Part shown: positions 1 through 64,000 of the stretch, one piece after another
Layout: the number at the start of each line of letters is the position of its first letter
How positions within the stretch are numbered: position 1 is the stretch's first letter
Source: Glutamicibacter mishrai
GTDB taxonomy: Bacteria; Actinomycetota; Actinomycetes; Actinomycetales; Micrococcaceae
Direction: 5' to 3'
NCBI RefSeq assembly: GCF_012221945.1
Contig: NZ_CP032549.1
Coordinates: 1,488,001 to 1,552,000, forward strand
Length of the DNA stretch: 64,000 nt
Position numbers and translations under genes: made by a program
Notes under the pieces: model-generated
The model's database searches: none
What the model saw: only the letters and a program-made list of their open reading frames with translations
Told to the model about the DNA's origin: nothing

Positions 1-1
1 C

Positions 2-1159
2 GAAACGGCATTCAGCGTGGCGCAGGCCGCCGCGGCATGGAAGGCCAAGGGCAACCGCGTCTACCCGTTCCACCTGGGCGACATCAACATCCCCACCGCG
101 CCGCACATTGTCGACGCCATGAACCAGGCCATTTCCGAGGGCTACACCGGCTACTGCCCGGGCCCCGGTATCCCGCAGCTGCGCGAGGCCCTGGCCCATG
201 ACATCGGCTCCCGGCGCGGCATGGAATTCACCGCCGACAACGTGGTGGTCATGACCGGCGGCAAGCCGGTGATCACCAAGTTCCTGCAGGCGGTCATGGA
301 TCCGGGCCAAGAAGTGCTGTACCCGAACCCGGGCTTCCCGATCTACGAATCCCAAATCGAGTACCTCGGTGGCACTGCGGTGCCGTATAACTACGTGCCC
401 ACCGAGTCGGGCTTCGCCATTGACCTGGAGCAGGTGCGCGCTTCGATCACCGAGAACACCACGGCGATCATCTACAACGACCTGCAAAACCCGATTTCCG
501 CCGAATCCACGGCCGCCGAACGCGAAGCCGTGGCCCAGCTGGCCATCGAGCATGACCTCTGGGTGCTCTCCGACGAGGCCTACTTCGAAACCCGCTACGA
601 AGGGGCTTCGAACTCCATCGCAGCGCTGCCTTCGATGGCCGAGCGCACCGTCATCCTCTACACCTTCAGCAAGAAGTTCGCGATGACCGGCTCCCGCCTG
701 GGCTGCGCCGTCGCGCCGCTTGAGATCGCCAATGTCATGAGCAAGCTGAACACCAACGACGAGTCCTGCACCACCCACTACGTGCAGTGGGCGGGCATTG
801 CCGCGCTGACCGGGCCCCAGGAGCCGGTCCAGAAAATGCTCGACACTCTCAAGGAACGCCGCGACGTCGCCTGCGAGATCGTGAATTCGATCCCGGGATT
901 CAGCGTCGCCGTGCCGCAGTCCACCTTCTACCTGTTCCCGGATGTCACCGAGGCCATGGAGCGCAAAGGCTTCACCGAAGTCGGGGAATTCGCCACCGCC
1001 GCATTGGAGAACACCGGCGTCTCCTTCTGCACCCGCGAGCACTTCGGCCGCCGCCTGCCCGGCGAGGAACGCCAATACATCCGGCTGGCCTACTCGGGCA
1101 TTGAAACCGCGGACATCCGCGAAGGCCTAGGCCGGCTGCGCGAATGGATCGAGGCGTAA
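2..1159 (+). CDS. Class I/II PLP-dependent aminotransferase, 5' end outside the window
   Basis: Fold-type I pyridoxal-phosphate aminotransferase. The frame is already open at base 2 (Glu-Thr-Ala-Phe-Ser precede the GTG at 17), so the true start lies before the window; about 385 residues are visible. The Schiff-base lysine sits in TFSKKFAMTGSRLG (about residue 224 of the visible part), the cofactor-binding Asp and Tyr in LSDEAYFETRY and the Asn-Pro pair in NDLQNPIS. The substrate cannot be read; relatives act on aspartate, alanine or other amino acids. The stop codon overlaps the next start (TAATG), so it is translated together with a 2-hydroxyacid dehydrogenase. The pair could move an amino group and then reduce the resulting 2-oxo acid, which is inference from context only. 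Confidence 0.85.
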   Translation, partial: ETAFSVAQAAAAWKAKGNRVYPFHLGDINIPTAPHIVDAMNQAISEGYTGYCPGPGIPQLREALAHDIGSRRGMEFTADNVVVMTGGKPVITKFLQAVMDPGQEVLYPNPGFPIYESQIEYLGGTAVPYNYVPTESGFAIDLEQVRASITENTTAIIYNDLQNPISAESTAAEREAVAQLAIEHDLWVLSDEAYFETRYEGASNSIAALPSMAERTVILYTFSKKFAMTGSRLGCAVAPLEIANVMSKLNTNDESCTTHYVQWAGIAALTGPQEPVQKMLDTLKERRDVACEIVNSIPGFSVAVPQSTFYLFPDVTEAMERKGFTEVGEFATAALENTGVSFCTREHFGRRLPGEERQYIRLAYSGIETADIREGLGRLREWIEA

Positions 1160-2118
1160 TGGCGAAGGTAGTAGTCACCGGCCGGATCCCGGAGGCCGCG
1201 CTGGAAAAGCTGCGCGCCGAGCACGAGGTTGACGCATGGGACGACGGGCAGTCCATCTCCCGCGAAGAACTGCTGGGCAAGGTGGCTGGCGCCGACGCGC
1301 TGGTCACCCTGCTGACCGAGCGCGTGGACGCGGAACTGCTGGAAGCCGCAGGCCCGCAGCTGCAGGTCGTCTCCAATGTGGCGGTGGGCTACGACAACAT
1401 CGTCGTGGCCGACTGCACCGCCCGGAACGTGCGCGCCACCAACACCCCGGGTGTGCTGACCGAGGCCACCGCGGATATCGCCTTCGGCCTGATCCTGATG
1501 GCCACCCGACGCCTGGGCGAAGGCGAACGCCTGATCCGCTCCGGAACCCCATGGAAGTGGGGCATGTTCTTCCTGCTCGGCTCAAGCCTGCAGGGCAAGA
1601 CCCTGGGCGTGGTGGGCATGGGCGGCATCGGCCAGGCCACAGCCCGCCGGGCCAAGGCCTTCGGCATGGAGGTCGTCTACCAGTCGCGCAGCGAAATCGA
1701 TCCGGCAATCGCCGCCGAGCTCGGTGCGCGGCGGGTCGAGCTCGACGAGCTGCTGGCCATCTCCGATGTTGTCTCGCTGCACTGCCCCTACGGCCCAAAC
1801 ACCCATCACCTGATCGGGGCTCAGCAGCTTGCGACAATGAAGCCGGAAGCCTACCTGGTCAACACCGCCCGCGGCCCGATCGTGGACGAGGCCGCACTGG
1901 CGCAAGCGCTGCGCGAAGGCGCCATCGCCGGGGCCGGCCTGGATGTCTTCGAGAAGGAACCAGCGGTCCACCCGGAACTGCTGGAGCTGGAAAACGTGGC
2001 CCTGATGCCGCACCTGGGCTCCTCGACCGTGGAAACGCGCACCGCGATGGCGGTGCTGGCCAGCGAGAACACGCTGGCCGTGCTGCGCGGCGAGGACCCG
2101 GTCACCCCGGTGAACTAG
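1159..2118 (+). CDS. D-2-hydroxyacid dehydrogenase (glyoxylate/hydroxypyruvate reductase type)
   Basis: NAD(P)-dependent reductase of 2-oxo acids, 319 residues, the normal family length. The nucleotide-binding glycine motif GMGGIGQATA is near residue 152. The catalytic Arg-Glu-His triad is present: Arg238 in NTARGP, Glu267 in FEKEP and His285 in PHLGSS. I chose ATG 1159, which overlaps the TAA of the aminotransferase, rather than the upstream in-frame ATG at 1144, because MAKVVVTGRIPEAAL is a typical family N-terminus. Glyoxylate, hydroxypyruvate or 2-ketogluconate are the usual substrates of this subgroup. A glyoxylate role would fit the glyoxylate-forming genes at 15-21 kb, but the two loci are not linked by sequence evidence. 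Confidence 0.85.
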   Translation: MAKVVVTGRIPEAALEKLRAEHEVDAWDDGQSISREELLGKVAGADALVTLLTERVDAELLEAAGPQLQVVSNVAVGYDNIVVADCTARNVRATNTPGVLTEATADIAFGLILMATRRLGEGERLIRSGTPWKWGMFFLLGSSLQGKTLGVVGMGGIGQATARRAKAFGMEVVYQSRSEIDPAIAAELGARRVELDELLAISDVVSLHCPYGPNTHHLIGAQQLATMKPEAYLVNTARGPIVDEAALAQALREGAIAGAGLDVFEKEPAVHPELLELENVALMPHLGSSTVETRTAMAVLASENTLAVLRGEDPVTPVN

Positions 2119-2154
2119 GCGCCGTCCCCGCAGGGACAGCGCCATGGAACGCAA

Positions 2155-2192
2155 CAGCTCGAGGACATCGGTGCCGATGTCCTCAAGCTGTT
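2155..2192 (+). terminator. Long hairpin after the dehydrogenase gene
   Basis: A near-perfect inverted repeat: CAGCTcGAGGACATCG pairs with CGATGTCCTCaAGCTG, followed only by TTT. It sits 37 bases after the stop codon and before the photolyase gene. It is probably a transcription end, although the T tract is short. Confidence 0.6.
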
Positions 2193-2275
2193 TAAGCAAG
2201 CGCTCCCGCGCAAGTTCCTGAGCAAGACCTGACTGCCATCCTTCATCCTTGAGGGCCATCACTTAGGCTGGCGTC

Positions 2276-3700
2276 ATGACGGCCAACAGCAGCATTGATA
2301 CCGCACAGCGCTACCAGCTAGTGCTATTCCGAGATGATCTGCGGACCGTGGACCATCCGGCCCTGCTCGCCGCCAGCGAAGCCGGACCCGTTGTTGCCCT
2401 TTATATCCTCGATGAGCAATCCCCCGGGATCAGGCCCCTGGGCTCGGCGGCCCGCTGGTGGCTACATCATGCACTGATCAGCCTGCGCGCATCGCTGCAG
2501 GAACTCGGCATCCCGCTAATCCTGCGCCGCGGAAACAGCCTGCACATCATCGAGGAATTCACCGGCCACGGCAACGTCGCCGCGGTACACTGGAACCGGC
2601 GCTATGGCCAGGCTGAACGCGCGCTGGACACCTTGATCAAGGACCACGTGCGCGCAGCGGGAATCCACGCGCAAAGCCACGCGGGCGCGCTGCTGCATGA
2701 GCCCTGGGAACTGCTCACCCAAGCGGGCACCGGCTACAAGGTCTTCACCCCGTTCCACAACGCCCTGCGCAGCACCGAGATCCGCCAGCCCCGCCCCGCG
2801 CCCCAACCGCAATCACCGCCACAACTTGAACTGCCCGGCAGCGATGCGCTGGCGAAATGGGAGCTGCTGCCCAGCTCGCCCGATTGGTCTGGCGGGCTGG
2901 CGGATGCCTGGACCCCCGGGGAACCCGCCGCCCAGGAACGCCTGGAGCAGGTGCTCGACGATATCGCGCAGCACTACGCTGACCGGCATGACCGCCCGGA
3001 TCTTGACGGAACCTCGGCGCTCTCCCCGGCGCTGCGCTGGGGCCACCTGAGTCCCCATCAAGTGTGGAAAGAGCTCAGCGCCCTCGCCAGCAGCACTGGG
3101 CATGGAGCTGAAGGCGCGCTGGCCTTGCGCCGCCAAGTCGCCTGGCGGGATTTCTGCTGGCACCTCTACTACCACCACCCGCAGCTGCCCACCGAGAACC
3201 TGCGCTCGGAATTCGACGACTTCGACTGGGCTTGGCCCGATGACTCGCCTCGCGCAGCCCATTACACGCGCTGCTGGCAGCGAGGCCGAACCGGCTTCGG
3301 ATTGGTGGACGCCGGAATGGCCCAGCTATGGCAGACGGGGTGGATGCACAACCGCGTGCGCATGGTCACCGCGAGCTTGCTGGTCAAGAACCTGGGGCTG
3401 CACTGGAAAGTTGGCGAACAGTGGTTCTGGGATACCCTGGTCGACGCGGATCTGGCCTGCAATACTGCCAATTGGCAATGGGTCGCGGGCAGCGGAGCCG
3501 ACGCCGCACCCTATTTCAGGGTCTTCAATCCGCAACTCCAGGCCAAGAAGTTCGATCCGTCCGGCGCCTACGTAGCCCGCTATGCCCCCTTGGCGGCTGA
3601 GCCGGTGGTGGATCTGAAGGAATCACGGCAAGCGGCCCTCGATTCCTATCACCACATGAAATCCGGTCAGCGCCCGCATTCCCCGGGTACTGGCAGCTGA
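2276..3700 (+). CDS. phr: Deoxyribodipyrimidine photolyase (class I CPD type)
   Basis: Light-driven repair of cyclobutane pyrimidine dimers using FAD. The 474 residues match the normal length. The N-terminal antenna-binding domain begins YQLVLFRDDLRTVDHPAL (residues 12-29). The C-terminal FAD and DNA-binding domain contains WRDFCWHLYYHHP, then GWMHNRVRMVTASLLVKN and DADLACNTANWQWVAG, the signature region of photolyases and cryptochromes. ATG 2276 is taken as start. The gene appears monocistronic, with hairpins on both sides (2155 and 3752). A cryptochrome-like sensory role cannot be excluded by eye, but the conserved Trp- and Asn-rich C-terminal block favours a repair enzyme. Confidence 0.93.
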   Translation: MTANSSIDTAQRYQLVLFRDDLRTVDHPALLAASEAGPVVALYILDEQSPGIRPLGSAARWWLHHALISLRASLQELGIPLILRRGNSLHIIEEFTGHGNVAAVHWNRRYGQAERALDTLIKDHVRAAGIHAQSHAGALLHEPWELLTQAGTGYKVFTPFHNALRSTEIRQPRPAPQPQSPPQLELPGSDALAKWELLPSSPDWSGGLADAWTPGEPAAQERLEQVLDDIAQHYADRHDRPDLDGTSALSPALRWGHLSPHQVWKELSALASSTGHGAEGALALRRQVAWRDFCWHLYYHHPQLPTENLRSEFDDFDWAWPDDSPRAAHYTRCWQRGRTGFGLVDAGMAQLWQTGWMHNRVRMVTASLLVKNLGLHWKVGEQWFWDTLVDADLACNTANWQWVAGSGADAAPYFRVFNPQLQAKKFDPSGAYVARYAPLAAEPVVDLKESRQAALDSYHHMKSGQRPHSPGTGS

Positions 3701-3751
3701 TCATCCGGCGCCTGCGCGGCCCCAGCCAGCAGCCGACGCCATGACAGCACA

Positions 3752-3797
3752 AGCCGCCGCAGCATTGATCTCCAAATCAATGCTGCGGCGGCTCTTT
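3752..3797. terminator. Bidirectional terminator between phr and folD
   Basis: A perfect 18-bp stem (AGCCGCCGCAGCATTGAT and its complement) with a 6-base loop, followed by CTTT. It separates convergent phr (+) and folD (-). Confidence 0.8.
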
Positions 3798-3950
3798 GGA
3801 CAGTATCCGACCAACAGATCCCATATCACCACGTCGTCGGAAAAGCCCAGATCTTTTCATTGCTGCGCCTGGCACCGGCCGTTCCAGCATCCTTCGCAGC
3901 CCGGCGGACTGGTTTGCCCGCCAAAGCCGAACCTGAACGCTGGCGTACTG

Positions 3951-4838
3951 CTACCGGCATGTGGTCATGGGCTCTCCTCTCCACATGATCGACTCGCAAA
4001 CTTTCGCAGCGGCCTGCACGGTATGCCATATGAGCAGCGCTGTGGTCACCGTGCCCACGCCCCCGGGCACCGGGCTGAGCGCGCGCACCTTCGGCTGGAC
4101 CGACGCCGCGTGCACGTCTCCCACCAGCTGCCCTGCTTCGTCCACGTTCGTGCCCACGTCGATGACCACCGAGGAATCGGCGACTTCTTGGGAGGTAAGC
4201 AGATTGGCACGGCCAACGGCCATGACGGTGATGGCCGCAGGCCTGGTGAAATCGGCCAGCTGGGCAGTTCGCGAATGGCAGATGCTCACTGTCGCATCGC
4301 GCTGCAGCAGCAGCTGGGCCAAGGGCTTGCCCACCACGGCAGAGCGGCCCACCACGGCCACATGCTGGCCAGCGATCGGAATCCGGTAATGCTCCAAGAT
4401 TTCAACCACCGAACGCGCGGTGGCGGGGGCAAAGGCGGGTTGTCCTACGCTGAGCCGGCCAAGGCTCAATGGATTGGCTCCATCGATGTCTTTGGCCGGA
4501 TCGATCAACTGCACCAGGGCCGCGGTATCCACGCCTTCGGGCAACGGAGTCTGGAGAATGATCCCGTGCACGGATTTGTCTTCATTCAGGGCCGTGATTG
4601 CCGCCACCAGCTGATCCTGGCCAGCTTCAGGCATCTGGAGCACCTGGCATTCAACGCCCTGCTGGGCTGCGGCCCGCTCGATGGAGCGCACATACCAAGC
4701 GGTGGCTTCGTTCTTCGTGGCCAGCAGAACGGCAACCTTGGCCTTGAAGCCGTCGCGGTTCAGGTTTTCAACCATGTGGGCGGTCTTGGCGCGGATCTCG
4801 TCAGCCACCGGTTTTCCGCTCAAGCGCCGGGCCGTCAT
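3951..4838 (-). CDS. folD: FolD-like methylenetetrahydrofolate dehydrogenase lacking the cyclohydrolase lysine
   Basis: FolD-family protein of 295 residues that normally carries both methylene-THF dehydrogenase and methenyl-THF cyclohydrolase activities. The NADP region VVGRSAVVGKPLAQLL (about 165-180) and the C-terminal SPVPGGVGTVTTALL are present. The substrate-site motif Tyr-Val-x-x-Lys is changed: YVRSI (Tyr49 to Ile53) replaces the catalytic lysine (Lys54 in E. coli FolD). The PCTPxG motif is also degraded, to PATARS. The dehydrogenase may therefore remain while cyclohydrolase activity is weakened or lost. The start overlaps the preceding cyclodeaminase-family gene by 4 bases (ATGA), and that neighbour could supply the missing step. 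An alternative is a specialised FolD paralogue used in one-carbon catabolism. Confidence 0.87.
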   Translation of the reverse strand: MTARRLSGKPVADEIRAKTAHMVENLNRDGFKAKVAVLLATKNEATAWYVRSIERAAAQQGVECQVLQMPEAGQDQLVAAITALNEDKSVHGIILQTPLPEGVDTAALVQLIDPAKDIDGANPLSLGRLSVGQPAFAPATARSVVEILEHYRIPIAGQHVAVVGRSAVVGKPLAQLLLQRDATVSICHSRTAQLADFTRPAAITVMAVGRANLLTSQEVADSSVVIDVGTNVDEAGQLVGDVHAASVQPKVRALSPVPGGVGTVTTALLIWHTVQAAAKVCESIMWRGEPMTTCR

Positions 4839-5458
4839 GCCGAGACCGCCGAACGAACCGCGACGCTGAGCTCTTCTGCGTGGTTGATCATTTCGCTTGC
4901 CTTGGTGGTGGCTTGGCCCAGCCGTTCGCGCTCAGTTTCGTCCTTGATGGCAGCGATGTTCATTTCCAAGGTGGCCAAAGCGGTGCCCAGCGCGGCACGG
5001 GCCGACTCCGCCGCGGCAGCCACGTCGCTGCAGACCGAGCGGTTGCCAATAGGCAGCAGTTCCTGGGCCAGCGTGATGACCGCGGATGCCAGGTCAACGG
5101 TCGATACCAGCGGAGCGGCAGCCTCGATGGTGGCATGGCGGATGGCTTCGCGGCGGCTGGCCTTCTGCTCTTCGGTGTCCTTGGACAGGGCGTAGGCTGC
5201 ACTGAGCAGGCCGAAAAGCCGCTCATCTTCCTGGGCCGCAAACAGCGCTTCGCGCATCAGCTGCTTGGCATTTTTCGCGATGAGCTGCGCTTGCTCTTCG
5301 ACCTCGGCATACCGTGGGCCGGAGGTGAACTCGGCAACCATGGACACCAGTGCCGCAGCCTGCGCGGCGTGCAGCGCGGCCGCCGCACCGCCCCCGGGCG
5401 CCGGGGCTCTTGAGGCGAGGCGCTCAAGATAGCTGGTGACGGTTTCGGTAGTGATCAT
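4835..5458 (-). CDS. fchA: Cyclodeaminase/cyclohydrolase family protein (FchA-like)
   Basis: A 207-residue member of the formiminotransferase-cyclodeaminase C-terminal family, whose stand-alone forms act as methenyltetrahydrofolate cyclohydrolase or formimino-THF cyclodeaminase. The diagnostic glycine-rich helix start APAPGGGAAAALHAAQAAAL lies at residues 18-37 and the rest is predicted all-helical. ATG 5458 is chosen because GAGG lies about 10 bases upstream; longer in-frame versions have no good ribosome site. It is the first gene of a two-gene operon with folD and overlaps it by 4 bases. Working with FolD it would interconvert methylene-, methenyl- and 10-formyl-THF. The cyclohydrolase reading is favoured by that coupling; no histidine-degradation genes are nearby. 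Confidence 0.82.
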   Translation of the reverse strand: MITTETVTSYLERLASRAPAPGGGAAAALHAAQAAALVSMVAEFTSGPRYAEVEEQAQLIAKNAKQLMREALFAAQEDERLFGLLSAAYALSKDTEEQKASRREAIRHATIEAAAPLVSTVDLASAVITLAQELLPIGNRSVCSDVAAAAESARAALGTALATLEMNIAAIKDETERERLGQATTKASEMINHAEELSVAVRSAVSA

Positions 5459-5730
5459 GGGAATTTTTCCTCGCTCAGAATTCGCGACAAGACAGTCCAA
5501 GGCCAAGGGAAGTCGGCGAGCTTCAGCAGCGCTTCAGCTTGCCAGCATGTGGGAGGCGGGAAAAATTCACCAACCCATTCCACTTAGTATCCACTTGGTA
5601 TATCAGTTTATATTGAAGCCTAGAACACCACCTGAGCCGGGTCAAGGTTTTTGCGCCCGCCCGTCGCATCGGGTAATTTCAGGCGCGCTCGATAGCCAAG
5701 GAAGCGAGACACCCGGATTAGCTGCTCGCG

Positions 5731-6636
5731 CTATTCGATCCAGGTCTTACCCATGTCGACGAGCAGCGTCTGGAAGGCATTTTCCGCCGGCGCGCGGACT
5801 CGATCGCGGCGCTGGGCCAGAACGACGCTTCTGGCTGCCGCGCCCGGGCCCAAAGAAAGGATCTTGACCCCAGGGTGCGGATTCATGACCGCCGACTGCG
5901 GGGCCAGCGCGATGCCCAAGCCCACCGACACCATGGCCTGGGCTTCTTGGTAGTCGTTGGCCTGGAAGGAAATCTTCGGCGAGAAACCCGCGGCGTTGCA
6001 AGAACGCTCTAGCAGCTCGGCCACCGGATGCATATTCGCCCTCACAATCCACTGCTCGCTCGCAGTGGCAGCCATATCCACTTCCTCGAATTCGGCCAGC
6101 GGATGATCCGCGCCAACGACTAGAACAGTGGGCTCGGTGAACAGCGTGGTGAGCTCGAAGTCCGCCCGGTCCAGCGGCATCCACTCGTACTCCCACAGCA
6201 GGCCAAGAGAGATTTCCCCTCGCGAAAGCAGGCCCATCAATTCCTGCAAGCGGGTACTGCGCACATCCAGCTTGATTGACGGGTAGAGCTTGCGGAATTT
6301 GCTGATCACCAGCGGCAGGAAGGAGCTGCCAAGGGTCGGGAAGGTGCCCAGGCTCAGGCTGCCGCTTTTCAGTCCCGCCAGCTGGTCCAGGTCGGCAATC
6401 GCCGCGTCCATCTGCCGCAAGATCGAGCGGGCATGACCGGCAAGCACGTGCCCGGCATCGGTGGGCACCATGCCTCGGGCGCGGCGCTGCAAGAGCGGCT
6501 GGCCGACTTCTTCTTCCAGCTTGCGCAATTGCTGCGAAACACCCGACGGGGTGTAGAAAAGCTCATCGGCCGCGGCAGTCACCGACCCGCCCTCCACGAC
6601 AGCGAGCAAGATCTGCAATCTTTTTATATCAAGCAT
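5731..6636 (-). CDS. LysR-family regulator divergent from the tricarboxylate transport operon
   Basis: LysR-type transcription regulator, 301 residues. The winged helix at residues 1-60 (MLDIKRLQILLAVVEGGSVT, then SGVSQQLRKLEEEVGQPLLQ) is followed by a two-lobed periplasmic-binding-protein-like effector domain (about 88-295). ATG 6636 has GAAGGG seven bases upstream, better placed than the TTG at 6642. It is divergent from the PrpF-TctC/TctAB operon across 277 bases, the usual arrangement of a LysR activator with its target. The inducer is probably the tri- or dicarboxylate that the operon imports; that is inference. Confidence 0.9.
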   Translation of the reverse strand: MLDIKRLQILLAVVEGGSVTAAADELFYTPSGVSQQLRKLEEEVGQPLLQRRARGMVPTDAGHVLAGHARSILRQMDAAIADLDQLAGLKSGSLSLGTFPTLGSSFLPLVISKFRKLYPSIKLDVRSTRLQELMGLLSRGEISLGLLWEYEWMPLDRADFELTTLFTEPTVLVVGADHPLAEFEEVDMAATASEQWIVRANMHPVAELLERSCNAAGFSPKISFQANDYQEAQAMVSVGLGIALAPQSAVMNPHPGVKILSLGPGAAARSVVLAQRRDRVRAPAENAFQTLLVDMGKTWIE

Positions 6637-6865
6637 AGCCAAACCCTTCAGTAAAACTTCACTACATTTCAGGAAGCTTACACTTCATGGATTCTCTTGA
6701 ATACATTGAGAAGCATCAAGGACTTTCGAGCCGCTCCACATTGCTTTCAATAACAGTTCTGGCCTAAATGATCCTATTTGAAGCATTCCTACATTCCAAT
6801 GCATTTCTTGTAACTACTAATAAAGTGACTGTTCGCGGATCATCGATAGCAGGCTTATGTGTCAA

Positions 6866-6881
6866 CCGTCACATCTGACGG
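6866..6881. promoter_or_regulatory. Perfect dyad in the lysR/prpF-tctC intergenic region
   Basis: CCGTCAcatcTGACGG, a 6-bp stem with a 4-base spacer, 32 bases before the chosen start of the fusion gene. It could be a regulator site or a small 5'-UTR hairpin. The rest of 6637-6913 is A/T-rich, and I see no clear consensus promoter in it. Confidence 0.3.
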
Positions 6882-6913
6882 AAATCGCAGTTATCATAGA
6901 TTGGTCCAGCCCA

Positions 6914-9193
6914 ATGAAACACACAGTTAAGGCGACTTGGATGCGCGGGGGTACCAGCAAATGCTGGGTCTTCGAGCGAAGCGAACTTGACGTCCCAGGA
7001 TTCACCACCGATGAGGTCCTGCTTCGGCTTTTCGGTTCCCCAGACCCACGCCAAATTGATGGAGTCGGCGGTGGAAGCTCAACGACGAGCAAAGCCGTCA
7101 TCCTGCAACCCAGCGACGAGCCGGGCGTAGATGTTGAATACACCTTCGCACAGGTCGGCATCGACCAGGCGGTTGTCGACTGGGGAAGCAATTGCGGCAA
7201 CTGCTCTGCCGTGATTGCCCCGTACGCGCTCAAGCACGGCTGGGTGGATCCCGAAGACGGCATCCTCACAGTCCGCATCCGCAATACCAACACCGGTCAG
7301 ATCCTCGTCGAGCGGATGAACCTCGACGGTTCCGAAGCCGAAGTATTCATCCCTGGCGTCCCTTTCCCGGGACAAGCTGTGGACATCGGATTCCTTGACC
7401 CAGCCGGAGCCACCACTGGCTCGCTGTTCCCGGATGGCCAAGAACTATCGACGCTGAGTGTGGAAGATGAAGACCCGCGCACCCGCAGCGACATCTCCGC
7501 GACACTGATCGATGCCGGCGCTCCGGTAGTCATCATCGACGCCCAGTCCGCCGGACTGGACAAGGTAGATTTCAGCGATTGGCTCACCGAGTCCCTCACC
7601 GAGATGCCGCGGCTCGACCGCATTCGCCGCGCCGGCGCCGTCGCCATGGGCCTGGCCGCCACCGAGGCCGAAGCGCAACGCGCGATCCCCAAGCTGGCGA
7701 TCGTTTCTGCCGCCGAGCTTGAAGACGAGGCCGACATCAAGGTCATGATGCTTTCGATGGGAGCACCGCACCCGGCGCTGGCCATCACCGGAAGCGTCGG
7801 ACTGACCATTGCCGCGCATCACCCCGGAACCCTGCTGGCCCAGAAGCTGAGCAGCACCCCGGACGGAGCGTTGGCTCTGCAGACCCCGGCAGGGCTGATC
7901 ACCACCTGGCAGCGCGAGATCGACGGACAGCTGGCCGTGGGCACGACCCGCACCGCCCGCGAGCTGGCCGAAGCAAGCTTGAGCTTTGATCCGGTTGGCG
8001 ACCGTTCCGGCGACCCGACTATCACGCTGGCCGAAGGCTCGGCCAGCGACGGCCACGAACTCGAACCGGATCCGCAGCCGCATAGCCGGCGCACGGTGTT
8101 CGCCTCCGTGGCGGCCTTCGCGGTGCTCGGCCTGGGAGCCACCCTGGTCGGCGGCGGACTGCTGAACCCGCCAGCGACCACCGCCGACGGCGACTATGAG
8201 GGAGAGACCCTGGAAGTCGTGATCCCTCTGGCCGAAGGCGGCGGCACCGATACCTGGGCGCGCTTTGTCGGCCAGGAACTGGTCCACGATATTCCCGGGC
8301 AACCCGGATTCGCGCCGATCAACGAGACCGGCGGCGAAGGCATCACCGGCAGCAACCGCTTCGCTTCCTCGGCCGCCGATGATGGCACCGAACTGCTGGT
8401 GAGCACCGCGACCACCGTGGTGCCGTGGGTGCTGGACCGCAACGTGGTGAAGTATTCCTTCGAGGACCTGGAGCCGGTACTGGTCAACGGCACCGGCGGC
8501 GTGATCTACGCGCGCACGGCGGCCGGGGTCCAAAGCCCCAAGGACCTGATCGATCGCAAGAAGCCGCTGGTCTTCGGCGGCATCTCGGCCACCGGCCTGG
8601 ATCTGACCACGCTGGTTGCCTTTGATCTGCTGGAAGCCGATATTTCGGCGACCTTCGGCTTCGAAGGCCGCGGTCCGGTGAACCTGGCCCTGCAGCGCGG
8701 CGAGGTGGATATCGACTACACGACCACCTCCTCCTACCAGTCCGCGGTGGAGCCCATCGCCAAGGAAGGCTCGGCCGAGGTGCTGATGTCCTTCGGCCAG
8801 CTTGATGGCAGCGGCAAGGTCGTGAGGGACCCGAATTTCCCGGACACCCCCACCGTGGCGGAGGTGTACAAAGACCTGCACGGCAAGGAGCCCAGCGGCC
8901 CGAAGTTCGAGGCCTACAAGACCCTGCTGGGCCTGACCTACACCTATCAGAAGGGTTTGTGGGCTCCGAAGGACGCGCCTGAAGAAGCAGTGGACCTGCT
9001 GCGCGATTCGGCCCATGAGCTTTCGGGCGACAAAAAGTTCAACGACAAGGCCGCCGAGGTGCTCGGCGGGTACCCGATCGTTGCCGACGAGAACCTTTCC
9101 CAACGCGTCAAAGACGCATACACCGTGACCGATGAGACCAAGGGCTATGTCACCACATTGCTCAAGGAATCCTACGGCATCGAACTAGATTAG
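6914..9193 (+). CDS. Fusion of a PrpF-type isomerase, a membrane anchor and a TctC-type binding protein
   Basis: One 759-residue frame joins two unrelated families. Residues 1 to about 365 are a PrpF/AcnD-accessory-type isomerase (MRGGTSKCW at 10-18, then DWGSNCGNCSA), a diaminopimelate-epimerase fold whose members isomerise methylaconitate, oxalomesaconate or aconitate. Residues about 394-417 (TVFASVAAFAVLGLGATL onward) form one hydrophobic segment after two arginines. Residues about 430-759 are a TctC/Bug-type solute-binding protein (VVIPLAEGGGTDTWARFV). The isomerase would face the cytoplasm and the binding domain the outside. ATG 6914 is chosen because the paralogue at 43023 begins at the same point; the upstream ATG 6857 adds non-homologous residues and neither has a strong SD. 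TctAB follows after 11 bases. The substrate is likely an unsaturated tricarboxylate such as trans-aconitate (inference). Confidence 0.88.
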   Translation: MKHTVKATWMRGGTSKCWVFERSELDVPGFTTDEVLLRLFGSPDPRQIDGVGGGSSTTSKAVILQPSDEPGVDVEYTFAQVGIDQAVVDWGSNCGNCSAVIAPYALKHGWVDPEDGILTVRIRNTNTGQILVERMNLDGSEAEVFIPGVPFPGQAVDIGFLDPAGATTGSLFPDGQELSTLSVEDEDPRTRSDISATLIDAGAPVVIIDAQSAGLDKVDFSDWLTESLTEMPRLDRIRRAGAVAMGLAATEAEAQRAIPKLAIVSAAELEDEADIKVMMLSMGAPHPALAITGSVGLTIAAHHPGTLLAQKLSSTPDGALALQTPAGLITTWQREIDGQLAVGTTRTARELAEASLSFDPVGDRSGDPTITLAEGSASDGHELEPDPQPHSRRTVFASVAAFAVLGLGATLVGGGLLNPPATTADGDYEGETLEVVIPLAEGGGTDTWARFVGQELVHDIPGQPGFAPINETGGEGITGSNRFASSAADDGTELLVSTATTVVPWVLDRNVVKYSFEDLEPVLVNGTGGVIYARTAAGVQSPKDLIDRKKPLVFGGISATGLDLTTLVAFDLLEADISATFGFEGRGPVNLALQRGEVDIDYTTTSSYQSAVEPIAKEGSAEVLMSFGQLDGSGKVVRDPNFPDTPTVAEVYKDLHGKEPSGPKFEAYKTLLGLTYTYQKGLWAPKDAPEEAVDLLRDSAHELSGDKKFNDKAAEVLGGYPIVADENLSQRVKDAYTVTDETKGYVTTLLKESYGIELD

Positions 9194-9204
9194 GAGGCAC
9201 CGCA

Positions 9205-11397
9205 ATGTTGGATTCCGCACTGGCCGCATTGGCCTCGCTGGCCGATCCGAGCATGCTGCTCATGCTGTTGATCGGTGTTGTTTCAGGATTGGTCATGGGC
9301 TTGATCCCAGGCTTGGGCGGCACCGCAGCCGTCGCGATCCTGCTGCCTGTCACCTTCGGCATGGAGCCGGCCTCCGCGCTGGCCTTGCTGATCGGCGCCC
9401 TGGCCGTGGTCCACACCTCGGATACCGTCTCGGCGGTATTGCTCGGCGCCCCGGGTTCCGCCTCGGCATCGGTCACCATGCTTGATGGCTACGCCATGGC
9501 GCGCAAGGGCCAAGCCAAACGCGCCCTGTCCCTGGCCTTCCTCTCCTCCATGGCTGGCGGCATCATCGGTGCCATTGGCCTAACCCTGGCCATCCCGCTG
9601 GCTCGCCCGCTGGTGCTCTCCTTCGCCAGCCCGGAACTGTTCATGCTCACAGTGCTCGGTGTCGCGCTGGCCGCGGTGCTCTCCCGCGGCAACGTGATCA
9701 AGGGGTTGACCGCCGGCCTGGCCGGCCTGCTGGTGGGCATGATCGGCACCGCTCCGACCACCGCCGAGGAGCGCTTCACCTTCGGTTCGCTCTTCCTCGG
9801 CGACGGGCTGTCTCTGGTTGCTGTGGCGCTGGGCATTTTCGGCCTGGCGGAAATCGCGTCTCGGGCCAGCCAGCGCCGTGGCGATAAGCAGTCGGTGGAA
9901 GTCACCGGCGGCTGGGGTTCGGGCATCCGCGAGTGGCTGGGCCACTGGTCGCAGGTGCTGCGCGGCGGCTTGATCGGCATCTGGGCCGGCGTGCTGCCGG
10001 GCGTGGGCGCCACCGCTGGCACTTGGCTGGCCTACGGCCAGGCCGTGGCCACCGCCAAGGACAAGCGCAAGTTCGGCAAGGGCGACCCGCGAGGCATCGT
10101 CGGACCGGAAAGCGCCAACAACTCGGTGGAAGCCGGCGACTTGATCCCTACCTTCCTGTTCGGCATCCCAGGCGGCGTGCCTTCGGCCATGCTTCTGGGC
10201 ATGCTGCTCACCTATGGCATCCAACCAGGACCGAGCATCATCAACGAACACCTTGATCTGATGTACATGATCATCTGGGCTTTCGCCATCGCTTCGGTGC
10301 TCGGCGCGCTGTTCTGCTTCATGACCGTGCGCCCGCTGTCCTCGCTGACCAAGGTCCCGTTCTCCATCCTGGCCGCCGGCCTCGTGGTGATCATGCTGCT
10401 CGGCTCCTTCCAGGATGGCGGACAGCTCGGCGACCTGTGGGTCATGCTCTTGCTGGGCGTGGCCGGCTGGGTGCTGAAGTCCACCGGCTTCCCGCGAGCG
10501 CCGTTCCTGATCGGCTTCGTGCTGGCCATCCCGATGGAACGCTACTACTTCCTGACCGACAGCCTCTACGAAGGCTTCGACTGGATGCTGCGCCCGGGCA
10601 CCATGGTATTCATCGCCATCCTGGTCCTGCCGATTCTCTGGAATGTGTTCAAGTGGTTCCGTGCCCGCCGCCAGCTGGGCGCCGATGACGATCCGAAGTC
10701 GGACAGCGCCCCGGACGCCGAGGCACCGCTGAAGAACTCCGTGTGGTCGCTGGGCGCAGCCGCTGTCCTGCTGGTGGTCTTCGCAGGTTCTCTGGTGCTC
10801 TCCTCCAGCTACTCGCCGGATGCCAAGCTGGTTCCGCAGCTGGTCGGCTGGGTCGGAGTAATCATGTCCCTGCTCCTGCTGCTGACCGAGATCCGCACGC
10901 GAAAGCAAGCGGTCGCCGCATCACACCGCGTTTCCGTTGACGCCACAGCGTATCTGAGCGAGCAGCCAGCTCTTGCACCTGCCGGAGGGACTGCTGCCCA
11001 GGCCGGATCCGATTCGGCGGGCAAGCACGTGGCCATGGCCAATCAGGGTGCAGCCGGTGCTAGCGGAACATCGACGGGGTCCAGTGATGGTCCGATCCGG
11101 GGCCTGTTGGCAGCCGGCCTGGCCGCGGGCGGCAGCACGTGGGGACCGAAGTGGACCGCTGATGCTTCCTTTGCCCTGCGCACCTTTGCCTGGATGGGCG
11201 GATTCCTGATCCTGACTGCCTTGCTCGGATACCTTGCGGCGATCTCGATTTTCCTTCCGGCCTTCTTGCTGATCGTGGCCCGTGCCAAGCTCAAGACCAC
11301 CATCATCTACACCATCGTGTTCTTCGTATTGATGCTGGCCCTTCCGTCCCTGCTACCGATTGATCTTCCCCAGGGCCTGCTGGCCTCGTGGCTCTGA
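9205..11397 (+). CDS. tctAB: TctA-TctB fused membrane component of a tripartite tricarboxylate transporter
   Basis: A 730-residue membrane protein. Residues 1 to about 500 are TctA, the large permease, with GLVMGLIPGLGGTAAVAILL near the N-terminus, GVLPGVGATAGTW and ESANNSVEAGDLIPTFLFGI in the conserved core, and about a dozen hydrophobic segments. A charged linker (about 490-515) leads into a TctB-like part with four hydrophobic segments interrupted by a Gly/Ser/Ala-rich stretch (about 585-635). Tct systems import citrate-like acids with cation symport, using a TctC binding protein, here the product of the preceding gene. GGAGG stands seven bases before ATG 9205. The fusion of A and B is the second fusion in the same operon. 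Confidence 0.9.
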   Translation: MLDSALAALASLADPSMLLMLLIGVVSGLVMGLIPGLGGTAAVAILLPVTFGMEPASALALLIGALAVVHTSDTVSAVLLGAPGSASASVTMLDGYAMARKGQAKRALSLAFLSSMAGGIIGAIGLTLAIPLARPLVLSFASPELFMLTVLGVALAAVLSRGNVIKGLTAGLAGLLVGMIGTAPTTAEERFTFGSLFLGDGLSLVAVALGIFGLAEIASRASQRRGDKQSVEVTGGWGSGIREWLGHWSQVLRGGLIGIWAGVLPGVGATAGTWLAYGQAVATAKDKRKFGKGDPRGIVGPESANNSVEAGDLIPTFLFGIPGGVPSAMLLGMLLTYGIQPGPSIINEHLDLMYMIIWAFAIASVLGALFCFMTVRPLSSLTKVPFSILAAGLVVIMLLGSFQDGGQLGDLWVMLLLGVAGWVLKSTGFPRAPFLIGFVLAIPMERYYFLTDSLYEGFDWMLRPGTMVFIAILVLPILWNVFKWFRARRQLGADDDPKSDSAPDAEAPLKNSVWSLGAAAVLLVVFAGSLVLSSSYSPDAKLVPQLVGWVGVIMSLLLLLTEIRTRKQAVAASHRVSVDATAYLSEQPALAPAGGTAAQAGSDSAGKHVAMANQGAAGASGTSTGSSDGPIRGLLAAGLAAGGSTWGPKWTADASFALRTFAWMGGFLILTALLGYLAAISIFLPAFLLIVARAKLKTTIIYTIVFFVLMLALPSLLPIDLPQGLLASWL

Positions 11398-11422
11398 TCC
11401 AGTTATTACCTAGGAGAATTCC

Positions 11423-11800
11423 ATGGCAATCCTCGCTTGTTTCAGCGATACCCCCGCGGGCAAGGCGGCCATCCGCCGGGCCTTGGCCGAAGCCCACAAG
11501 GCCCAGGACTCGTTGCTGATCGCTAACCTCGATCGGGAACCCATCACCGAGAAAAACCTCGGCATCGATATGAATGCCTTGCTGGATTTCGGGGTTCCGC
11601 TGCAGATCCTCTCGCAATCGGGGACCGTTCATGATCCTGCCGACTTTGTCCTCCAGTCGGAACAGGACCACCAGGTCTCGCTGATTGTGCTGGGGCTGCG
11701 CAAGCGCTCCAGGGTGGGCAAGCTGCTGATGGGAAGCATCGCCCAACGCATCCTCATCGAGGCTGACTGTCCGGTACTGGCGGTGAAGGCGCAGGACTAG
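11423..11800 (+). CDS. UspA-family universal stress protein
   Basis: Small cytosolic nucleotide-binding stress protein, 125 residues, a single Usp domain. The C-terminal ATP-binding block GLRKRSRVGKLLMGSIAQRI and the ending ADCPVLAV are typical. GGAG lies six bases before the ATG. It follows tctAB by 25 bases and ends at the strong terminator at 11834, so it is the last gene of the transport operon. Usp genes are often attached to secondary transporters and may sense energy state. A specific role here is not shown. Confidence 0.88.
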   Translation: MAILACFSDTPAGKAAIRRALAEAHKAQDSLLIANLDREPITEKNLGIDMNALLDFGVPLQILSQSGTVHDPADFVLQSEQDHQVSLIVLGLRKRSRVGKLLMGSIAQRILIEADCPVLAVKAQD

Positions 11801-11833
11801 GCCACGCTCATCGGCGAAAAATAAATGGCAGTT

Positions 11834-11881
11834 AAAGGTTCCGCATCTATCCGGTCTCATCCGGATAGATGCGGAACCTTT
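11834..11881 (+). terminator. Terminator of the tct operon
   Basis: A 21-bp perfect stem (AAAGGTTCCGCATCTATCC at the 5' side) with a 6-base loop (TCTCAT) and a short T run at the 3' end of the stem. It lies 33 bases after the usp stop codon. Confidence 0.8.
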
Positions 11882-11931
11882 GCCATGCCCCGGGAACCTG
11901 CCGTGAGCCATGAGACTGGATTTCATCAACA

Positions 11932-11945
11932 AACTTGTACAAGTT
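11932..11945. promoter_or_regulatory. Candidate MarR operator
   Basis: AACTTGTACAAGTT is a perfect 14-bp palindrome of the kind bound by MarR dimers. It ends 17 bases before the marR ATG. A TATTCT -10-like hexamer at 11951 would start transcription close to that ATG, so the message may be nearly leaderless. It probably mediates autoregulation of the marR-MFS pair. Confidence 0.6.
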
Positions 11946-11962
11946 AATTGTATTCTATAGCT

Positions 11963-12394
11963 ATGCAATATTCTTCGGCGGGCGATGACGTACCCCAGCT
12001 CCTCTTTGACGCGATATTCCCCCTGCTGGGAATTGTGCATTCAGCAAGAACCATCTCCTCTGGAAAGGTCGGCATCCTGCGGGCTCTCGCGGCAGAAGAA
12101 CACGTCAGCGCCACGCAACTGAGGCGGGCCATCGGGGTCAGCCAACAAGCGATCTCACTGACCACCAAGGAACTGGAATCGCTCGGATTCATCGAACGCC
12201 ACAAGGATGAATCGGACCGACGCAAACTCTGGTTCCATCTCACCGAGGCCGGGCGCCAGAAGCTGCACACCGAAATCGCCCTCGGACGCCAAGCGCTCAA
12301 AGATGCAATCGGCAATGAACTCAGCGATGCGGAATTGAAACTGGTCCACGACGCCATCCCCGCACTGGCAAAAATCAGGAAGGCGACGTATTAA
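11963..12394 (+). CDS. MarR-family transcription regulator
   Basis: Winged-helix regulator of 143 residues. The recognition region SATQLRRAIGVSQQAISLTT and the wing HKDESDRRKLWFHLTEAG (Asp-x-Arg motif) are clear. ATG 11963 is chosen; a TTG at 11948 in the same frame would add five residues, and neither has a Shine-Dalgarno sequence. The stop codon overlaps the start of the MFS gene (TAATG), so regulator and pump are co-translated. MarR proteins usually repress such pumps and are released by small aromatic or toxic ligands. The palindrome at 11932 is the likely operator. Confidence 0.9.
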   Translation: MQYSSAGDDVPQLLFDAIFPLLGIVHSARTISSGKVGILRALAAEEHVSATQLRRAIGVSQQAISLTTKELESLGFIERHKDESDRRKLWFHLTEAGRQKLHTEIALGRQALKDAIGNELSDAELKLVHDAIPALAKIRKATY

Positions 12395-13806
12395 TGAACC
12401 AAACAAGGCAAAAAGCGCTGCTTCCGACCCTGGTCTTCGCCGCTTTGGCCACAGCCATCGTCTCCTCGCTGGGAATGCTGCTGGTCCCCTCGATTTCTTC
12501 GCAGTTCAATGTCGACGTGGCCACCGCCCAATGGATGCTGACGGTCAATCTGCTGGCCGGCGCCATTGCCACGCCGATCCTGGGCCGCCTGAGCGACGGG
12601 CCGCATAAGAAGCGCCTGCTGATGGTTTCCCTGGGCACCATGTTCGTTGGCTCCGTCCTGGCTGCAGCGGCGCCGAACTTCCCGCTGTTCCTCACCGGCC
12701 GCGCCTTGCAGGGCCTGTCCTACGGCATCGTGCCCATCACGATTTCCATCGCACGCAGGTACATCGAGCAGAGCAAGGTCCAGCCCGCCATCTCATCGCT
12801 GTCCGTGACGGTCTCCTCCGGCATCGGCATCGGCTACCCGCTCACCGGCATCATCGCCGGACTGTTCGACTACAGCTTCGCCTTCTGGTTTGGCGCGCTC
12901 TTTGTCCTTGCCACTATCATCGTTGTCTGGAAGGTCCTGCCCTCGGGGCCGGATACCCAGGCCGCCTCCCACCGGTTCGACTATCTGGGGACAGTCCTGC
13001 TGGCCATTGGCTTGGGCTCCCTGCTCTTGGCCATTTCAGAAGGCCCGAAGTGGGGCTGGGGTTCGCTGCCGATTTTGGTGCTCCAGGTTGTCGCCGCCGT
13101 CATCCTGGCCGTCTGGGTGCTGGTTGAAAACAAGCTGGATCACCCATTGATCAACATGCGCACGCTCAAGCAGGGCGATGTCCTGCTGGCCAACATTTCT
13201 GCCATCGCGCTCGGCGCGGCACTGTACATCGGCATGTCGGTGGCCTCCCTGGTGGCCCAAGCCGAAGAATCCACGGGATATGGCCTGAGCCTTCCGGTGC
13301 TCTGGGCCGGGTTTGTCATCTTCCCGCTGTCCGTCGGAAGCTTCACGGCCAACCGGGTCGTCCGGGTCTTGGCCAAGAAGGTGGGCATCCAGATCATGCT
13401 GCCCATTGGCGCGATCATCATGTCCCTAGCCGGCACCCTGCTGTGGCTATTGCACTCGCAGCTCTGGGAGATCCTCTTGAGCATGCTGGTCTTCGGCCTT
13501 GGCATGGGCGCCAGCTACGCGGCGATGCCTGCGCTGATTGCCCGCAGCGTCGCGATCCAGGAATTGGGCAGCTCGGTCAGCTTCAACCAGGTGTTGCGCA
13601 CCGTCGGCTCTTCCTTCGGCACCGCGATCTCGGCAGCCATCATCGCCACCCATGCTGGATCCAACGGAACTGCCACCCCTGCGGGCATCAACATGACGTT
13701 CATGATCGGCGCGGTCTTGTGCATCATCCTGGGCGTGGCACTGGTGGTCCATTCGATCATCCGCGCGTCGAAAGCCACCTATTCGGCGCCGTTGCGAGTC
13801 GACTGA
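12394..13806 (+). CDS. MFS multidrug-type efflux transporter
   Basis: Major facilitator superfamily transporter of 470 residues with about 14 hydrophobic segments. The family motif A lies between helices 2 and 3 (GRLSDGPHKKRLLMVSLG) and motif C-like GIGIGYPLTGIIAGLF in helix 5. It belongs to the drug/H+ antiporter group by length and motifs. Translation is coupled to marR by the TAATG overlap. The exported compound is unknown; a toxic metabolite or antibiotic is the usual expectation when a MarR gene is paired with such a pump. Confidence 0.88.
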   Translation: MNQTRQKALLPTLVFAALATAIVSSLGMLLVPSISSQFNVDVATAQWMLTVNLLAGAIATPILGRLSDGPHKKRLLMVSLGTMFVGSVLAAAAPNFPLFLTGRALQGLSYGIVPITISIARRYIEQSKVQPAISSLSVTVSSGIGIGYPLTGIIAGLFDYSFAFWFGALFVLATIIVVWKVLPSGPDTQAASHRFDYLGTVLLAIGLGSLLLAISEGPKWGWGSLPILVLQVVAAVILAVWVLVENKLDHPLINMRTLKQGDVLLANISAIALGAALYIGMSVASLVAQAEESTGYGLSLPVLWAGFVIFPLSVGSFTANRVVRVLAKKVGIQIMLPIGAIIMSLAGTLLWLLHSQLWEILLSMLVFGLGMGASYAAMPALIARSVAIQELGSSVSFNQVLRTVGSSFGTAISAAIIATHAGSNGTATPAGINMTFMIGAVLCIILGVALVVHSIIRASKATYSAPLRVD

Positions 13807-13833
13807 TCACGCCCGGCTTGTTTTCAGCCCGTT

Positions 13834-14130
13834 TTAGAGCTCCACGATCTCGAATTCCATCAAGTCCGCACCGTGGGCAACAGGCTTTTTGCCTTCGCTG
13901 CCTGCGTGGGCGGCACCCGAGCGCTGGTCCCGCCAGTTCTCGAAGTCCTCGCGCGTAGCCCACTGGGTGTAGACGAAGTAGCGGTCTTCGCCGCTGACCG
14001 GGCGAAGCAGCTTAAAACCTTCAAAGCCGGGCGAGGAGTCCACAGACTGCTTGCGAGCCGCGAAGCGCTTTTCCAGCTCTTCGCCGGCTTCTGCGGGAAC
14101 CGATATGGCATTGATGACGACAATCGACAT
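13834..14130 (-). CDS. Haem-degrading monooxygenase (IsdG/MhuD type)
   Basis: A 98-residue ferredoxin-fold protein of the antibiotic-biosynthesis-monooxygenase superfamily. The residues that define haem degradation in MhuD and IsdG are at the same positions: Asn7 (VVINAIS), Trp66 (FENWRD) and His75 (GAAHAG). This makes haem cleavage with iron release far more likely than a quinol monooxygenase role. ATG 14130 has AAAGG about six bases upstream; the longer frame to 14226 has no support. It stands alone, convergent with the MFS gene. It fits the two siderophore systems of the window as a further iron source. No haem importer is seen beside it. Confidence 0.85.
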   Translation of the reverse strand: MSIVVINAISVPAEAGEELEKRFAARKQSVDSSPGFEGFKLLRPVSGEDRYFVYTQWATREDFENWRDQRSGAAHAGSEGKKPVAHGADLMEFEIVEL

Positions 14131-14249
14131 GGTCAACCTTTCGTGATTGCGCTTCACCGTGATGGAAGCAACTGGCCCCAGCCTACGCCCGAAATTTCTT
14201 CGCTCGCAGTTCATGGCGAAGTGCAACGACGATAGCTCTTCTTCGTTTT

Positions 14250-14780
14250 TCAGTCCGCGAATTCTCCGGGCCAGCAGATCTCGAATCGCTCCAGGATCAA
14301 TTCGCCACCGGGTTTGCGCGTATCATCAGGAGACCACTGGCGGCCAATGGATAACTGGGTCCGGCGCCAGAACTTTTCATGCTCGCGCCGCCAGTATCCC
14401 AGGCTCAAATCCCCTTCGCCTTCAGCCGCCGCGAACTGCTCATCTACATCGAAGAAGCTGCCGCGCTGAACGCTGGTCACCCGCAAGATCGCCCGCGGTT
14501 CGCCGGCGCCATCACAAATGATGCAGTGGTCTTCTGGTTCCGGGATGCGCTCATCGTAGTGGGCGTATTCGCTGGCCAGCGAGGAGGTGGCCCTTTTGCT
14601 TCCGTGCAGGATCTCGTTCAAGAGCTCGTCGGCCAACGCCGGGTGGTCCCCGAAGGATTCAGCGACATGGCGCGGGGCTTGATCCTCGCTGATGCCGCGA
14701 CTGGCCAGGTAGCCTGCCCACATCTTCGCGGCTGCTTCAGTGTTTACCGGTGGCAGTGCTTCAACGGTTTTTTCGGTCAT
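14250..14780 (-). CDS. ASCH-domain protein
   Basis: A 176-residue protein of the ASCH (PUA-like, RNA-binding) superfamily. The core runs from about residue 45 to 170 and includes the pattern GSKRATSSLASEY and later GDLSLGYWRREHEKFW, features of the ASCH group with a lysine next to the predicted ligand groove. Members are thought to bind RNA or act in nucleotide/amide hydrolysis; the exact role here is unknown. ATG 14780 is the only early start. The gene is alone and points toward the haem monooxygenase, 119 bases away. Confidence 0.8.
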   Translation of the reverse strand: MTEKTVEALPPVNTEAAAKMWAGYLASRGISEDQAPRHVAESFGDHPALADELLNEILHGSKRATSSLASEYAHYDERIPEPEDHCIICDGAGEPRAILRVTSVQRGSFFDVDEQFAAAEGEGDLSLGYWRREHEKFWRRTQLSIGRQWSPDDTRKPGGELILERFEICWPGEFAD

Positions 14781-14856
14781 GACTCGATCCTAGGGCGTTT
14801 CGGCACGGCCAAGTCACTTAGGCTCAATAAAGGTTCCGGGTGAAGGAAAGAATCCG

Positions 14857-15219
14857 TCAGCTGCCGTTGTCGAACTTGCTCATGGCCGGCTCGGAATTGC
14901 GCAGGCCACCGGGCCTGGCTGGCAGGTCGCGGCTTTGCGCACCGTGGGTCGGCGTGGTCCGGGCGGGTTTCAGATTGGTGCCAAGCCGAACTTCAACCGC
15001 TTCTTCCTCCACCGTGGACCGCGCGGTTTTGCGCTGGTGAAGATAGGTCTTGATGCCGAAGCTGATCAGGACAGCGAGGAGAACAGCCACGAAGATCAGG
15101 GAGGTGAACAGCACTTCGTCCAGCGACAGGTCACTGAGTTCTTTGGTCAGCAATGAGGGAGCAGAGTTCGTGTCCACACCCGTTCCTGTCATCAAAAGTA
15201 GCCGCTGCGTATTCCCCAT
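14857..15219 (-). CDS. Small single-span membrane protein, unknown function
   Basis: 120 residues with one clear hydrophobic segment (FTSLIFVAVLLAVLISFG, about residues 38-55) followed by a positively charged, Pro/Arg-rich tail rich in Thr and Ala, so the C-terminus is likely cytoplasmic. No family is recognised. Start may be 15219 or the ATG at 15192 (residue 10); neither has a convincing ribosome site. It is separated from its neighbours and may be a lineage-specific envelope protein. The reading frame is supported mainly by G/C bias at third positions and by the coherent membrane segment. Confidence 0.55.
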   Translation of the reverse strand: MGNTQRLLLMTGTGVDTNSAPSLLTKELSDLSLDEVLFTSLIFVAVLLAVLISFGIKTYLHQRKTARSTVEEEAVEVRLGTNLKPARTTPTHGAQSRDLPARPGGLRNSEPAMSKFDNGS

Positions 15220-15320
15220 AGGGTCCCAGCCTAAGCCGAGATCGCCGGGTTCATCCCGGTTCTCAGCTAATTGATATGGGTTCGTTACGCGGCACTCATT
15301 TCTTGCGTGTTAGATATGGC

Positions 15321-15367
15321 GATGCTCCTCCCGAACAGCGATGGTGATCGTGTTTGGAAGGAGCATC
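15321..15367 (-). terminator. Imperfect hairpin at the end of allB
   Basis: GATGCTCCT and AGGAGCATC form the base of a stem extended with two mismatches and a loop of about 15 bases. It lies just beyond the allantoinase stop codon on the minus strand. It lacks a long T tract. Confidence 0.5.
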
Positions 15368-15380
15368 TCAAAGCGGCTAT

Positions 15381-16766
15381 TTAGTTCTCCCGGCGAATCA
15401 GCTGGCCGTGCGGAGTCTGGAAATCGACATCGGTGCCGGCGATGATGGAGCGGCGCACCAGACCGTGCAACGCCTTGCCCTGGTAGGGGGAAATCGGGTT
15501 CTTGTGGTGCAGATTCTCGACGTCCACTTCAAAGGTCTCCTCTGGAGCAAAGACGGCGAAGTCCGCATCCCGGCCAGCCTCGATGACAGCCTTGTTGCCC
15601 AGCCCGGCAAGCTTGGATGGATTCACGCTCATCCATGACACCACTTGTTCAAGGCTGATTCCGCGCTTTTTGGCTTCGGTCCAGATCAGTGGCAGGCCCA
15701 GCTGCAGGGAGGCAACCCCGCCCCAGGCCACGCCGAAGTCGCCGTTTTCGACGTCCTTCAGGTCAACGGTGGACGGCGAATGATCCGAAACGATGCAGTC
15801 GATAATCCCCTCTTCCAGACCCTTCCACAACAGGTCGCGGTTGGCGTCCTCGCGGATTGGCGGGCAGCACTTGTAGGCGGTGGCGCCGTCGGGGATCTCC
15901 TCGGCCAGCAAGGTCAGGTAGTGCGGGCAGGTTTCCACGGTGAGCTTCACGCCTTCGGCCTTGGCCTGGCGGATCATCTCCAAGGCGTCCGAGCTGGACA
16001 GGTGCAGCACGTGGGCGCGCACGCCGGTCTTGCGGGCACGCTCGATGACCTGTTCGATGGCGGTATTCTCAGCGGCGCGCGGACGGGATTCGAGGAAGCC
16101 CGAGTACACCGCGCCGGAAGGCTGCGGCGAGTTATCGATGATGTCCGAGTCTTCTGCGTGCACGATCATCAGCGAATCGAAGGAGGCCAGCTCGGCCATG
16201 TCTTCTTCCATCTCGTCCACGCTCAGCGACGGGAACTCGTCGACGCCGGAGTGCAGCAGGAAGCACTTGAAACCGAAGACGCCGGCCTCGTGCAGTTCGC
16301 GCAGGTCCTTCTTGTTCCCTGGGACCGCACCTCCCCAGAAGCCCACGTTCACATAGGCGTTCTTGCTGGCGGCCTCGCGCTTGATATTCAGCGCGTCAAG
16401 ATTCACGGTCGGCGGGATGGAGTTCAGCGGCATGTCCACAATGGTGGTTACGCCGCCGGCGGCAGCCGCCTTGGTGGCTGATTCGAAGCCTTCCCATTCG
16501 GTGCGGCCAGGCTCATTGACGTGCACGTGGGTATCAACCAGGCCGGGCAGCAGCACCTCGTCCTCGGCCACCTCGATGACGCGTTCGCCTTCGAGCTGGG
16601 CGCCGAGGGGCTCGATCGCGATGATCTTGCCGTCGCGGACACCAACTTCCCTTGGAGCGATCCCCTCGCTGGTCAATACCTGCTCGCCTCGAAGCACAAG
16701 GTCAAACGGTGTGCGCGTGGTTGCGGTTTCGTCCGGGGTGCGGCCAACGGTTTCATTGATGCTCAT
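15381..16766 (-). CDS. allB: Allantoinase
   Basis: Cyclic amidohydrolase of 461 residues that opens allantoin to allantoate. The dinuclear metal site is visible: His-x-His in GLVDTHVHVNEPGRTEWEG, the carboxylated Lys in FGFKCFLLHSG, His in IVHAEDSD and in VLHLSSSDALE, and Asp in IVSDHSPS. The motif NEPGRTEWEG is characteristic of allantoinase rather than dihydropyrimidinase. AGGA lies seven bases before ATG 16766. It is last in the minus-strand series hyi-garR-gcl-allB, with a strong hairpin (16832) between gcl and allB. The allantoin permease lies divergent at 21359. Uricase and allantoate amidohydrolase are not in the window. Confidence 0.93.
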   Translation of the reverse strand: MSINETVGRTPDETATTRTPFDLVLRGEQVLTSEGIAPREVGVRDGKIIAIEPLGAQLEGERVIEVAEDEVLLPGLVDTHVHVNEPGRTEWEGFESATKAAAAGGVTTIVDMPLNSIPPTVNLDALNIKREAASKNAYVNVGFWGGAVPGNKKDLRELHEAGVFGFKCFLLHSGVDEFPSLSVDEMEEDMAELASFDSLMIVHAEDSDIIDNSPQPSGAVYSGFLESRPRAAENTAIEQVIERARKTGVRAHVLHLSSSDALEMIRQAKAEGVKLTVETCPHYLTLLAEEIPDGATAYKCCPPIREDANRDLLWKGLEEGIIDCIVSDHSPSTVDLKDVENGDFGVAWGGVASLQLGLPLIWTEAKKRGISLEQVVSWMSVNPSKLAGLGNKAVIEAGRDADFAVFAPEETFEVDVENLHHKNPISPYQGKALHGLVRRSIIAGTDVDFQTPHGQLIRREN

Positions 16767-16831
16767 GAGGTGTTCCTACTCGTTAAAAGTGTTCATCTGC
16801 TCGGCAGCTCTATGCCAAGTTTAGGTGCTAG

Positions 16832-16874
16832 TGGCGCGGGGCACACCCGAAAGGTGAACCGGTGCCCCGCGCCA
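16832..16874 (-). other. Strong hairpin between gcl and allB
   Basis: A perfect 13-bp G/C-rich stem (TGGCGCGGGGCAC with its complement) around a 17-base loop. No T tract follows on the minus strand, so it is more likely a processing or stabilising element, or an attenuator, than a simple terminator. Confidence 0.6.
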
Positions 16875-16912
16875 ATAGTGTTGCGGGTCTGCAAGTCAGC
16901 GACGACTGCCTC

Positions 16913-18706
<1,794 letters not shown>

Positions 18707-18845
18707 ATTGAACACGTCCTTCGGGAAGAAAAGAATGAGAACCTACAGCGGGCGGCGCGGCGCATGAGTCACCACAACGCCTGCTCCTTGAGCACCAGAT
18801 GCCAGTAACGGACCGGAACGAAGTCCTCACACCCCACCGGCGGTA

Positions 18846-18882
18846 TCGGCGGCGGCTAACCGTGTACTAAAGCCGCCGCCGA
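18846..18882 (-). other. G/C-rich hairpin in the garR-gcl spacer
   Basis: TCGGCGGCGGCT and AGCCGCCGCCGA form a perfect 12-bp stem with a 13-base loop. It lies in the unusually long 255-base gap between garR and gcl, which contains no gene that I can support. With the hairpin at 16832 it suggests that message levels are tuned gene by gene. Confidence 0.55.
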
Positions 18883-18961
18883 CCGCGCATCAGGTGGCGT
18901 ATGCCGCGATCTGAGGTGCAGGCGCTGCCAGCGCCGCCCACCATAGGAAGTTGTCACGGCC

Positions 18962-19861
18962 TTAGGCCGGAAGCGGGGCCTCGATCTTGCCGGCCAGGCG
19001 CTGTACGCCGCGGAAGAGGCCCGAGTGGTCCAGCGCCCCGTCGCCGGAGGCCACAGTGGAGGTGACCAGCTGGGCAACCAGCGCGCCCAGCGGCAGGACC
19101 ACGCCTGCTTCGCGGGCGGCCGAGGTCACGATGCCCATGTCCTTGTTGTGCAGGGCAAGGCGGAATCCGGGGGCGAATTCGCGGTCAAGGATCTTCTGGG
19201 CTTTCTGGTCGAGGACCTTGGAGCCGGCCAAGCCGCCGCCGAGGACCTTGATAGCCGCGTCGGTGTCCACGCCGTAGGCTTCGAGGAATACCACTGCTTC
19301 GCTCAGCGCCTGGATGTTGGCGGCGACGATCAACTGGTTGGCGGCCTTGACGGTCTGTCCGGAACCCGAGGGGCCGACCAGCACGATGGTTTTCCCGACG
19401 GCTTCGAGTACCGGCTTGGCTGCGTCGAAGTCGCTGGATTCGCCGCCGACCATTATGGACAGCACCCCTTCGATGGCGCCGGCTTCGCCGCCGGAGACCG
19501 GGGCGTCCAGCGGGCGAAGGCCGGCTTCGCGGGCCTCGGTGGATAGTGCAACCGCGACGTCGGGGCGGATCGAGGAGTTATCGATCCACAGGGCTCCTGG
19601 TTTCGCGTTGGCGAAGACGCCTTCTTCGCCGGTGACGACCGCTTGGACGTCCGGTGAATCCGGGACCATGGTGATGATGACGTCGGCGTCCTTGACGGCG
19701 TCGGCGATCGAGCTGGCGCCAAGTCCGCCAGCGGCGATCAGGTCATTGGCCGCCTTGGGGCTGCGATTGAAACCGGTGACGGTGAATCCTGCGTTGACCA
19801 GGTTCTTCGCCATGGGCAGGCCCATGATTCCCAGGCCGATGAAGGCTACGTTCTGCGACAT
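18962..19861 (-). CDS. garR: Tartronate semialdehyde reductase (2-hydroxy-3-oxopropionate reductase)
   Basis: NAD(P)H-dependent beta-hydroxyacid dehydrogenase of 299 residues that reduces tartronate semialdehyde to D-glycerate. The N-terminal dinucleotide motif is GLGIMGLPMAKNL (residues 8-20). The substrate-binding DAPVSGGEAGA (about 120-130) and the catalytic lysine in GQTVKAANQL (about 171) are conserved. It lies between hyi (upstream, 32-base spacing) and gcl. The three genes form the glycerate pathway: gcl makes the semialdehyde, Hyi interconverts it with hydroxypyruvate, and GarR reduces it. Confidence 0.93.
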   Translation of the reverse strand: MSQNVAFIGLGIMGLPMAKNLVNAGFTVTGFNRSPKAANDLIAAGGLGASSIADAVKDADVIITMVPDSPDVQAVVTGEEGVFANAKPGALWIDNSSIRPDVAVALSTEAREAGLRPLDAPVSGGEAGAIEGVLSIMVGGESSDFDAAKPVLEAVGKTIVLVGPSGSGQTVKAANQLIVAANIQALSEAVVFLEAYGVDTDAAIKVLGGGLAGSKVLDQKAQKILDREFAPGFRLALHNKDMGIVTSAAREAGVVLPLGALVAQLVTSTVASGDGALDHSGLFRGVQRLAGKIEAPLPA

Positions 19862-19893
19862 GTCTTACTCCAAAATCTGTGGTGTGCGGGGAT

Positions 19894-20691
19894 TCAGGCG
19901 CTGGCCGAGGCGGTGTTGAGCCATTGGAAGGCGGTGGCCATTTCCTGCTTGTATTCCAGGGCGACCTTGCCCGTGTAGCCCAGTTCGACCGAGCGGTTGA
20001 TCCAGTCGAGCAGCGGCAGGTTGCCGGTGCCCGGGGCGCCGCGGCCTGGTGCGTCGGCAATCTGGATGTGGCCGAAGTCCTTGGCGTGGGCTTCGATGAC
20101 GGCGGCGACGTCGTCGCCGTTGACTGCCAGGTGGTAGAAGTCGGCCAGCAGCGCGATGTTGCTGTTGCCTTCGGCCTTGATCGCGTCGACAACCTTGAGG
20201 GCATCGGCCGCGGTTTTCAGCGGGTAGGCCTCGGTGCCGGAGACCGGTTCGATCAGCACGGTGCCGCCAATCTTGGCCACTCCTTCAGTGGCGACCGCCA
20301 GGTTCTTCAATGCCAGTTCGTCCTGCTCTTCGGGCGTGTAGTCCGGCAGGCGGTTTCCGTAGAGGGCATTGAAGGAGGTGCATCCGGTGGCTTCACCGAT
20401 GGCCGCTACCACTGCAACGTTGTCCTTGAATTCGCTGCAGCGCCCCTTCCAAGAGACCAGGCCGCGGTCTCCGGCAGGCATGTCGCCTGCGAAGAAGTTC
20501 AACCCATCCAGCTGGACGCCTGCGTTCTTCAGCGAGGCGATGAACTGGTCAACCTGCTTGTCGCCGGGCACCGCTTCGGCAAATGGCCACCAGAATTCGA
20601 CGCTGTCGAATCCTGCCTGGCCCGCTGCTTCGGCGCGTTCGAGCAGTGGCAATTCAGTAAGAAGAATCGAGCAATTCAGAGTGTAGGACAC
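19894..20691 (-). CDS. hyi: Hydroxypyruvate isomerase
   Basis: Xylose-isomerase-like TIM barrel of 265 residues that interconverts hydroxypyruvate and tartronate semialdehyde. The N-terminus SYTLNCSILLTELPLLERA is typical of Hyi, and metal-binding Glu and His residues appear in VLIEPVSG, LLADFYHLAV and HIQIADAPGR. The start is GTG 20691, with GGAGGG seven bases upstream; the TTG at 20712 would place that site inside the gene. It is the first gene of the minus-strand glyoxylate series, and two dyads at 20724 and 20744 lie directly upstream. Confidence 0.92.
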   Translation of the reverse strand: MSYTLNCSILLTELPLLERAEAAGQAGFDSVEFWWPFAEAVPGDKQVDQFIASLKNAGVQLDGLNFFAGDMPAGDRGLVSWKGRCSEFKDNVAVVAAIGEATGCTSFNALYGNRLPDYTPEEQDELALKNLAVATEGVAKIGGTVLIEPVSGTEAYPLKTAADALKVVDAIKAEGNSNIALLADFYHLAVNGDDVAAVIEAHAKDFGHIQIADAPGRGAPGTGNLPLLDWINRSVELGYTGKVALEYKQEMATAFQWLNTASASA

Positions 20692-20723
20692 CGGATTTCC
20701 CTCCAAGACCAACGTTCCTAAGT

Positions 20724-20761
20724 TTCCGCTTTGTGGAAGTTAGGTTTTGCTTTATGAAAAC
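20724..20761. promoter_or_regulatory. Two dyads upstream of hyi (candidate operators)
   Basis: TTCCgctttgtGGAA (20724-20738) and GTTTTgctttatGAAAAC (20744-20761) lie 33-70 bases upstream of the hyi start, where a repressor would act. They could serve an IclR- or GntR-type regulator of glyoxylate/allantoin genes. No such regulator gene is in the window, so the assignment is open. Confidence 0.4.
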
Positions 20762-21074
20762 ACTAAGTCTCCACGCGAGGGGCTGTCAACCCCTTTGAAC
20801 TCAACTTCTTGCAACCCTTCACTCGCGCCTGCGCGGCACCCCCAGACCCAAGGCGAAGGCAAGTAACTCATGCTTAATATGCGAAACCTATTTGTTAGAA
20901 ATCGCGCTAAATCGAATCAATCACCCCTTCGTGATGGCGAACGAGTTGCGTCTATATTTCCGTCATATGAAATCAGGATTTTCTATTGCGGTAGCCGTTC
21001 CGCCGGACTTACAGTTGAGTGGCAGGTGATGTGGCACACATCTCGGAGTGAATATTTCTGACTCAGGAGCAGCC
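20762..21074. other. Intergenic region between hyi and the NCS1 leader, no supported gene
   Basis: About 310 bases, A/T-richer in the centre, between divergent operons. It must hold the promoters for both. A 63-codon frame at 20870-21061 has no ribosome site and no family resemblance, so it is not called. Confidence 0.4.
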
Positions 21075-21200
21075 ATGAGCGCACGACTCATCGGGAGTCC
21101 ATCAGGACACCCAGACTGGCAGCAGGCCTTGGCCGCCCAGCCAGTTGTTGGCACCCCATCGGAGTTCTATCGGAACTTCGGCCAGCCGATCTACCCGTAA
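21075..21200 (+). CDS. Candidate 41-residue small ORF upstream of the NCS1 permease
   Basis: ATG 21075 is preceded by AGGAG at a five-base spacing (AGGAGcagccATG). It opens a 41-codon frame that starts MSARLIGSPSGHPDWQQAL and ends FGQPIYP. No family is recognised. The good ribosome site and its position ahead of a structured leader (21276-21333) suggest a leader peptide or a small protein co-transcribed with the permease. The frame is short enough to have arisen by chance, so confidence is moderate. Confidence 0.45.
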   Translation: MSARLIGSPSGHPDWQQALAAQPVVGTPSEFYRNFGQPIYP

Positions 21201-21275
21201 CGCGCGGCCCGATCCGCAACGCGGACCTACGCAGCCAACCCACAACGAATAGATCGGCATGCCGCGCGCATGCCC

Positions 21276-21333
21276 GCTGAAGGCACACGTCTCCCCCACC
21301 CATAATGCCGGGTGGCTTCGCCCTGCCTTCAGC
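21276..21333 (+). promoter_or_regulatory. Nested hairpin in the NCS1 permease leader
   Basis: GCTGAAGGCA (21276) pairs perfectly with TGCCTTCAGC (21324), enclosing a second stem CCACCC/GGGTGG (21296 and 21310). The structure ends 25 bases before the permease ATG and lies after the small ORF. It could attenuate or stabilise the message. Confidence 0.5.
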
Positions 21334-21358
21334 ATGCTTTTGAGAAAAGGACCTCGCC

Positions 21359-22888
21359 ATGAGGCAAGAACTCTCGGAGCCACGCTCCGTCCAAGTACCA
21401 CCCGCAGCGTCAACCCATCAGGGCATCGACCGCGCCAACCCGCATGAACTCAGCCCCGGCCTGTACAACCAGGACCTGGCGCCCACCACCCGCAAGGGCC
21501 GTTCATGGAACGCCTACAGCATCTTCACCCTCTGGGCCAACGACGTGCACTCACTGGGCAATTACGCCTTCGCCATCGGGCTCTTCGCTCTGGGAATGAG
21601 CGCAGGACAGATCCTCGGTGCGCTGGCTATCGGCGCCATTCTGCTGTTCGCGTTGCTGAATTTCTCTGGCTTCATGGGTGAAAAGACCGGCGTTCCCTTC
21701 CCGGTGATGAGCCGCATCGCCTTCGGCATTACCGGGGCGCAGATCCCCGCCCTGATCCGAGGCGCGGTAGCCATCGCATGGTTTGGCATCCAGACCTACC
21801 TGGCATCCCAGGTGCTCTCGGTCATGGTGATAGCCGTGGCCCCGGGCGCGGCCAGCCTGCAGGACTCCAGCTTCCTCGGCCTGAACACCTTGGGATGGAT
21901 CTGCTTTGTGGCACTGTGGGCCATTCAGTTGGTGATCGTCAGTTACGGCATGGAAATGATCCGCAAATACGAAGCCTTCGCCGGCCCGGTCATCTTGGTG
22001 ACCTTCCTGGCCCTAGCCATTTGGATGTTCATTGAATCGGGCTTCAATATCTCGCTGAGCACCGGCGAGACCAAGAGCGGCGGCGCCATGTGGGCCTCGA
22101 TGTTCGGCGCAGCCGCCCTGTGGGTTTCCATCTACGGAACCTTCGTCTTGAACTTCTGCGACTTCACCCGCGGAGCCAAATCCAAGAAGTCCATCGTGAA
22201 GGGCAACTTCTTCGGGATCCCGCTGAACATGCTGTTCTTCGGCGCCATCGTGGTGGTCCTGACCGGAACCCAGTTCTCCATCAACGGAAAGATCATCACC
22301 TCTCCCTCCGATGTTGTCTCGGCAATCCCCAACACCTTCCTGCTCTTGCTGGCCTCGGCAGCGCTTTTGGTGCTGACCATCGCAGTGAACCTGATGGCGA
22401 ACTTCGTGGCCCCCACCTACGCGCTGACCAACCTGTTCCCGAAGAAGCTGAACTTCCGCAGCGCCGCCATGATTTCCGGCGTCATCGGACTGGTGATCCT
22501 TCCATGGAATCTCTACAACTCACCGGAGATCATCAACTACTTCCTCGGTGGCCTGGGCGCGCTGCTTGGCCCGCTTTTCGGCATCATCATGGCCGACTAC
22601 TGGCTGATCCGCAAAGCCCGGATCAACGTCATGGATCTGTACCGTGCCAATCCCGAAGGCACCTACTACTTCACCCGCGGCGTGAGCTATCGGGCAGTAG
22701 GTGCCCTGGTGATCAGCTCCGTGATCGCGCTGGTGCTGGCCTTCGTTCCAGCCTTGCACGTTGTCGGTTCCTTCGCCTGGTTCCTCGGATCAGGTGCCGG
22801 AGCGGTGGCCTACCTGGTCCTGGCCAAGCGCCAGCATGACCTCGCAGACATCGACGGCGAACCTATCGCCGTAGCTCCAACCCACTAG
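21359..22888 (+). CDS. NCS1-family nucleobase/allantoin/hydantoin permease
   Basis: Twelve-segment sodium- or proton-coupled transporter of the NCS1 family, 509 residues. The family N-terminal pattern is clear: NQDLAPTTRKGRSWNAYSIF, then TLWANDVHSLGNYAFA, and VPFPVMSRIAFGITGAQIP. Helix 3 reads RGAVAIAWFGIQTYLASQVL, with the Trp of the substrate site. AAGGA is seven bases before ATG 21359. It is followed after seven bases by a hydantoin-racemase-like gene and is divergent from the allantoinase/glyoxylate series. Allantoin is the likely substrate; a hydantoin or uracil cannot be excluded. Confidence 0.9.
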   Translation: MRQELSEPRSVQVPPAASTHQGIDRANPHELSPGLYNQDLAPTTRKGRSWNAYSIFTLWANDVHSLGNYAFAIGLFALGMSAGQILGALAIGAILLFALLNFSGFMGEKTGVPFPVMSRIAFGITGAQIPALIRGAVAIAWFGIQTYLASQVLSVMVIAVAPGAASLQDSSFLGLNTLGWICFVALWAIQLVIVSYGMEMIRKYEAFAGPVILVTFLALAIWMFIESGFNISLSTGETKSGGAMWASMFGAAALWVSIYGTFVLNFCDFTRGAKSKKSIVKGNFFGIPLNMLFFGAIVVVLTGTQFSINGKIITSPSDVVSAIPNTFLLLLASAALLVLTIAVNLMANFVAPTYALTNLFPKKLNFRSAAMISGVIGLVILPWNLYNSPEIINYFLGGLGALLGPLFGIIMADYWLIRKARINVMDLYRANPEGTYYFTRGVSYRAVGALVISSVIALVLAFVPALHVVGSFAWFLGSGAGAVAYLVLAKRQHDLADIDGEPIAVAPTH

Positions 22889-22895
22889 GAGCGTC

Positions 22896-23633
22896 ATGCG
22901 AATCCTCATTGTGAATGTGAATACCACTGCGTCCATGACCAAGGCCATCGGCGACTCGGCCCGCGCGGTCGCTTCGCCCGGCACGGACATCATCGAGCTG
23001 ACTCCTGATTTCGGGGCGGACTCCTGCGAAGGCAATTTTGAAAGCTACCTCGCCGCGATGGCCGTGATGGATAAGGTGATCCGCTACCCGGAGCCCTTCG
23101 ACGCGGTCATCCAGGCCGGCTACGGCGAACATGGGCGTGAAGGCCTGCAGGAACTGCTGGATGTCCCGGTGGTGGACATTACCGAAGCCGCCGCTTCCAC
23201 CGCGCAATTCCTGGGGCACAAGTACTCCGTGGTGACAACCTTGGACCGCGCAGTCCCGCTGATCGAAGACCGGCTGAAGCTGGCCGGCCTGACCGACCGG
23301 CTCGCGTCGGTGCGAGCCAGCGGCTTGGGTGTCCTGGAACTGGAATCAGATCCGCAGCGGGCAGTGGCCGCCATCGTCGAGCAGTCCCGCATCGCGGTGG
23401 AGCAGGACAAGGCCGAGGTCATCTGCCTCGGCTGCGGCGGCATGGCCGAACTCGAAGAGCAGGTTCGGACTGCCACCGGCGTTCCGATCGTCGATGGCGT
23501 CCGGGCCGCGGTGACCATCGCCGAATCACTGGTGCGGATGGGCCTGAGCACCTCCAAGGTGCGCACTTACGCTCCCCCGCGCCCCAAGGTGCTGAGCGGT
23601 TGGCCGATCTCCGCCGAACTCATTACCAAGTGA
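22896..23633 (+). CDS. Hydantoin/allantoin racemase-like protein (Asp/Glu racemase superfamily)
   Basis: A 245-residue member of the aspartate/glutamate/hydantoin racemase superfamily. The start RILIVNVNTTASMTKAI corresponds to the family NPNxS region. The second catalytic cysteine is present in CLGCGGMAELEEQV (about residue 180). The first, normally Cys in an ACFGDPG-type motif, is replaced: the sequence reads QAGYGEHGREGL with Gly at that place. A two-base racemase mechanism is therefore doubtful; a one-base or different activity on a hydantoin ring is possible. GGAG stands four bases before the ATG. It shares the operon with the permease, so allantoin or a related hydantoin is the probable substrate. 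Confidence 0.78.
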   Translation: MRILIVNVNTTASMTKAIGDSARAVASPGTDIIELTPDFGADSCEGNFESYLAAMAVMDKVIRYPEPFDAVIQAGYGEHGREGLQELLDVPVVDITEAAASTAQFLGHKYSVVTTLDRAVPLIEDRLKLAGLTDRLASVRASGLGVLELESDPQRAVAAIVEQSRIAVEQDKAEVICLGCGGMAELEEQVRTATGVPIVDGVRAAVTIAESLVRMGLSTSKVRTYAPPRPKVLSGWPISAELITK

Positions 23634-23685
23634 ATGCGCAGGCGTATCCCAGTTAGTGCACAGACTGCGCGTTTAGAGTTATAAG

Positions 23686-23755
23686 TACCTCATGAAGGTG
23701 CGAGTGATGACAAATGTTTGGTCCCGATGCTTCGGCATCGGGACCAAACTTTTTT
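23686..23755 (+). ncRNA. Candidate small RNA A (shared head block plus terminator)
   Basis: A 25-base block ending GAAGGTGCGAGTGATGA (23686-23710) recurs at 52743-52768 with only a one-base insertion. Seven bases further on is a strong terminator: TTTGGTCCCGATGC, TTCG loop, complement, then CTTTTTT (23717-23755). ACCT/AGGT at the head can form a small stem with the indel in its loop. A TAGAGT -10-like hexamer ends six bases before the block. The next gene is on the opposite strand, so this is not a cis leader. It starts 52 bases after the racemase stop and could also be a 3'-UTR-derived RNA. Confidence 0.55.
23717..23755 (+). terminator. Strong intrinsic terminator
   Basis: A 14-bp stem with a UUCG-type tetraloop followed by CTTTTTT. 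It ends transcription of the candidate RNA and of the permease-racemase operon, and faces the end of the DUF1275 gene. Confidence 0.92.
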
Positions 23756-23765
23756 GCGCTACAGC

Positions 23766-24479
23766 TTAGCTGGCGTCAACCAAGTCCTCGGCCTTTTCGG
23801 CCTGCTGGCGCGAGCGTTCCCCGACCAGTGCCACGCCAATAGCCAGCACGCCGGTGAACAGAACACCCAAGCCGATATGCACCTGCAAGAAGGCGGCACC
23901 TGCGGCCGCGCCAATCAGGATCAGCGCCACCGCCAGCAGCCGGCGCTCCCAATATTTGCCGCTGCCTCCGCCCAGGGGCGAGTCGGCGGCGAGGCCAGTC
24001 AGGGTGGAGGTCACCACCACCGTGGTCACATCCTTGACCGCCAGATGGCGGGCGGTGGCTGCCTGGAGGCCCATGGCCGCTGCAATGAATCCGGTCACCG
24101 ACAAGGCGGCACCTTGGGAGACATGCTGCACTCCAGAGAACAGGGCAATAGAAGTCAGTGCCAGGCAGATGCCAACCACGGCAATCAGCACCGTGGTGCG
24201 TCGGCTCCAGCCTGCGGATTCCTGCTTGAGCACCCGTCCGGCAATCGCCGCACCGAGCACAAAACCGACCAGCGCCACGGATGGACCCAGGACCGGCAGT
24301 CCGTCGGCGCCCATGAGGGCCATGCCAAGAATCACGACATTGCCGGTCATGTTTCCGGTGAAGACCCGGTCCAGCCCCAGATAGCCGACAGCGTCGATAA
24401 TTCCTGTAGAGAAGGTCAGCACGAGCATCAAGATCAGATGCATTTTCGCGGGGTCGTGGGGCTTGAGGGCGTTCGGCAT
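23766..24479 (-). CDS. DUF1275 (YoaK-type) membrane protein
   Basis: Integral membrane protein of 237 residues with about six hydrophobic segments. The family signature is visible: LTFSTGIIDAVGYLGLDRVF followed by TGNMTGNVVILGMAL, and later GLQAATARHLAVKDVTTVVV with TSTLTGLAA. The function of DUF1275 proteins is not established; a transport role is often assumed from topology. ATG 24479 begins MPNALKPHDPAKMHL; the ATG at residue 13 is an alternative. It stands alone, convergent with candidate RNA A. Confidence 0.85.
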   Translation of the reverse strand: MPNALKPHDPAKMHLILMLVLTFSTGIIDAVGYLGLDRVFTGNMTGNVVILGMALMGADGLPVLGPSVALVGFVLGAAIAGRVLKQESAGWSRRTTVLIAVVGICLALTSIALFSGVQHVSQGAALSVTGFIAAAMGLQAATARHLAVKDVTTVVVTSTLTGLAADSPLGGGSGKYWERRLLAVALILIGAAAGAAFLQVHIGLGVLFTGVLAIGVALVGERSRQQAEKAEDLVDAS

Positions 24480-24608
24480 GGTAGTTTTTCTTTCGCTTCG
24501 GTCGGATCAGAGCCTAGCGTAGGCCACCACCAAGCGATCCCCCACGCATATTGCGAGCGCGCTTCACATCCTCATTTTCGTTACGGGCAGCCGATGACCC
24601 GCAACGCG

Positions 24609-24645
24609 AAAAATCCCTGCAACCACGCGGATGCAGGGATTTTTT
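24609..24645 (-). terminator. Terminator after the NAD(P)-binding protein gene
   Basis: AAAAATCCCTGCA and TGCAGGGATTTTT form a 13-bp stem with a 10-base loop, usable in both directions. It lies 14 bases beyond the stop of the gene at 24659-25345. Confidence 0.9.
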
Positions 24646-24658
24646 GTGTCGCGGTGGT

Positions 24659-25345
24659 TTAGCTGATGGCTTCAGCGATCGCGGTGGAACCGTCGTAGAA
24701 GTTCACGGTCGAGCGTTGTGCCGCTTCGGTATCCACGACGTGGGTGATCACCTCGGCGACATTTTCGCGAGAAACCTTGCCGTTTTCCGCTTCAGGAGCC
24801 TTGCCATCGATATTGCCGGTTTCATCGGCGATCGTGATCTTCTTGCTGGCAGGGTCCAGCGTCAGGGCTCCGGGACCAAGAATGGTGTAGTCCAGGTCGG
24901 TCTCGCGCAAGACGGCATCTGCATCATGCTTGGCCTTGGCGTAGGTGTAGAAGGAATTTTCCGGATCGAGATTATCGACATCCACCAGAGCCCGCGAGTA
25001 GGAGACCATGACAAATCGCGATACGCCGGCCTGCTTGGCCGCTTCCATGGAACGCACGGCAGCATCGAAGTCCACGGCGCGGGTGCGTTCCTTGTTTCCA
25101 CCGCCGGCTCCGGCCGAGAAGACGATGGAGTGCGCACCGCTGAAGGCTTCAGCAAGCTGCTCTACGCCAGCGTTTTCGATATCAAGCACTATCGGGGTCG
25201 CGCCGGTGGCGGAGATTTCAGCGGAATGATCTGGGTTGCGAATAAACGAGTCGACGGCAAAGCCGCGTGCTACCAGTTTTGGCGCGGCCAGCAAAGCTAC
25301 CTTGCCGTGGCCACCGATAAGGACTACTCGACGTTCTTCAGACAT
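24659..25345 (-). CDS. NmrA-like/atypical SDR NAD(P)-binding protein
   Basis: Rossmann-fold protein of 228 residues of the atypical short-chain dehydrogenase (SDR_a5/NmrA-like) group. The dinucleotide site is RRVVLIGGHGKVALLAAPKL near the N-terminus; YAKAKHDADAVL later resembles the Tyr-x-x-x-Lys region. Such proteins may be reductases or redox sensors; no substrate can be read. ATG 25345 has AGGAG six bases upstream, while the extension to 25465 has none. Transcription ends at the terminator at 24609. Confidence 0.83.
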   Translation of the reverse strand: MSEERRVVLIGGHGKVALLAAPKLVARGFAVDSFIRNPDHSAEISATGATPIVLDIENAGVEQLAEAFSGAHSIVFSAGAGGGNKERTRAVDFDAAVRSMEAAKQAGVSRFVMVSYSRALVDVDNLDPENSFYTYAKAKHDADAVLRETDLDYTILGPGALTLDPASKKITIADETGNIDGKAPEAENGKVSRENVAEVITHVVDTEAAQRSTVNFYDGSTAIAEAIS

Positions 25346-25527
25346 GTATTGCTCCTTCTGATCGTTGTTCACATCGCTACCTTCGGCATAACGGTCACAC
25401 CTGTCGCGATATTCCTCGCCCAGTACACGCGTTGAAACTGGTAATCCGCTCCATGCCGGTTTCAATGCCCATTTGCCGGGCGTAACCTCGGTTCATAGAC
25501 AGACACCTCGACACAGGACGAACGCTC

Positions 25528-25737
25528 ATGAAGCAGAAAACCCTGACCCTGGAACTAAGCAATGATCAATTCGCAGACCTTGCCAATGCTCTGGAAGACC
25601 ACCGGGATTATTTTAAGAAACGCGCAAATGAAGCCATGTTCGGCTTCGGATTGGACACCGGTTATTGGACCTCGCGCTCCGAGGATGTGCAGGAATTATT
25701 GGATCTGGTTCTGAACAATGCCAGGCAAACCCGATAG
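25528..25737 (+). CDS. Small conserved-looking protein, unknown function
   Basis: A 69-residue, charged, mostly helical protein starting MKQKTLTLELSNDQFADLAN and containing a WTSRSEDVQELLDLVL segment. AGGA lies nine bases before the ATG. No family is recognised. It reads as a soluble small protein with alternating hydrophobic and charged positions, perhaps a small regulator or partner protein. It is convergent with the GNAT gene, two bases away. Confidence 0.6.
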   Translation: MKQKTLTLELSNDQFADLANALEDHRDYFKKRANEAMFGFGLDTGYWTSRSEDVQELLDLVLNNARQTR

Positions 25738-25739
25738 GG

Positions 25740-26324
25740 TTATCCGGCCCATTCTTCTTTGAGCATCGCGTAGGAATAGCTGTCCACCCATTGCCCGCTG
25801 CGATGCAGGGAAATGGCTTTTTCGAAACTTTCCCGGCGCATTCCCACGCGTTCCATCAACCGCGCCGATGGTTCATTGGCGGCGAAACACCCTGCAACGA
25901 TTCTGCGTAGGCCCAGGTCTTCAAAGCAGAGTTTCATCGCGGCTTTCACCGCTTCGGTAGCGTATCCGCGGCCCGCGAACTCCGGGTCAAAGCTCCATCC
26001 GAGTTCTGCTTCAACAGCTTTGGCTTGCTCGGCGACTTCACGCTGGCCCCACGCGTCCTTGATATAGACCATGACAGTCCCGATCAGACGGCTGCCGCCC
26101 TGTCCATCGCTGAGCTCTACCGCGATATCTCGGTTGATCTTCCCCGACTCAAGGAATTGCTTGCGATAGGTTTCAAAATCTTTGGGTCCTGCGGTGATCC
26201 ATTCGGTGACTTCCGGCAGCTTGCGATAGCTCCAGGTCGATTCCAGATCACCTTCGGTCAACCGACGCAGGGTCAGCCTCTTGGTGGTGACCGGCCAGGC
26301 GATGAAATCCAAGGATGCTGTCAT
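25740..26324 (-). CDS. GNAT acetyltransferase (RimJ/RimL type)
   Basis: GCN5-related N-acetyltransferase of 194 residues. The N-terminus TKRLTLRRLTEGDLESTW and the acetyl-CoA site ELGWSFDPEFAGRGYATEAV (about 108-127), followed by CFAANEPSARLMERVGM, are characteristic of the RimJ/RimL-like group that acetylates protein N-termini or small amines. The actual substrate is unknown. The start is ATG 26324. It stands alone between a small protein gene and the siderophore operon. Confidence 0.88.
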   Translation of the reverse strand: MTASLDFIAWPVTTKRLTLRRLTEGDLESTWSYRKLPEVTEWITAGPKDFETYRKQFLESGKINRDIAVELSDGQGGSRLIGTVMVYIKDAWGQREVAEQAKAVEAELGWSFDPEFAGRGYATEAVKAAMKLCFEDLGLRRIVAGCFAANEPSARLMERVGMRRESFEKAISLHRSGQWVDSYSYAMLKEEWAG

Positions 26325-26509
26325 GAGTGCATCCTATCGGACACTACTTGAGAGCTAAATAAAGAAGGTTTTTGATGGTTAATTTTCCCGAATACCTTCC
26401 AACTCAGGTGACTCCTGACGTGAGAAATTGGAATATTCGCGAACATTTTGATGTGGAAATACTACTCAAAGTGACGCAGTCAACACCAATAAGATTTGGC
26501 CTAATTAGA

Positions 26510-26528
26510 TCAGATAAGGCTAAGCTAA
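26510..26528 (+). promoter_or_regulatory. DtxR/IdeR-type iron box
   Basis: TCAGATAAGGCTAAGCTAA matches the known DtxR/IdeR consensus TTAGGTTAGGCTAACCTAA at 15 of 19 positions. It lies 55 bases upstream of the siderophore-binding lipoprotein gene. It implies repression of this importer by iron-loaded DtxR/IdeR. Confidence 0.7.
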
Positions 26529-26583
26529 TTACTAGATCATTCACTCGCGCAACCAATGAAGGTTGCCATAAGAAAAGGACGTC

Positions 26584-27570
26584 ATGGCCTCCATGAAGCT
26601 TCGCGCCGCTGCCCTTCTGAGCATTGCTGCGCTGTCTCTCACCGCTTGCGGATCCAACACCGATACCGCTGCCGACGCCAACGCCGGTGATGCCAAGACC
26701 GTGACCTTCACCGACAACGACGGCGAAAAGAGCGTAGCGGTACCGGCCAAGTCCGTTGTCGCCACCGACAACCGCACCTTCGAGACCCTGGACGCCTGGG
26801 GCATCAAGCTCACTGCCGGTGCTGTTTCGCTGATGCCAGATACCATCTCCTACACCAAGGACAAGGACATCCTGGATCTGGGCAGCCACAAGGAGCCAAA
26901 CCTGGAATCCATCGTCACAGTGGATCCGGACCTGATCATCAACGGCCAGCGCTACACCCAGCACGCCGAGAAGTTCAAGGAACTGGCACCTGACGCCACC
27001 ATCGTTTCGTTGGATCCACGCGAAGGCGAGCCTTTCGACTCGGAGCTGGAACGCCAGGTCACTACCCTGGGCGAGATCTTCGAAAAGCAGGACGAAGCCA
27101 AGAAGCTGGTTGACGACTTCGAAGCAGCCCAGAAACGCGTGACCGATGCCTACAACAAGGATGAAACCGTCATGGGCCTGATCGCCTCCGGCGGCGAGCT
27201 CGGCTACTCCGCACCAAGCACCGGCCGCACCGTTGGCCCGATGTTCGACTTCCTGGGCCTGACCCCTGCACTGGAACTGGAAGAATCCTCCACCGACCAC
27301 GAGGGTGACGACGTCTCGGTTGAAGCTATCGCCAAGTCGAACCCGGACTGGATCATCGTCATGGACCGCGACGCAGCGGTCGGCACCGACGGCGAAGAAT
27401 ACAAGCCTGCCAAGGAACTGCTGGAAAACTCCGAAGCGCTGCAGAATGTCACCGCTGCCAAGGAAGGCCACGTAGTGGTCATGCCGGCTGACACCTACAC
27501 CAACGAGGGCATCCAGACCTACACCGAGTTCCTCAACGGATTCGCTGACGCCCTGGAAGCTGCCAAGTAG
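26584..27570 (+). CDS. Siderophore-binding lipoprotein of an iron ABC importer
   Basis: Periplasmic-binding-protein-like lipoprotein of 328 residues. A signal sequence ends in the lipobox LTAC (Cys about residue 21), followed by an acidic low-complexity linker. The FecB/FhuD-type two-domain body has EPNLESIVTVDPDLIIN, typical of the CeuE/YclQ subgroup for catecholate siderophores. AAGGA precedes ATG 26584 by four bases; ATG 26593 is an alternative. The iron box at 26510 controls it. A large hairpin (27586) separates it from the permease genes, probably giving more binding protein than permease. Confidence 0.92.
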   Translation: MASMKLRAAALLSIAALSLTACGSNTDTAADANAGDAKTVTFTDNDGEKSVAVPAKSVVATDNRTFETLDAWGIKLTAGAVSLMPDTISYTKDKDILDLGSHKEPNLESIVTVDPDLIINGQRYTQHAEKFKELAPDATIVSLDPREGEPFDSELERQVTTLGEIFEKQDEAKKLVDDFEAAQKRVTDAYNKDETVMGLIASGGELGYSAPSTGRTVGPMFDFLGLTPALELEESSTDHEGDDVSVEAIAKSNPDWIIVMDRDAAVGTDGEEYKPAKELLENSEALQNVTAAKEGHVVVMPADTYTNEGIQTYTEFLNGFADALEAAK

Positions 27571-27585
27571 CCTCCATGCATTTCC

Positions 27586-27634
27586 TGCAGCTTTAGTGGC
27601 GAAGCCGATTTTCGGCTTCGCCACTAAAGCTGCA
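27586..27634 (+). terminator. Intra-operon hairpin after the binding-protein gene
   Basis: A perfect stem of more than 20 bp (TGCAGCTTTAGTGGCGAAGC at the 5' side) with a small TT loop, 15 bases after the stop codon. No long T tract follows, so it is likely a partial terminator or an mRNA 3'-end protector. Confidence 0.75.
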
Positions 27635-27663
27635 TTCCCACCACACTTTTCCACGGCGGCAAT

Positions 27664-28644
27664 ATGACAAGCACGACTGCGCCCGTGCGGACCAAATCCA
27701 AGGTCTTCACCGGCAAACTGGCATTAGGCATCCTCGGTGTCCTCCTGCTCCTGGCCCTCTCGCTATTCACCGGCGTCTACGACATTTTCGGCAAAGACGA
27801 TGGCGCCCAGATGTTCACCATCACCCGCATCCCGCGCACCATCGCGCTGGTGCTCGCCGGGGCGGCCATGGCCATGAGCGGATTGGTCATGCAGCTGCTG
27901 ACCCAGAACCGCTTCGTGGAACCGACCACCACGGGCACCACCGAATGGGCCGGGCTCGGCCTGCTGACCATGCTGGTGCTCTTCCCCAGCGCGAGCCTGC
28001 TGGCCAAGATGGGCGTGTCCATCATCTTCGCCTTCATCGGCACGATGGTCTTCTTCCTGTTCCTGCAGCGCGTCTCGCTCAAGGCCTCGCTCACCGTCCC
28101 GATTGTGGGCATCATGCTCGGATCGGTGATCGGCGCCTTCTCCACCTTCTTCGCCCTGTCCACGGACAAGCTGCAGTCGCTGGGCATCTGGATGGCCGGC
28201 TCCTTCACCTCGGTGATCCGCGGCCAATACGAAGTGCTGTGGATCGTCGCCCTGGTCGCCGTGGCCATCTACATCGTGGCCGATCGCTTCACCGTGGCCG
28301 GCCTGGGCGAAGAGATCGCCACCAATGTCGGATTGAACTACCGCCGGGTGATGCTGCTGGGCACCGCGCTGATCGCCATCGCCACCGGCGTGGTCACCGT
28401 GGTCATCGGCAACCTGCCGTTCCTGGGCTTGATTGTGCCGAATATCGTCTCGCTGATCCGCGGGGATGACCTGCGCAGCAACCTGCCGTGGGTGTGCCTG
28501 CTGGGCGTCGCCATCACCACGGTGTGCGACTTGATCGGCCGCACCATCATCATGCCTTTCGAAGTTCCAGTTTCCCTGATCCTGGGCGTGCTCGGCGCGA
28601 TCGTTTTCATCTTCCTGCTTCTAAGGCAGCGCAAAGTTGGCTAA
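27664..28644 (+). CDS. Iron-siderophore ABC permease 1 (FecCD family)
   Basis: Membrane subunit of 326 residues, about nine or ten hydrophobic segments. The FecCD hallmark sequences are RIPRTIALVLAGAAMAMSG near the N-terminus and GNLPFLGLIVPNIVSLIRG, the loop that contacts the ATPase. ATG 27664 is preceded by GGCGG. It overlaps or abuts the second permease and is closest in layout to the YclN/FatD type of catecholate importers. With the genes at 28649 and 29680 it forms a complete heterodimeric permease plus ATPase. Confidence 0.9.
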   Translation: MTSTTAPVRTKSKVFTGKLALGILGVLLLLALSLFTGVYDIFGKDDGAQMFTITRIPRTIALVLAGAAMAMSGLVMQLLTQNRFVEPTTTGTTEWAGLGLLTMLVLFPSASLLAKMGVSIIFAFIGTMVFFLFLQRVSLKASLTVPIVGIMLGSVIGAFSTFFALSTDKLQSLGIWMAGSFTSVIRGQYEVLWIVALVAVAIYIVADRFTVAGLGEEIATNVGLNYRRVMLLGTALIAIATGVVTVVIGNLPFLGLIVPNIVSLIRGDDLRSNLPWVCLLGVAITTVCDLIGRTIIMPFEVPVSLILGVLGAIVFIFLLLRQRKVG

Positions 28645-28648
28645 TCTC

Positions 28649-29683
28649 ATGACTTCCCCCGCCCGTTCGGCCCACCATCCCGGCCGCTCTTCCGGCCCCC
28701 TGCCCAGCGCCAAGGTCCGCAAGCGCTACTGGATCACCCTGGGCATCCTGGGTGCGCTGGCCGTGCTCTTCGCCTTCGGGCTGCTGGCCTGGGATAACCC
28801 CATGCCGGTGGGCTCCACCGGATTCTGGGTGATCGCCAAGCTGCGTGCCAGCAATATCCTGACCATGGTGGTCGTGGCTGCCTGCCAGTCCATAGCCACC
28901 GTCGCGTTCCAGACGGTCACCAACAACCGCATCATCACCCCGTCCATCATGGGCTTCGAAGCCCTGTACCGGGTGGTGCAAACCGGTGCGGTCTTCTTCC
29001 TTGGCGTTGCCGGGATTACCTTCTTCACCGGGGTCAGCCAGTTCATCTTGCAGGTGGCCATCATGGTTGGTCTGTCGGTGGCACTCTACGGCTGGCTGCT
29101 TTCGGGCAAGCTCGGCAATATCCAGATCATGCTGCTGGTGGGCATCATCATCGGCACCGGACTGGGCTCGATTTCCACCTTCATGCAGCGGTTGCTGACG
29201 CCGAGCGAATTCGATGTGCTCACCGCCCGGCTCTTCGGCTCCATGGCCAATGCGGATATGAGCTATATGCCCGTGGCCATTCCGCTGGTCGTCATTGCCG
29301 GCGGCTACCTGGTGCTGGCCTCCAAGAAGATGAACATCCTGGCTTTGGGCAAGGAAACCACCATCAACCTGGGCATCAACCACCGCCGCGAGGTCATGAA
29401 GACTCTGTTCTTCGTCTCCATCCTGATGGCCGTGACCACCGCGCTGGTTGGCCCGCTGACCTTCCTGGGCTTCCTCGTGGCAACCTTGGCCTATCAATTG
29501 GCCGACACCTACGACCACCGCTACATCTACCCGATGTCATTCTTGATCGGCTTTGTCGTTCTGGCCGGCGCCTACTTCATCATGAAAAACCTGTTCTACG
29601 CCCAGGGCGTGGTGGGCATCATCATTGAAGCCGTCGGCGGCATCACCTTCTTGATCTTCATCCTGCGAAAGGGCCGACTGTGA
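28649..29683 (+). CDS. Iron-siderophore ABC permease 2 (FecCD family)
   Basis: Second membrane subunit, 344 residues. The core includes IMGFEALYRVVQTGAVFFLG and GPLTFLGFLVATLAYQLAD, the ATPase-contact loop of this subgroup. The first 25 residues are a basic, Pro/Ser-rich cytoplasmic tail. I chose ATG 28649, four bases after the previous stop; the TTG at 28637, inside the end of the previous gene with AAGG ten bases upstream, is an alternative. Its stop overlaps the GTG of the ATPase gene. Confidence 0.88.
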   Translation: MTSPARSAHHPGRSSGPLPSAKVRKRYWITLGILGALAVLFAFGLLAWDNPMPVGSTGFWVIAKLRASNILTMVVVAACQSIATVAFQTVTNNRIITPSIMGFEALYRVVQTGAVFFLGVAGITFFTGVSQFILQVAIMVGLSVALYGWLLSGKLGNIQIMLLVGIIIGTGLGSISTFMQRLLTPSEFDVLTARLFGSMANADMSYMPVAIPLVVIAGGYLVLASKKMNILALGKETTINLGINHRREVMKTLFFVSILMAVTTALVGPLTFLGFLVATLAYQLADTYDHRYIYPMSFLIGFVVLAGAYFIMKNLFYAQGVVGIIIEAVGGITFLIFILRKGRL

Positions 29684-30435
29684 TTACCCTCAACGCCGTC
29701 AGCAAGAAATACAGCTCCTCCGTGGCCATCGGCCCGGTGACCTTGGAAATCCCCACTGGCGGGCTGACCGCACTGGTGGGTCCCAACGGCGCCGGCAAGT
29801 CCACCATGCTCACCATGGTCGGACGCCTGCTGGGCATCGATGAGGGAACCATCGAGGTCGCCGGCTACGACGTCACCAAAACCAACTCCAAGGACCTGGC
29901 CAAGATCGTCTCGATCCTGCGCCAGGAAAACCACTTCGTCACCCGGCTGACCGTGCGACAGCTGGTGGGATTCGGCCGCTACCCACATTCCAAGGGCCGG
30001 CTGAACCAGTCGGATGAGGAGATCATCTCGCAGTCCATCGACTTCCTGGATCTTGGCGAGCTGGAAGGCCGCTACCTTGATGAACTCTCCGGCGGCCAGC
30101 GCCAGCGCGCCTATGTGGCCATGGTTCTGGCGCAGGATACCGATACGGTGTTGCTCGATGAGCCGCTGAATAACCTGGACATGAAGCACTCGGTGGTCAT
30201 GATGCAGCATCTGAAGCGTGCCGCGGCGGAACTGAACCGCACCATTGTCATCGTGCTGCACGACATCAACTTCGCCGGGCACTACGCCGACTACATCTGC
30301 GCCATGAAACACGGCAAGGTCGTGCAGTTCGGCACTCCCGAACAGATCATGCAGGACGAGATCCTCACCGAGGTTTTCGAGACCCCGGTGAATGTCATCC
30401 CCGCCCCTAATGGCCCGCTGGCGGTGTACTACTAG
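29680..30435 (+). CDS. Iron-siderophore ABC ATPase
   Basis: ATP-binding subunit of 251 residues. Walker A is GPNGAGKST (about 33-41), the signature LSGGQRQR is near residue 135, Walker B is TVLLDEP, and the switch histidine is in VLHDINF. The start is GTG 29680, overlapping the stop of the permease (GTGA). It closes the importer operon. Only 13 bases separate its stop from the end of the convergent SDR gene, and no terminator is visible in between. It might also energise the second, ATPase-less permease pair at 49.5-51.4 kb, which is speculation. Confidence 0.93.
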   Translation: MITLNAVSKKYSSSVAIGPVTLEIPTGGLTALVGPNGAGKSTMLTMVGRLLGIDEGTIEVAGYDVTKTNSKDLAKIVSILRQENHFVTRLTVRQLVGFGRYPHSKGRLNQSDEEIISQSIDFLDLGELEGRYLDELSGGQRQRAYVAMVLAQDTDTVLLDEPLNNLDMKHSVVMMQHLKRAAAELNRTIVIVLHDINFAGHYADYICAMKHGKVVQFGTPEQIMQDEILTEVFETPVNVIPAPNGPLAVYY

Positions 30436-30448
30436 AAACTGCGGGCAG

Positions 30449-31132
30449 CTAACTTTTCAGCGATGCCCCGCCGCAGATGGTCATGACCTGGCCGGTGATC
30501 GACTTGCCATGCTCGCCGCCGAGGAACAGCACCAGAGCTGCGACATCGGCAGGGTCCACCAACGCACCCAAAGGCGGGGTAACCGGCGGGACGCCAGCAC
30601 GACGCGGATCCACCATCATCGGGGTGTTGGTCGGTCCCGGCGCCACCACATTGCAGGTGATGCCACGGGGAGCCAGCTCCATCGCCCAACTGCGTGATAG
30701 CCCGGCGAGCGCCGACTTGGTGGCGGCATATTGGCTCTTTCCGGCCACGCCCGTCATGGTGCGGCTGCCCATCAGGATGATCCGCGAACCATCAGCCATT
30801 TTCGGCGCCAGCGAATTGACCAGCACCATCGGCGCCTGCACATGTACCGCGTGCATGCCGGCCAGATCCTCGGCCTTCAGCTCGCCCAGCGCACCGGTGA
30901 CCATGAACCCGGCGGCGTGCACCAACAGGTCCGGGGCCTGAAGCTGCTGCGCGACTTCCTGGACTTGGGCCAGATCGCCCAGGTCGGTGCCCCGCCAGCT
31001 GAACCGGTCATCCTTTATGGCCGGGGCCCGGCGACTCAAACCCATCACGTCGTACTCGGCTTCCAGCAAGACAAGGGCGATGGCTTCCCCGATGCCCGAG
31101 CTGACACCGGTCACCAGCGCACTAGGCATCAT
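30449..31132 (-). CDS. Short-chain dehydrogenase/reductase of the acid-sugar operon
   Basis: Classical SDR of 227 residues. The cofactor motif TGVSSGIGEA is at residues 8-17, and the catalytic residues are Ser in LMGSRTMTG and Tyr-x-x-x-Lys in YAATK (about 140-144). The C-terminus ends GQVMTICGGASL, as in many sugar or polyol dehydrogenases. The start is ATG 31132, which lies within the end of the sialidase-like gene (overlap 11 bases), with GGAAG six bases upstream. It is the last gene of the nine-gene minus-strand operon. It probably oxidises or reduces an intermediate in the pathway. Confidence 0.88.
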   Translation of the reverse strand: MMPSALVTGVSSGIGEAIALVLLEAEYDVMGLSRRAPAIKDDRFSWRGTDLGDLAQVQEVAQQLQAPDLLVHAAGFMVTGALGELKAEDLAGMHAVHVQAPMVLVNSLAPKMADGSRIILMGSRTMTGVAGKSQYAATKSALAGLSRSWAMELAPRGITCNVVAPGPTNTPMMVDPRRAGVPPVTPPLGALVDPADVAALVLFLGGEHGKSITGQVMTICGGASLKS

Positions 31133-32357
31133 CGCCTGCTTCCGGGGCACTGACCCACGAAGGGTCGATGCGTACATATTTAATGGCTTGGCGGAAGTAG
31201 GTATAGGCCAGGTGCAAGGCCCCATCCTGACCTTCATGGATCGAAGGGTAGGAGAATTCCCGGTTCAGTCCTTCCCGGGAATTATTGGACAGGCAGTAGC
31301 CGTCGCCCACTTCGAGGTTCCGGCGCGCTGGCCAGCTGCGGCCCTGGTCATCAGAGATCGCGACCGTCAGCGGTGCACGCGGGGTACCCCAGAAGGCCTT
31401 GCGCACACCAGGTTCTTCGGTAGCCACCGGCTCAAAGGTCACCGGGCCATCCACGGAGGAATCCAAGCCCTCATCGTCGATCTCGTCGTAGAGCGAGAGC
31501 CGGCGTTCAGTGTGCTCATCGGCTTGGGAGTGGTTGTAGATCAGCGCCAAACGTCCATCGTTCATGGAAACGAACTGGATCGAAGAATTGTTATTCGGCA
31601 GTTCGGTCGCCTCGGGAACACTCCAGGTGACTCCCCCGTCCTCGGAGCGCGAAGCATAAATCCAGTCGGCCCAGCGGCTGCGGTACAGGGCAAGCAAACT
31701 TCCGTCGGCGAGCGCCGCGACATTCATGTGCACGCACCCGGTGGAACCGTCGATAATCTGCTCGCTCCAGGTGGCTCCGCCATCGGTGGACACCATCAGC
31801 GCCGAGTCATCGAAGTCCCCCACCCATTTTTGCCCGGGCACCGTAGCGCAGCGGAAGACCGGAACAAAGAGCCGCTGGCCGACCTGTACCGGAGGCTGGC
31901 GGACAAAGACTCCCCCATGCTCGGTGGCTGCGAACAGAGTTTCGGGCTCCGACCAAGTGCTTCCGTGGTCGGTGGAAATGCGCCGGCGCACTTCGGAGGT
32001 GTCCTGGTTGCCGGCGTGCTGGGCGGTGTAGAGCAGCCACAGCTCATCATCGTGGCGGTAGAGGATTGGGTTCTGCTCGGAACGGGTCGAGTCGAAGGAC
32101 ACCTGTTGTGCCGGCGACCAGTTCTTCGCCCACTGCCCATCGGCCAGGCGTTCCAGGGTGGAGAAGTAGATGCTGATATCAGCCACTCCCTCCTGGGTGC
32201 CTCCGAACCAGACGCACCCCAGATTCCCGTTGTCCAGGGTCATCAGGTTGGCGGCGTGGGATTGCACGGTGGGCGCAGGCAGGTAGGCGTAGGCCAGCGA
32301 ACTGTCCTCGTGGACCTGCCCGTCGGGGGTGATGGTGGAAAAATCGGTCAACGACAT
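31122..32357 (-). CDS. Sialidase-like (BNR repeat) propeller protein without signal peptide
   Basis: A 411-residue six-bladed propeller of the sialidase superfamily. Four Asp-box repeats are visible: STDHGSTWSEP, STDGGATWSEQ, SEDGGVTWSVP and SDDQGRSWPAR. The N-terminal strand region SHAANLMTLDNGNLGCVWFG belongs to a BNR subgroup that is often catabolic. There is no signal peptide, lipobox or membrane segment, so it acts in the cytosol on an imported compound. AGGA lies eight bases before the ATG. Its position between an HpaI-type aldolase and an SDR suggests it cleaves a glycoside or modified acid sugar. True sialidase activity is not shown. Confidence 0.8.
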   Translation of the reverse strand: MSLTDFSTITPDGQVHEDSSLAYAYLPAPTVQSHAANLMTLDNGNLGCVWFGGTQEGVADISIYFSTLERLADGQWAKNWSPAQQVSFDSTRSEQNPILYRHDDELWLLYTAQHAGNQDTSEVRRRISTDHGSTWSEPETLFAATEHGGVFVRQPPVQVGQRLFVPVFRCATVPGQKWVGDFDDSALMVSTDGGATWSEQIIDGSTGCVHMNVAALADGSLLALYRSRWADWIYASRSEDGGVTWSVPEATELPNNNSSIQFVSMNDGRLALIYNHSQADEHTERRLSLYDEIDDEGLDSSVDGPVTFEPVATEEPGVRKAFWGTPRAPLTVAISDDQGRSWPARRNLEVGDGYCLSNNSREGLNREFSYPSIHEGQDGALHLAYTYFRQAIKYVRIDPSWVSAPEAGDDA

Positions 32358-32385
32358 TGTCTGTTTCCTTGCTGTGGGGTGGTGG

Positions 32386-33156
32386 CTAAGAGCGGGCCTG
32401 CTGCAGGTGGGCCGCCGCCGTTGCTTCCAGATGGGTCAGGTCCGAGGCCACGGTGGCGAAGGTGTACCCCTCGCCCAGGCGCTGCTGGGCCAGTTCCCCG
32501 TTGGCGTTATGGATGCCCGCGGCAATGCCAGCCTTGTTGGCCGCATCGCTCACTCGCTTTAATGCGGCTTCGAATTCATCCCTGATCGCCGGGTCGCCGG
32601 GGAATGCGGCGCCGATGGCCAGAGCCAGGTCGCTCGGTCCGACGTACAGTCCGTCCAGCCCCTCAACGGCGGCGATTTCCTCAACGTTCTCCAACCCGCC
32701 GGGGGTTTCGATCATGGCGAAGACCATGGTGGTGGCATCGGATTCGGCAGGGACTGGGCCAACCCGCAGCGCCGAACGCATGGGGCCGTAGGAGCGGATC
32801 CCGTGAGGCGGGTACTTGGCGGCCTTCACCGCGTTGGCCGCGTCTTGCGCGTCGTTCACCAGTGGCACGATCACCGCGACAGCTCCGGCATCCAGTGCCT
32901 TGCCGATGGCGGTCGCGTTATTGGCTTCGACGCGGACCACTCCGGCGGCCTGCGCGGAGGCATCGATAGCCATCAGGCCGGTGAGCATGCCGTTGTAGCC
33001 GATCAGCCCGTGCTGGGCATCCAGGGCGACATAGTCGTAGCCCAGACGCGCGATGCGTTCGGTGGAGACCGGTGAATCGAGCACCACCCAGTAGCCGAAT
33101 GCTGGCTCGCGGTCGCGGATCTTGCGGGCGAATTCGGTGGCAACTGCTGAAGTCAT
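32386..33156 (-). CDS. HpcH/HpaI-type class II aldolase
   Basis: Metal-dependent pyruvate aldolase of 256 residues. The family residues are visible: His in LDAQHGLIGY, Arg in VRVEANN, Glu in MIETPGGLENV and Asp in LYVGPSDLALA. Relatives cleave 2-keto-3-deoxy acids to pyruvate and an aldehyde (HpaI, GarL, RhmA). ATG 33156 begins MTSAVATEFARKIRDREPAF; the longer frame is not supported. It lies 22 bases after the aldo/keto reductase gene. In this operon it would split a keto-deoxy acid sugar; the exact substrate is unknown. Confidence 0.9.
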   Translation of the reverse strand: MTSAVATEFARKIRDREPAFGYWVVLDSPVSTERIARLGYDYVALDAQHGLIGYNGMLTGLMAIDASAQAAGVVRVEANNATAIGKALDAGAVAVIVPLVNDAQDAANAVKAAKYPPHGIRSYGPMRSALRVGPVPAESDATTMVFAMIETPGGLENVEEIAAVEGLDGLYVGPSDLALAIGAAFPGDPAIRDEFEAALKRVSDAANKAGIAAGIHNANGELAQQRLGEGYTFATVASDLTHLEATAAAHLQQARS

Positions 33157-33178
33157 GGTGTTGGTATCTCTTTCTGTA

Positions 33179-34135
33179 TTAACGGTTGTAGGCGGGCATC
33201 GGGCCGTGCAGCGAGGCGGTGGCCTCGGCGGCGGCGTCGGCCAGGGCTTGGTCCAGCGGCCCCTTGTTGATGGCGGCAATATTGGATTCGAGCTGGCTTG
33301 CTTTGGAGCCGCCGAGCAGCAGCGAGTCGACGCTGTCGTGGTAGGCCAGCCAGCGCAGCGAGAGCTCAATCAGGGTGATGCCCGCGTCCTTGGCCAGCGC
33401 GCCCAACGCTTCGATGCCCTTGAACAGGTTCTCGTCCCAGTAGCGTTCGGTATACATGCTCGCCAGCCGGGAGCTGCCAAAACGGCCTTCCTGCGGCTGC
33501 TGTCCGAAGTTGTGGCGCCCGGTGAGCAGACCGCCGCCGAGCGGGTTGTAGACCATGGTCTGCACCCCGCAGGACTGGGCAAAGGGCAGGTATTCGGTCT
33601 CGATGCGTCGGGCCACCAGGTTGTAGAGCTGTTGCGCCACCACCGGTTGCGGTGCGCCCACAGCCTGCGCCACGTGCGTGGCTTCGGCGATCTGCCAGGC
33701 GGCGAAGTTGGAGACGCCCAGGGAGAGGATCTTTCCTTCCTGATGCAGCTTGGCCACTTCGCCCAGGGTGTCTTCCAATGAGGTCGAGTAGTCCGGCTGG
33801 TGCAGGTAGAACAGGTCCAGCCTGTCCGTGTTCAGCCGCCGCAGGGAGGCTTCAACGCTTCGACGCAAGGCCGCCGGGGACAGCACAGAATCATCACCGG
33901 CATCCGCATGCGGCATGCCCGCCTTGGAGGCAAGGAACACCGAATCGCGTTTGCCTTCCAGCAAGGTGGCCAGCAGTTCTTCGGTGGCACCACCAACATA
34001 TGCGTTGGCAGTATCAATGTGCGTTATTCCGGCGTCCAGTGCCATAGTGAGCATCTGCTCGCTGGCCTTCGCATCAGCGGTGTCGCCGAAAGTCATGGTT
34101 CCCAGAACCAGGGCAGCCGGGGTGTTCTTAGCCAT
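33179..34135 (-). CDS. Aldo/keto reductase
   Basis: NADPH-dependent (alpha/beta)8 reductase of 318 residues. The catalytic tetrad is visible: Asp and Tyr in HIDTANAY, Lys in FLASKAG and His in FYLHQPD. ATG 34135 has AAGGAA nine bases upstream and is preferred over ATG 34153. It sits between the ABC ATPase genes and the aldolase, so it is probably the reductase for an aldehyde released by the aldolase, or for a keto-sugar. Confidence 0.9.
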   Translation of the reverse strand: MAKNTPAALVLGTMTFGDTADAKASEQMLTMALDAGITHIDTANAYVGGATEELLATLLEGKRDSVFLASKAGMPHADAGDDSVLSPAALRRSVEASLRRLNTDRLDLFYLHQPDYSTSLEDTLGEVAKLHQEGKILSLGVSNFAAWQIAEATHVAQAVGAPQPVVAQQLYNLVARRIETEYLPFAQSCGVQTMVYNPLGGGLLTGRHNFGQQPQEGRFGSSRLASMYTERYWDENLFKGIEALGALAKDAGITLIELSLRWLAYHDSVDSLLLGGSKASQLESNIAAINKGPLDQALADAAAEATASLHGPMPAYNR

Positions 34136-34166
34136 CGTCTTTGCTTCCTTCATCGTTTGTTGCTGT

Positions 34167-34987
<821 letters not shown>

Positions 34988-34991
<4 letters not shown>

Positions 34992-35827
34992 GAGGCTCCC
35001 TCTGCTTCCATTGCTGTTTCGTCCCAGGCTCCCAGCCGAGGCACTGCGGCAAGTAGCTTGCGGGTGTAGTCCTGCACCGGCGCATCAACAATCTGGGCTG
35101 CCGGGCCGGACTCAACGAACTTGCCCGAGTTCATCACATGAATTGTGTCGGAAACCAGTCGTGCCACACCAATATCGTGCGTAATCATCAGGATTGAAAT
35201 CCCACGTCGCTGCTGCAATTCCAGCAGCAGGTCGAGGACGCCGGCCTGCACGGTGACATCCAGGGCACTGGTTGGTTCATCGGCCACCAGCAGCTCGGGC
35301 TGGCTAGCCAAGGCGATAGCGATGAGCACACGTTGCAGCATGCCGCCGGAGAGCTGGTGCGGGAACTTCTTCAGCTGCTCTTCAACCAGCGGAATGCGCA
35401 CCTGTTCGAGCAGTTCGATGGCCTTTTTCTGGAGCTCTTGCTTGCCAGTGATCTTCCCTGCAACCTTGATCGCTTCACGCAATTGCGAGCCGATGGTCGC
35501 CACCGGGTTCAGCGCGGTCATCGGGTCCTGCGGGATCAGCGCCAGGCCGCGGCCGCGGAACTTCGCGATGGCCTTGGGATTGGCCACCACGTCTTCGCCC
35601 TTGATGCGTACCTGGCCGGACAGGGCGGCCAAGCCTTGGGGCAGCAGCTGGAGCAGGCCCATGGCGGTGGTGGATTTTCCGGAGCCTGATTCACCGATGA
35701 TGGTGACCGTTTCGCCCTGGCCGATGCGGAAGCTGACGTTGTTGACCGCTTTGAATACGCCATTGTCGGTCATCAGTTCCACGCTGAAGTTGGACACTTC
35801 CAGTACTGCGGTGTTTTGCTCGCTCAT
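34988..35827 (-). CDS. Oligopeptide-type ABC ATPase (DppD/OppD)
   Basis: ATP-binding subunit of 279 residues beginning MSEQNTAVLEVSNFSVEL. Walker A is GESGSGKST, the signature LSGGMLQR, Walker B LLVADEPTS and the switch His in ITHDIGV. The start at 35827 overlaps the last base of the permease stop (TGATG). A longer frame to 36358 is antisense-like read-through and is not used. It is the fourth gene of the operon. Confidence 0.93.
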
Positions 35828-36753
35828 CACTTGCCTTCTTTCTTCGAAGTCCGGCGGAGGTTTCCATCGCGCAGGGCATCGCCCAGCAGATTGACCCCGA
35901 CCACCAGGACGACGATGAACAGGCCTGGCAGGGTCACCATCCACCATGAGGTGGTGATGTAGTCCTGGCCATCGGAGATCAGGCGGCCCCAGGTGGAGAA
36001 GGGGCGCTGCGGTCCGGCGCCGAGGAAGGACAGGGCGCTTTCCAAAAGCACTGCCTGGGCCAGCAACAGCAGGATGACCAGGCTGGCTTGCTTGAAGACA
36101 TTCGGGATCACGTGCTTGGCAAGGATTTCCAGTTTGCGAAGCCCCAGGGTCTTGGCGGCATCTACATAGGGCTTCTCGCGTTCGACCAGCACGAGGGATC
36201 GGGTCAGGCGGGCGACTTCTGGCCACTGGGCAATGGCGATCACGCCGGTGATCACCGGAATCGACGGGCCGAAGAGGGCTACCACCAGCAACAGCATCAT
36301 CAGCAGTGGCAGGGATAGCTGGGCTTCGAGCACGCGGGAGATGATCACGTCGGCCCATTTGCCGTAGAACCCGGCGATCGATCCGAGGATCACGCCCACG
36401 GCGCCGGAAACCACAACCGCCAGCACGCCGATCATCAGCGAGGTCTGGCCGCCGAAGAGCACGCGGGAGAGCAGGTCTCGGCCCAGCTGGTCGGTGCCGA
36501 AGAGGTGTCCGTCAACCAGGGGCGCCAGGCGACGTGCGCCCAGATCCTGCATATTCGGATCCGCGATGGGCAGGAAGTTCGCCAGCGCGATGGGCAGGAC
36601 CACCAGCAAGGTCAGAATGGTGCCGAGCCACAGCTTGATCCGGGTCGAGCGGGCGCGCCGGGCGGCGGCCGACTTCTTCAGCATCGCCTTGGTGACCGCA
36701 GAGCGACGTTCCGGCTGAGGAGTCTGCGTGGGGTTTTGGATGGTTGCGCTCAT
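35827..36753 (-). CDS. Oligopeptide-type ABC permease (DppC/OppC)
   Basis: Membrane subunit of 308 residues. A cytoplasmic Arg-rich N-terminus is followed by helix 1 (LGTILTLLVVLPIALANFLP) and the DppC-type extracellular loop ending GTDQLGRDLLSRVLFGGQTS. The EAA loop that contacts the ATPases reads YVDAAKTLGLRKLEILAKHV. It overlaps the DppB-like gene by 4 bases. About six transmembrane segments are present. Confidence 0.93.
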   Translation of the reverse strand: MSATIQNPTQTPQPERRSAVTKAMLKKSAAARRARSTRIKLWLGTILTLLVVLPIALANFLPIADPNMQDLGARRLAPLVDGHLFGTDQLGRDLLSRVLFGGQTSLMIGVLAVVVSGAVGVILGSIAGFYGKWADVIISRVLEAQLSLPLLMMLLLVVALFGPSIPVITGVIAIAQWPEVARLTRSLVLVEREKPYVDAAKTLGLRKLEILAKHVIPNVFKQASLVILLLLAQAVLLESALSFLGAGPQRPFSTWGRLISDGQDYITTSWWMVTLPGLFIVVLVVGVNLLGDALRDGNLRRTSKKEGK

Positions 36754-37685
36754 GCCGAAGCTGCCTTTCCGAGGCGGACCCGTGGGTCCAGCAGTGGGTA
36801 GGCCAGGTCGATCAGCAGCTGAACGGCGACGGCCAGCAGGGCGGTGATCAGCACGGTGGCCTGGATCAGGGGGTAATCACGGGTCTCCAAGGCCCGGACG
36901 ATCAGCGAACCCACGCCGGGCCAGCCGAAGACGACTTCTACAACCACCACGCCGTTGAGCATGGCAGCAAAGCGCGTGCCCAGCGCGGTGAAGACCGGGA
37001 TTCCGGCATTTCCCAGCGCGTAACGCCAGGTCAGTACGCGCTCGCTCACCCCGCGGGAGCGGGCGATGTTCAGGTATGGCGCGTTGAAGTTGGTGACCAT
37101 CTCCCGCTTGACCATGCGCGAGACCAGGGCGATCTGCAAGATCGCCACGGTGATGGTGGGCAAAACCAGGCCGCCCCAGGTGGTGAAGCCCGAGGCTGGG
37201 AACAACGGGATGATCACGGAGAATCCGGTCAGCAGCATGATACCGGTCCAGAAGTCGGGCATGGACTGCCCGGCGATGGTCAATACGTTCACGCCGAGTT
37301 CGGCGTCGGTGTCGGAACGGCGGGCCATCCACATGCCCAACGGGATGGCGACCAGCGCGGCCAGCAGGATGGAGCTGGTGGCCAGGGTCAGGGTGTAGGG
37401 CAGCCGGTCCATGACTACCTGCACGGCTGGCGCCTGGAAGGAGTAGGACTGGCCGAGGTGCCCGGTGAACAGCTGTCCGATGAAGATCACGTACTGCTGC
37501 AACAGCGGCTTATCCAGGCCGAATTGCTCGCGCACGGCGGCCAGCTGCTCGTTGGTGGCCAGCGGACCGGCGAAGGAGGCAGCCGGGTCGCCCGGTGCCA
37601 TGCGGATGAGCAGGAAGACTACGGATACGGTGAGGAACACCGTGAGCAGTCCCTGCCCGATGCGCTTGGGAAGATAGGTCAGCAT
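36750..37685 (-). CDS. Oligopeptide-type ABC permease (DppB/OppB)
   Basis: Membrane subunit of 311 residues. The N-terminus LTYLPKRIGQGLLTVFLTVS and the following RMAPGDPAASF are typical of DppB. The EAA region reads YLNIARSRGVSERVLTWRYA. The gene starts three bases after the stop of the binding-protein gene and overlaps the DppC-like gene by 4 bases. Confidence 0.93.
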   Translation of the reverse strand: MLTYLPKRIGQGLLTVFLTVSVVFLLIRMAPGDPAASFAGPLATNEQLAAVREQFGLDKPLLQQYVIFIGQLFTGHLGQSYSFQAPAVQVVMDRLPYTLTLATSSILLAALVAIPLGMWMARRSDTDAELGVNVLTIAGQSMPDFWTGIMLLTGFSVIIPLFPASGFTTWGGLVLPTITVAILQIALVSRMVKREMVTNFNAPYLNIARSRGVSERVLTWRYALGNAGIPVFTALGTRFAAMLNGVVVVEVVFGWPGVGSLIVRALETRDYPLIQATVLITALLAVAVQLLIDLAYPLLDPRVRLGKAASA

Positions 37686-37688
37686 GGC

Positions 37689-39266
37689 TCAGCTCTCCAA
37701 TCCCACTCGGGCCAACGGATAGGCGTTGGCGGCGGATAGTTCCAGGTTTTGCACGCGGTCACGGCGGGCAAGAATCGATTTGGGGGTGAAGGCCCAGGCG
37801 CAGGGCCACGTGTCCCAGACTGCTTGCTGGGCGACCTTCAGGTAGGCGGTGCGTTTGGCATCATCGACTTCCGAGGCCGCGCGCGCGATCTTGCGTTCGA
37901 CATCGTTGTTGACGTAGCCCTGATAGGTGTCGCGGGTCTTTTCCTTTTCCGCGGTGCCGGCATACATGCCCTGCAGCATGGTGATGGCCAGGCCGGTGGG
38001 GCTGGAGAAGCCGTTGCCGAGCAGGTCCCAGTCCCCCTCCTTGCCCTGGCGCCACTGCAGGATGTTGCCACCTGGCTCGAACTGCTGGAGTTCGGTTTTC
38101 ACTCCGATATCCCCCATCATCTGTACGAGGGCTTCCATGATGGCGGTATCCGAAGGGAATTCACCGGTCTCCCAGATGATCTTGAGCTTCAGGTCCTCGA
38201 CGCCGAGGTACGCGAGCATGGACTTGGCCTTGCCCGGGTCATAAACATAGTCCCCGGTTTTGGCGTATCCGGACAGGCTGGTCGGGGTCACACCCGCGGC
38301 CTGTTCCACCGTGTCGATCAGGACATCGTGCACCAGCGCCTTGCCGTCGATGGCGAAGGACAGTGCTTGGCGTACCTTGGCATCGGAGAGCGGGTGGGTC
38401 TTGGGCTTGCGGAAGTTGTAGAAGATCTGGTTCAAACGCAGCGAGGAGGCGGTCTCGATGGTGACGCCTGGCAGCCCCTGCAGTTGTTCCATGGAGTTCG
38501 GCGAGATGGAGTCGATGACATCCACTTCGCCACTGCGCAGGGCGATCACCCGGGAGGATTCCTCGGGAAGGAAGCGCACGTTGACCTGCCGGATCGGTGC
38601 TGGCTCGCCCCAATACTTCTCATTGCGGATCAGCGTGTAGGTGCCGGCGCCGCGGTCATAGGACTGGACGACATATGGGCCGGTTCCCACGCCGGTCTGC
38701 AGTTCTTCGGCCTTGTTGTCCTCGGCGGGAGAAATCAGGATCAGCGCCATCAGCGCATCCAGGATAGGGATGGGTCCCTTGGAATCAAGGTGGAACGTCC
38801 GCTCATCAACTTCGGTGACTTTGGGGAACTCCGGGAAGAAGCTGGCGACGAAGGAACCTTGGACCTTGGCGTACATTTCCAGCGCGGTGGCCACGTCCTT
38901 GGGCTTGACCGGGCGTCCGTCGGAGTAGGTGATGGATTCGCGCAGCTTGACGGTCCAGCGGGTGGGCGATGTCATCACCATGGATTCGGCGAGCACCGGG
39001 ATCGGGGAGATGTCCGGGCCGATGGCGGTCAGGCCCTCGCGGACCGAGCGCTGGACGGTGACGGCGGCATCAAACTGGTTCAGCTTGTTGTCCAGCGAAA
39101 CCAGGGAACGGTTCAGAGCCAGGGTCAAGGTGTCCTTGCCCGGCAATCCGGTGGGTCCCGCGCAGGCGGTGGCGCTCATCCCCACTGCCGCAAAGAGCCC
39201 AGCGGCTCCTGCCAGCTTCAACAGCTGGCGCCGCGACATCCCAGGGGTTGAGAATCGTGCGGTCAT
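37689..39266 (-). CDS. Family 5 solute-binding lipoprotein with a Tat signal
   Basis: Peptide/nickel/opine-type solute-binding protein of 525 residues. The N-terminus carries a twin-arginine motif (MSRRQLLKLAG), a hydrophobic stretch and a lipobox ending ATAC (Cys about 35), so it is probably exported folded by Tat and then lipidated. The body has the family pattern YSDGRPVKPKDVATALEMY near residue 115. GGAGG lies six bases before ATG 39266. It is the first gene of the nine-gene operon; the inverted repeats at 39362 lie upstream, shared with the divergent kinase-PdxA gene. The ligand is unknown. Confidence 0.92.
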   Translation of the reverse strand: MTARFSTPGMSRRQLLKLAGAAGLFAAVGMSATACAGPTGLPGKDTLTLALNRSLVSLDNKLNQFDAAVTVQRSVREGLTAIGPDISPIPVLAESMVMTSPTRWTVKLRESITYSDGRPVKPKDVATALEMYAKVQGSFVASFFPEFPKVTEVDERTFHLDSKGPIPILDALMALILISPAEDNKAEELQTGVGTGPYVVQSYDRGAGTYTLIRNEKYWGEPAPIRQVNVRFLPEESSRVIALRSGEVDVIDSISPNSMEQLQGLPGVTIETASSLRLNQIFYNFRKPKTHPLSDAKVRQALSFAIDGKALVHDVLIDTVEQAAGVTPTSLSGYAKTGDYVYDPGKAKSMLAYLGVEDLKLKIIWETGEFPSDTAIMEALVQMMGDIGVKTELQQFEPGGNILQWRQGKEGDWDLLGNGFSSPTGLAITMLQGMYAGTAEKEKTRDTYQGYVNNDVERKIARAASEVDDAKRTAYLKVAQQAVWDTWPCAWAFTPKSILARRDRVQNLELSAANAYPLARVGLES

Positions 39267-39361
39267 CTTCGACCTCCCAATCGACTTTATGGAGCGCTTT
39301 GCCCGTTGATTGAAGGGCCATCCACTCGCTGTGATGTGTATCTCATGTCACTTTGTCACGA

Positions 39362-39401
39362 TTGCGCGAAATGCGCAATAGGCATAGCGCATTTCGCGCA
39401 A
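39362..39401. promoter_or_regulatory. Large inverted repeat between divergent acid-sugar operons
   Basis: TTGCGCGAAATGCGC (39362-39376) and its exact complement GCGCATTTCGCGCAA (39387-39401) are separated by 10 bases. The left arm with its flank (TTGCGCgaaatGCGCAA) is itself palindromic. The element is central between the ABC operon (-) and the kinase-PdxA/deoR unit (+). It is the best candidate operator for the DeoR-type regulator at 41780. Confidence 0.7.
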
Positions 39402-39480
39402 CTGTGTCATGATGGCTCCAGAAGCACACCGGCCCCCAGAGCAGTCCGGAACTAATTCCAAGGAGGTGACAAGCACTCAA

Positions 39481-41712
39481 ATGACCACGAACCAGCAGGA
39501 TTTCCTGATAATCGCCGACGATTTTTCTGGCGCATGCGAAGTATCTTTACCGTGGAGCGACCATGGATTTCCGACCCGGGTCTCCCTGGGCTTCGACTCA
39601 GCCCCTGCGGACAATACGCATCGCGCCACCGTCGTGGACACCAATACCAGGTACTCGACACCCGCTAACGCGCATCGACTCCTGAAGGAACTGAGCCAGA
39701 CCCTGCCCGAGGGCACCATGGTCTTCAAGAAGATCGATTCGCTCTGGCGAGGCAACCTCAATGCAGAGCTGCGCGCCCTGGCCGATGCTGGCTACCGACT
39801 CATCATCGCCGGCGCCCTTCCCCACCTGGAACGGACTGTCGAGAACGGGCGGCCGCTGATAGCCGGCCAGCCCTTGTCATCCACCGGCGCCTGGCAGGTC
39901 GAAGCCCAGCAGGCACCGGAAACCATCGCCGAGCTCTTGGGCGATCTGGCCTCGGCAAGGACTCCAAGCCCGCATGAAACCGGGGCGTTCCGCGACCAGC
40001 TGGCCGCCGCAGTGAAGTCCGCGCCAGCGGTGATCGTGGACTGCGCCACCGATGAGGATCTGCATGAAATCGCCGATGCCTGGCTGGCCTTGCGCACCAC
40101 GGACCCGGAGCACTTCCAGCGCAGCATCCTCGTGGGCACCGGCGCACTCAACGCGGCACTGGCCAGCAAGCTAGCCGGCCATTCGGGGCATGCAACCGAT
40201 AACGCCGGGCAAGATCATGCCCCGCAGAGCAGGGAACCGCACCATATCCTCGGTGTCATCGGATCAGCCTCCGGCCCCTCAGGACAGCAGCTTGAGATTG
40301 CCCGGAATCACGGGCTCCCCTGCGGCGAAACCACCAGCGAATTGCCGTCGCCCGCGCCAGGCGAACCGGTCATTCTGCGCGCAACGCGCAGCGCCAGTGA
40401 TCCACACCAGGTGCTTGCGCACCTGCGGAAGCAAGCAGGGCATTTCCTTGCCGAGCACCCCGATGCGGACCTTTTCCTCACCGGAGGCGAAACTGCACGA
40501 GCCATCCTCGATGACCTCGGCGTCGATTCCCTGGCCCCGCTCCAGCAGCTGGAGCCCGGGGTTGTCATCTGCCAGACCCCCGATGGCCGGCTCGTTGGAA
40601 CCAAACCCGGTTCCTTCGGCAGCCCCAACATCCTCGTTACAGCCTTAACCACCCTGCGCAGCCTACGCGCCCCTTATTCCCAGGAGCTTGATTCCATGAG
40701 CACTACCACCTTGGACACCCGCCCATTCATCGCCGTCACCATGGGAGACGGCTCAGGCGTCGGCCCCGAAGTCACCGTCGGAGCACTGCTGGACGCCAAC
40801 GCGTACAAGATCAGCCGTCCCGTGGTGATTGGCGACTGCCACCGGCTCTCGATGGGCGCCGAAGCACTGGGCCTGCAGGCCGAGATCGTGGAGATCACCG
40901 AGATCGCCCAAGCCCAGTTCATCCCCGGCCGCATCAATGTCATCGATCCCCACCTGCTTTCCGAGGATCTTGAATGGGGCAAGATTTCCGGCGAGGCCGG
41001 CAACGCGGCCTACCACTACATCCGCATAGCCTGCGAGCTGGCCATGCGCGACGAGGTCCAGGGCATCTGCACCGCGCCGCTGAACAAGGCCGCGCTGCAC
41101 GAGGCAGGCCACATCTACCCGGGGCACACCGAACTGCTCGCGCACTTCATGGGTGTTGACGAGGTATCGATGATGCTCTCGACCCCCAAGGTCAAGGTCA
41201 TCCACGTGACCACGCATATCGGCCTGATCGATGCGATCAAGAAGATCGAGCCCGGCCTGGTCGAGCGCACCGTCCGCCGCGGCCATGAGGCCTTGGTCCG
41301 CGCCGGCAACCCGAATCCCAAGATCGGCGTCTGCGCCATCAACCCGCATGCCGGAGAAAACGGGCTGTTCGGCTATGGCGAAGAAGAAGAGAAGATCATC
41401 CCTGCAATCGATAAGCTGCAGGCCGACGGCATCAATGCCATCGGCCCATTGCCCGCCGATACCGCATTCTTCCTGGCTGGCCGCGGCGACTACAACCTCA
41501 TTGTCGCCATGTACCACGACCAGGGCCACGGCCCGGTGAAGGTCCTTGGCATCGAGGCCGGCGTAAACATCACCGTGGGCCTGCCGGTCATCCGCACCTC
41601 AGTGGACCACGGGACCGCTTTCGACATCGCAGGCAAGGGCATTGTCGAGGTAGGCAGCATGATCGAAGCACTGCAGCAGTCGGTGAACTTGGCTTCGGTT
41701 CCGGTCAAGTAA
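39481..41712 (+). CDS. Fusion of a DUF1537 four-carbon acid-sugar kinase and a PdxA-type dehydrogenase
   Basis: A 743-residue fusion. Residues 1 to about 400 are a DUF1537 kinase (LIIADDFSGACEVSLPW at the start; TGGETARAILDDLG, then GVVICQTPDGRLVGTKPGSF). Residues 406-743 are a PdxA family enzyme (AVTMGDGSGVGPEVTVGALL, then GHTELLAHFMG and YHDQGHGPVKVLG). Separate proteins of these families phosphorylate D-threonate or erythronate and then oxidise and decarboxylate the 4-phosphate to dihydroxyacetone phosphate. ATG 39481 fits the family N-terminus; AGGAGG lies about 15 bases upstream, further than usual. AGGAG nine bases before ATG 40696 marks the exact start of the PdxA part, so free PdxA might also be made. 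The deoR gene follows. Confidence 0.92.
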   Translation: MTTNQQDFLIIADDFSGACEVSLPWSDHGFPTRVSLGFDSAPADNTHRATVVDTNTRYSTPANAHRLLKELSQTLPEGTMVFKKIDSLWRGNLNAELRALADAGYRLIIAGALPHLERTVENGRPLIAGQPLSSTGAWQVEAQQAPETIAELLGDLASARTPSPHETGAFRDQLAAAVKSAPAVIVDCATDEDLHEIADAWLALRTTDPEHFQRSILVGTGALNAALASKLAGHSGHATDNAGQDHAPQSREPHHILGVIGSASGPSGQQLEIARNHGLPCGETTSELPSPAPGEPVILRATRSASDPHQVLAHLRKQAGHFLAEHPDADLFLTGGETARAILDDLGVDSLAPLQQLEPGVVICQTPDGRLVGTKPGSFGSPNILVTALTTLRSLRAPYSQELDSMSTTTLDTRPFIAVTMGDGSGVGPEVTVGALLDANAYKISRPVVIGDCHRLSMGAEALGLQAEIVEITEIAQAQFIPGRINVIDPHLLSEDLEWGKISGEAGNAAYHYIRIACELAMRDEVQGICTAPLNKAALHEAGHIYPGHTELLAHFMGVDEVSMMLSTPKVKVIHVTTHIGLIDAIKKIEPGLVERTVRRGHEALVRAGNPNPKIGVCAINPHAGENGLFGYGEEEEKIIPAIDKLQADGINAIGPLPADTAFFLAGRGDYNLIVAMYHDQGHGPVKVLGIEAGVNITVGLPVIRTSVDHGTAFDIAGKGIVEVGSMIEALQQSVNLASVPVK

Positions 41713-41779
41713 ACGAACTGGAGCAATGCCGATACACTCGGCGTAGTAGATTCAACGAATCAGGAAGGGAAAGGTTCCC

Positions 41780-42547
41780 ATGTCAACCAGCGCCAAGGTA
41801 CGCCAAGGGCAAATCCTCGAACTGGCCAATACCAGCGGGCTGGCTAGCGTCGAAGAACTTTCCGAACGATTCGGCGTCACCGCATCCACGATCCGGCGCG
41901 ACCTCTCCCGGCTCACCGGCGAAGGGAAGATCGCGCGCACCTATGGCGGTGCCATGCCCCTGACCGCTCCTGTCATCGAGTCAACATTCCGCCAGCGGAA
42001 TATGGAGAATGCCGCCGCCAAAAGCGCCATCGGACGCAAGGCCCGATCTTTGGTGGCCGAGGGGCAGACCATCCTGCTCGATTCGGGATCTACCGTGGCA
42101 TCGCTGGCGCATGAACTGCGTGATGCCAACGAGCTCACTGTCGCCACAACGTCCCTGGTAGTGGTTGAGGAACTCGCCGAGGCCGAATCGGTGCACGTTG
42201 AGTGCCTCGGCGGCACCTTGCGCCATCGCAGCGCGGCCTTTGTGGGGCCGCTCGCCGAGTACTGCCTAGAACGAATGAGCTTTGATTCCGTGTTCCTCGG
42301 GGCTGATGCGGTGACGCCTGATGCCATCTGCGAAGCCGACCTGGTACAGACCCGACTCAAGGAAAAGATGGCTTCACGGGCGCAGCGCGTTTTTGTGCTG
42401 GCCGATAGTTCCAAGCTCAATCAGCACCCGTTCCACGCGTGGGCGAAATTGCCCGAGGGATGGACTCTGATCACCGATGCGCAGGCCAGCTCCAGCCAAC
42501 TCGCGCCCTTCAAAGAGGCCAAGGTCGAGGTCATCGTCGCGGGCTGA
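41780..42547 (+). CDS. DeoR/GlpR-family regulator of the acid-sugar locus
   Basis: DeoR-type repressor of 255 residues. The N-terminal helix-turn-helix SVEELSERFGVTASTIRRDL is at residues 23-42 and is followed by the family link KIARTYGGAM. The C-terminal sugar-phosphate-sensing domain (about 75-255) has LLDSGSTVASLA and FLGADAV. GGAAGGGAAAGG precedes the ATG. It lies 67 bases after the kinase-PdxA gene. The inducer is likely a phosphorylated intermediate such as a four-carbon acid-sugar phosphate. The inverted repeat at 39362 is the probable target. Confidence 0.92.
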   Translation: MSTSAKVRQGQILELANTSGLASVEELSERFGVTASTIRRDLSRLTGEGKIARTYGGAMPLTAPVIESTFRQRNMENAAAKSAIGRKARSLVAEGQTILLDSGSTVASLAHELRDANELTVATTSLVVVEELAEAESVHVECLGGTLRHRSAAFVGPLAEYCLERMSFDSVFLGADAVTPDAICEADLVQTRLKEKMASRAQRVFVLADSSKLNQHPFHAWAKLPEGWTLITDAQASSSQLAPFKEAKVEVIVAG

Positions 42548-42594
42548 CCCCGGGAGGGCCACCGCGCACAGCACTCAAATTCCCCATATCCCTC

Positions 42595-42634
42595 ATGCCG
42601 TTGCAACGCACCCAGTGCGTTGCAACGGCATTTT
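42595..42634 (+). terminator. Terminator after deoR
   Basis: ATGCCGTTGCAACGCA and its complement form a perfect 16-bp stem with loop CCCAG, followed by TTT. It lies 47 bases after the stop codon. Confidence 0.85.
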
Positions 42635-43022
42635 AGGTTCTTCCAGATCCGCGCTACTGCGTCATTGCGCACTCGTAAATTCTTTGTCACCGCGCTCCGG
42701 ACGGTGCTTCTGCAAATTTATTTTCACCCGTAACAGCGAAAAGCTGTAAGTGATACTTCAATGAATTGAATGCTTTGTTCAATCTCTAAAATCAGTGGTT
42801 CGAATGATTGATATCAGGCCTTTTACAAGAGGTCTAACTTCAGATTTTGAGGCGCATAGACCCGCAATCTAAACAAATTAAGCACTCCTACAATGTGTTG
42901 CATCTTATGTACGTGGACTACAAATGTGATGCAGATTATGGTTTTTCGTAGCCGGATGACGACGAATCCGGACCGAGTGACCGGGAGCGAATCGCGCGGC
43001 ACAACGAGATGTAGGAATGACG
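42635..43022. other. A/T-richer intergenic region before prpF2, no supported gene
   Basis: About 390 bases with lower G/C than the surroundings and no frame with a ribosome site. It holds a small hairpin (ACAGCgaaaaGCTGT near 42731) and a dyad CCGGATgacgacgaATCCGG near 42954. It must carry the promoter for the PrpF2/MatC pair; no regulator gene adjoins it. Confidence 0.4.
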
Positions 43023-44135
43023 ATGAACATACAAGCTGAATGGATGCGCGGGGGAACCAGCAAGTGCTGGGTTTTCGAATCCGAGCATCTGGACGAAACG
43101 GCCACCAGCCTCGATGAACTACTGCCAAAGGTTTTCGGCAGCCCTGATTCACGACAGATCGACGGCGTCGGCGGAGCCACCTCGACCACCAGCAAGGCGG
43201 TCATTCTGCACCGTTGCGACGACTCCGAGGTAGATGTCGAATTCACCTTTGCCCAGGTAGGCATCGAAGAAGCCACCGTGGACTGGGGAAGCAACTGCGG
43301 CAACTGCTCGGCAGTGGTCGGCCTCTACGCCATCGAACAGGGATGGGTTGTTCCCGACTCTGACATCACCCGTGTCATCACCCGCAATACCAACACCGGC
43401 CAGATCATCATCCAGCGCGTGGATACGCCAGGCGGCGCACTGCCTATCGTTCCCCAAGCGCAGATGCCCGGCGTTGCAACCGCCGGCTACAAAGTAGGCC
43501 TCGGGTTCCGCGACCCGGCAGGCAAGACCACCGGCAGCCTGCTGCCAACGTCGAACCCTACTGACATCCTGATCGCCGCTGATCGCGCATGGACCGTATC
43601 CTTGATCGATGCCGGAGCCCCGGTGGTAGTTCTGCGCGCAGAAGAGCTCGGCCTTGACACCGCAGATTATGATTCATGGATGGCCGCTGTCGACTCGCAA
43701 CTCAACGTCTTGGACCAGGTACGCCGCGAAGCTGCGGTGCGCATGGGCCTTGCCACGACCCCGAAACAGGCAGCCCGGGCCATCCCCAAGCTGGCGATCG
43801 CCGCCGCACCGCAGGACGATCAGAGCGATGCCAGCGTCATGATGCTCTCCATGGGCAGGCCCCACCCGGCATTGGCCATCACCGGCAGCGTCGCACTGAC
43901 CCTTGGCGCGCAGACCCCGGGCACGGTCCTGGGCGAGATCACCGGCGGCGAGCCACGGGCCACATTGCGCCTGCGCACCCCGGCCGGTGTCATCGAAACC
44001 TGGAGCGAAGTACGCGAAGGATCCATGTACGTCGGCGTTGACCGCACCGCACGCTCCATCGCAACCTCCACCATTCACCTCCCCGAGTCCCTCGGCAGCG
44101 TTGCCGGGACCGACCTAGCAAGCGCCAGCCGCTAA
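43023..44135 (+). CDS. PrpF-type isomerase, stand-alone paralogue
   Basis: A 370-residue PrpF-family protein with a diaminopimelate-epimerase-like fold. MRGGTSKCWVF is at the N-terminus, SPDSRQIDGVGGATSTTSKA follows and DWGSNCGNCSAVVG contains the conserved cysteine region. It aligns along its whole length with the first half of the fusion at 6914. ATG 43023 has AGGA six bases upstream; the ATG at 43017 overlaps that site. It is followed after 11 bases by a dicarboxylate carrier gene. By analogy with PrpF, it would isomerise an unsaturated di- or tricarboxylate after import. It could be an aconitate or oxalomesaconate isomerase; the substrate is not shown. Confidence 0.9.
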   Translation: MNIQAEWMRGGTSKCWVFESEHLDETATSLDELLPKVFGSPDSRQIDGVGGATSTTSKAVILHRCDDSEVDVEFTFAQVGIEEATVDWGSNCGNCSAVVGLYAIEQGWVVPDSDITRVITRNTNTGQIIIQRVDTPGGALPIVPQAQMPGVATAGYKVGLGFRDPAGKTTGSLLPTSNPTDILIAADRAWTVSLIDAGAPVVVLRAEELGLDTADYDSWMAAVDSQLNVLDQVRREAAVRMGLATTPKQAARAIPKLAIAAAPQDDQSDASVMMLSMGRPHPALAITGSVALTLGAQTPGTVLGEITGGEPRATLRLRTPAGVIETWSEVREGSMYVGVDRTARSIATSTIHLPESLGSVAGTDLASASR

Positions 44136-44146
44136 GGAGTCAGACC

Positions 44147-45607
44147 ATGTCTAAAACTGAGCTCGACGTTGCGCCAGTGACTGATCGCGAAGACGTTGAA
44201 TTTAATACCGTTGATCCGCGCCGCCAAAAGCGCCGGAACCGCCGGAACATCTTGATCGTTGCGGCCGTCGCCGCCGTAGTTGCACTGATTGCCCTGCTGG
44301 TTGGACCGTCAATGGCCGGCTCCTCGGCCCCCGCCGATCCGGGCAGCAGCCTGACTTTTGAGCAGATTGTCCCGCTGGTCGTCCTGGTGCTGATGTTCAT
44401 CATCGCCACCAAGTGGCCTGTGAACATCGGTGTGATGGGGCTGGTTGCCTCCTTCGGCATCGGCTACTTCATGCTGGGCATGGACGATAAGGAAATCCTC
44501 GCGGACTTCCCGGCCAGCATCGTGCTGACCATCATCGGTGTCACCTACTTCTTCTCCATGGCGCAGCACAACGGCACCATCGATGTCATCGTGCGCAACT
44601 GCGTGCGCATGGTTCGCGGCAAGACCATGATGCTTCCTTGGGTCTTCTTCCTGGTTGCTGCGGCGCTGACCTCGCTGGGCACCTTTTCCCCTGCCGCCGT
44701 CGCCCTGCTGGCACCAGCAGCCATCGGCTTTGCCTACGAGTCGCGCATCCACCCGCTGCTGATGGGTGCCTTCATCATCAATGGCGCCCACGCTGGCGGA
44801 TTCTCGCCGCTGTCGGTCTCCGGTGTCCTGGTCCATGACATCGCCATGGAAAATGGCTTCCCGGTTTCGGCCAATGCCCTGTTTGTCGCCAGCTTCGCGA
44901 TCAACCTGATCCTCTCGATCCTGACTGTGATCGTCTTCGCCTTCATGGGCAAGCTGCGCACCGCCAAGGGCGAGGCCTATGCGGCAGCGGCGGATACCCG
45001 CTCCACCCGTCCGCAAGGTCAGCAGATCTACACCCTGGTGCTCATTGGCGTCATGCTCTTCTGCGCTTTGGTCCTGCGTCTGCCCATCGGCTTCGTCGCC
45101 TTGAGCGCAGGCCTGCTCCTTGCCCTGCTGAACATCAAGGACCAGCAGAAATTCGTTGCAGGCATCTCCTGGTCCACCGTGCTGCTGGTGGCTGGCATGA
45201 TCACCTATGTATCGTTGCTGACCCACATCGGCGTGATCGATACCTTGGCCCACATGGCTCTGGCGCTGGGTGCGCCGATCTTGATCGCTTTGGTCCTCTG
45301 CTACGTGATCGGCATCGGCTCGGCTTTCGCCTCGTCCACGGCACTGCTTGCGGCGTTCATTCCGCTGGCCGGCCCGTTGCTGTCCGTCAGCTCGCTGAGC
45401 GTCTCCGGCACGGTGGCAGCTATCGCCATCTCGGCCACCGTGGTTGACGTTTCCCCGTTCTCCACCGCTGGCGCACTGGTCGTGGCCAACGTGAAGGAAA
45501 GCGATCGCACTCGCACCTACAAGCAGCTGATGATGTACGCAGGTGCCGTGGTGTTGATCGCACCGGCATTGTCCTGGCTGCTGCTGGTGCCAACCGGCAT
45601 CATGTAA
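44147..45607 (+). CDS. MatC/SLC13-type dicarboxylate carrier
   Basis: Integral membrane transporter of 486 residues of the ion-transporter superfamily, similar to the malonate/dicarboxylate carrier MatC. The first 65 residues are a charged cytoplasmic tail plus an extra hydrophobic segment. The body has about 12 segments, with FSPAAVALLAPAAIGFAYES in the first half and SAFASSTALLAAFIPLAGPL in the second as the paired re-entrant regions. GGAG lies seven bases before ATG 44147. It forms a two-gene unit with PrpF2 and ends at the terminator at 45620. The expected substrate is the one isomerised by PrpF2. Confidence 0.85.
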   Translation: MSKTELDVAPVTDREDVEFNTVDPRRQKRRNRRNILIVAAVAAVVALIALLVGPSMAGSSAPADPGSSLTFEQIVPLVVLVLMFIIATKWPVNIGVMGLVASFGIGYFMLGMDDKEILADFPASIVLTIIGVTYFFSMAQHNGTIDVIVRNCVRMVRGKTMMLPWVFFLVAAALTSLGTFSPAAVALLAPAAIGFAYESRIHPLLMGAFIINGAHAGGFSPLSVSGVLVHDIAMENGFPVSANALFVASFAINLILSILTVIVFAFMGKLRTAKGEAYAAAADTRSTRPQGQQIYTLVLIGVMLFCALVLRLPIGFVALSAGLLLALLNIKDQQKFVAGISWSTVLLVAGMITYVSLLTHIGVIDTLAHMALALGAPILIALVLCYVIGIGSAFASSTALLAAFIPLAGPLLSVSSLSVSGTVAAIAISATVVDVSPFSTAGALVVANVKESDRTRTYKQLMMYAGAVVLIAPALSWLLLVPTGIM

Positions 45608-45619
45608 GCATTCCACCAG

Positions 45620-45666
45620 GTACAGCTGTGGGCGGGGCCCGAAAAGGATCCCGCCCACAGCTGTAC
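45620..45666. terminator. Bidirectional terminator between the carrier and glsB
   Basis: GTACAGCTGTGGGCGGG and its complement form a perfect 17-bp stem with a 13-base loop, between convergent genes. Confidence 0.85.
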
Positions 45667-45669
45667 GTT

Positions 45670-45930
45670 CTAGCGGCGCTTGCCGGTCACCAGTCCCCAG
45701 ACGATCAATACGATCAAGGAACCGCCGATAGCTAGCAACCAGGTGGACAGCGACCAGAACTTGTCAACGCCGACACTGAAAATGGCCGACCCGATCCAAC
45801 CACCAAGCAGTGCACCGACCACGCCCAGCAACAGAGTTGCCAGCCAACCGCCGCCCTGCTTTCCGGGCTTGATGGCCTTGGCGATCGCACCGGCTATGAG
45901 CCCAAGGATGATCCAACCAAAAATTCCCAT
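45670..45930 (-). CDS. GlsB/YeaQ/YmgE-family stress membrane protein
   Basis: An 86-residue protein with three hydrophobic segments and the family pattern GWIILGLIAGAIAKAIKPGK, then GGGWLATLLLGVVGALLGGW. These transglycosylase-associated-protein relatives are small membrane proteins induced in stress. It lies just downstream of the Asp23/AmaP-like genes on the same strand, with a 74-base gap, so it may be the last member of the envelope-stress operon. The molecular role is unknown. Confidence 0.88.
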   Translation of the reverse strand: MGIFGWIILGLIAGAIAKAIKPGKQGGGWLATLLLGVVGALLGGWIGSAIFSVGVDKFWSLSTWLLAIGGSLIVLIVWGLVTGKRR

Positions 45931-46004
45931 TTATTCTTACTCCCCAAGTGATGTGGCACGATCAGCGTGCCGTAAGTGATTATTTCTTGCTATTCAGTGC
46001 AGGC

Positions 46005-46589
46005 TCAGATGAGCACGGCTTTCTCCGAATCCTGTTTTTCCGGTTTCTGAAAACTGAACGAAACGTGTTTACTGGCGAAGGGTGCTCCCAGCACCATTTC
46101 AAGGTCCGGAATCACGCGTTGGTTCACCAGATCGATGCCACGATTCGCCGGAGTATCGGCGCGCAAGGTGAACCGGGCATAGAGCACAGGTTCGGTTGCG
46201 CTGCCACCGATCTGGACATTCGCATCCACGATTTCCGGTTGTGTTTGCGCGGCGGTTTCCACTGCCTTGGCGATAACCGAAGTTTCGATCTCGCTCACTC
46301 CCTCGTTGCGCGATTCGTATCTGAATTTATGTGCCGACGGACGACGTGGAATGGCAGTGATCAAGACGGCCAGCGACAGCACCATGCCGATCACCCCTAC
46401 GGCCAGGCCCAGCGGCAACAGGTACTGCTGATCAACCGGCAGGCTGTTACCAATCTGAGCCCGGCCTAGGTCGGTGCCTTCAGGGAACCCCCACCAAACT
46501 GCGGCTAGGCCAAGAACCCCGGCAGCCAGGAGCAGCAGTCCAAGGATCACCAGAATGGTTCGTTGACGCACTCCATGCGTTGTAAACAT
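46005..46589 (-). CDS. AmaP-like alkaline-shock membrane-anchor protein
   Basis: A 194-residue protein with two hydrophobic segments (TILVILGLLLLAAGVLGLAA and YLLPLGLAVGVIGMVLSLAV) and a cytoplasmic C-terminal domain (about 95-170) resembling the Asp23-like fold. In firmicutes AmaP anchors Asp23 at the membrane. It follows the DUF6286-type gene by two bases. It is part of an operon with two Asp23-family genes and a DUF2273-type protein. Confidence 0.75.
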   Translation of the reverse strand: MFTTHGVRQRTILVILGLLLLAAGVLGLAAVWWGFPEGTDLGRAQIGNSLPVDQQYLLPLGLAVGVIGMVLSLAVLITAIPRRPSAHKFRYESRNEGVSEIETSVIAKAVETAAQTQPEIVDANVQIGGSATEPVLYARFTLRADTPANRGIDLVNQRVIPDLEMVLGAPFASKHVSFSFQKPEKQDSEKAVLI

Positions 46590-46591
46590 TT

Positions 46592-47143
46592 TTAGTTTCC
46601 CCCTCGCCGCTGCACCGAAACTTTGACCTTAGGAGCACGTTGTACTGGCAACCCATCAATCACGCCCTGTACCCGCGCCTGAACGTTCTCTCGCACGCGC
46701 TGAACCGAATGCGCCGGAGTCTGCACGGTAACGCGCACCAGCTTTGGGCTGGTTGTCACGCTCGCGCGGGTCACCGAATCGGTACGTTCAACCTCATACC
46801 CCACCAAGGTTGATATTCCACGGCATGAGATTGCCTGTTCCGACCTGGCGGAAGGATCATCGCTGTTGAGCAGGATGGTCTGCCGGCGCCCTGGAATGAG
46901 CGCGCTGAGCAACAGCAGCAAACCGAGCACCGCGAGAACCACCATGACGATCACTGCCAGGTTGTCATTGAAGCGCAGGTTGCTGACCGTTGTAATGCTC
47001 TGTTCGGCAGCGGCGGGCCATTGGCCGTTGACCAGACGCAGGATGCAAGAAAGCGCCAGGAGAACGCTCGCGGCCAGCACGATGACAAAGCTGATCATCA
47101 AGGCCAGCGTGCGAGCACTGCGAACGTGCCAGAATCTGTTCAT
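46592..47143 (-). CDS. DUF6286-like two-span membrane protein
   Basis: A 183-residue protein with two transmembrane segments (about 13-36 and 64-85) and a cytoplasmic tail with alternating strands and helices, ending VKVSVQRRGGN. It resembles actinobacterial DUF6286 proteins that accompany Asp23 genes. It overlaps the end of the Asp23-like gene by 4 bases and precedes the AmaP-like gene by two. A second anchor for the Asp23 proteins is a plausible role. Confidence 0.75.
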   Translation of the reverse strand: MNRFWHVRSARTLALMISFVIVLAASVLLALSCILRLVNGQWPAAAEQSITTVSNLRFNDNLAVIVMVVLAVLGLLLLLSALIPGRRQTILLNSDDPSARSEQAISCRGISTLVGYEVERTDSVTRASVTTSPKLVRVTVQTPAHSVQRVRENVQARVQGVIDGLPVQRAPKVKVSVQRRGGN

Positions 47144-47520
47144 CGCAGTCTCCTATTTCTCGTTTCTTCATCCGGGGCCGACATCCAGCTCACTCGGATA
47201 TCGGTTTGCACTTGTTCAACGCCGAGGTAGCGGCGCAGATCCGCGGCGACTATGTTTCTCACGTCTTCGCAGGCTTGCTGGACATTGCTCGGATAGCTCA
47301 AGCCAAGGTCCAAGTCGATAACCACAGTCTTTCCGAGCACTTCGGCCTTAGCCTTGGGCCGGCTATCAAAATCCTTGTACTTGCCCAGTCCCAAGATCCC
47401 GCCGGCGGCCGAACCGACCACCGGCACCTTGTAGGCCGCTTGGGCAGCGATTTTTGAATAGACGGCAGTGTTCACCGTGGTGCTTCCACGGTGTGTGGAC
47501 AGCTCTGCCATCTGCTTCAC
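47140..47520 (-). CDS. Asp23/Gls24-family protein (short form)
   Basis: A 126-residue Asp23-like protein. The strand pair around KAEVLGKTVVIDLDLGLSYP and the helix NVQQACEDVRNIVAADLRRY match the family core. The start is GTG 47520, overlapping the stop of the DUF2273-type gene (GTGA); ATG 47511 is an alternative. It is translationally coupled on both sides. Confidence 0.8.
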   Translation of the reverse strand: MKQMAELSTHRGSTTVNTAVYSKIAAQAAYKVPVVGSAAGGILGLGKYKDFDSRPKAKAEVLGKTVVIDLDLGLSYPSNVQQACEDVRNIVAADLRRYLGVEQVQTDIRVSWMSAPDEETRNRRLR

Positions 47521-47693
47521 CGCCGACGTTTGCTGAACACTTGACCGAGATCAACCCTGTCCTGTAAAAGCCAACCCACCCCCGCGCCGATGATGGTAAA
47601 GAACGCCACCACCACAAATTGGGTGAATGAACCGAAAGCAATCAGCAATCCGGCTAGGCAGCCTATAGCCAGTCCCCACTTGACGTGTAACAT
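47517..47693 (-). CDS. DUF2273-like 58-residue membrane protein
   Basis: A short frame with AGGAG six bases before ATG 47693. It encodes 58 residues beginning MLHVKWGLAIGCLAGLLIAF and ending QVFSKRRR. It has two hydrophobic segments (about 7-22 and 25-43) and a basic tail. Size, topology and place next to Asp23 genes match DUF2273 proteins, which accompany Asp23/AmaP in firmicutes. Its stop overlaps the GTG of the next gene, which supports real translation. Confidence 0.8.
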   Translation of the reverse strand: MLHVKWGLAIGCLAGLLIAFGSFTQFVVVAFFTIIGAGVGWLLQDRVDLGQVFSKRRR

Positions 47694-47717
47694 GATCTGC
47701 TCCTTAGATGCGGACAG

Positions 47718-48230
47718 TTATTTCAGGCCGTCGCGGGTTTCAGCGTCGTCGTCATCGTCTTCTGGCAGGTGCACGTCGGTAACTTCAACATTGACCTCGA
47801 TGACTTCCAGACCGGTGGCTCGCTCAACCTGCGCAATGATGTTTGAACGGATCTCATTGGAGACCTCAACGATGGAGAAGCCGTAGGAAACGACGATCGA
47901 CACGTCGATGGCGGTCTGCTGCTCGCCCTTTTCGACGCTCACTCCACCCGCGGCATTAGCCTGTGCGCCCGGGATGCGTTCAGCCAGCGAGTTGAAGGTT
48001 CGGCGGGCTGCATTGCCCATCGCGTACACGCCAGAAACTTCGCGGGTGGCGATGCTGGCGATCTTCTGAACAACACGGTCTTCGATGGTCGTCTTACCCA
48101 GCTCGGTGTGCAGCGGACCGCGCAGTTCTTCGTGGCCCTGCATCTCATTGGCAGCCTTGGCTTTAGCCTGGCGTTCCAGTTCTTCGCCGGTTGGCTTGAT
48201 GATTGGCCCTTGTGAATCGCGTTGCACCAT
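47718..48230 (-). CDS. Asp23/Gls24-family envelope-stress protein (long form)
   Basis: A 170-residue Asp23 protein. The core has TTIEDRVVQKIASIATREVSGVY, typical of Asp23 (shown in part as VVQKIASIATREV), then AIDVSIVVSYGFSIVEVSNE, and an acidic tail DDDDDAETRDG. ATG 48230 is preceded by GGAG at about six bases. It is the first gene of the minus-strand operon Asp23-DUF2273-Asp23-DUF6286-AmaP. The operon is divergent from the ECF sigma gene across 116 bases. Asp23 proteins form a membrane-associated layer under cell-wall stress. Confidence 0.87.
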   Translation of the reverse strand: MVQRDSQGPIIKPTGEELERQAKAKAANEMQGHEELRGPLHTELGKTTIEDRVVQKIASIATREVSGVYAMGNAARRTFNSLAERIPGAQANAAGGVSVEKGEQQTAIDVSIVVSYGFSIVEVSNEIRSNIIAQVERATGLEVIEVNVEVTDVHLPEDDDDDAETRDGLK

Positions 48231-48317
48231 GATGGTCTCCTCATTCATTGAACGGATATTTTTGTGCCTTACACTCATACAGACGAGAGCTACAAAGAAA
48301 TCCTCACATATTTTCAG

Positions 48318-48333
48318 TGTGATATAGATCACT
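48318..48333. promoter_or_regulatory. CRP/GlxR-type site between Asp23 operon and ECF sigma gene
   Basis: TGTGATATAGATCACT matches the CRP-family consensus TGTGAnnTAnnTCACA at all defined positions but the last. It is 13 bases before the TTG of the sigma gene, in the shared promoter region. It implies control by a cAMP-responsive CRP/GlxR protein. Confidence 0.65.
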
Positions 48334-48346
48334 TAAGGAGGGGTGT

Positions 48347-48889
48347 TTGGAACCGACCCGGCTGACCGTGCTTGTTGGTCGTTCGATGGAGGGTGATCCC
48401 GAAGCTTTTGGTGAACTTGTCACCGCGCTGACACCCGGCCTGCGTCAATACTGCAAGACTTTTTTCAGCAGTTGGCATGATGCGGAGGACGCTACCCAGG
48501 ACGCATGGATCCGCGCTTGGCAGTCATTGAGCTCACTGCGCGAACGAGTCGCGTTTAAGACTTGGCTCTACCGGATGGCACGAAATATTTGCCTCGATCG
48601 CATCCGCCAACGTGCCAATGACCAGCAAAACGTGGATGATGAAGTGCTAGAGCAAACCCCGATCCCCGACCGCGAATTGCCCGAAAATGTTGCCGTGCAG
48701 CGCGATGAAATTGCCGACGCCTGGCAAATCATCAACGGATTGCCGTCGGCGCTCCGCCAGACCTTTGTTCTGGTGGCGCTCCAAGGCATGAGCTATAAGG
48801 AAGCGGCCCTGGTCACCAACGTTTCAGAATCGACTGTGCGAGGGCGACTTGCACGGGCACGCAATGCAATCAGTGAGGCGGTGTCATGA
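48347..48889 (+). CDS. ECF sigma factor
   Basis: Extracytoplasmic-function sigma factor of 180 residues. Region 2 includes WHDAEDATQDAWIRAWQSL and FKTWLYRMARNICLDRIRQR; region 4 includes GMSYKEAALVTNVSESTVRG RLARA, here quoted with a break. The start is TTG 48347 with AAGGAGG about six bases upstream. It overlaps the following anti-sigma-like gene by 4 bases and is divergent from the Asp23 operon, its likely target. Confidence 0.93.
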   Translation: MEPTRLTVLVGRSMEGDPEAFGELVTALTPGLRQYCKTFFSSWHDAEDATQDAWIRAWQSLSSLRERVAFKTWLYRMARNICLDRIRQRANDQQNVDDEVLEQTPIPDRELPENVAVQRDEIADAWQIINGLPSALRQTFVLVALQGMSYKEAALVTNVSESTVRGRLARARNAISEAVS

Positions 48890-49461
48890 AAACCCTTGCC
48901 TGCGGACGTACGACCGAGGACGTCCTACTAAACCCAGATGAACCGGCAGACCTGCACGAGCTGCAGTGCCGGTGGTGCCATGCTGAACGCCAACGACTGA
49001 AGGATCAAAACGGGTTCATCACCCAATTGCTGCAGACCTCGACCCCCGAGCACGAGCCAGATGCTTTTTCGCAGGGCATCTTGGGAAAAATTGCCAGCTT
49101 CGCGCCACGACAACGCACGTGGGATGTACAGGAAGCCGGTACGGGAAAGAAACGACGACTCTCCTCACTGGATCTGATCAAAGCCATTCGAAAAGTCTTC
49201 GCTGACTCGACAGAATCGCAGTTGAACTACACCGAGATCAAGGCGACTGATGCAAAAATTCCGCATCTTCAGTGGAAAGTGCAGTGTCATGTCAGCATGG
49301 CTGAAGACAGCTCGGTGAGTACCATCGAACAGCAGGTTCTAGGTTTCGTTCGTGATGCCATCAGCCCGCTGATCCTGTGGAACGAGATAGTCGTTGACTT
49401 GGTTGTCGAGGACCTTCATGGCCAAGCCATCGAATCTGTCACTTTACGCGAGGAGAACTAG
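48886..49461 (+). CDS. Putative zinc anti-sigma protein with an Asp23-like C-terminal part
   Basis: A 191-residue soluble protein. Near the N-terminus it has LHELQCRWC, the His-x3-Cys-x2-Cys pattern of zinc-binding anti-sigma (ZAS) domains, about residues 24-31. The C-terminal part (about 115-185: LQWKVQCHVSMAEDSSV, VLGFVRDAISPL, EIVVDLVVED) resembles an Asp23-like fold. It overlaps the sigma gene by 4 bases, as anti-sigma genes commonly do. No membrane segment is present, so it may sense Asp23 complexes in the cytoplasm rather than a signal outside. The Asp23 resemblance is by eye and should be tested. Confidence 0.72.
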   Translation: MKTLACGRTTEDVLLNPDEPADLHELQCRWCHAERQRLKDQNGFITQLLQTSTPEHEPDAFSQGILGKIASFAPRQRTWDVQEAGTGKKRRLSSLDLIKAIRKVFADSTESQLNYTEIKATDAKIPHLQWKVQCHVSMAEDSSVSTIEQQVLGFVRDAISPLILWNEIVVDLVVEDLHGQAIESVTLREEN

Positions 49462-49479
49462 AAGAACGGTTGACCGGCG

Positions 49480-50475
49480 CTATTGCCTGGTGGTTCTCCG
49501 GTTCAAGAGGTAGATCAGGTAGACGCCGCCGAAGCAGACAGTCACTACGCCGACCGGCAATTGCACCGGCGCAAAGAGACGTTGGGCCAGCAGGTCACTG
49601 CCAGCCAAGAGTAGCGCGCCGACTAGTGCCGTAGGAACTAGTTGCAGCTTGCTTCCGCGCCCAAGACGGCGAGCAATTTGTGGAGCCACCAAGGCGACAA
49701 AAGCGATGGGGCCGGCTAACGAGGTCACTCCCGCCACGAGAAATACTGCCAGCACCACAAGCAGTAATTTGGTGCGCTCCACTCGCATGCCCAATGCCCG
49801 GCACAGGTCATCGCCCAGCTGCAGCATCTGAAGTCGCGAAGAACTGGCCAACAGCGCGATGGAAACGAGCACCACAAGAATTCCCGCAGGTGCCACGGAC
49901 TGCCAGGTCAATCCGTTGAGGCTTCCAGCGCCCCAGACCGCAGCAGCCATCGCCACGTCCAGTTCTGCGCGCAGCACCAAAAAGTGGTTAAACGAGGCCA
50001 GCACCGATGAAATGCCGATACCCACGAGGATCAACCTGAATCCGGCCGTCCCGTTACGCCAGGCCAGCAGGTAAACCAAGAATGCGGTGAGCAAGCCACC
50101 AACCAAAGCACCCACACTGGTGGCAACAAAACCGCCGCCGAGCACTGTGAGCGTGACCAGCGCACCGGTATAGGCACCGGTGGAAAAGCCAATAACGTCC
50201 GGCGACCCCAAAGGATTTCGCGTCAGCGATTGGAAGACCGCACCTGAAAGACCCAGCGCGGCACCAAAGAGCAACGCAGCCACCGCACGCGGCATCCGCC
50301 ACTGCCAGATGACCATATTTTCGACACCCTCGCCCGAACCGAGGAGCACTTTGAGCACCTGCCATGGCGTCATCTGGTATTCGCCGCCCGAGATGGCCAG
50401 AACCGTGACCACTAGGCAGAGCACCAGCAAGATCACCAGCGTACTGGGGGCACGGAGCTTGGTTCGCAGCCTCAT
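49480..50475 (-). CDS. Iron-siderophore ABC permease (FecCD family), second system
   Basis: Membrane subunit of 331 residues, about nine hydrophobic segments. Hallmarks are WRMPRAVAALLFGAALGLSG, SLTRNPLGSPDVIGFSTGAY and GPIAFVALVAPQIARRLGRG. It is of the FepG type. It overlaps the other permease by 4 bases. No ATPase gene follows; the next gene on this side is the anti-sigma-like gene on the other strand. Confidence 0.92.
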   Translation of the reverse strand: MRLRTKLRAPSTLVILLVLCLVVTVLAISGGEYQMTPWQVLKVLLGSGEGVENMVIWQWRMPRAVAALLFGAALGLSGAVFQSLTRNPLGSPDVIGFSTGAYTGALVTLTVLGGGFVATSVGALVGGLLTAFLVYLLAWRNGTAGFRLILVGIGISSVLASFNHFLVLRAELDVAMAAAVWGAGSLNGLTWQSVAPAGILVVLVSIALLASSSRLQMLQLGDDLCRALGMRVERTKLLLVVLAVFLVAGVTSLAGPIAFVALVAPQIARRLGRGSKLQLVPTALVGALLLAGSDLLAQRLFAPVQLPVGVVTVCFGGVYLIYLLNRRTTRQ

Positions 50476-51425
50476 AGTGCCGCCGCCTTGCGTCCACGGG
50501 CAATCATGATCAGAAGCGGTGCTCCGAGGAAGGCGGCCACTACACCCGCCTGCAGTTCGCCAGGCAGCAATATGCGGCCGAGCATGTCAGCACAGAGCAG
50601 GAGCATCGGAGCAATCAATGCGGTAAAAGCCAAGATCCACCCGGTATGCGCGCCAGCCAATCTGCGGGCGGCATGCGGGGCCATCAAGCCGATGAATCCA
50701 ATGGCGCCCACGGCCGCGGTGGACGCGCCGGCCAGGATGGTGATCGCGAGCAGAACCAATATTCTGGTCCGTCCCACACGAGTTCCCAAGGACCGCGCGC
50801 TATCTTCACCGAGCGCCATGGAATCAAGGGGGCGGGCACACATGGCAGCGATGGCAACACCCAGCACAATGCATCCGGCAAGGGTGAGCACGATGGAAGA
50901 ATCACGTCCCTGCAAGGATCCGATCGTCCAGGCCCGCAGCTGGTCGAAAGCCTGGGGCTTCACCAGCGATAGTGCGGTTCCCACACCGGTGAGCACGGCG
51001 CCAATGGCGACTCCAGATAGCACCAGCCGCACCGGGTCGCTGGACCCGGGCCGTGGCGTACCGACCACGTAAACCACTGCGGTGGTCAGCAGCGCACCTA
51101 AAAACGCAAAAATGACATAGCCGTTAAATCCTTGTACCCCGAGGAATCCGACCGAAACGACGATAGCCAGGGACGCTCCGGCGTTCACTCCGAGAATTCC
51201 GGGTTCCGCCAGCGGGTTTCGGGTCAGGCTCTGCGCCAAGACTCCGGAGACGCCCAGTCCTAATCCGGCGAGAACTGCCAGCAGGGCTCGCGGCAACCGC
51301 GATTCAACAACAATGCTTCGCTCTACGGTTGACTGCGAATCCGCTAAAGCCTGAACGACAACATCTATCGGCAGCGCCCGCGATCCGACGGCCAGCGAAG
51401 CCACGACCAATAACACCAAAGTCAC
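50472..51425 (-). CDS. Iron-siderophore ABC permease (FecCD family), start probably further upstream
   Basis: Membrane subunit of the FepD type. SRLPRALLAVLAGLGLGVSG, SLTRNPLAEPGILGVNAGAS and GAIGFIGLMAPHAARRLAGA are family hallmarks. The only standard start is GTG 51425, giving 317 residues, but this cuts the first transmembrane helix. The frame stays open to 51527, and ATT 51512 has AAGGG eight bases upstream. It would add 29 residues, giving a basic cytoplasmic tail and a complete first helix (QLALLGGLAVTLVLLVVASL). A rare ATT start, or a mutated ATG, is likely. The gene is divergent from the binding-protein gene at 51627. Confidence 0.9.
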   Translation of the reverse strand: MTLVLLVVASLAVGSRALPIDVVVQALADSQSTVERSIVVESRLPRALLAVLAGLGLGVSGVLAQSLTRNPLAEPGILGVNAGASLAIVVSVGFLGVQGFNGYVIFAFLGALLTTAVVYVVGTPRPGSSDPVRLVLSGVAIGAVLTGVGTALSLVKPQAFDQLRAWTIGSLQGRDSSIVLTLAGCIVLGVAIAAMCARPLDSMALGEDSARSLGTRVGRTRILVLLAITILAGASTAAVGAIGFIGLMAPHAARRLAGAHTGWILAFTALIAPMLLLCADMLGRILLPGELQAGVVAAFLGAPLLIMIARGRKAAAL

Positions 51426-51589
51426 AGCTAGCCCGCCAAGCAGGGCCAGTTGTCGGCCGGTGCCCGCGGTTTTGTGCGCTGGGGCAGTGGGCCGAGTGAG
51501 ATTAGCGCTAATGACCGGCGCCCTTCGTCAAAATTTCTACAGGAACGAGATTACTTTACCGCGAGCTACCGAATATTATCGTCACAACC

Positions 51590-51627
51590 TTTGGGCAGGC
51601 TTAGTAAATTAGGGTATATTTAGCGTG
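51590..51627 (+). promoter_or_regulatory. Promoter and possible iron box for a leaderless lipoprotein gene
   Basis: TTGGGC (51591) and TATATT (51615) are spaced 18 bases apart. The expected transcription start falls at the GTG start codon (51627), implying a leaderless message. TTTGGGCAGGCTTAGTAAA (51590-51608), over the -35 region, matches the DtxR/IdeR consensus at 12 of 19 positions, a weak but well-placed candidate. Confidence 0.5.
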
Positions 51628-52658
51628 TGAATTTCTCCAAGATGGGCGCCGCATGGCGCCGCACCCTCATTTCAGCCACCGCCATTGCGCTGGTTGGCCT
51701 GACCGCCGGCTGCGGCGCGTCCACCACGACCGATGCCAACTCCGGCAATAAGGACGTTGCTATCGGCGGCGAACACTTCACCACCGCTGACGAGGAAACT
51801 GCCAAGTTCGGCTCCGACGCGGAAGCTGGCCAGTTTCCCCGCACCATCACCCACGCGAACGGCACCACTACCCTGGAATCCAAGCCACAGCGCGTCGTGG
51901 TTCTGGATACCGGTGAATTGGATGCCGTGATTTCCCTGGGCATCACCCCGGTAGGCATCCCGTCCACCGAGGGCTCCAGCCCCATTCCTGGCTACCTTGC
52001 CGATAAGGTCAAGGACGCCAAGACCATTGGCACCATCCAGGAGCTGAACCTGGAATCCATCGCGGCCCTGAAACCAGATCTGATCATCGGCTCGCAGCTG
52101 CGCGCTGACAAGCTGTACTCCCAGCTCAACAACATCGCGCCAACGGTCTTCTCGATCCGCCCTGGCTTCCCTTGGAAGGAAAACTTCCTGCTCGCCGGCG
52201 AAGCTCTCGGCGAGGAAACCAAAGCCGTGGAAACCTTGAACGCCTACCAGGACAAGGCCACCGCGCTGGGCAATGACATCGAGGGCGACCCGGAGATCTC
52301 CCTGCTGCGCTTCATGCCAGAAAAGATCCGCCTCTACGCCAACAAGTCGCTGATCGGCGTGATCCTGAAAGACGCCGGCCTAAAGCGTCCCGATAACCAG
52401 AACATCGATGACCTGGCAGCCGAGATTTCTGCAGAGAATCTCACTGATGCCGATTCGGATTGGATCTTCTACACCTCCTACGGAACTCCTGAGGCCACCG
52501 GCGAAAAGGCCGCCCTCGAGGGCCCACTGTGGAAGAAGCTGAAGGCTGTCCAGAACGATCAGGCCTTCCGCGTGAATGACGACGTGTGGTTCCTGGGCTT
52601 GGGCCCAACCGGCGCCTCGCAGATCCTCGATGACCTGCGCGGCTACCTCATCAAATAG
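51627..52658 (+). CDS. Siderophore-binding lipoprotein, second system
   Basis: FecB/FhuD-type solute-binding lipoprotein of 343 residues. The signal peptide RRTLISATAIALVGLTAGC ends in a lipobox with Cys about residue 31. KPQRVVVLDTGELDAVISLG is the typical N-lobe start, and AALKPDLIIGSQ follows. The GTG start has no Shine-Dalgarno sequence and lies about seven bases from the -10 hexamer, so the message is probably leaderless. It is divergent from two FecCD permeases, its likely partners; candidate RNA B lies 84 bases after its stop. Confidence 0.92.
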   Translation: MNFSKMGAAWRRTLISATAIALVGLTAGCGASTTTDANSGNKDVAIGGEHFTTADEETAKFGSDAEAGQFPRTITHANGTTTLESKPQRVVVLDTGELDAVISLGITPVGIPSTEGSSPIPGYLADKVKDAKTIGTIQELNLESIAALKPDLIIGSQLRADKLYSQLNNIAPTVFSIRPGFPWKENFLLAGEALGEETKAVETLNAYQDKATALGNDIEGDPEISLLRFMPEKIRLYANKSLIGVILKDAGLKRPDNQNIDDLAAEISAENLTDADSDWIFYTSYGTPEATGEKAALEGPLWKKLKAVQNDQAFRVNDDVWFLGLGPTGASQILDDLRGYLIK

Positions 52659-52742
52659 GTAGTCCCATTCCCGCACCGGATGTACTGCAACCCTGAAGCT
52701 TGTGCTCAGCCCGAGCATAGAAAGCGCGGGTAACGTAGTAAC

Positions 52743-52812
52743 TACCTCATTGAAGGTGCGAGTGATGATCGTTGAAATCCCCGCCGGCCCAGCCGGCGGG
52801 GATTTCACTTTA
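52743..52812 (+). ncRNA. Candidate small RNA B (same head block as at 23686, different terminator)
   Basis: The 26-base block 52743-52768 differs from 23686-23710 only by one inserted T; the last 17 bases, GAAGGTGCGAGTGATGA, are identical. Five bases later a strong hairpin follows: GAAATCCCCGCCGGC, loop CCA, complement (52774-52806), then ACTTTAACTT. A TAACGT hexamer ends six bases before the block, the same offset as in RNA A. Downstream on the other strand is a pseudogene, so no gene is led by this RNA. Total length, about 70 nt, equals that of RNA A. Confidence 0.55.
52774..52812 (+). terminator. Terminator after the second siderophore lipoprotein gene and RNA B
   Basis: A perfect 15-bp G/C-rich stem with a 3-base loop and a T-containing tail (ACTTTAACTT). 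It also protects against the convergent pseudogene region. Confidence 0.8.
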
Positions 52813-52832
52813 ACTTCGAGTTCAGCGCGGGC

Positions 52833-54351
<1,519 letters not shown>

Positions 54352-56631
54352 GTGTCCTTGCCCGGAACCGCAAAACACCCTACGACCGGCAGTCCGCCGC
54401 CCCGCACCGCAGGCCACTGGCGACCTGACATCGCCGCCTCTCTGGTTGTCTTCCTAGTAGCCCTGCCACTGTCTCTCGGAATCGCCACCGCATCCGGAGC
54501 GCCGATCATGGCCGGCTTGATCGCCGCAGTCATCGGCGGCATCGTCGCCGGTTCCCTCGGCGGCTCCCCCCTGCAGGTCAGCGGCCCCGCGGCCGGGCTC
54601 ACCGTGATTGTCGCCGGGCTCATCAATCAATTCGGATGGCAGGTCACCTGCGCCATCACAGTCTGCGCGGGAGTATTGCAGATCCTCTTCGGGCTCAGCC
54701 GACTGGGTCGGCTCGCCCTGGCGATTTCGCCCGTGGTGGTTCAGGCGATGCTCGCGGGCATCGGTGCCACCATCGTGCTGCAACAGGTGCACACTCTGCT
54801 TGGCGCCCAGTCGCGCAGCCACGCCTGGGAAAACATCGCCGCACTGCCGGAAAGCCTGATCGGAATGCACTGGCAGGCGGCACTCCTGGGCCTGTCCGTC
54901 ATCGCCGTCATCCTGATCTGGAAGCGCCTGCCCGAGAAATTCCGCAAGGTGCCGGCCCAGCTGGTGGCGGTAGCCGTAGTGACCCTCTGCTCCCTGCCCC
55001 TGGGCGGCGCCGTCGAGCGAATCAACATCACGGGCAATCTGCTCGAAGTGATCGCCCTGCCGGCGCTGCCCACCGGAGGGTGGGGGCTCTTCGCCATCGG
55101 TGTCGTCACCATGGCCCTGATCGCCAGCGTCGAATCGCTGCTGTCTGCAGTCGCAGTGGACCGCATGCAGCACGGACCGCGCACCAACTTCAACCGCGAA
55201 CTCATGGGACAGGGTGCAGCCAACATCAGCAGCGGCCTGCTCGGCGGTCTTCCGGTGACCGGTGTGATCGTGCGCAGCGCCACCAACGTTGCTTCCGGCG
55301 CGCAAACCCGCGCTTCTGCCGTGATGCACGGCGTCTGGGTGCTGTTGTTCTCGGTGTTCTTCGCACCGCTGATCATGCAGATCCCGATCTCGGTGCTTGC
55401 CGGGCTGCTGATCGTCGTGGGCATCCAGCTGATCAAGGTCGCCGACCTGCTCAATGCACGCCGCTCCGGCGAAACCATCGTGTACCTTGCAACCTTTGCA
55501 ACGGTAGTCTTCGAAAACCTGCTGGAAGGGGTCATGCTGGGACTGGCACTGTCCTTCCTGATGGTGCTCTGGCGCGTTGTGCGAAGCAATGTCCACGCCG
55601 AACGAATCGACGACACGCCCGAAGGCGCCCAGCGCTGGCATGTCATGGTCGAGGGCTCGTGCAGTTTCCTCTCCATGCCTAGGCTCAGCTCTGTGCTCAC
55701 GGGAATTCCCGAAGGCAGTGAGGTGATCGTGGACATCGAAGCCGACTTCATCGACCGCTCCGTCGCCGAAACCCTGTCCGCGTGGAAGATCCGCCACGAG
55801 GCCACGGACGGCCGCGTGAGCATCGAGGAGCATGGCACCGCAGCCCTGCAGAAAGCCCTGGACGGCCCGCCGCAGCGCGGCCGCCTGCGTTCGGCGATCA
55901 GCAGTGGAATGGCCCCGTGGAACAGCTGGCAGCGCACCCATGCGGGCAACGCTGCTGAGCGAGGAGAAAGGGCCTTGATTCGCGGCATCGAGCAGTACCA
56001 CCGCCGTCACGCCCGCATGGTGCAGCCGGACATGGAGGAACTCGCTGCAGAGCAGAACCCGCGGACATTCTTCCTGACCTGTGCGGACTCGCGCGTCATC
56101 CCGAACCTCATCACCTCCAGCGGCGCCGGAGACTTGTTCACCGTGCGAAATGTGGGAAATGTAGTCGGAAGCGTGGGTTCCGACCCTTCGGTCGAAGCGG
56201 CACTGGAATTCGCCATCAATGAGCTGGGCGTACGCCACCTCGTGATCTGCGGCCACTCCAACTGCGGTGCCATGGATGCCCTGCTGAAGCAGCCGGAGAA
56301 AGCGTCATCCGCCACCCCAAGCCCTGTGGAAGGCTGGCTGCGACGACTCCGCGAGGTTCGCGGCATTTACAAGGCCGGACACCAGGTCGGCACTGCAGCA
56401 CAGCGCGCCGGCTACGGGGAGACCGATCAGCTGGCCATGGTGAACGTCATCCAGCAGATCGAACAGCTGGCCGCGCATCCGATGATCGCGCAACAGGTCA
56501 ACGACGGGTCACTGATTCTGACCGGCCTCTTCTACGACATCGGCGCCGCGCGGATGGTTCGAGTCACCGACGAGGGGCTCGAAGAGATGGGGCACATGCC
56601 CGGTGAGCTGACCGCAAAAACCGCCGGATAA
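54352..56631 (+). CDS. SulP-family bicarbonate/sulfate transporter fused to beta-carbonic anhydrase
   Basis: A 759-residue fusion. The N-terminal membrane part (about 25-400) is SulP type: DIAASLVVFLVALPLSLGIA, SGPAAGLTVIVAGLI and SVESLLSAVAVDRM. A STAS-like linker domain (about 410-500) follows. The C-terminal beta-carbonic anhydrase has zinc ligands Cys577 and Asp579 (TCADSRV), and His635 and Cys638 (CGHSNCGA). The start is GTG 54352 with AGGAG six bases upstream; the TTG at 54286 lacks one. The enzyme probably interconverts CO2 and bicarbonate at the inner face of a bicarbonate or anion transporter. The architecture is known in actinobacteria. Confidence 0.92.
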   Translation: MSLPGTAKHPTTGSPPPRTAGHWRPDIAASLVVFLVALPLSLGIATASGAPIMAGLIAAVIGGIVAGSLGGSPLQVSGPAAGLTVIVAGLINQFGWQVTCAITVCAGVLQILFGLSRLGRLALAISPVVVQAMLAGIGATIVLQQVHTLLGAQSRSHAWENIAALPESLIGMHWQAALLGLSVIAVILIWKRLPEKFRKVPAQLVAVAVVTLCSLPLGGAVERINITGNLLEVIALPALPTGGWGLFAIGVVTMALIASVESLLSAVAVDRMQHGPRTNFNRELMGQGAANISSGLLGGLPVTGVIVRSATNVASGAQTRASAVMHGVWVLLFSVFFAPLIMQIPISVLAGLLIVVGIQLIKVADLLNARRSGETIVYLATFATVVFENLLEGVMLGLALSFLMVLWRVVRSNVHAERIDDTPEGAQRWHVMVEGSCSFLSMPRLSSVLTGIPEGSEVIVDIEADFIDRSVAETLSAWKIRHEATDGRVSIEEHGTAALQKALDGPPQRGRLRSAISSGMAPWNSWQRTHAGNAAERGERALIRGIEQYHRRHARMVQPDMEELAAEQNPRTFFLTCADSRVIPNLITSSGAGDLFTVRNVGNVVGSVGSDPSVEAALEFAINELGVRHLVICGHSNCGAMDALLKQPEKASSATPSPVEGWLRRLREVRGIYKAGHQVGTAAQRAGYGETDQLAMVNVIQQIEQLAAHPMIAQQVNDGSLILTGLFYDIGAARMVRVTDEGLEEMGHMPGELTAKTAG

Positions 56632-56697
56632 TCGAAGGGAAATCGAGGCTCAACCCATAAGTGCGCTGGCCAGGCCCTCACAGCGCACACAGAAGGT

Positions 56698-56731
56698 TTC
56701 CGCCCTGGCCGGTTCCCGGCCAGGGCGGATT
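56698..56731 (+). terminator. Terminator after the SulP-carbonic anhydrase gene
   Basis: TTTCCGCCCTGGCCGG and its near-complement CCGGCCAGGGCGGATTT form a stem of about 13 bp with a TTC loop. It lies 67 bases after the stop codon. Confidence 0.75.
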
Positions 56732-56739
56732 TCCTTGTG

Positions 56740-57053
56740 CAGGCCACTGCCGGGCCGCGGTTCACGGAGAGCGGCGCCGCGAATCTTGACTACCGCCGGG
56801 TCTGGGATGTGATGAACCAGCTCACCGCGGATCACCTGGAAGAAATCAGCACCCGGGTGGCGGCAAGGATCGTGGCAGAGTACGGCCTGGATACCTCGTC
56901 GGCGGCCCTGGACATGACGAAGTGGGCAGCATCGAAGAGACCGTGCTGCTCTACCACGACGGAGCCAAGGGCCGACCCCGCGCCCAACGCCCGCTCACCG
57001 ACCACTCCACGACCACGGAGAAACTCGCCAAACTCTTCAACCTCGAGACCTAA
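56740..57053 (+). pseudogene. Remnant of an IS1634-type transposase with an internal deletion
   Basis: The first part reads DYRRVWDVMNQLTADHLEEI, then ARIVAEYGLDTSSAALDMT, a conserved stretch of IS1634/IS4-like transposases that leads to the first catalytic Asp. At about 56917 the frame shifts and the C-terminal end appears: GSIEETVLLYHDGAKGRPRA, ending KLFNLET and TAA at 57053. The large central catalytic region is missing. No inverted repeats were found by eye. It marks the junction between the SulP gene and the carboxylase operon as a site of past insertion. Confidence 0.75.
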
Positions 57054-57085
57054 GCCCCACGCGATAACCGACCGGAAGGCCCCGC

Positions 57086-57235
57086 CTAGGTAATACGCCT
57101 CGAAAACGCCTTGACCAGCACAAACACCACAAAAACAGGTCGCCTTTCGGAAACTCCCCCTAGAAGTCCTGCGCTTGCGGCGAGTAGCTGTCGTCGGCTG
57201 GTAGTGGCAACGGCGGTGTCGATGGGTCGTGGCAT
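57086..57235 (-). pseudogene. Truncated Tat-signal gene fragment
   Basis: On the minus strand, ATG 57235 starts MPRPIDTAVATTSRRQLLAA, a twin-arginine export signal (SRRQLLAASAGLLGG). After about 28 residues the sequence becomes unstructured and stops at 57086, next to the IS remnant. It is likely the 5' stub of an exported protein gene cut off by the transposition or deletion event. It is too short to identify the protein. Confidence 0.4.
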
Positions 57236-57438
57236 GGTACTTTCCGGTCGCGATTCATGGGCACCTGAATATCATTAACTCAGATTTAGTAGTAAATACC
57301 ATCATGAATTCTCGTCTTCTGCATTTGATTCATAAATGAAATACCAACTACTTCGCACGCCCCGTGGAGCCTGAACATCACCCCGAACGAATCAAAAGTG
57401 ATTGACACCACAGTTGTTCTCGGCTTGGATAGACACTG
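57236..57438. other. Promoter region of the tetR gene, no gene seen
   Basis: About 200 A/T-richer bases. TTGACA at 57402 is a perfect -35 hexamer; TTGGAT at 57425 (17-base spacing) is a poor -10 match. Nothing else is recognised. Confidence 0.4.
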
Positions 57439-57450
57439 TCAATCGATTGA
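57439..57450. promoter_or_regulatory. Candidate TetR operator
   Basis: TCAATCGATTGA is a perfect 12-bp palindrome between the TTGACA promoter element and the tetR start (57474). It is well placed for autorepression and control of the downstream carboxylase operon. Confidence 0.5.
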
Positions 57451-57473
57451 TTGGGAACACAAGGTGGTGTCCA

Positions 57474-58109
57474 TTGGAACTGGGTAAAGTCCAGCAAGCA
57501 GCGGTGTCCTGCTTTGCGCAACGCGGATTTGCCGCAACCGGCATCCGCGAGCTGGGCACCGCGGTGGGACTGAATTCGGCAACGCTCTACCACTACGTCG
57601 GCGGCAAGGAAGAACTACTGGTAGGCATCATCAAGAATTGCCTGGACTCCATGATCACCGGCGCCCGCCAGGTCCTGGCCACCAGCACCGACCCCACTAG
57701 GCAGCTGGCCCTATTGGTCGCTTTCCACGTCGGGTTCACCGCCACCAACACCAAGACCTCCCGCGTGGCCGAACATGAAATGCGCGCCCTGTCGCCGGCG
57801 AACGCGCAACAGATGCAGGTGCTGCGCGATGACTATGAACAGCTCTTCGCCAAGGTGCTGCATGACGGAGCCGAACAAGGCATCTTCAACACCGTGGACC
57901 TGGGCATCGCCCGGCTGGCCATCATGGAAATGGGCACCGGCGCCAACCACTGGTACCGCCGCGACGGACGGCTGTCCCTGGCCGAAGTGCAGCTGAATTT
58001 TGTCTCCCTGACCATGCGGATGCTCGCCGTCGCCACCGAATCGCCACTGGCCAGCAGCGACCTCCCTACACCAGTGATCGTCGCCAGTGAACCCGAACCG
58101 AAGGACTGA
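57474..58109 (+). CDS. TetR-family regulator of the acyl-CoA carboxylase operon
   Basis: TetR repressor of 211 residues. The DNA-binding domain is at residues 5-50 (CFAQRGFAATGIRELGTAVG, then SATLYHYVGGKEELL). The start is TTG 57474 with AAGGTGG six bases upstream; the TTG at 57402 overlaps the promoter. It lies three bases before the carboxylase beta gene and is the first gene of the operon. By context it senses an acyl-CoA from leucine or a related branched acid, as similar regulators do in mycobacteria. Confidence 0.9.
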   Translation: MELGKVQQAAVSCFAQRGFAATGIRELGTAVGLNSATLYHYVGGKEELLVGIIKNCLDSMITGARQVLATSTDPTRQLALLVAFHVGFTATNTKTSRVAEHEMRALSPANAQQMQVLRDDYEQLFAKVLHDGAEQGIFNTVDLGIARLAIMEMGTGANHWYRRDGRLSLAEVQLNFVSLTMRMLAVATESPLASSDLPTPVIVASEPEPKD

Positions 58110-58112
58110 AAA

Positions 58113-59717
58113 GTGAAGACGCTTTCTTCCCGCACGGATCCCGCAGAATTCGAGATCAATGCCAAAGCCAACGCCCCGCTGCTGGCCGAACTGCACCAGC
58201 GCCTGGAACGCACGGCCAAGGGCGGGTCGGAGAAATCCCGTGCCCGCCATGTGGAACGAGGCAAGCTGCTGCCTCGCGAACGCGTCGATGCGCTCCTCGA
58301 TGACGGATCCCCCTTCTTGGAGATCGCGCCATTGGCCGCCGAGGACATGTACGACGGCGCCAGCCCCGGCGCCGGAGTGATCGCCGGCATCGGGTTGGTG
58401 CACGGCCGACACGTCCTAGTCATCGCCAATGACGCCACCGTCAAAGGTGGCACCTACTTCCCCATGACGGTCAAAAAGCATCTACGCGCCCAAGAAATCG
58501 CCCTCGAAAACCACCTGCCCTGCATCTACCTGGTGGACTCGGGCGGCGCCTTCCTGCCCATGCAAGACGAGGTCTTCCCAGACCGCGATCACTTTGGTCG
58601 CATCTTCTACAACCAGGCGCAGCTTTCGGCCCGCAAGATCCCGCAACTGGCAGCGGTGCTCGGCTCCTGCACTGCCGGCGGCGCCTACGTGCCGGCGATG
58701 AGCGACGAGACGGTGATTGTGCGCAACCAGGGCACCATCTTCCTCGGCGGCCCGCCGCTGGTGAAGGCCGCCATCGGCGAAATCGTCACGGCCGAAGAAC
58801 TCGGCGGCGGCGACCTGCACGCCAAGACCTCCGGGGTCGCGGACCACCTGGCCGAGAATGACGAACACGCGCTGATGATCATCCGCGACATCGTCTCCAC
58901 CCTGCCACCCAATCCCGCCCCCGCTTGGCAGATCGAACAGCAGGTGGCCGAGCCGCTGTATCCGGCCAGCGATCTGGCCGGCATCGTGCCGGTGGATGTG
59001 AACGCCCCCTACGATGTGCACGAGGTCATCGCCCGGCTTGTAGATGGCAGCGCCTTCCACGAGTTCAAAGCCGAGTACGGCACCACCTTGGTCACCGGCT
59101 TCGCCCATATCCATGGACACCAGGTAGGCATCATCTCCAACAACGGAGTGCTCTTCTCCGAGTCCGCGATGAAGGGCGCCCACTTCATCGAACTCTGCGA
59201 CCAGCGCGGCATCCCGCTGCTCTTCTTGCAGAACCTTGCCGGATTCATGGTGGGCCGCGACTACGAGGCCGACGGCATCGCCAAACACGGAGCAAAAATG
59301 GTCACCGCGGTGGCCACCGCCCGGGTCCCCAAGCTGACCGTGATCATCGGCGGCTCCTTCGGGGCCGGCAACTACTCCATGTGCGGGCGCGCCTACAGCC
59401 CGCGCTTCTTGTGGATGTGGCCGAATGCGCGCATTTCGGTCATGGGCGGCAATCAGGCATCCTCCGTGCTGGCCACGGTCAAGCGCGATGGCCTCGAAGC
59501 CTCCGGCGAGACCTGGAGCGCCGAGGACGAGGAACGCTTCAAAGCCCCCATTCGCGAACAGTACGAAAGCCAGGGCAACCCGTACTATTCCACCGCCCGC
59601 TTGTGGGATGACGGGGTCATCGACCCTGCCGACACCCGCCGGATCCTGGGCCTGGCCCTAGAGGTCTGCGCCCGCACCGAATTGCCAGAGACCAGCTTTG
59701 GTCTCTTCCGGATGTAG
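58113..59717 (+). CDS. accD1: Acyl-CoA carboxylase beta subunit (methylcrotonyl-CoA type)
   Basis: Biotin-dependent carboxyltransferase subunit of 534 residues, most like 3-methylcrotonyl-CoA carboxylase beta. The pattern [20 protein letters not shown], then [20 protein letters not shown] and [20 protein letters not shown] is typical of the leucine-pathway subgroup. The start is GTG 58113, with GAAGGA six bases upstream. It pairs with the alpha subunit at 59733. Geranyl-CoA or propionyl-CoA carboxylase are less likely alternatives. Confidence 0.92.
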
Positions 59718-59732
59718 CCCGAGGAGATCACC

Positions 59733-61769
59733 ATGAACAGCAGACTTTTCGACACCGTCCTTGTCGCCAACCGCGGCGAAATCGCGGTGCGCATCATCCG
59801 CACCCTGCGCACGCTGGGCATCACATCGGTGGCGGTCTATTCCGATGCCGATGCAGCGGCTCTGCATGTGTCGCTGGCTGACACCGCGGTGCGCCTTGGC
59901 GGCGCGCCAGCTGCCGAAAGCTACCTGGATATCGAAGCGGTGATCAAGGCCTGCAAGGCCAGCGGCGCCCAAGCAGTCCACCCCGGCTACGGATTCCTCT
60001 CGGAGAACGTCGACTTCGCCCGCGCTTTGGAGGATGCCGGCATCGTCTTCATCGGCCCGCCGGTGCACTCCATCAATCTCATGGGCGACAAGATCCGCTC
60101 CAAGAACCACGTCCAGTCCCACCAGGTGCCTGTGGTTCCCGGCATCGCCGAGCCTGAACTCAGCGATGAACAGCTGCTGGCCGCATCCGCCAGAGTGGGT
60201 TTCCCGCTGCTGATCAAGCCTTCGGCAGGTGGCGGCGGCAAGGGCATGTTCGCCGTGGACTCAGCGCAGCAACTGCCCGAAGCGCTGGCCAGTGCCCGGC
60301 GCACCGCGCTCAAGGCCTTCGGCGATGACACGCTCTTCCTCGAACGCCTGGTGCGCAACCCGCGGCATATCGAGGTGCAGATCCTGGCCGACGCGCACGG
60401 GAACACCGTGCATCTAGGCGAACGCGAATGCTCCCTGCAGCGCCGCCACCAGAAGGTCATCGAAGAGGCCCCGGCCCCGCTCTTCGAGAACCTGGAGCAC
60501 GGAGCGCAGATCCGTGAGCGGATGGGCGCCGCTGCGGTCGCCGCCGCGCAATCGGTGGGCTACGTCGGCGCGGGCACCGTCGAGTTCCTGGTCAGCGACC
60601 AGACCCCCGACGAGTTCTTCTTCATGGAAATGAATACCCGCCTGCAGGTGGAGCACCCCGTCACCGAAGAAGTGGTGCGGGTGCGAGGGCAGAAGCTGGA
60701 TCTGGTGGATTGGCAGGTGCGCATCGCCGCCGGGCAGCCGCTGGACTTCACCCAGGGTGAGGTGGCCCTGCACGGGCATGCGGTCGAGGCCCGACTGTAT
60801 GCCGAAGACCCTTCGGCGAACTTCCTGCCTTCCATCGGCACGATCCTTGCGGTGCGGGAACCAGATGGCGTGCGAGTGGATAGCTCGCTGCGCGACGGGC
60901 TGGAAATCAGCGCCCACTATGACCCGATGCTGTCCAAGCTCATCGCTTGGGCCCAGGATCGTTCCGCCGCCCTCGCGCGCTTGGACCGGGCCCTGGAGCA
61001 GAATGTGGTGCTCGGGGTGCTGACCAATGGCGAGTACCTGCGCCTGTTGCTGGCCGATGAGGATGTAGCCGCCGGAAGGCTGGATACCAACCTCATCGAA
61101 CGCAAAATGGGCGAGTTCTCCTTCCGCGCCGTTGGCCCGCGTGAACTGGCCCTGGCCGCGCATCTGGAATATCAGAGCCTCCCGGCCAGCATCACTCCCT
61201 GGGGCGCGCGAGATGGGTGGCGGGCCGGGCAGCATCGCCCGATCACCCAGCATTTTGATGACGGCCACCAGATCGTTGAGACCACGCTGCTGCCTACCGC
61301 CGAGGGCAGCCTCATCACGGTGGCAGGTGAGCAGTTCATCGTGAAAACCGTAGATGCCGGCCTTGAAATCAATGAGGAACGCAGCACCGCGAAGCATGCG
61401 CTGGCGGCCGATGGCAGCTGGTGGTTCAGCGATCACGGCTGGAGCGCGGCGGTGCGCAAACTGAGCCGCGAAAATGTCCTGGAGCAAAAGCTCGCTTCCC
61501 GGGCCAGCCAGTCAGGGGTCCATTCTCCCGATGTACTCTCCCCGATGCCGGGCACCGTGATTTCGGTGCAGGTCAGCGACGGGCAACAGGTGGTTGCCGG
61601 GCAATTATTGGCCATCGTGGAAGCAATGAAAATGGAGCATCAGCTACTGGCACCGGCCGATGGCATCGTGCGCCTGGCAGCGCTGAACCCGGGAGACACC
61701 GTCAAGGCCAAGCAGGTCATCGCCACCGTAGAACCATTAGATGTCGAAGCAGAGGAGCAACCGGCATGA
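59733..61769 (+). CDS. accA1: Acyl-CoA carboxylase alpha subunit with biotin carrier domain
   Basis: A 678-residue protein. Biotin carboxylase occupies residues 1 to about 450 (VANRGEIAVRIIRTLRTLGI, ATP-grasp KPSAGGGGKGM, EMNTRLQVEHPVTEEVVRV). A linker is followed by the biotinyl domain with the biotin lysine in VEAMKMEHQL (about 632). GGAG lies six bases before the ATG. Its stop overlaps the MaoC start (ATGA). It carboxylates biotin and works with the beta subunit, presumably on 3-methylcrotonyl-CoA. Confidence 0.94.
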   Translation: MNSRLFDTVLVANRGEIAVRIIRTLRTLGITSVAVYSDADAAALHVSLADTAVRLGGAPAAESYLDIEAVIKACKASGAQAVHPGYGFLSENVDFARALEDAGIVFIGPPVHSINLMGDKIRSKNHVQSHQVPVVPGIAEPELSDEQLLAASARVGFPLLIKPSAGGGGKGMFAVDSAQQLPEALASARRTALKAFGDDTLFLERLVRNPRHIEVQILADAHGNTVHLGERECSLQRRHQKVIEEAPAPLFENLEHGAQIRERMGAAAVAAAQSVGYVGAGTVEFLVSDQTPDEFFFMEMNTRLQVEHPVTEEVVRVRGQKLDLVDWQVRIAAGQPLDFTQGEVALHGHAVEARLYAEDPSANFLPSIGTILAVREPDGVRVDSSLRDGLEISAHYDPMLSKLIAWAQDRSAALARLDRALEQNVVLGVLTNGEYLRLLLADEDVAAGRLDTNLIERKMGEFSFRAVGPRELALAAHLEYQSLPASITPWGARDGWRAGQHRPITQHFDDGHQIVETTLLPTAEGSLITVAGEQFIVKTVDAGLEINEERSTAKHALAADGSWWFSDHGWSAAVRKLSRENVLEQKLASRASQSGVHSPDVLSPMPGTVISVQVSDGQQVVAGQLLAIVEAMKMEHQLLAPADGIVRLAALNPGDTVKAKQVIATVEPLDVEAEEQPA

Positions 61770-62272
61770 GCGGGCAGCGGATTGAACAGCGCGGACTGTA
61801 TTTTGACGAACTGGTACTCGGTGCCACCTACGCCCACAAGCCCGGGCGCACGCTGAGCGAAGCGGATAATATCGCCTTCACCACCATGACCATGAACAAC
61901 CAGGGACTGCACCTTGATGCCGCGTGGGCTGCCACCCAGCCCTTCGGCAAGCCGCTGATTAATTCATTGCTGACCCTGAGCACGATGATCGGCCAGTCGG
62001 TGGCGCAGCTGACCGAAGGCACCATCATCGGCCAGCTGGGCATCAACGACGTGCGCTTCCCTCATCCGATGTTCCACGGGGACACCCTGTACACCGAAAC
62101 CGAAATCACCGAGCTGCGCCCCTCCAAGTCACGCCCTGGCCAGGGGCTGGCCTCGATGACGCACACCGGACGGAACCAGCATGGCCAGATCGTTGCCACG
62201 GCCACCCGAACCTGCCTGATGTGGACCCAGCAAGCCCATGAGGCATCCAAGAAGGCGGCCGGCGATGAGTGA
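61766..62272 (+). CDS. MaoC-family hydratase
   Basis: Hot-dog-fold hydratase of 168 residues. The family hydratase pattern around GRTLSEADNIAFTTMTMNNQ, then HLDAAWAATQPFGKPLINSL, with its Asp/His pair, is present. AGGAG precedes ATG 61766, which overlaps the carboxylase stop. The place between an acyl-CoA carboxylase and a CitE-type lyase matches the mycobacterial locus in which this protein hydrates itaconyl- or methylglutaconyl-type CoA esters. The actual substrate is inference. Confidence 0.88.
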   Translation: MSGQRIEQRGLYFDELVLGATYAHKPGRTLSEADNIAFTTMTMNNQGLHLDAAWAATQPFGKPLINSLLTLSTMIGQSVAQLTEGTIIGQLGINDVRFPHPMFHGDTLYTETEITELRPSKSRPGQGLASMTHTGRNQHGQIVATATRTCLMWTQQAHEASKKAAGDE

Positions 62273-63080
62273 ATTCATGATGGGCCCTGCCATCCTCTTC
62301 TGCCCGGGCGACCGGCCCGAGCGCTACGCCAAGGCAGCCAGCCGCGCCGACGCGGTGATCATCGATCTGGAAGATGCCGTTGCCCAAGACAACAAGGACG
62401 CCGCTCGACGCGCCCTGCGCGAGAGCGATCTGGACCCGGACCGCACCATCGTGCGCGTCAACCCGGTTGATACCGAGCACTTCGCCCATGATCTCGACGC
62501 GCTGAAGAGCACCAGGTACACCACCGTGATGCTGCCCAAGGCGCAATCAGCGGCCGAGCCGGCCCAGCTGGCGGACTATGCAGTGGTGGCCCTGTGCGAA
62601 ACGGCGGCCGGAGTTGCCAACGCGGCGCAGATTGCGGCCGCCCCCAATGTGCTGGCCTTGATGTGGGGCGCCGAGGATCTGATTGCCTCGCTGGGCGGAA
62701 CCTCATCGCGCCATGATGATGGCGGTTATCGCCAGGTGGCAAGCTTTGCGCGTTCCCAGGTGCTGATCCATGCGTCCGCGCAGGGCAAGGCCGCCATTGA
62801 TTCGGTCTACCTGGACATCCCGGACACCCAAGGACTGTTCCTCGAAGCCCAGGATGCCAAAGCCTCCGGATTCGCGGCCAAGGCGTCGATCCATCCCAGC
62901 CAGATGCAGATTATTCGCCAGGCCTACGCGCCAACGCCGGCCGAAGTAGCATTGGCCGAACGGATTCTCACCGAGGCCAAAACCCATCCGGGCGTTTTCT
63001 CTCTGGACGGGAAAATGGTGGATGAGCCCCTGCTCCGCCAAGCTCGGGCGACCCTTGCCAGCGCCGCGAGGCTGGGCTGA
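62265..63080 (+). CDS. CitE-like CoA-ester lyase
   Basis: HpcH/HpaI-superfamily CoA lyase of 271 residues. The metal and substrate residues are in ILFCPGDRPERYAKA, IIDLEDAVAQDNK and VALCETAAGV. It overlaps the end of the MaoC gene by 8 bases. In the closely similar mycobacterial gene set the product is a beta-hydroxyacyl-CoA lyase that serves both leucine breakdown and itaconate dissimilation (citramalyl-CoA to pyruvate and acetyl-CoA). It is the last gene of the operon. No acyl-CoA dehydrogenase is present in the cluster. Confidence 0.9.
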   Translation: MSEFMMGPAILFCPGDRPERYAKAASRADAVIIDLEDAVAQDNKDAARRALRESDLDPDRTIVRVNPVDTEHFAHDLDALKSTRYTTVMLPKAQSAAEPAQLADYAVVALCETAAGVANAAQIAAAPNVLALMWGAEDLIASLGGTSSRHDDGGYRQVASFARSQVLIHASAQGKAAIDSVYLDIPDTQGLFLEAQDAKASGFAAKASIHPSQMQIIRQAYAPTPAEVALAERILTEAKTHPGVFSLDGKMVDEPLLRQARATLASAARLG

Positions 63081-63137
63081 GCGTCGCAGGCTGTCATCAA
63101 CTAGGCTCCTGACCTGCACCCGGGTGATGCTTAGTTC

Positions 63138-64000
63138 ATGAGCGACCTGCCACCCTCCACAGCATCTGAAGAGTCGAGCCGTCCACCTCGACTGCATCGC
63201 GCGTGGCTTGTCGCGCTCGTCACCACCCTGGCATTGGTGGCTGCCGCTGCGTTCCGTTCCACCACCGGCGCGTTTTTCGAGCCCCTGGAGTCGGAATTCG
63301 GCTGGCAACGTTCACAGCTATCCACCGCGGTGACCATCAATCTGGTGGTCTACGGATTAGCGGCCCCATTTGCAGCAACTCTGCTTGAACGGTATTCGAT
63401 GCGCAAGGTCGCCATGGCCGCGCTGGCCCTGGTAGCCGCCGGCGCCGGGCTCTCGGTATTCATTAACCACTACTGGCAATTGTGGCTGCTCTGGGGACTG
63501 CTGGTCGGATTAGGCACCGGAGCCATGGCCTTGGTTTTCGGCTCCGTGGTGGCCAACCGCTGGTTCAGCCAACGCCGAGGACTGGTGATGGGGTTGTTCT
63601 CCGGAGCCAACGCGGCCGGCCAGCTGATTTTCCTGCCGTCCATCGTGGCCATTATCGAGAATGCTTCATGGCGTATTGCTGCCCTGGTAGTCACTGCCTT
63701 CGCACTCTTGATCATTCCGCTGTTGCGGTGGCCCTTCGCCAATACGCCTGCCGAGGTGGGCCTGCTCCCCTATGGCGCAACCGAGCCGGCGGCTGAGGTG
63801 CCCAAGCCCGAGGGCTCCATGGCGGCGGCAACCCTGCGCGTGCTGTTCTCCTCGGCTCGTTACCCGGCGTTTTGGGTGCTGGCCATGACTTTTTGGATCT
63901 GCGGCTGGTCCACCAACGGGTTGGTCCAAACCCACTTCATCCCGGCAGCGCACGATCACGGCATGCCCGCCACCACGGCTTCGGGCCTGCTGGCACTGAT
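63138..64000 (+). CDS. MFS transporter, 3' end outside the window
   Basis: ATG 63138 opens a frame that runs to the window end (287 residues visible). A short hydrophilic N-terminus is followed by seven or eight hydrophobic segments. The motif between helices 2 and 3 is AATLLERYSMRKVAMAALAL, and helices 4-6 include GTGAMALVFGSVVANRWFSQ, RRGLVMGLFSGANAAGQL. The FEPLESEFGWQRSQLSTA region resembles the oxalate/formate and monocarboxylate-type MFS group. It begins 57 bases after the CitE-like gene, so it may be its transporter or an independent unit. The substrate is unknown. Confidence 0.85.
   Translation, partial: MSDLPPSTASEESSRPPRLHRAWLVALVTTLALVAAAAFRSTTGAFFEPLESEFGWQRSQLSTAVTINLVVYGLAAPFAATLLERYSMRKVAMAALALVAAGAGLSVFINHYWQLWLLWGLLVGLGTGAMALVFGSVVANRWFSQRRGLVMGLFSGANAAGQLIFLPSIVAIIENASWRIAALVVTAFALLIIPLLRWPFANTPAEVGLLPYGATEPAAEVPKPEGSMAAATLRVLFSSARYPAFWVLAMTFWICGWSTNGLVQTHFIPAAHDHGMPATTASGLLAL

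Follow-up and report, generated by a model that had tools for sequence, protein, structure and literature searches.

Two copies of a putative small RNA element in the window

The window is a stretch of 64,000 nt from the Glutamicibacter mishrai genome (C1:1488001-1552000 of 3,570,647 bases). It contains two copies of a short element, A and B, both on the plus strand. The exact 17-mer GAAGGTGCGAGTGATGA occurs at 23694-23710 and 52752-52768, and at up to three mismatches these two copies were its sole matches in the window. Shuffled windows averaged 0.23 matches, and 3 of 100 had two or more. The 17-mer matches confirm the earlier note, which reported that the block 23686-23710 recurs at 52743 with one inserted base; the extra base of copy B falls in the loop of a 5' mini-hairpin (CATGA vs CATTGA). 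The features of the two copies, with the evidence for each, were as follows:

23626..23663, plus strand: copy A, four C..AG boxes in 11-bp steps (CCAAG 23626-23630, CGCAG 23637-23641, CCCAG 23648-23652, CACAG 23659-23663), putative PhoP-type operator; sequence, column conservation, profile score
23674..23679, plus strand: copy A, -10 hexamer TAGAGT; 10 nt past the last box
23687..23755, plus strand: copy A, sRNA of about 69 nt; 5' end predicted from the position of the -10
23687..23699, plus strand: copy A, 5' mini-hairpin ACCT-CATGA-AGGT; arms conserved, pairs barely vary
23697..23710, plus strand: copy A, conserved core GGTGCGAGTGATGA; can pair with the mcdR leader over 15 contiguous bases, one of which precedes the core
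23717..23755, plus strand: copy A, intrinsic terminator with 14-bp stem, TTCG loop and T6; sequence, compensatory changes across copies
52694..52720, plus strand: copy B, boxes TGAAG 52694-52698 (weak), CTCAG 52705-52709 and CATAG 52716-52720; sequence, profile score
52731..52736, plus strand: copy B, -10 hexamer TAACGT; 10 nt past the last box
52744..52812, plus strand: copy B, sRNA of about 69 nt; 5' end inferred
52744..52757, plus strand: copy B, 5' mini-hairpin ACCT-CATTGA-AGGT; sequence, arm conservation
52755..52768, plus strand: copy B, conserved core GGTGCGAGTGATGA; pairing stretch from one base ahead of the core to 52772
52774..52811, plus strand: copy B, intrinsic terminator with 15-bp stem, CCA loop and short T-run; sequence, compensatory changes across copies

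A TAnnnT hexamer before each copy, terminators with unrelated stems and a total length of about 70 nt had all been noted before, and each was recovered here. The stems at 23717-23748 and 52774-52806 are unrelated in sequence, and each copy spans about 69 nt, counted from the ACC to the T-run.

Both copies lie 3' of a plus-strand gene and have minus-strand sequence beyond them. The next gene after copy A encodes a DUF1275 protein (23766-24479, minus strand). Copy B is followed by apparent minus-strand gene remnants (52812-53675), and the plus strand after it holds putative ORFs of 116 and 155 aa with TTG starts. Among the remnants, one of 133 aa (53274-53675) matches only positions 12-112 of the 734 of monomeric isocitrate dehydrogenase; nearer copy B, a minus-strand stretch that looks carbonic-anhydrase-like by eye contains in-frame stops. 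A riboswitch or leader, which had already been thought unlikely, was rejected because the positions of the genes around both copies do not fit such a role.

Copy number and distribution

The G. mishrai genome contains five exact copies of the motif, all on the plus strand, and the reversed control pattern gave none. Three of the five stand in tandem 25 kb past the window, at 1576990, 1577136 and 1577313, spanning less than 340 bp. A lack of further copies in related genomes had been proposed as grounds for abandoning the element. Such copies were found in each of 17 other Glutamicibacter genomes, at four to eight per genome (at most one mismatch). In 15 of these 17 genomes all copies were on one strand, with contig orientation taken as deposited and uncorrected.

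In total, 31 of the 58 genomes searched, G. mishrai included, contained the motif at no more than one mismatch: all 18 of the genus, 11 of 18 from the rest of the family, and 2 of 22 from the order. By per-genome counts, the exact 15-mer AGGTGCGAGTGATGA was present in 84 of 197 family genomes and 24 of 32 genera. These 15-mer counts are a lower bound because one genome without AGGTGCGAGTGATGA (G028, genus g12) has an sRNA of the same type, with AGGGTGCGAGTGATGA. Scanning the named genome collection for the exact pattern gave 113 stretches. Their titles were: Glutamicibacter, Paeniglutamicibacter, Arthrobacter, Micrococcus, Citricoccus, Zhihengliuella, Tersicoccus, Zafaria and other Micrococcaceae, plus two records under the name Kocuria polaris and a single Vibrio cholerae record. 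As the remaining titles are all Micrococcaceae, this last record, strain 35D (L171), which contains the sRNA element, may be a mixed or wrongly labelled assembly.

Structure and conservation of the RNA

Heads were located in 113 of 116 rows, and the three rows without one were dropped. After filtering for redundancy 55 promoters and 78 RNAs remained, and the 58 in-genus members of these RNAs were aligned. The hairpin arms ACCT/AGGT were present in 105 of the 113 located heads, with loops of 3-7 nt. Eleven of the 14 core columns were invariant among the 58 aligned copies and the other three were at least 90% conserved; the most conserved, near-invariant region was GGUGCGAGUGAUGA. The 62 nt past the core folded below -14 kcal/mol in all 93 in-genus copies. 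Nine of the 12 pairs of the consensus fold had changes on both sides, all nine in the terminator, whose stem sequence changes among copies yet stays paired. Covariation lends little support to the head hairpin, because its three pairs hardly vary and the changes are all in the terminator.

From this arrangement each copy looks like a stand-alone RNA gene with its own promoter, 5' hairpin, core and terminator, which together with the copies in relatives supports the initial description of a repeated, self-standing RNA. The earlier note had also pointed to ACCUC as complementary to Shine-Dalgarno sequences, as in trans-acting sRNAs. ACCUC turned out to be an arm of the small 5' hairpin, and pairing through it is not favoured because GGUGCGAGUGAUGA is the most conserved part and has a conserved complement elsewhere.

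Promoter and candidate regulator

Promoters were aligned on the -10 for 91 of 93 in-genus copies; the two without a TAnnnT -10 were left out. Counted from the first base of the -10, the C..AG boxes of the 91 copies begin at -48, -37, -26 and -15, in exact 11-bp steps, and the last box lies 10 nt upstream of the TAnnnT hexamer. The two nearest boxes were strongest, with C at -26 and A at -23 in 100% of copies; in the last box (-15) C was found in 99%, A in 96%, A in 100% and G in 97%. The last box was mostly CACAG or CATAG, the others were just C..AG, and the outermost (-48) was weak. No -35 consensus was found among the 91 promoters. In 82 of the 91 the -10 and the ACC are 7 nt apart.

The promoter profile scored 50.0 at copy A and 42.9 at copy B, and 3.6 at the best other place in the window. 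Across the 18 Glutamicibacter genomes a promoter model built from sequence only gave 93 matches. Eighty-nine adjoin a core, including two (G001 and G009) whose RNA has an altered core end, and four had no core. Two coreless matches, in close species, lie just upstream of a nicotinamidase-like gene (L241:1548 and L242:1587, minus strand); they are weak and were judged borderline. Additionally, two profile matches had no RNA head after them: L145:6903 (plus strand, 22.1) and L179:1797 (plus strand, 10.7).

M. tuberculosis PhoP is described as binding repeated TCACAGC units strictly 4 bp apart, and as able to stack on three or four of them (PMC4832192). The elements of such a promoter, namely TCACAGC-like units, a 4-bp spacer and an 11-bp step, were all found in the Glutamicibacter sequences, the step being exact. 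A similar 11-bp site is reported for C. glutamicum PhoR (PMC3353115) and the motif GTCACAgcg for MtrA (PMC2945938); because these sites resemble the boxes, the boxes indicate a class of regulator and not a protein.

The G. mishrai genome has 11 Trans_reg_C matches, 10 of them over the cut-off, and a receiver domain was recognized by eye in seven. Among the loci of these 11 matches and of the pstS-like gene, a clear box match was found solely before one regulator, hereafter the PhoP-like regulator (G000:C1:2274839-2275576, minus strand). The box score there was 15.3, the next score was 4.7, and the best place in the window outside the sRNAs scored 10.1. The single pstS-like gene of the genome had no Pho-type box match. 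All 18 genus genomes have the repeat CA[TC]AG-N6-CACAG, with free spacer letters, some 60 nt ahead of the PhoP-like regulator's start. The 18 loci examined from other genera all have such repeats before it as well, and 11 of them have three boxes. CAYAG-N6-CACAG occurred once in 464 kb of comparison DNA. The PhoP-like regulator is apparently autoregulated, judging by these repeats.

The nearest solved structure to the PhoP-like regulator is M. tuberculosis PhoP (222 bits). A second G. mishrai regulator is closer to that structure (289 bits) and is probably PhoP itself. The PhoP-like regulator (E<=1e-75) was present in 68 of the 84 genomes with the 15-mer vs 80 of the 113 without it, a weak association that speaks against it as sole activator. 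PhoP was found in 196 of 197 family genomes, so its presence is uninformative on a link to the sRNA. Altogether, the promoter architecture suggests a PhoP-type two-component regulator as the probable activator of the sRNA copies.

A candidate target in the probable mcdR leader

The core complement TCATCACTCGCACC, at no more than one mismatch, gave 144 matches in the 18 genomes: 96 sRNA copies and 48 other places. The reversed pattern gave 13 matches in the same genomes. Of these other places, 12 share a single leader, upstream of a putative MerR-type gene, and 36 are elsewhere. Twenty of the 48 places were fetched, comprising eight from the MerR-type leader and twelve of the 36 others, which were inspected.

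To MerR-family models the gene gave only matches below the cut-off, and its matches to the GlnR and Alr3614 structures were weak. Its gene order beside a DUF151-type gene suggests McdR/ResR (Rv1830). All 36 loci with data, three of them from Glutamicibacter, have a GACACG upstream of the gene. A WhiB2 box, cGACACGc, is described near the promoter of mcdR (PMC9040748). In mycobacteria, the product of mcdR is reported to be essential and to regulate cell division, DNA repair and the expression of ribosomal genes. The candidate target is thus probably mcdR, a name that rests on gene order and the GACACG box.

In the leader alignment the complement forms an island kept in all 18 Glutamicibacter genomes amid variable sequence, and it tolerates mainly G-U-compatible change. 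The five G. mishrai copies can form the following numbers of contiguous pairs with the leader, G-U included: 15 for copy A, 19 for copy B (four of them G-U), and 25, 15 and 18 for the tandem trio. In 17 of 18 genomes the best duplex was lower in energy than each of 60 shuffled leaders, the exception being G008; z values ran from -2.2 to -6.0. The shuffles came from a segment-swap procedure meant to keep dinucleotides, and energies were used only relative to them. In G. mishrai, G014, G005 and G016, by contrast, predictions put most of the site into pairs within the leader itself (unpaired 0.04-0.12), which counts against the proposed pairing.

Outside the genus, CACTCGCA was found at a similar place in 10 of 11 g44, 4 of 4 g12 and 3 of 3 g11 genomes with data. 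Full-core pairing in g44 scored low (11-18 of 28), and g18 has a gapped version of the site. Among the other-genus leaders compared, the site was absent in g42, g48 and g4, and it was unrecognizable in 10 sRNA-positive other-genus genomes. Because the site is not recognizable in sRNA-positive genera, mcdR cannot be the target across the whole family. A one-mismatch core complement also overlaps the start codon of a protein predicted to be secreted (MTRTSL...) in G. mishrai (C1:1222936) and G014; this site (L326:938-951, minus strand, and likewise in L330) is a possible second target.

Proposed mechanism and alternative readings

On this sequence evidence it is likely that the five copies in G. 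mishrai are sibling sRNAs of about 70 nt, activated by a PhoP-type regulator, that pair with the mcdR leader and probably lower its output. A PhoP-family regulator, either PhoP or the PhoP-like regulator at 2274839-2275576, would activate all copies together. The leader site at which the sRNAs would then pair lies some 35 nt downstream of the inferred transcription start and 74-81 nt ahead of the start codon. Pairing would lower mcdR output through mRNA stability or other early mRNA events, more likely than by covering the ribosome-binding site. Lowering is favoured somewhat over the opposite effect, although the sign is a guess. Release of the ribosome site was rejected as a mechanism, since predicted binding shifted its accessibility in no consistent direction among the 18 genomes.

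The same sRNAs and the same pairing might instead activate mcdR, the duplex protecting its mRNA or blocking an inhibitory structure or upstream frame. Such a sign would suit a pairing site so far from the ribosome-binding site, and predicted access to the ribosome site rises with the leader site taken in G014 (0.40 to 0.67) and G006 (0.21 to 0.47). However, access drops in G013 (0.78 to 0.23) and barely moves in G. mishrai (0.40 to 0.39), and the relevant precedent, Mcr7 on tatC, is described as repressing (PMC4038636). We consider activation a minority possibility, though one of some weight.

A smaller chance is given to an RNA that acts mainly on a protein or the ribosome, with the core as binding site, a sponge role for the copies and tandem cores, and an incidental match to mcdR. 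Conservation of the core in genera without the mcdR site, and its tandem repetition inside single RNAs of genera g4 and g15, are what such an RNA would lead one to expect; other mRNA targets would equally explain the wider conservation. The conserved complement in 18 of 18 Glutamicibacter leaders, with its mostly G-U-compatible change, argues instead for pairing with mcdR.

The location of both window copies between a plus-strand gene and minus-strand sequence would also suit mere boundary terminators or a mobile repeat with no RNA gene. This is very improbable, as the three tandem copies each have a promoter of their own, and promoter and core are conserved where the terminator sequence is variable. 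The tiny conserved peptide (MKVRVM...) that the earlier note offered as an alternative, with its frame preceded by ATG or TTG in both window copies, is scarcely credible, given that 33 of 113 heads have no ATG, GTG or TTG in that frame, 44 of 113 have no stop in it (about 120 nt scanned), and the frame runs into the variable terminator stem.

Few actinobacterial base-pairing sRNAs have both a known regulator and a known target. The sRNAs that probably pair with the mcdR leader would form a conserved multicopy family with a testable regulator and a testable target in a culturable, non-pathogenic genus. If the reading is true, a PhoP-type system would be tied to growth control through RNA, and the family would be a ready case of an sRNA core gaining and losing targets.

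Evolution of the core

Two genera, g4 and g15 (L437-L443), carry the 15-nt core twice in tandem within one RNA, which suggests that the core is a movable module. Six others, g5, g10, g46, g49, g52 and g53, have longer hairpins with C-run loops in place of the terminator. In these long forms (L287-L294 and L444-L446) one or two such hairpins follow the core and there is no short terminator. The tandem cores and long forms of other genera imply that the core is older than the mcdR pairing and that other targets are likely. A broader reading, which we hold tentatively and with rather more doubt than the pairing in Glutamicibacter, is a family-wide actinobacterial regulon. In it a PhoP-type system would set growth and translation capacity through pairing with the McdR leader, using a portable core of 14-15 nt with lineage-specific targets.

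Comparison with known systems

Several copies per genome, direct repeats of a regulator type and an own terminator, the marks of sibling sRNAs, were all found in the sequence. By analogy, the family resembles csRNA/CiaR, LhrC/LisR and Mcr7/PhoP in its likely working, and by sequence it is a member of none of them. The csRNA and LhrC families are both in Rfam. The streptococcal csRNAs are likewise described as near-identical, multicopy and partly tandem, controlled by a response regulator (CiaR) and pairing with mRNAs (PMC4507080, PMC4211561); they differ in phylum, regulator and sequence, and the Glutamicibacter sRNAs had no Rfam match. LhrC of Listeria is likewise reported as multicopy sRNAs induced through a two-component response regulator, LisR (PMC4132741, PMC5880928), but no sequence relation to the Glutamicibacter sRNAs was found and its targets are others.

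Mcr7 of M. tuberculosis is, as described, also an actinobacterial sRNA gene after a PhoP site that acts on an mRNA 5' end (PMC4038636). In contrast to the Glutamicibacter sRNAs of about 69 nt, with five copies in G. mishrai and a spread over Micrococcaceae, it is presented as a single gene of about 350 nt found in the M. tuberculosis complex only (PMC4038636). Mcr7 is also described as pairing over the tatC ribosome-binding site (PMC4038636), whereas the Glutamicibacter site is in the leader of another gene, 74-81 nt upstream of its start codon.

The actinobacterial 6C RNA, presumably RF01066, has stem-loops with runs of six or more C. The long forms of the sRNA family in other genera likewise have C-run hairpin loops, whereas the loops of the window copies are TTCG and CCA. 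No 6C RNA match was found in the window, nor at E<=1 in 13 other-genus and five in-genus loci.

Rfam at the gathering threshold gave no match to a known family in the window. At E<=1, the five in-genus loci gave two sub-threshold matches to other families, both on terminator hairpins, and the 13 other-genus loci gave sub-threshold matches at most; none was accepted. No description of the sRNA family was found in the open-access literature searched. Four sRNAs are named on plasmid sequences in Arthrobacter (PMC6696678). In a relative, a SAM-IV riboswitch lies close to an sRNA copy (L082:1805-1924, minus strand).
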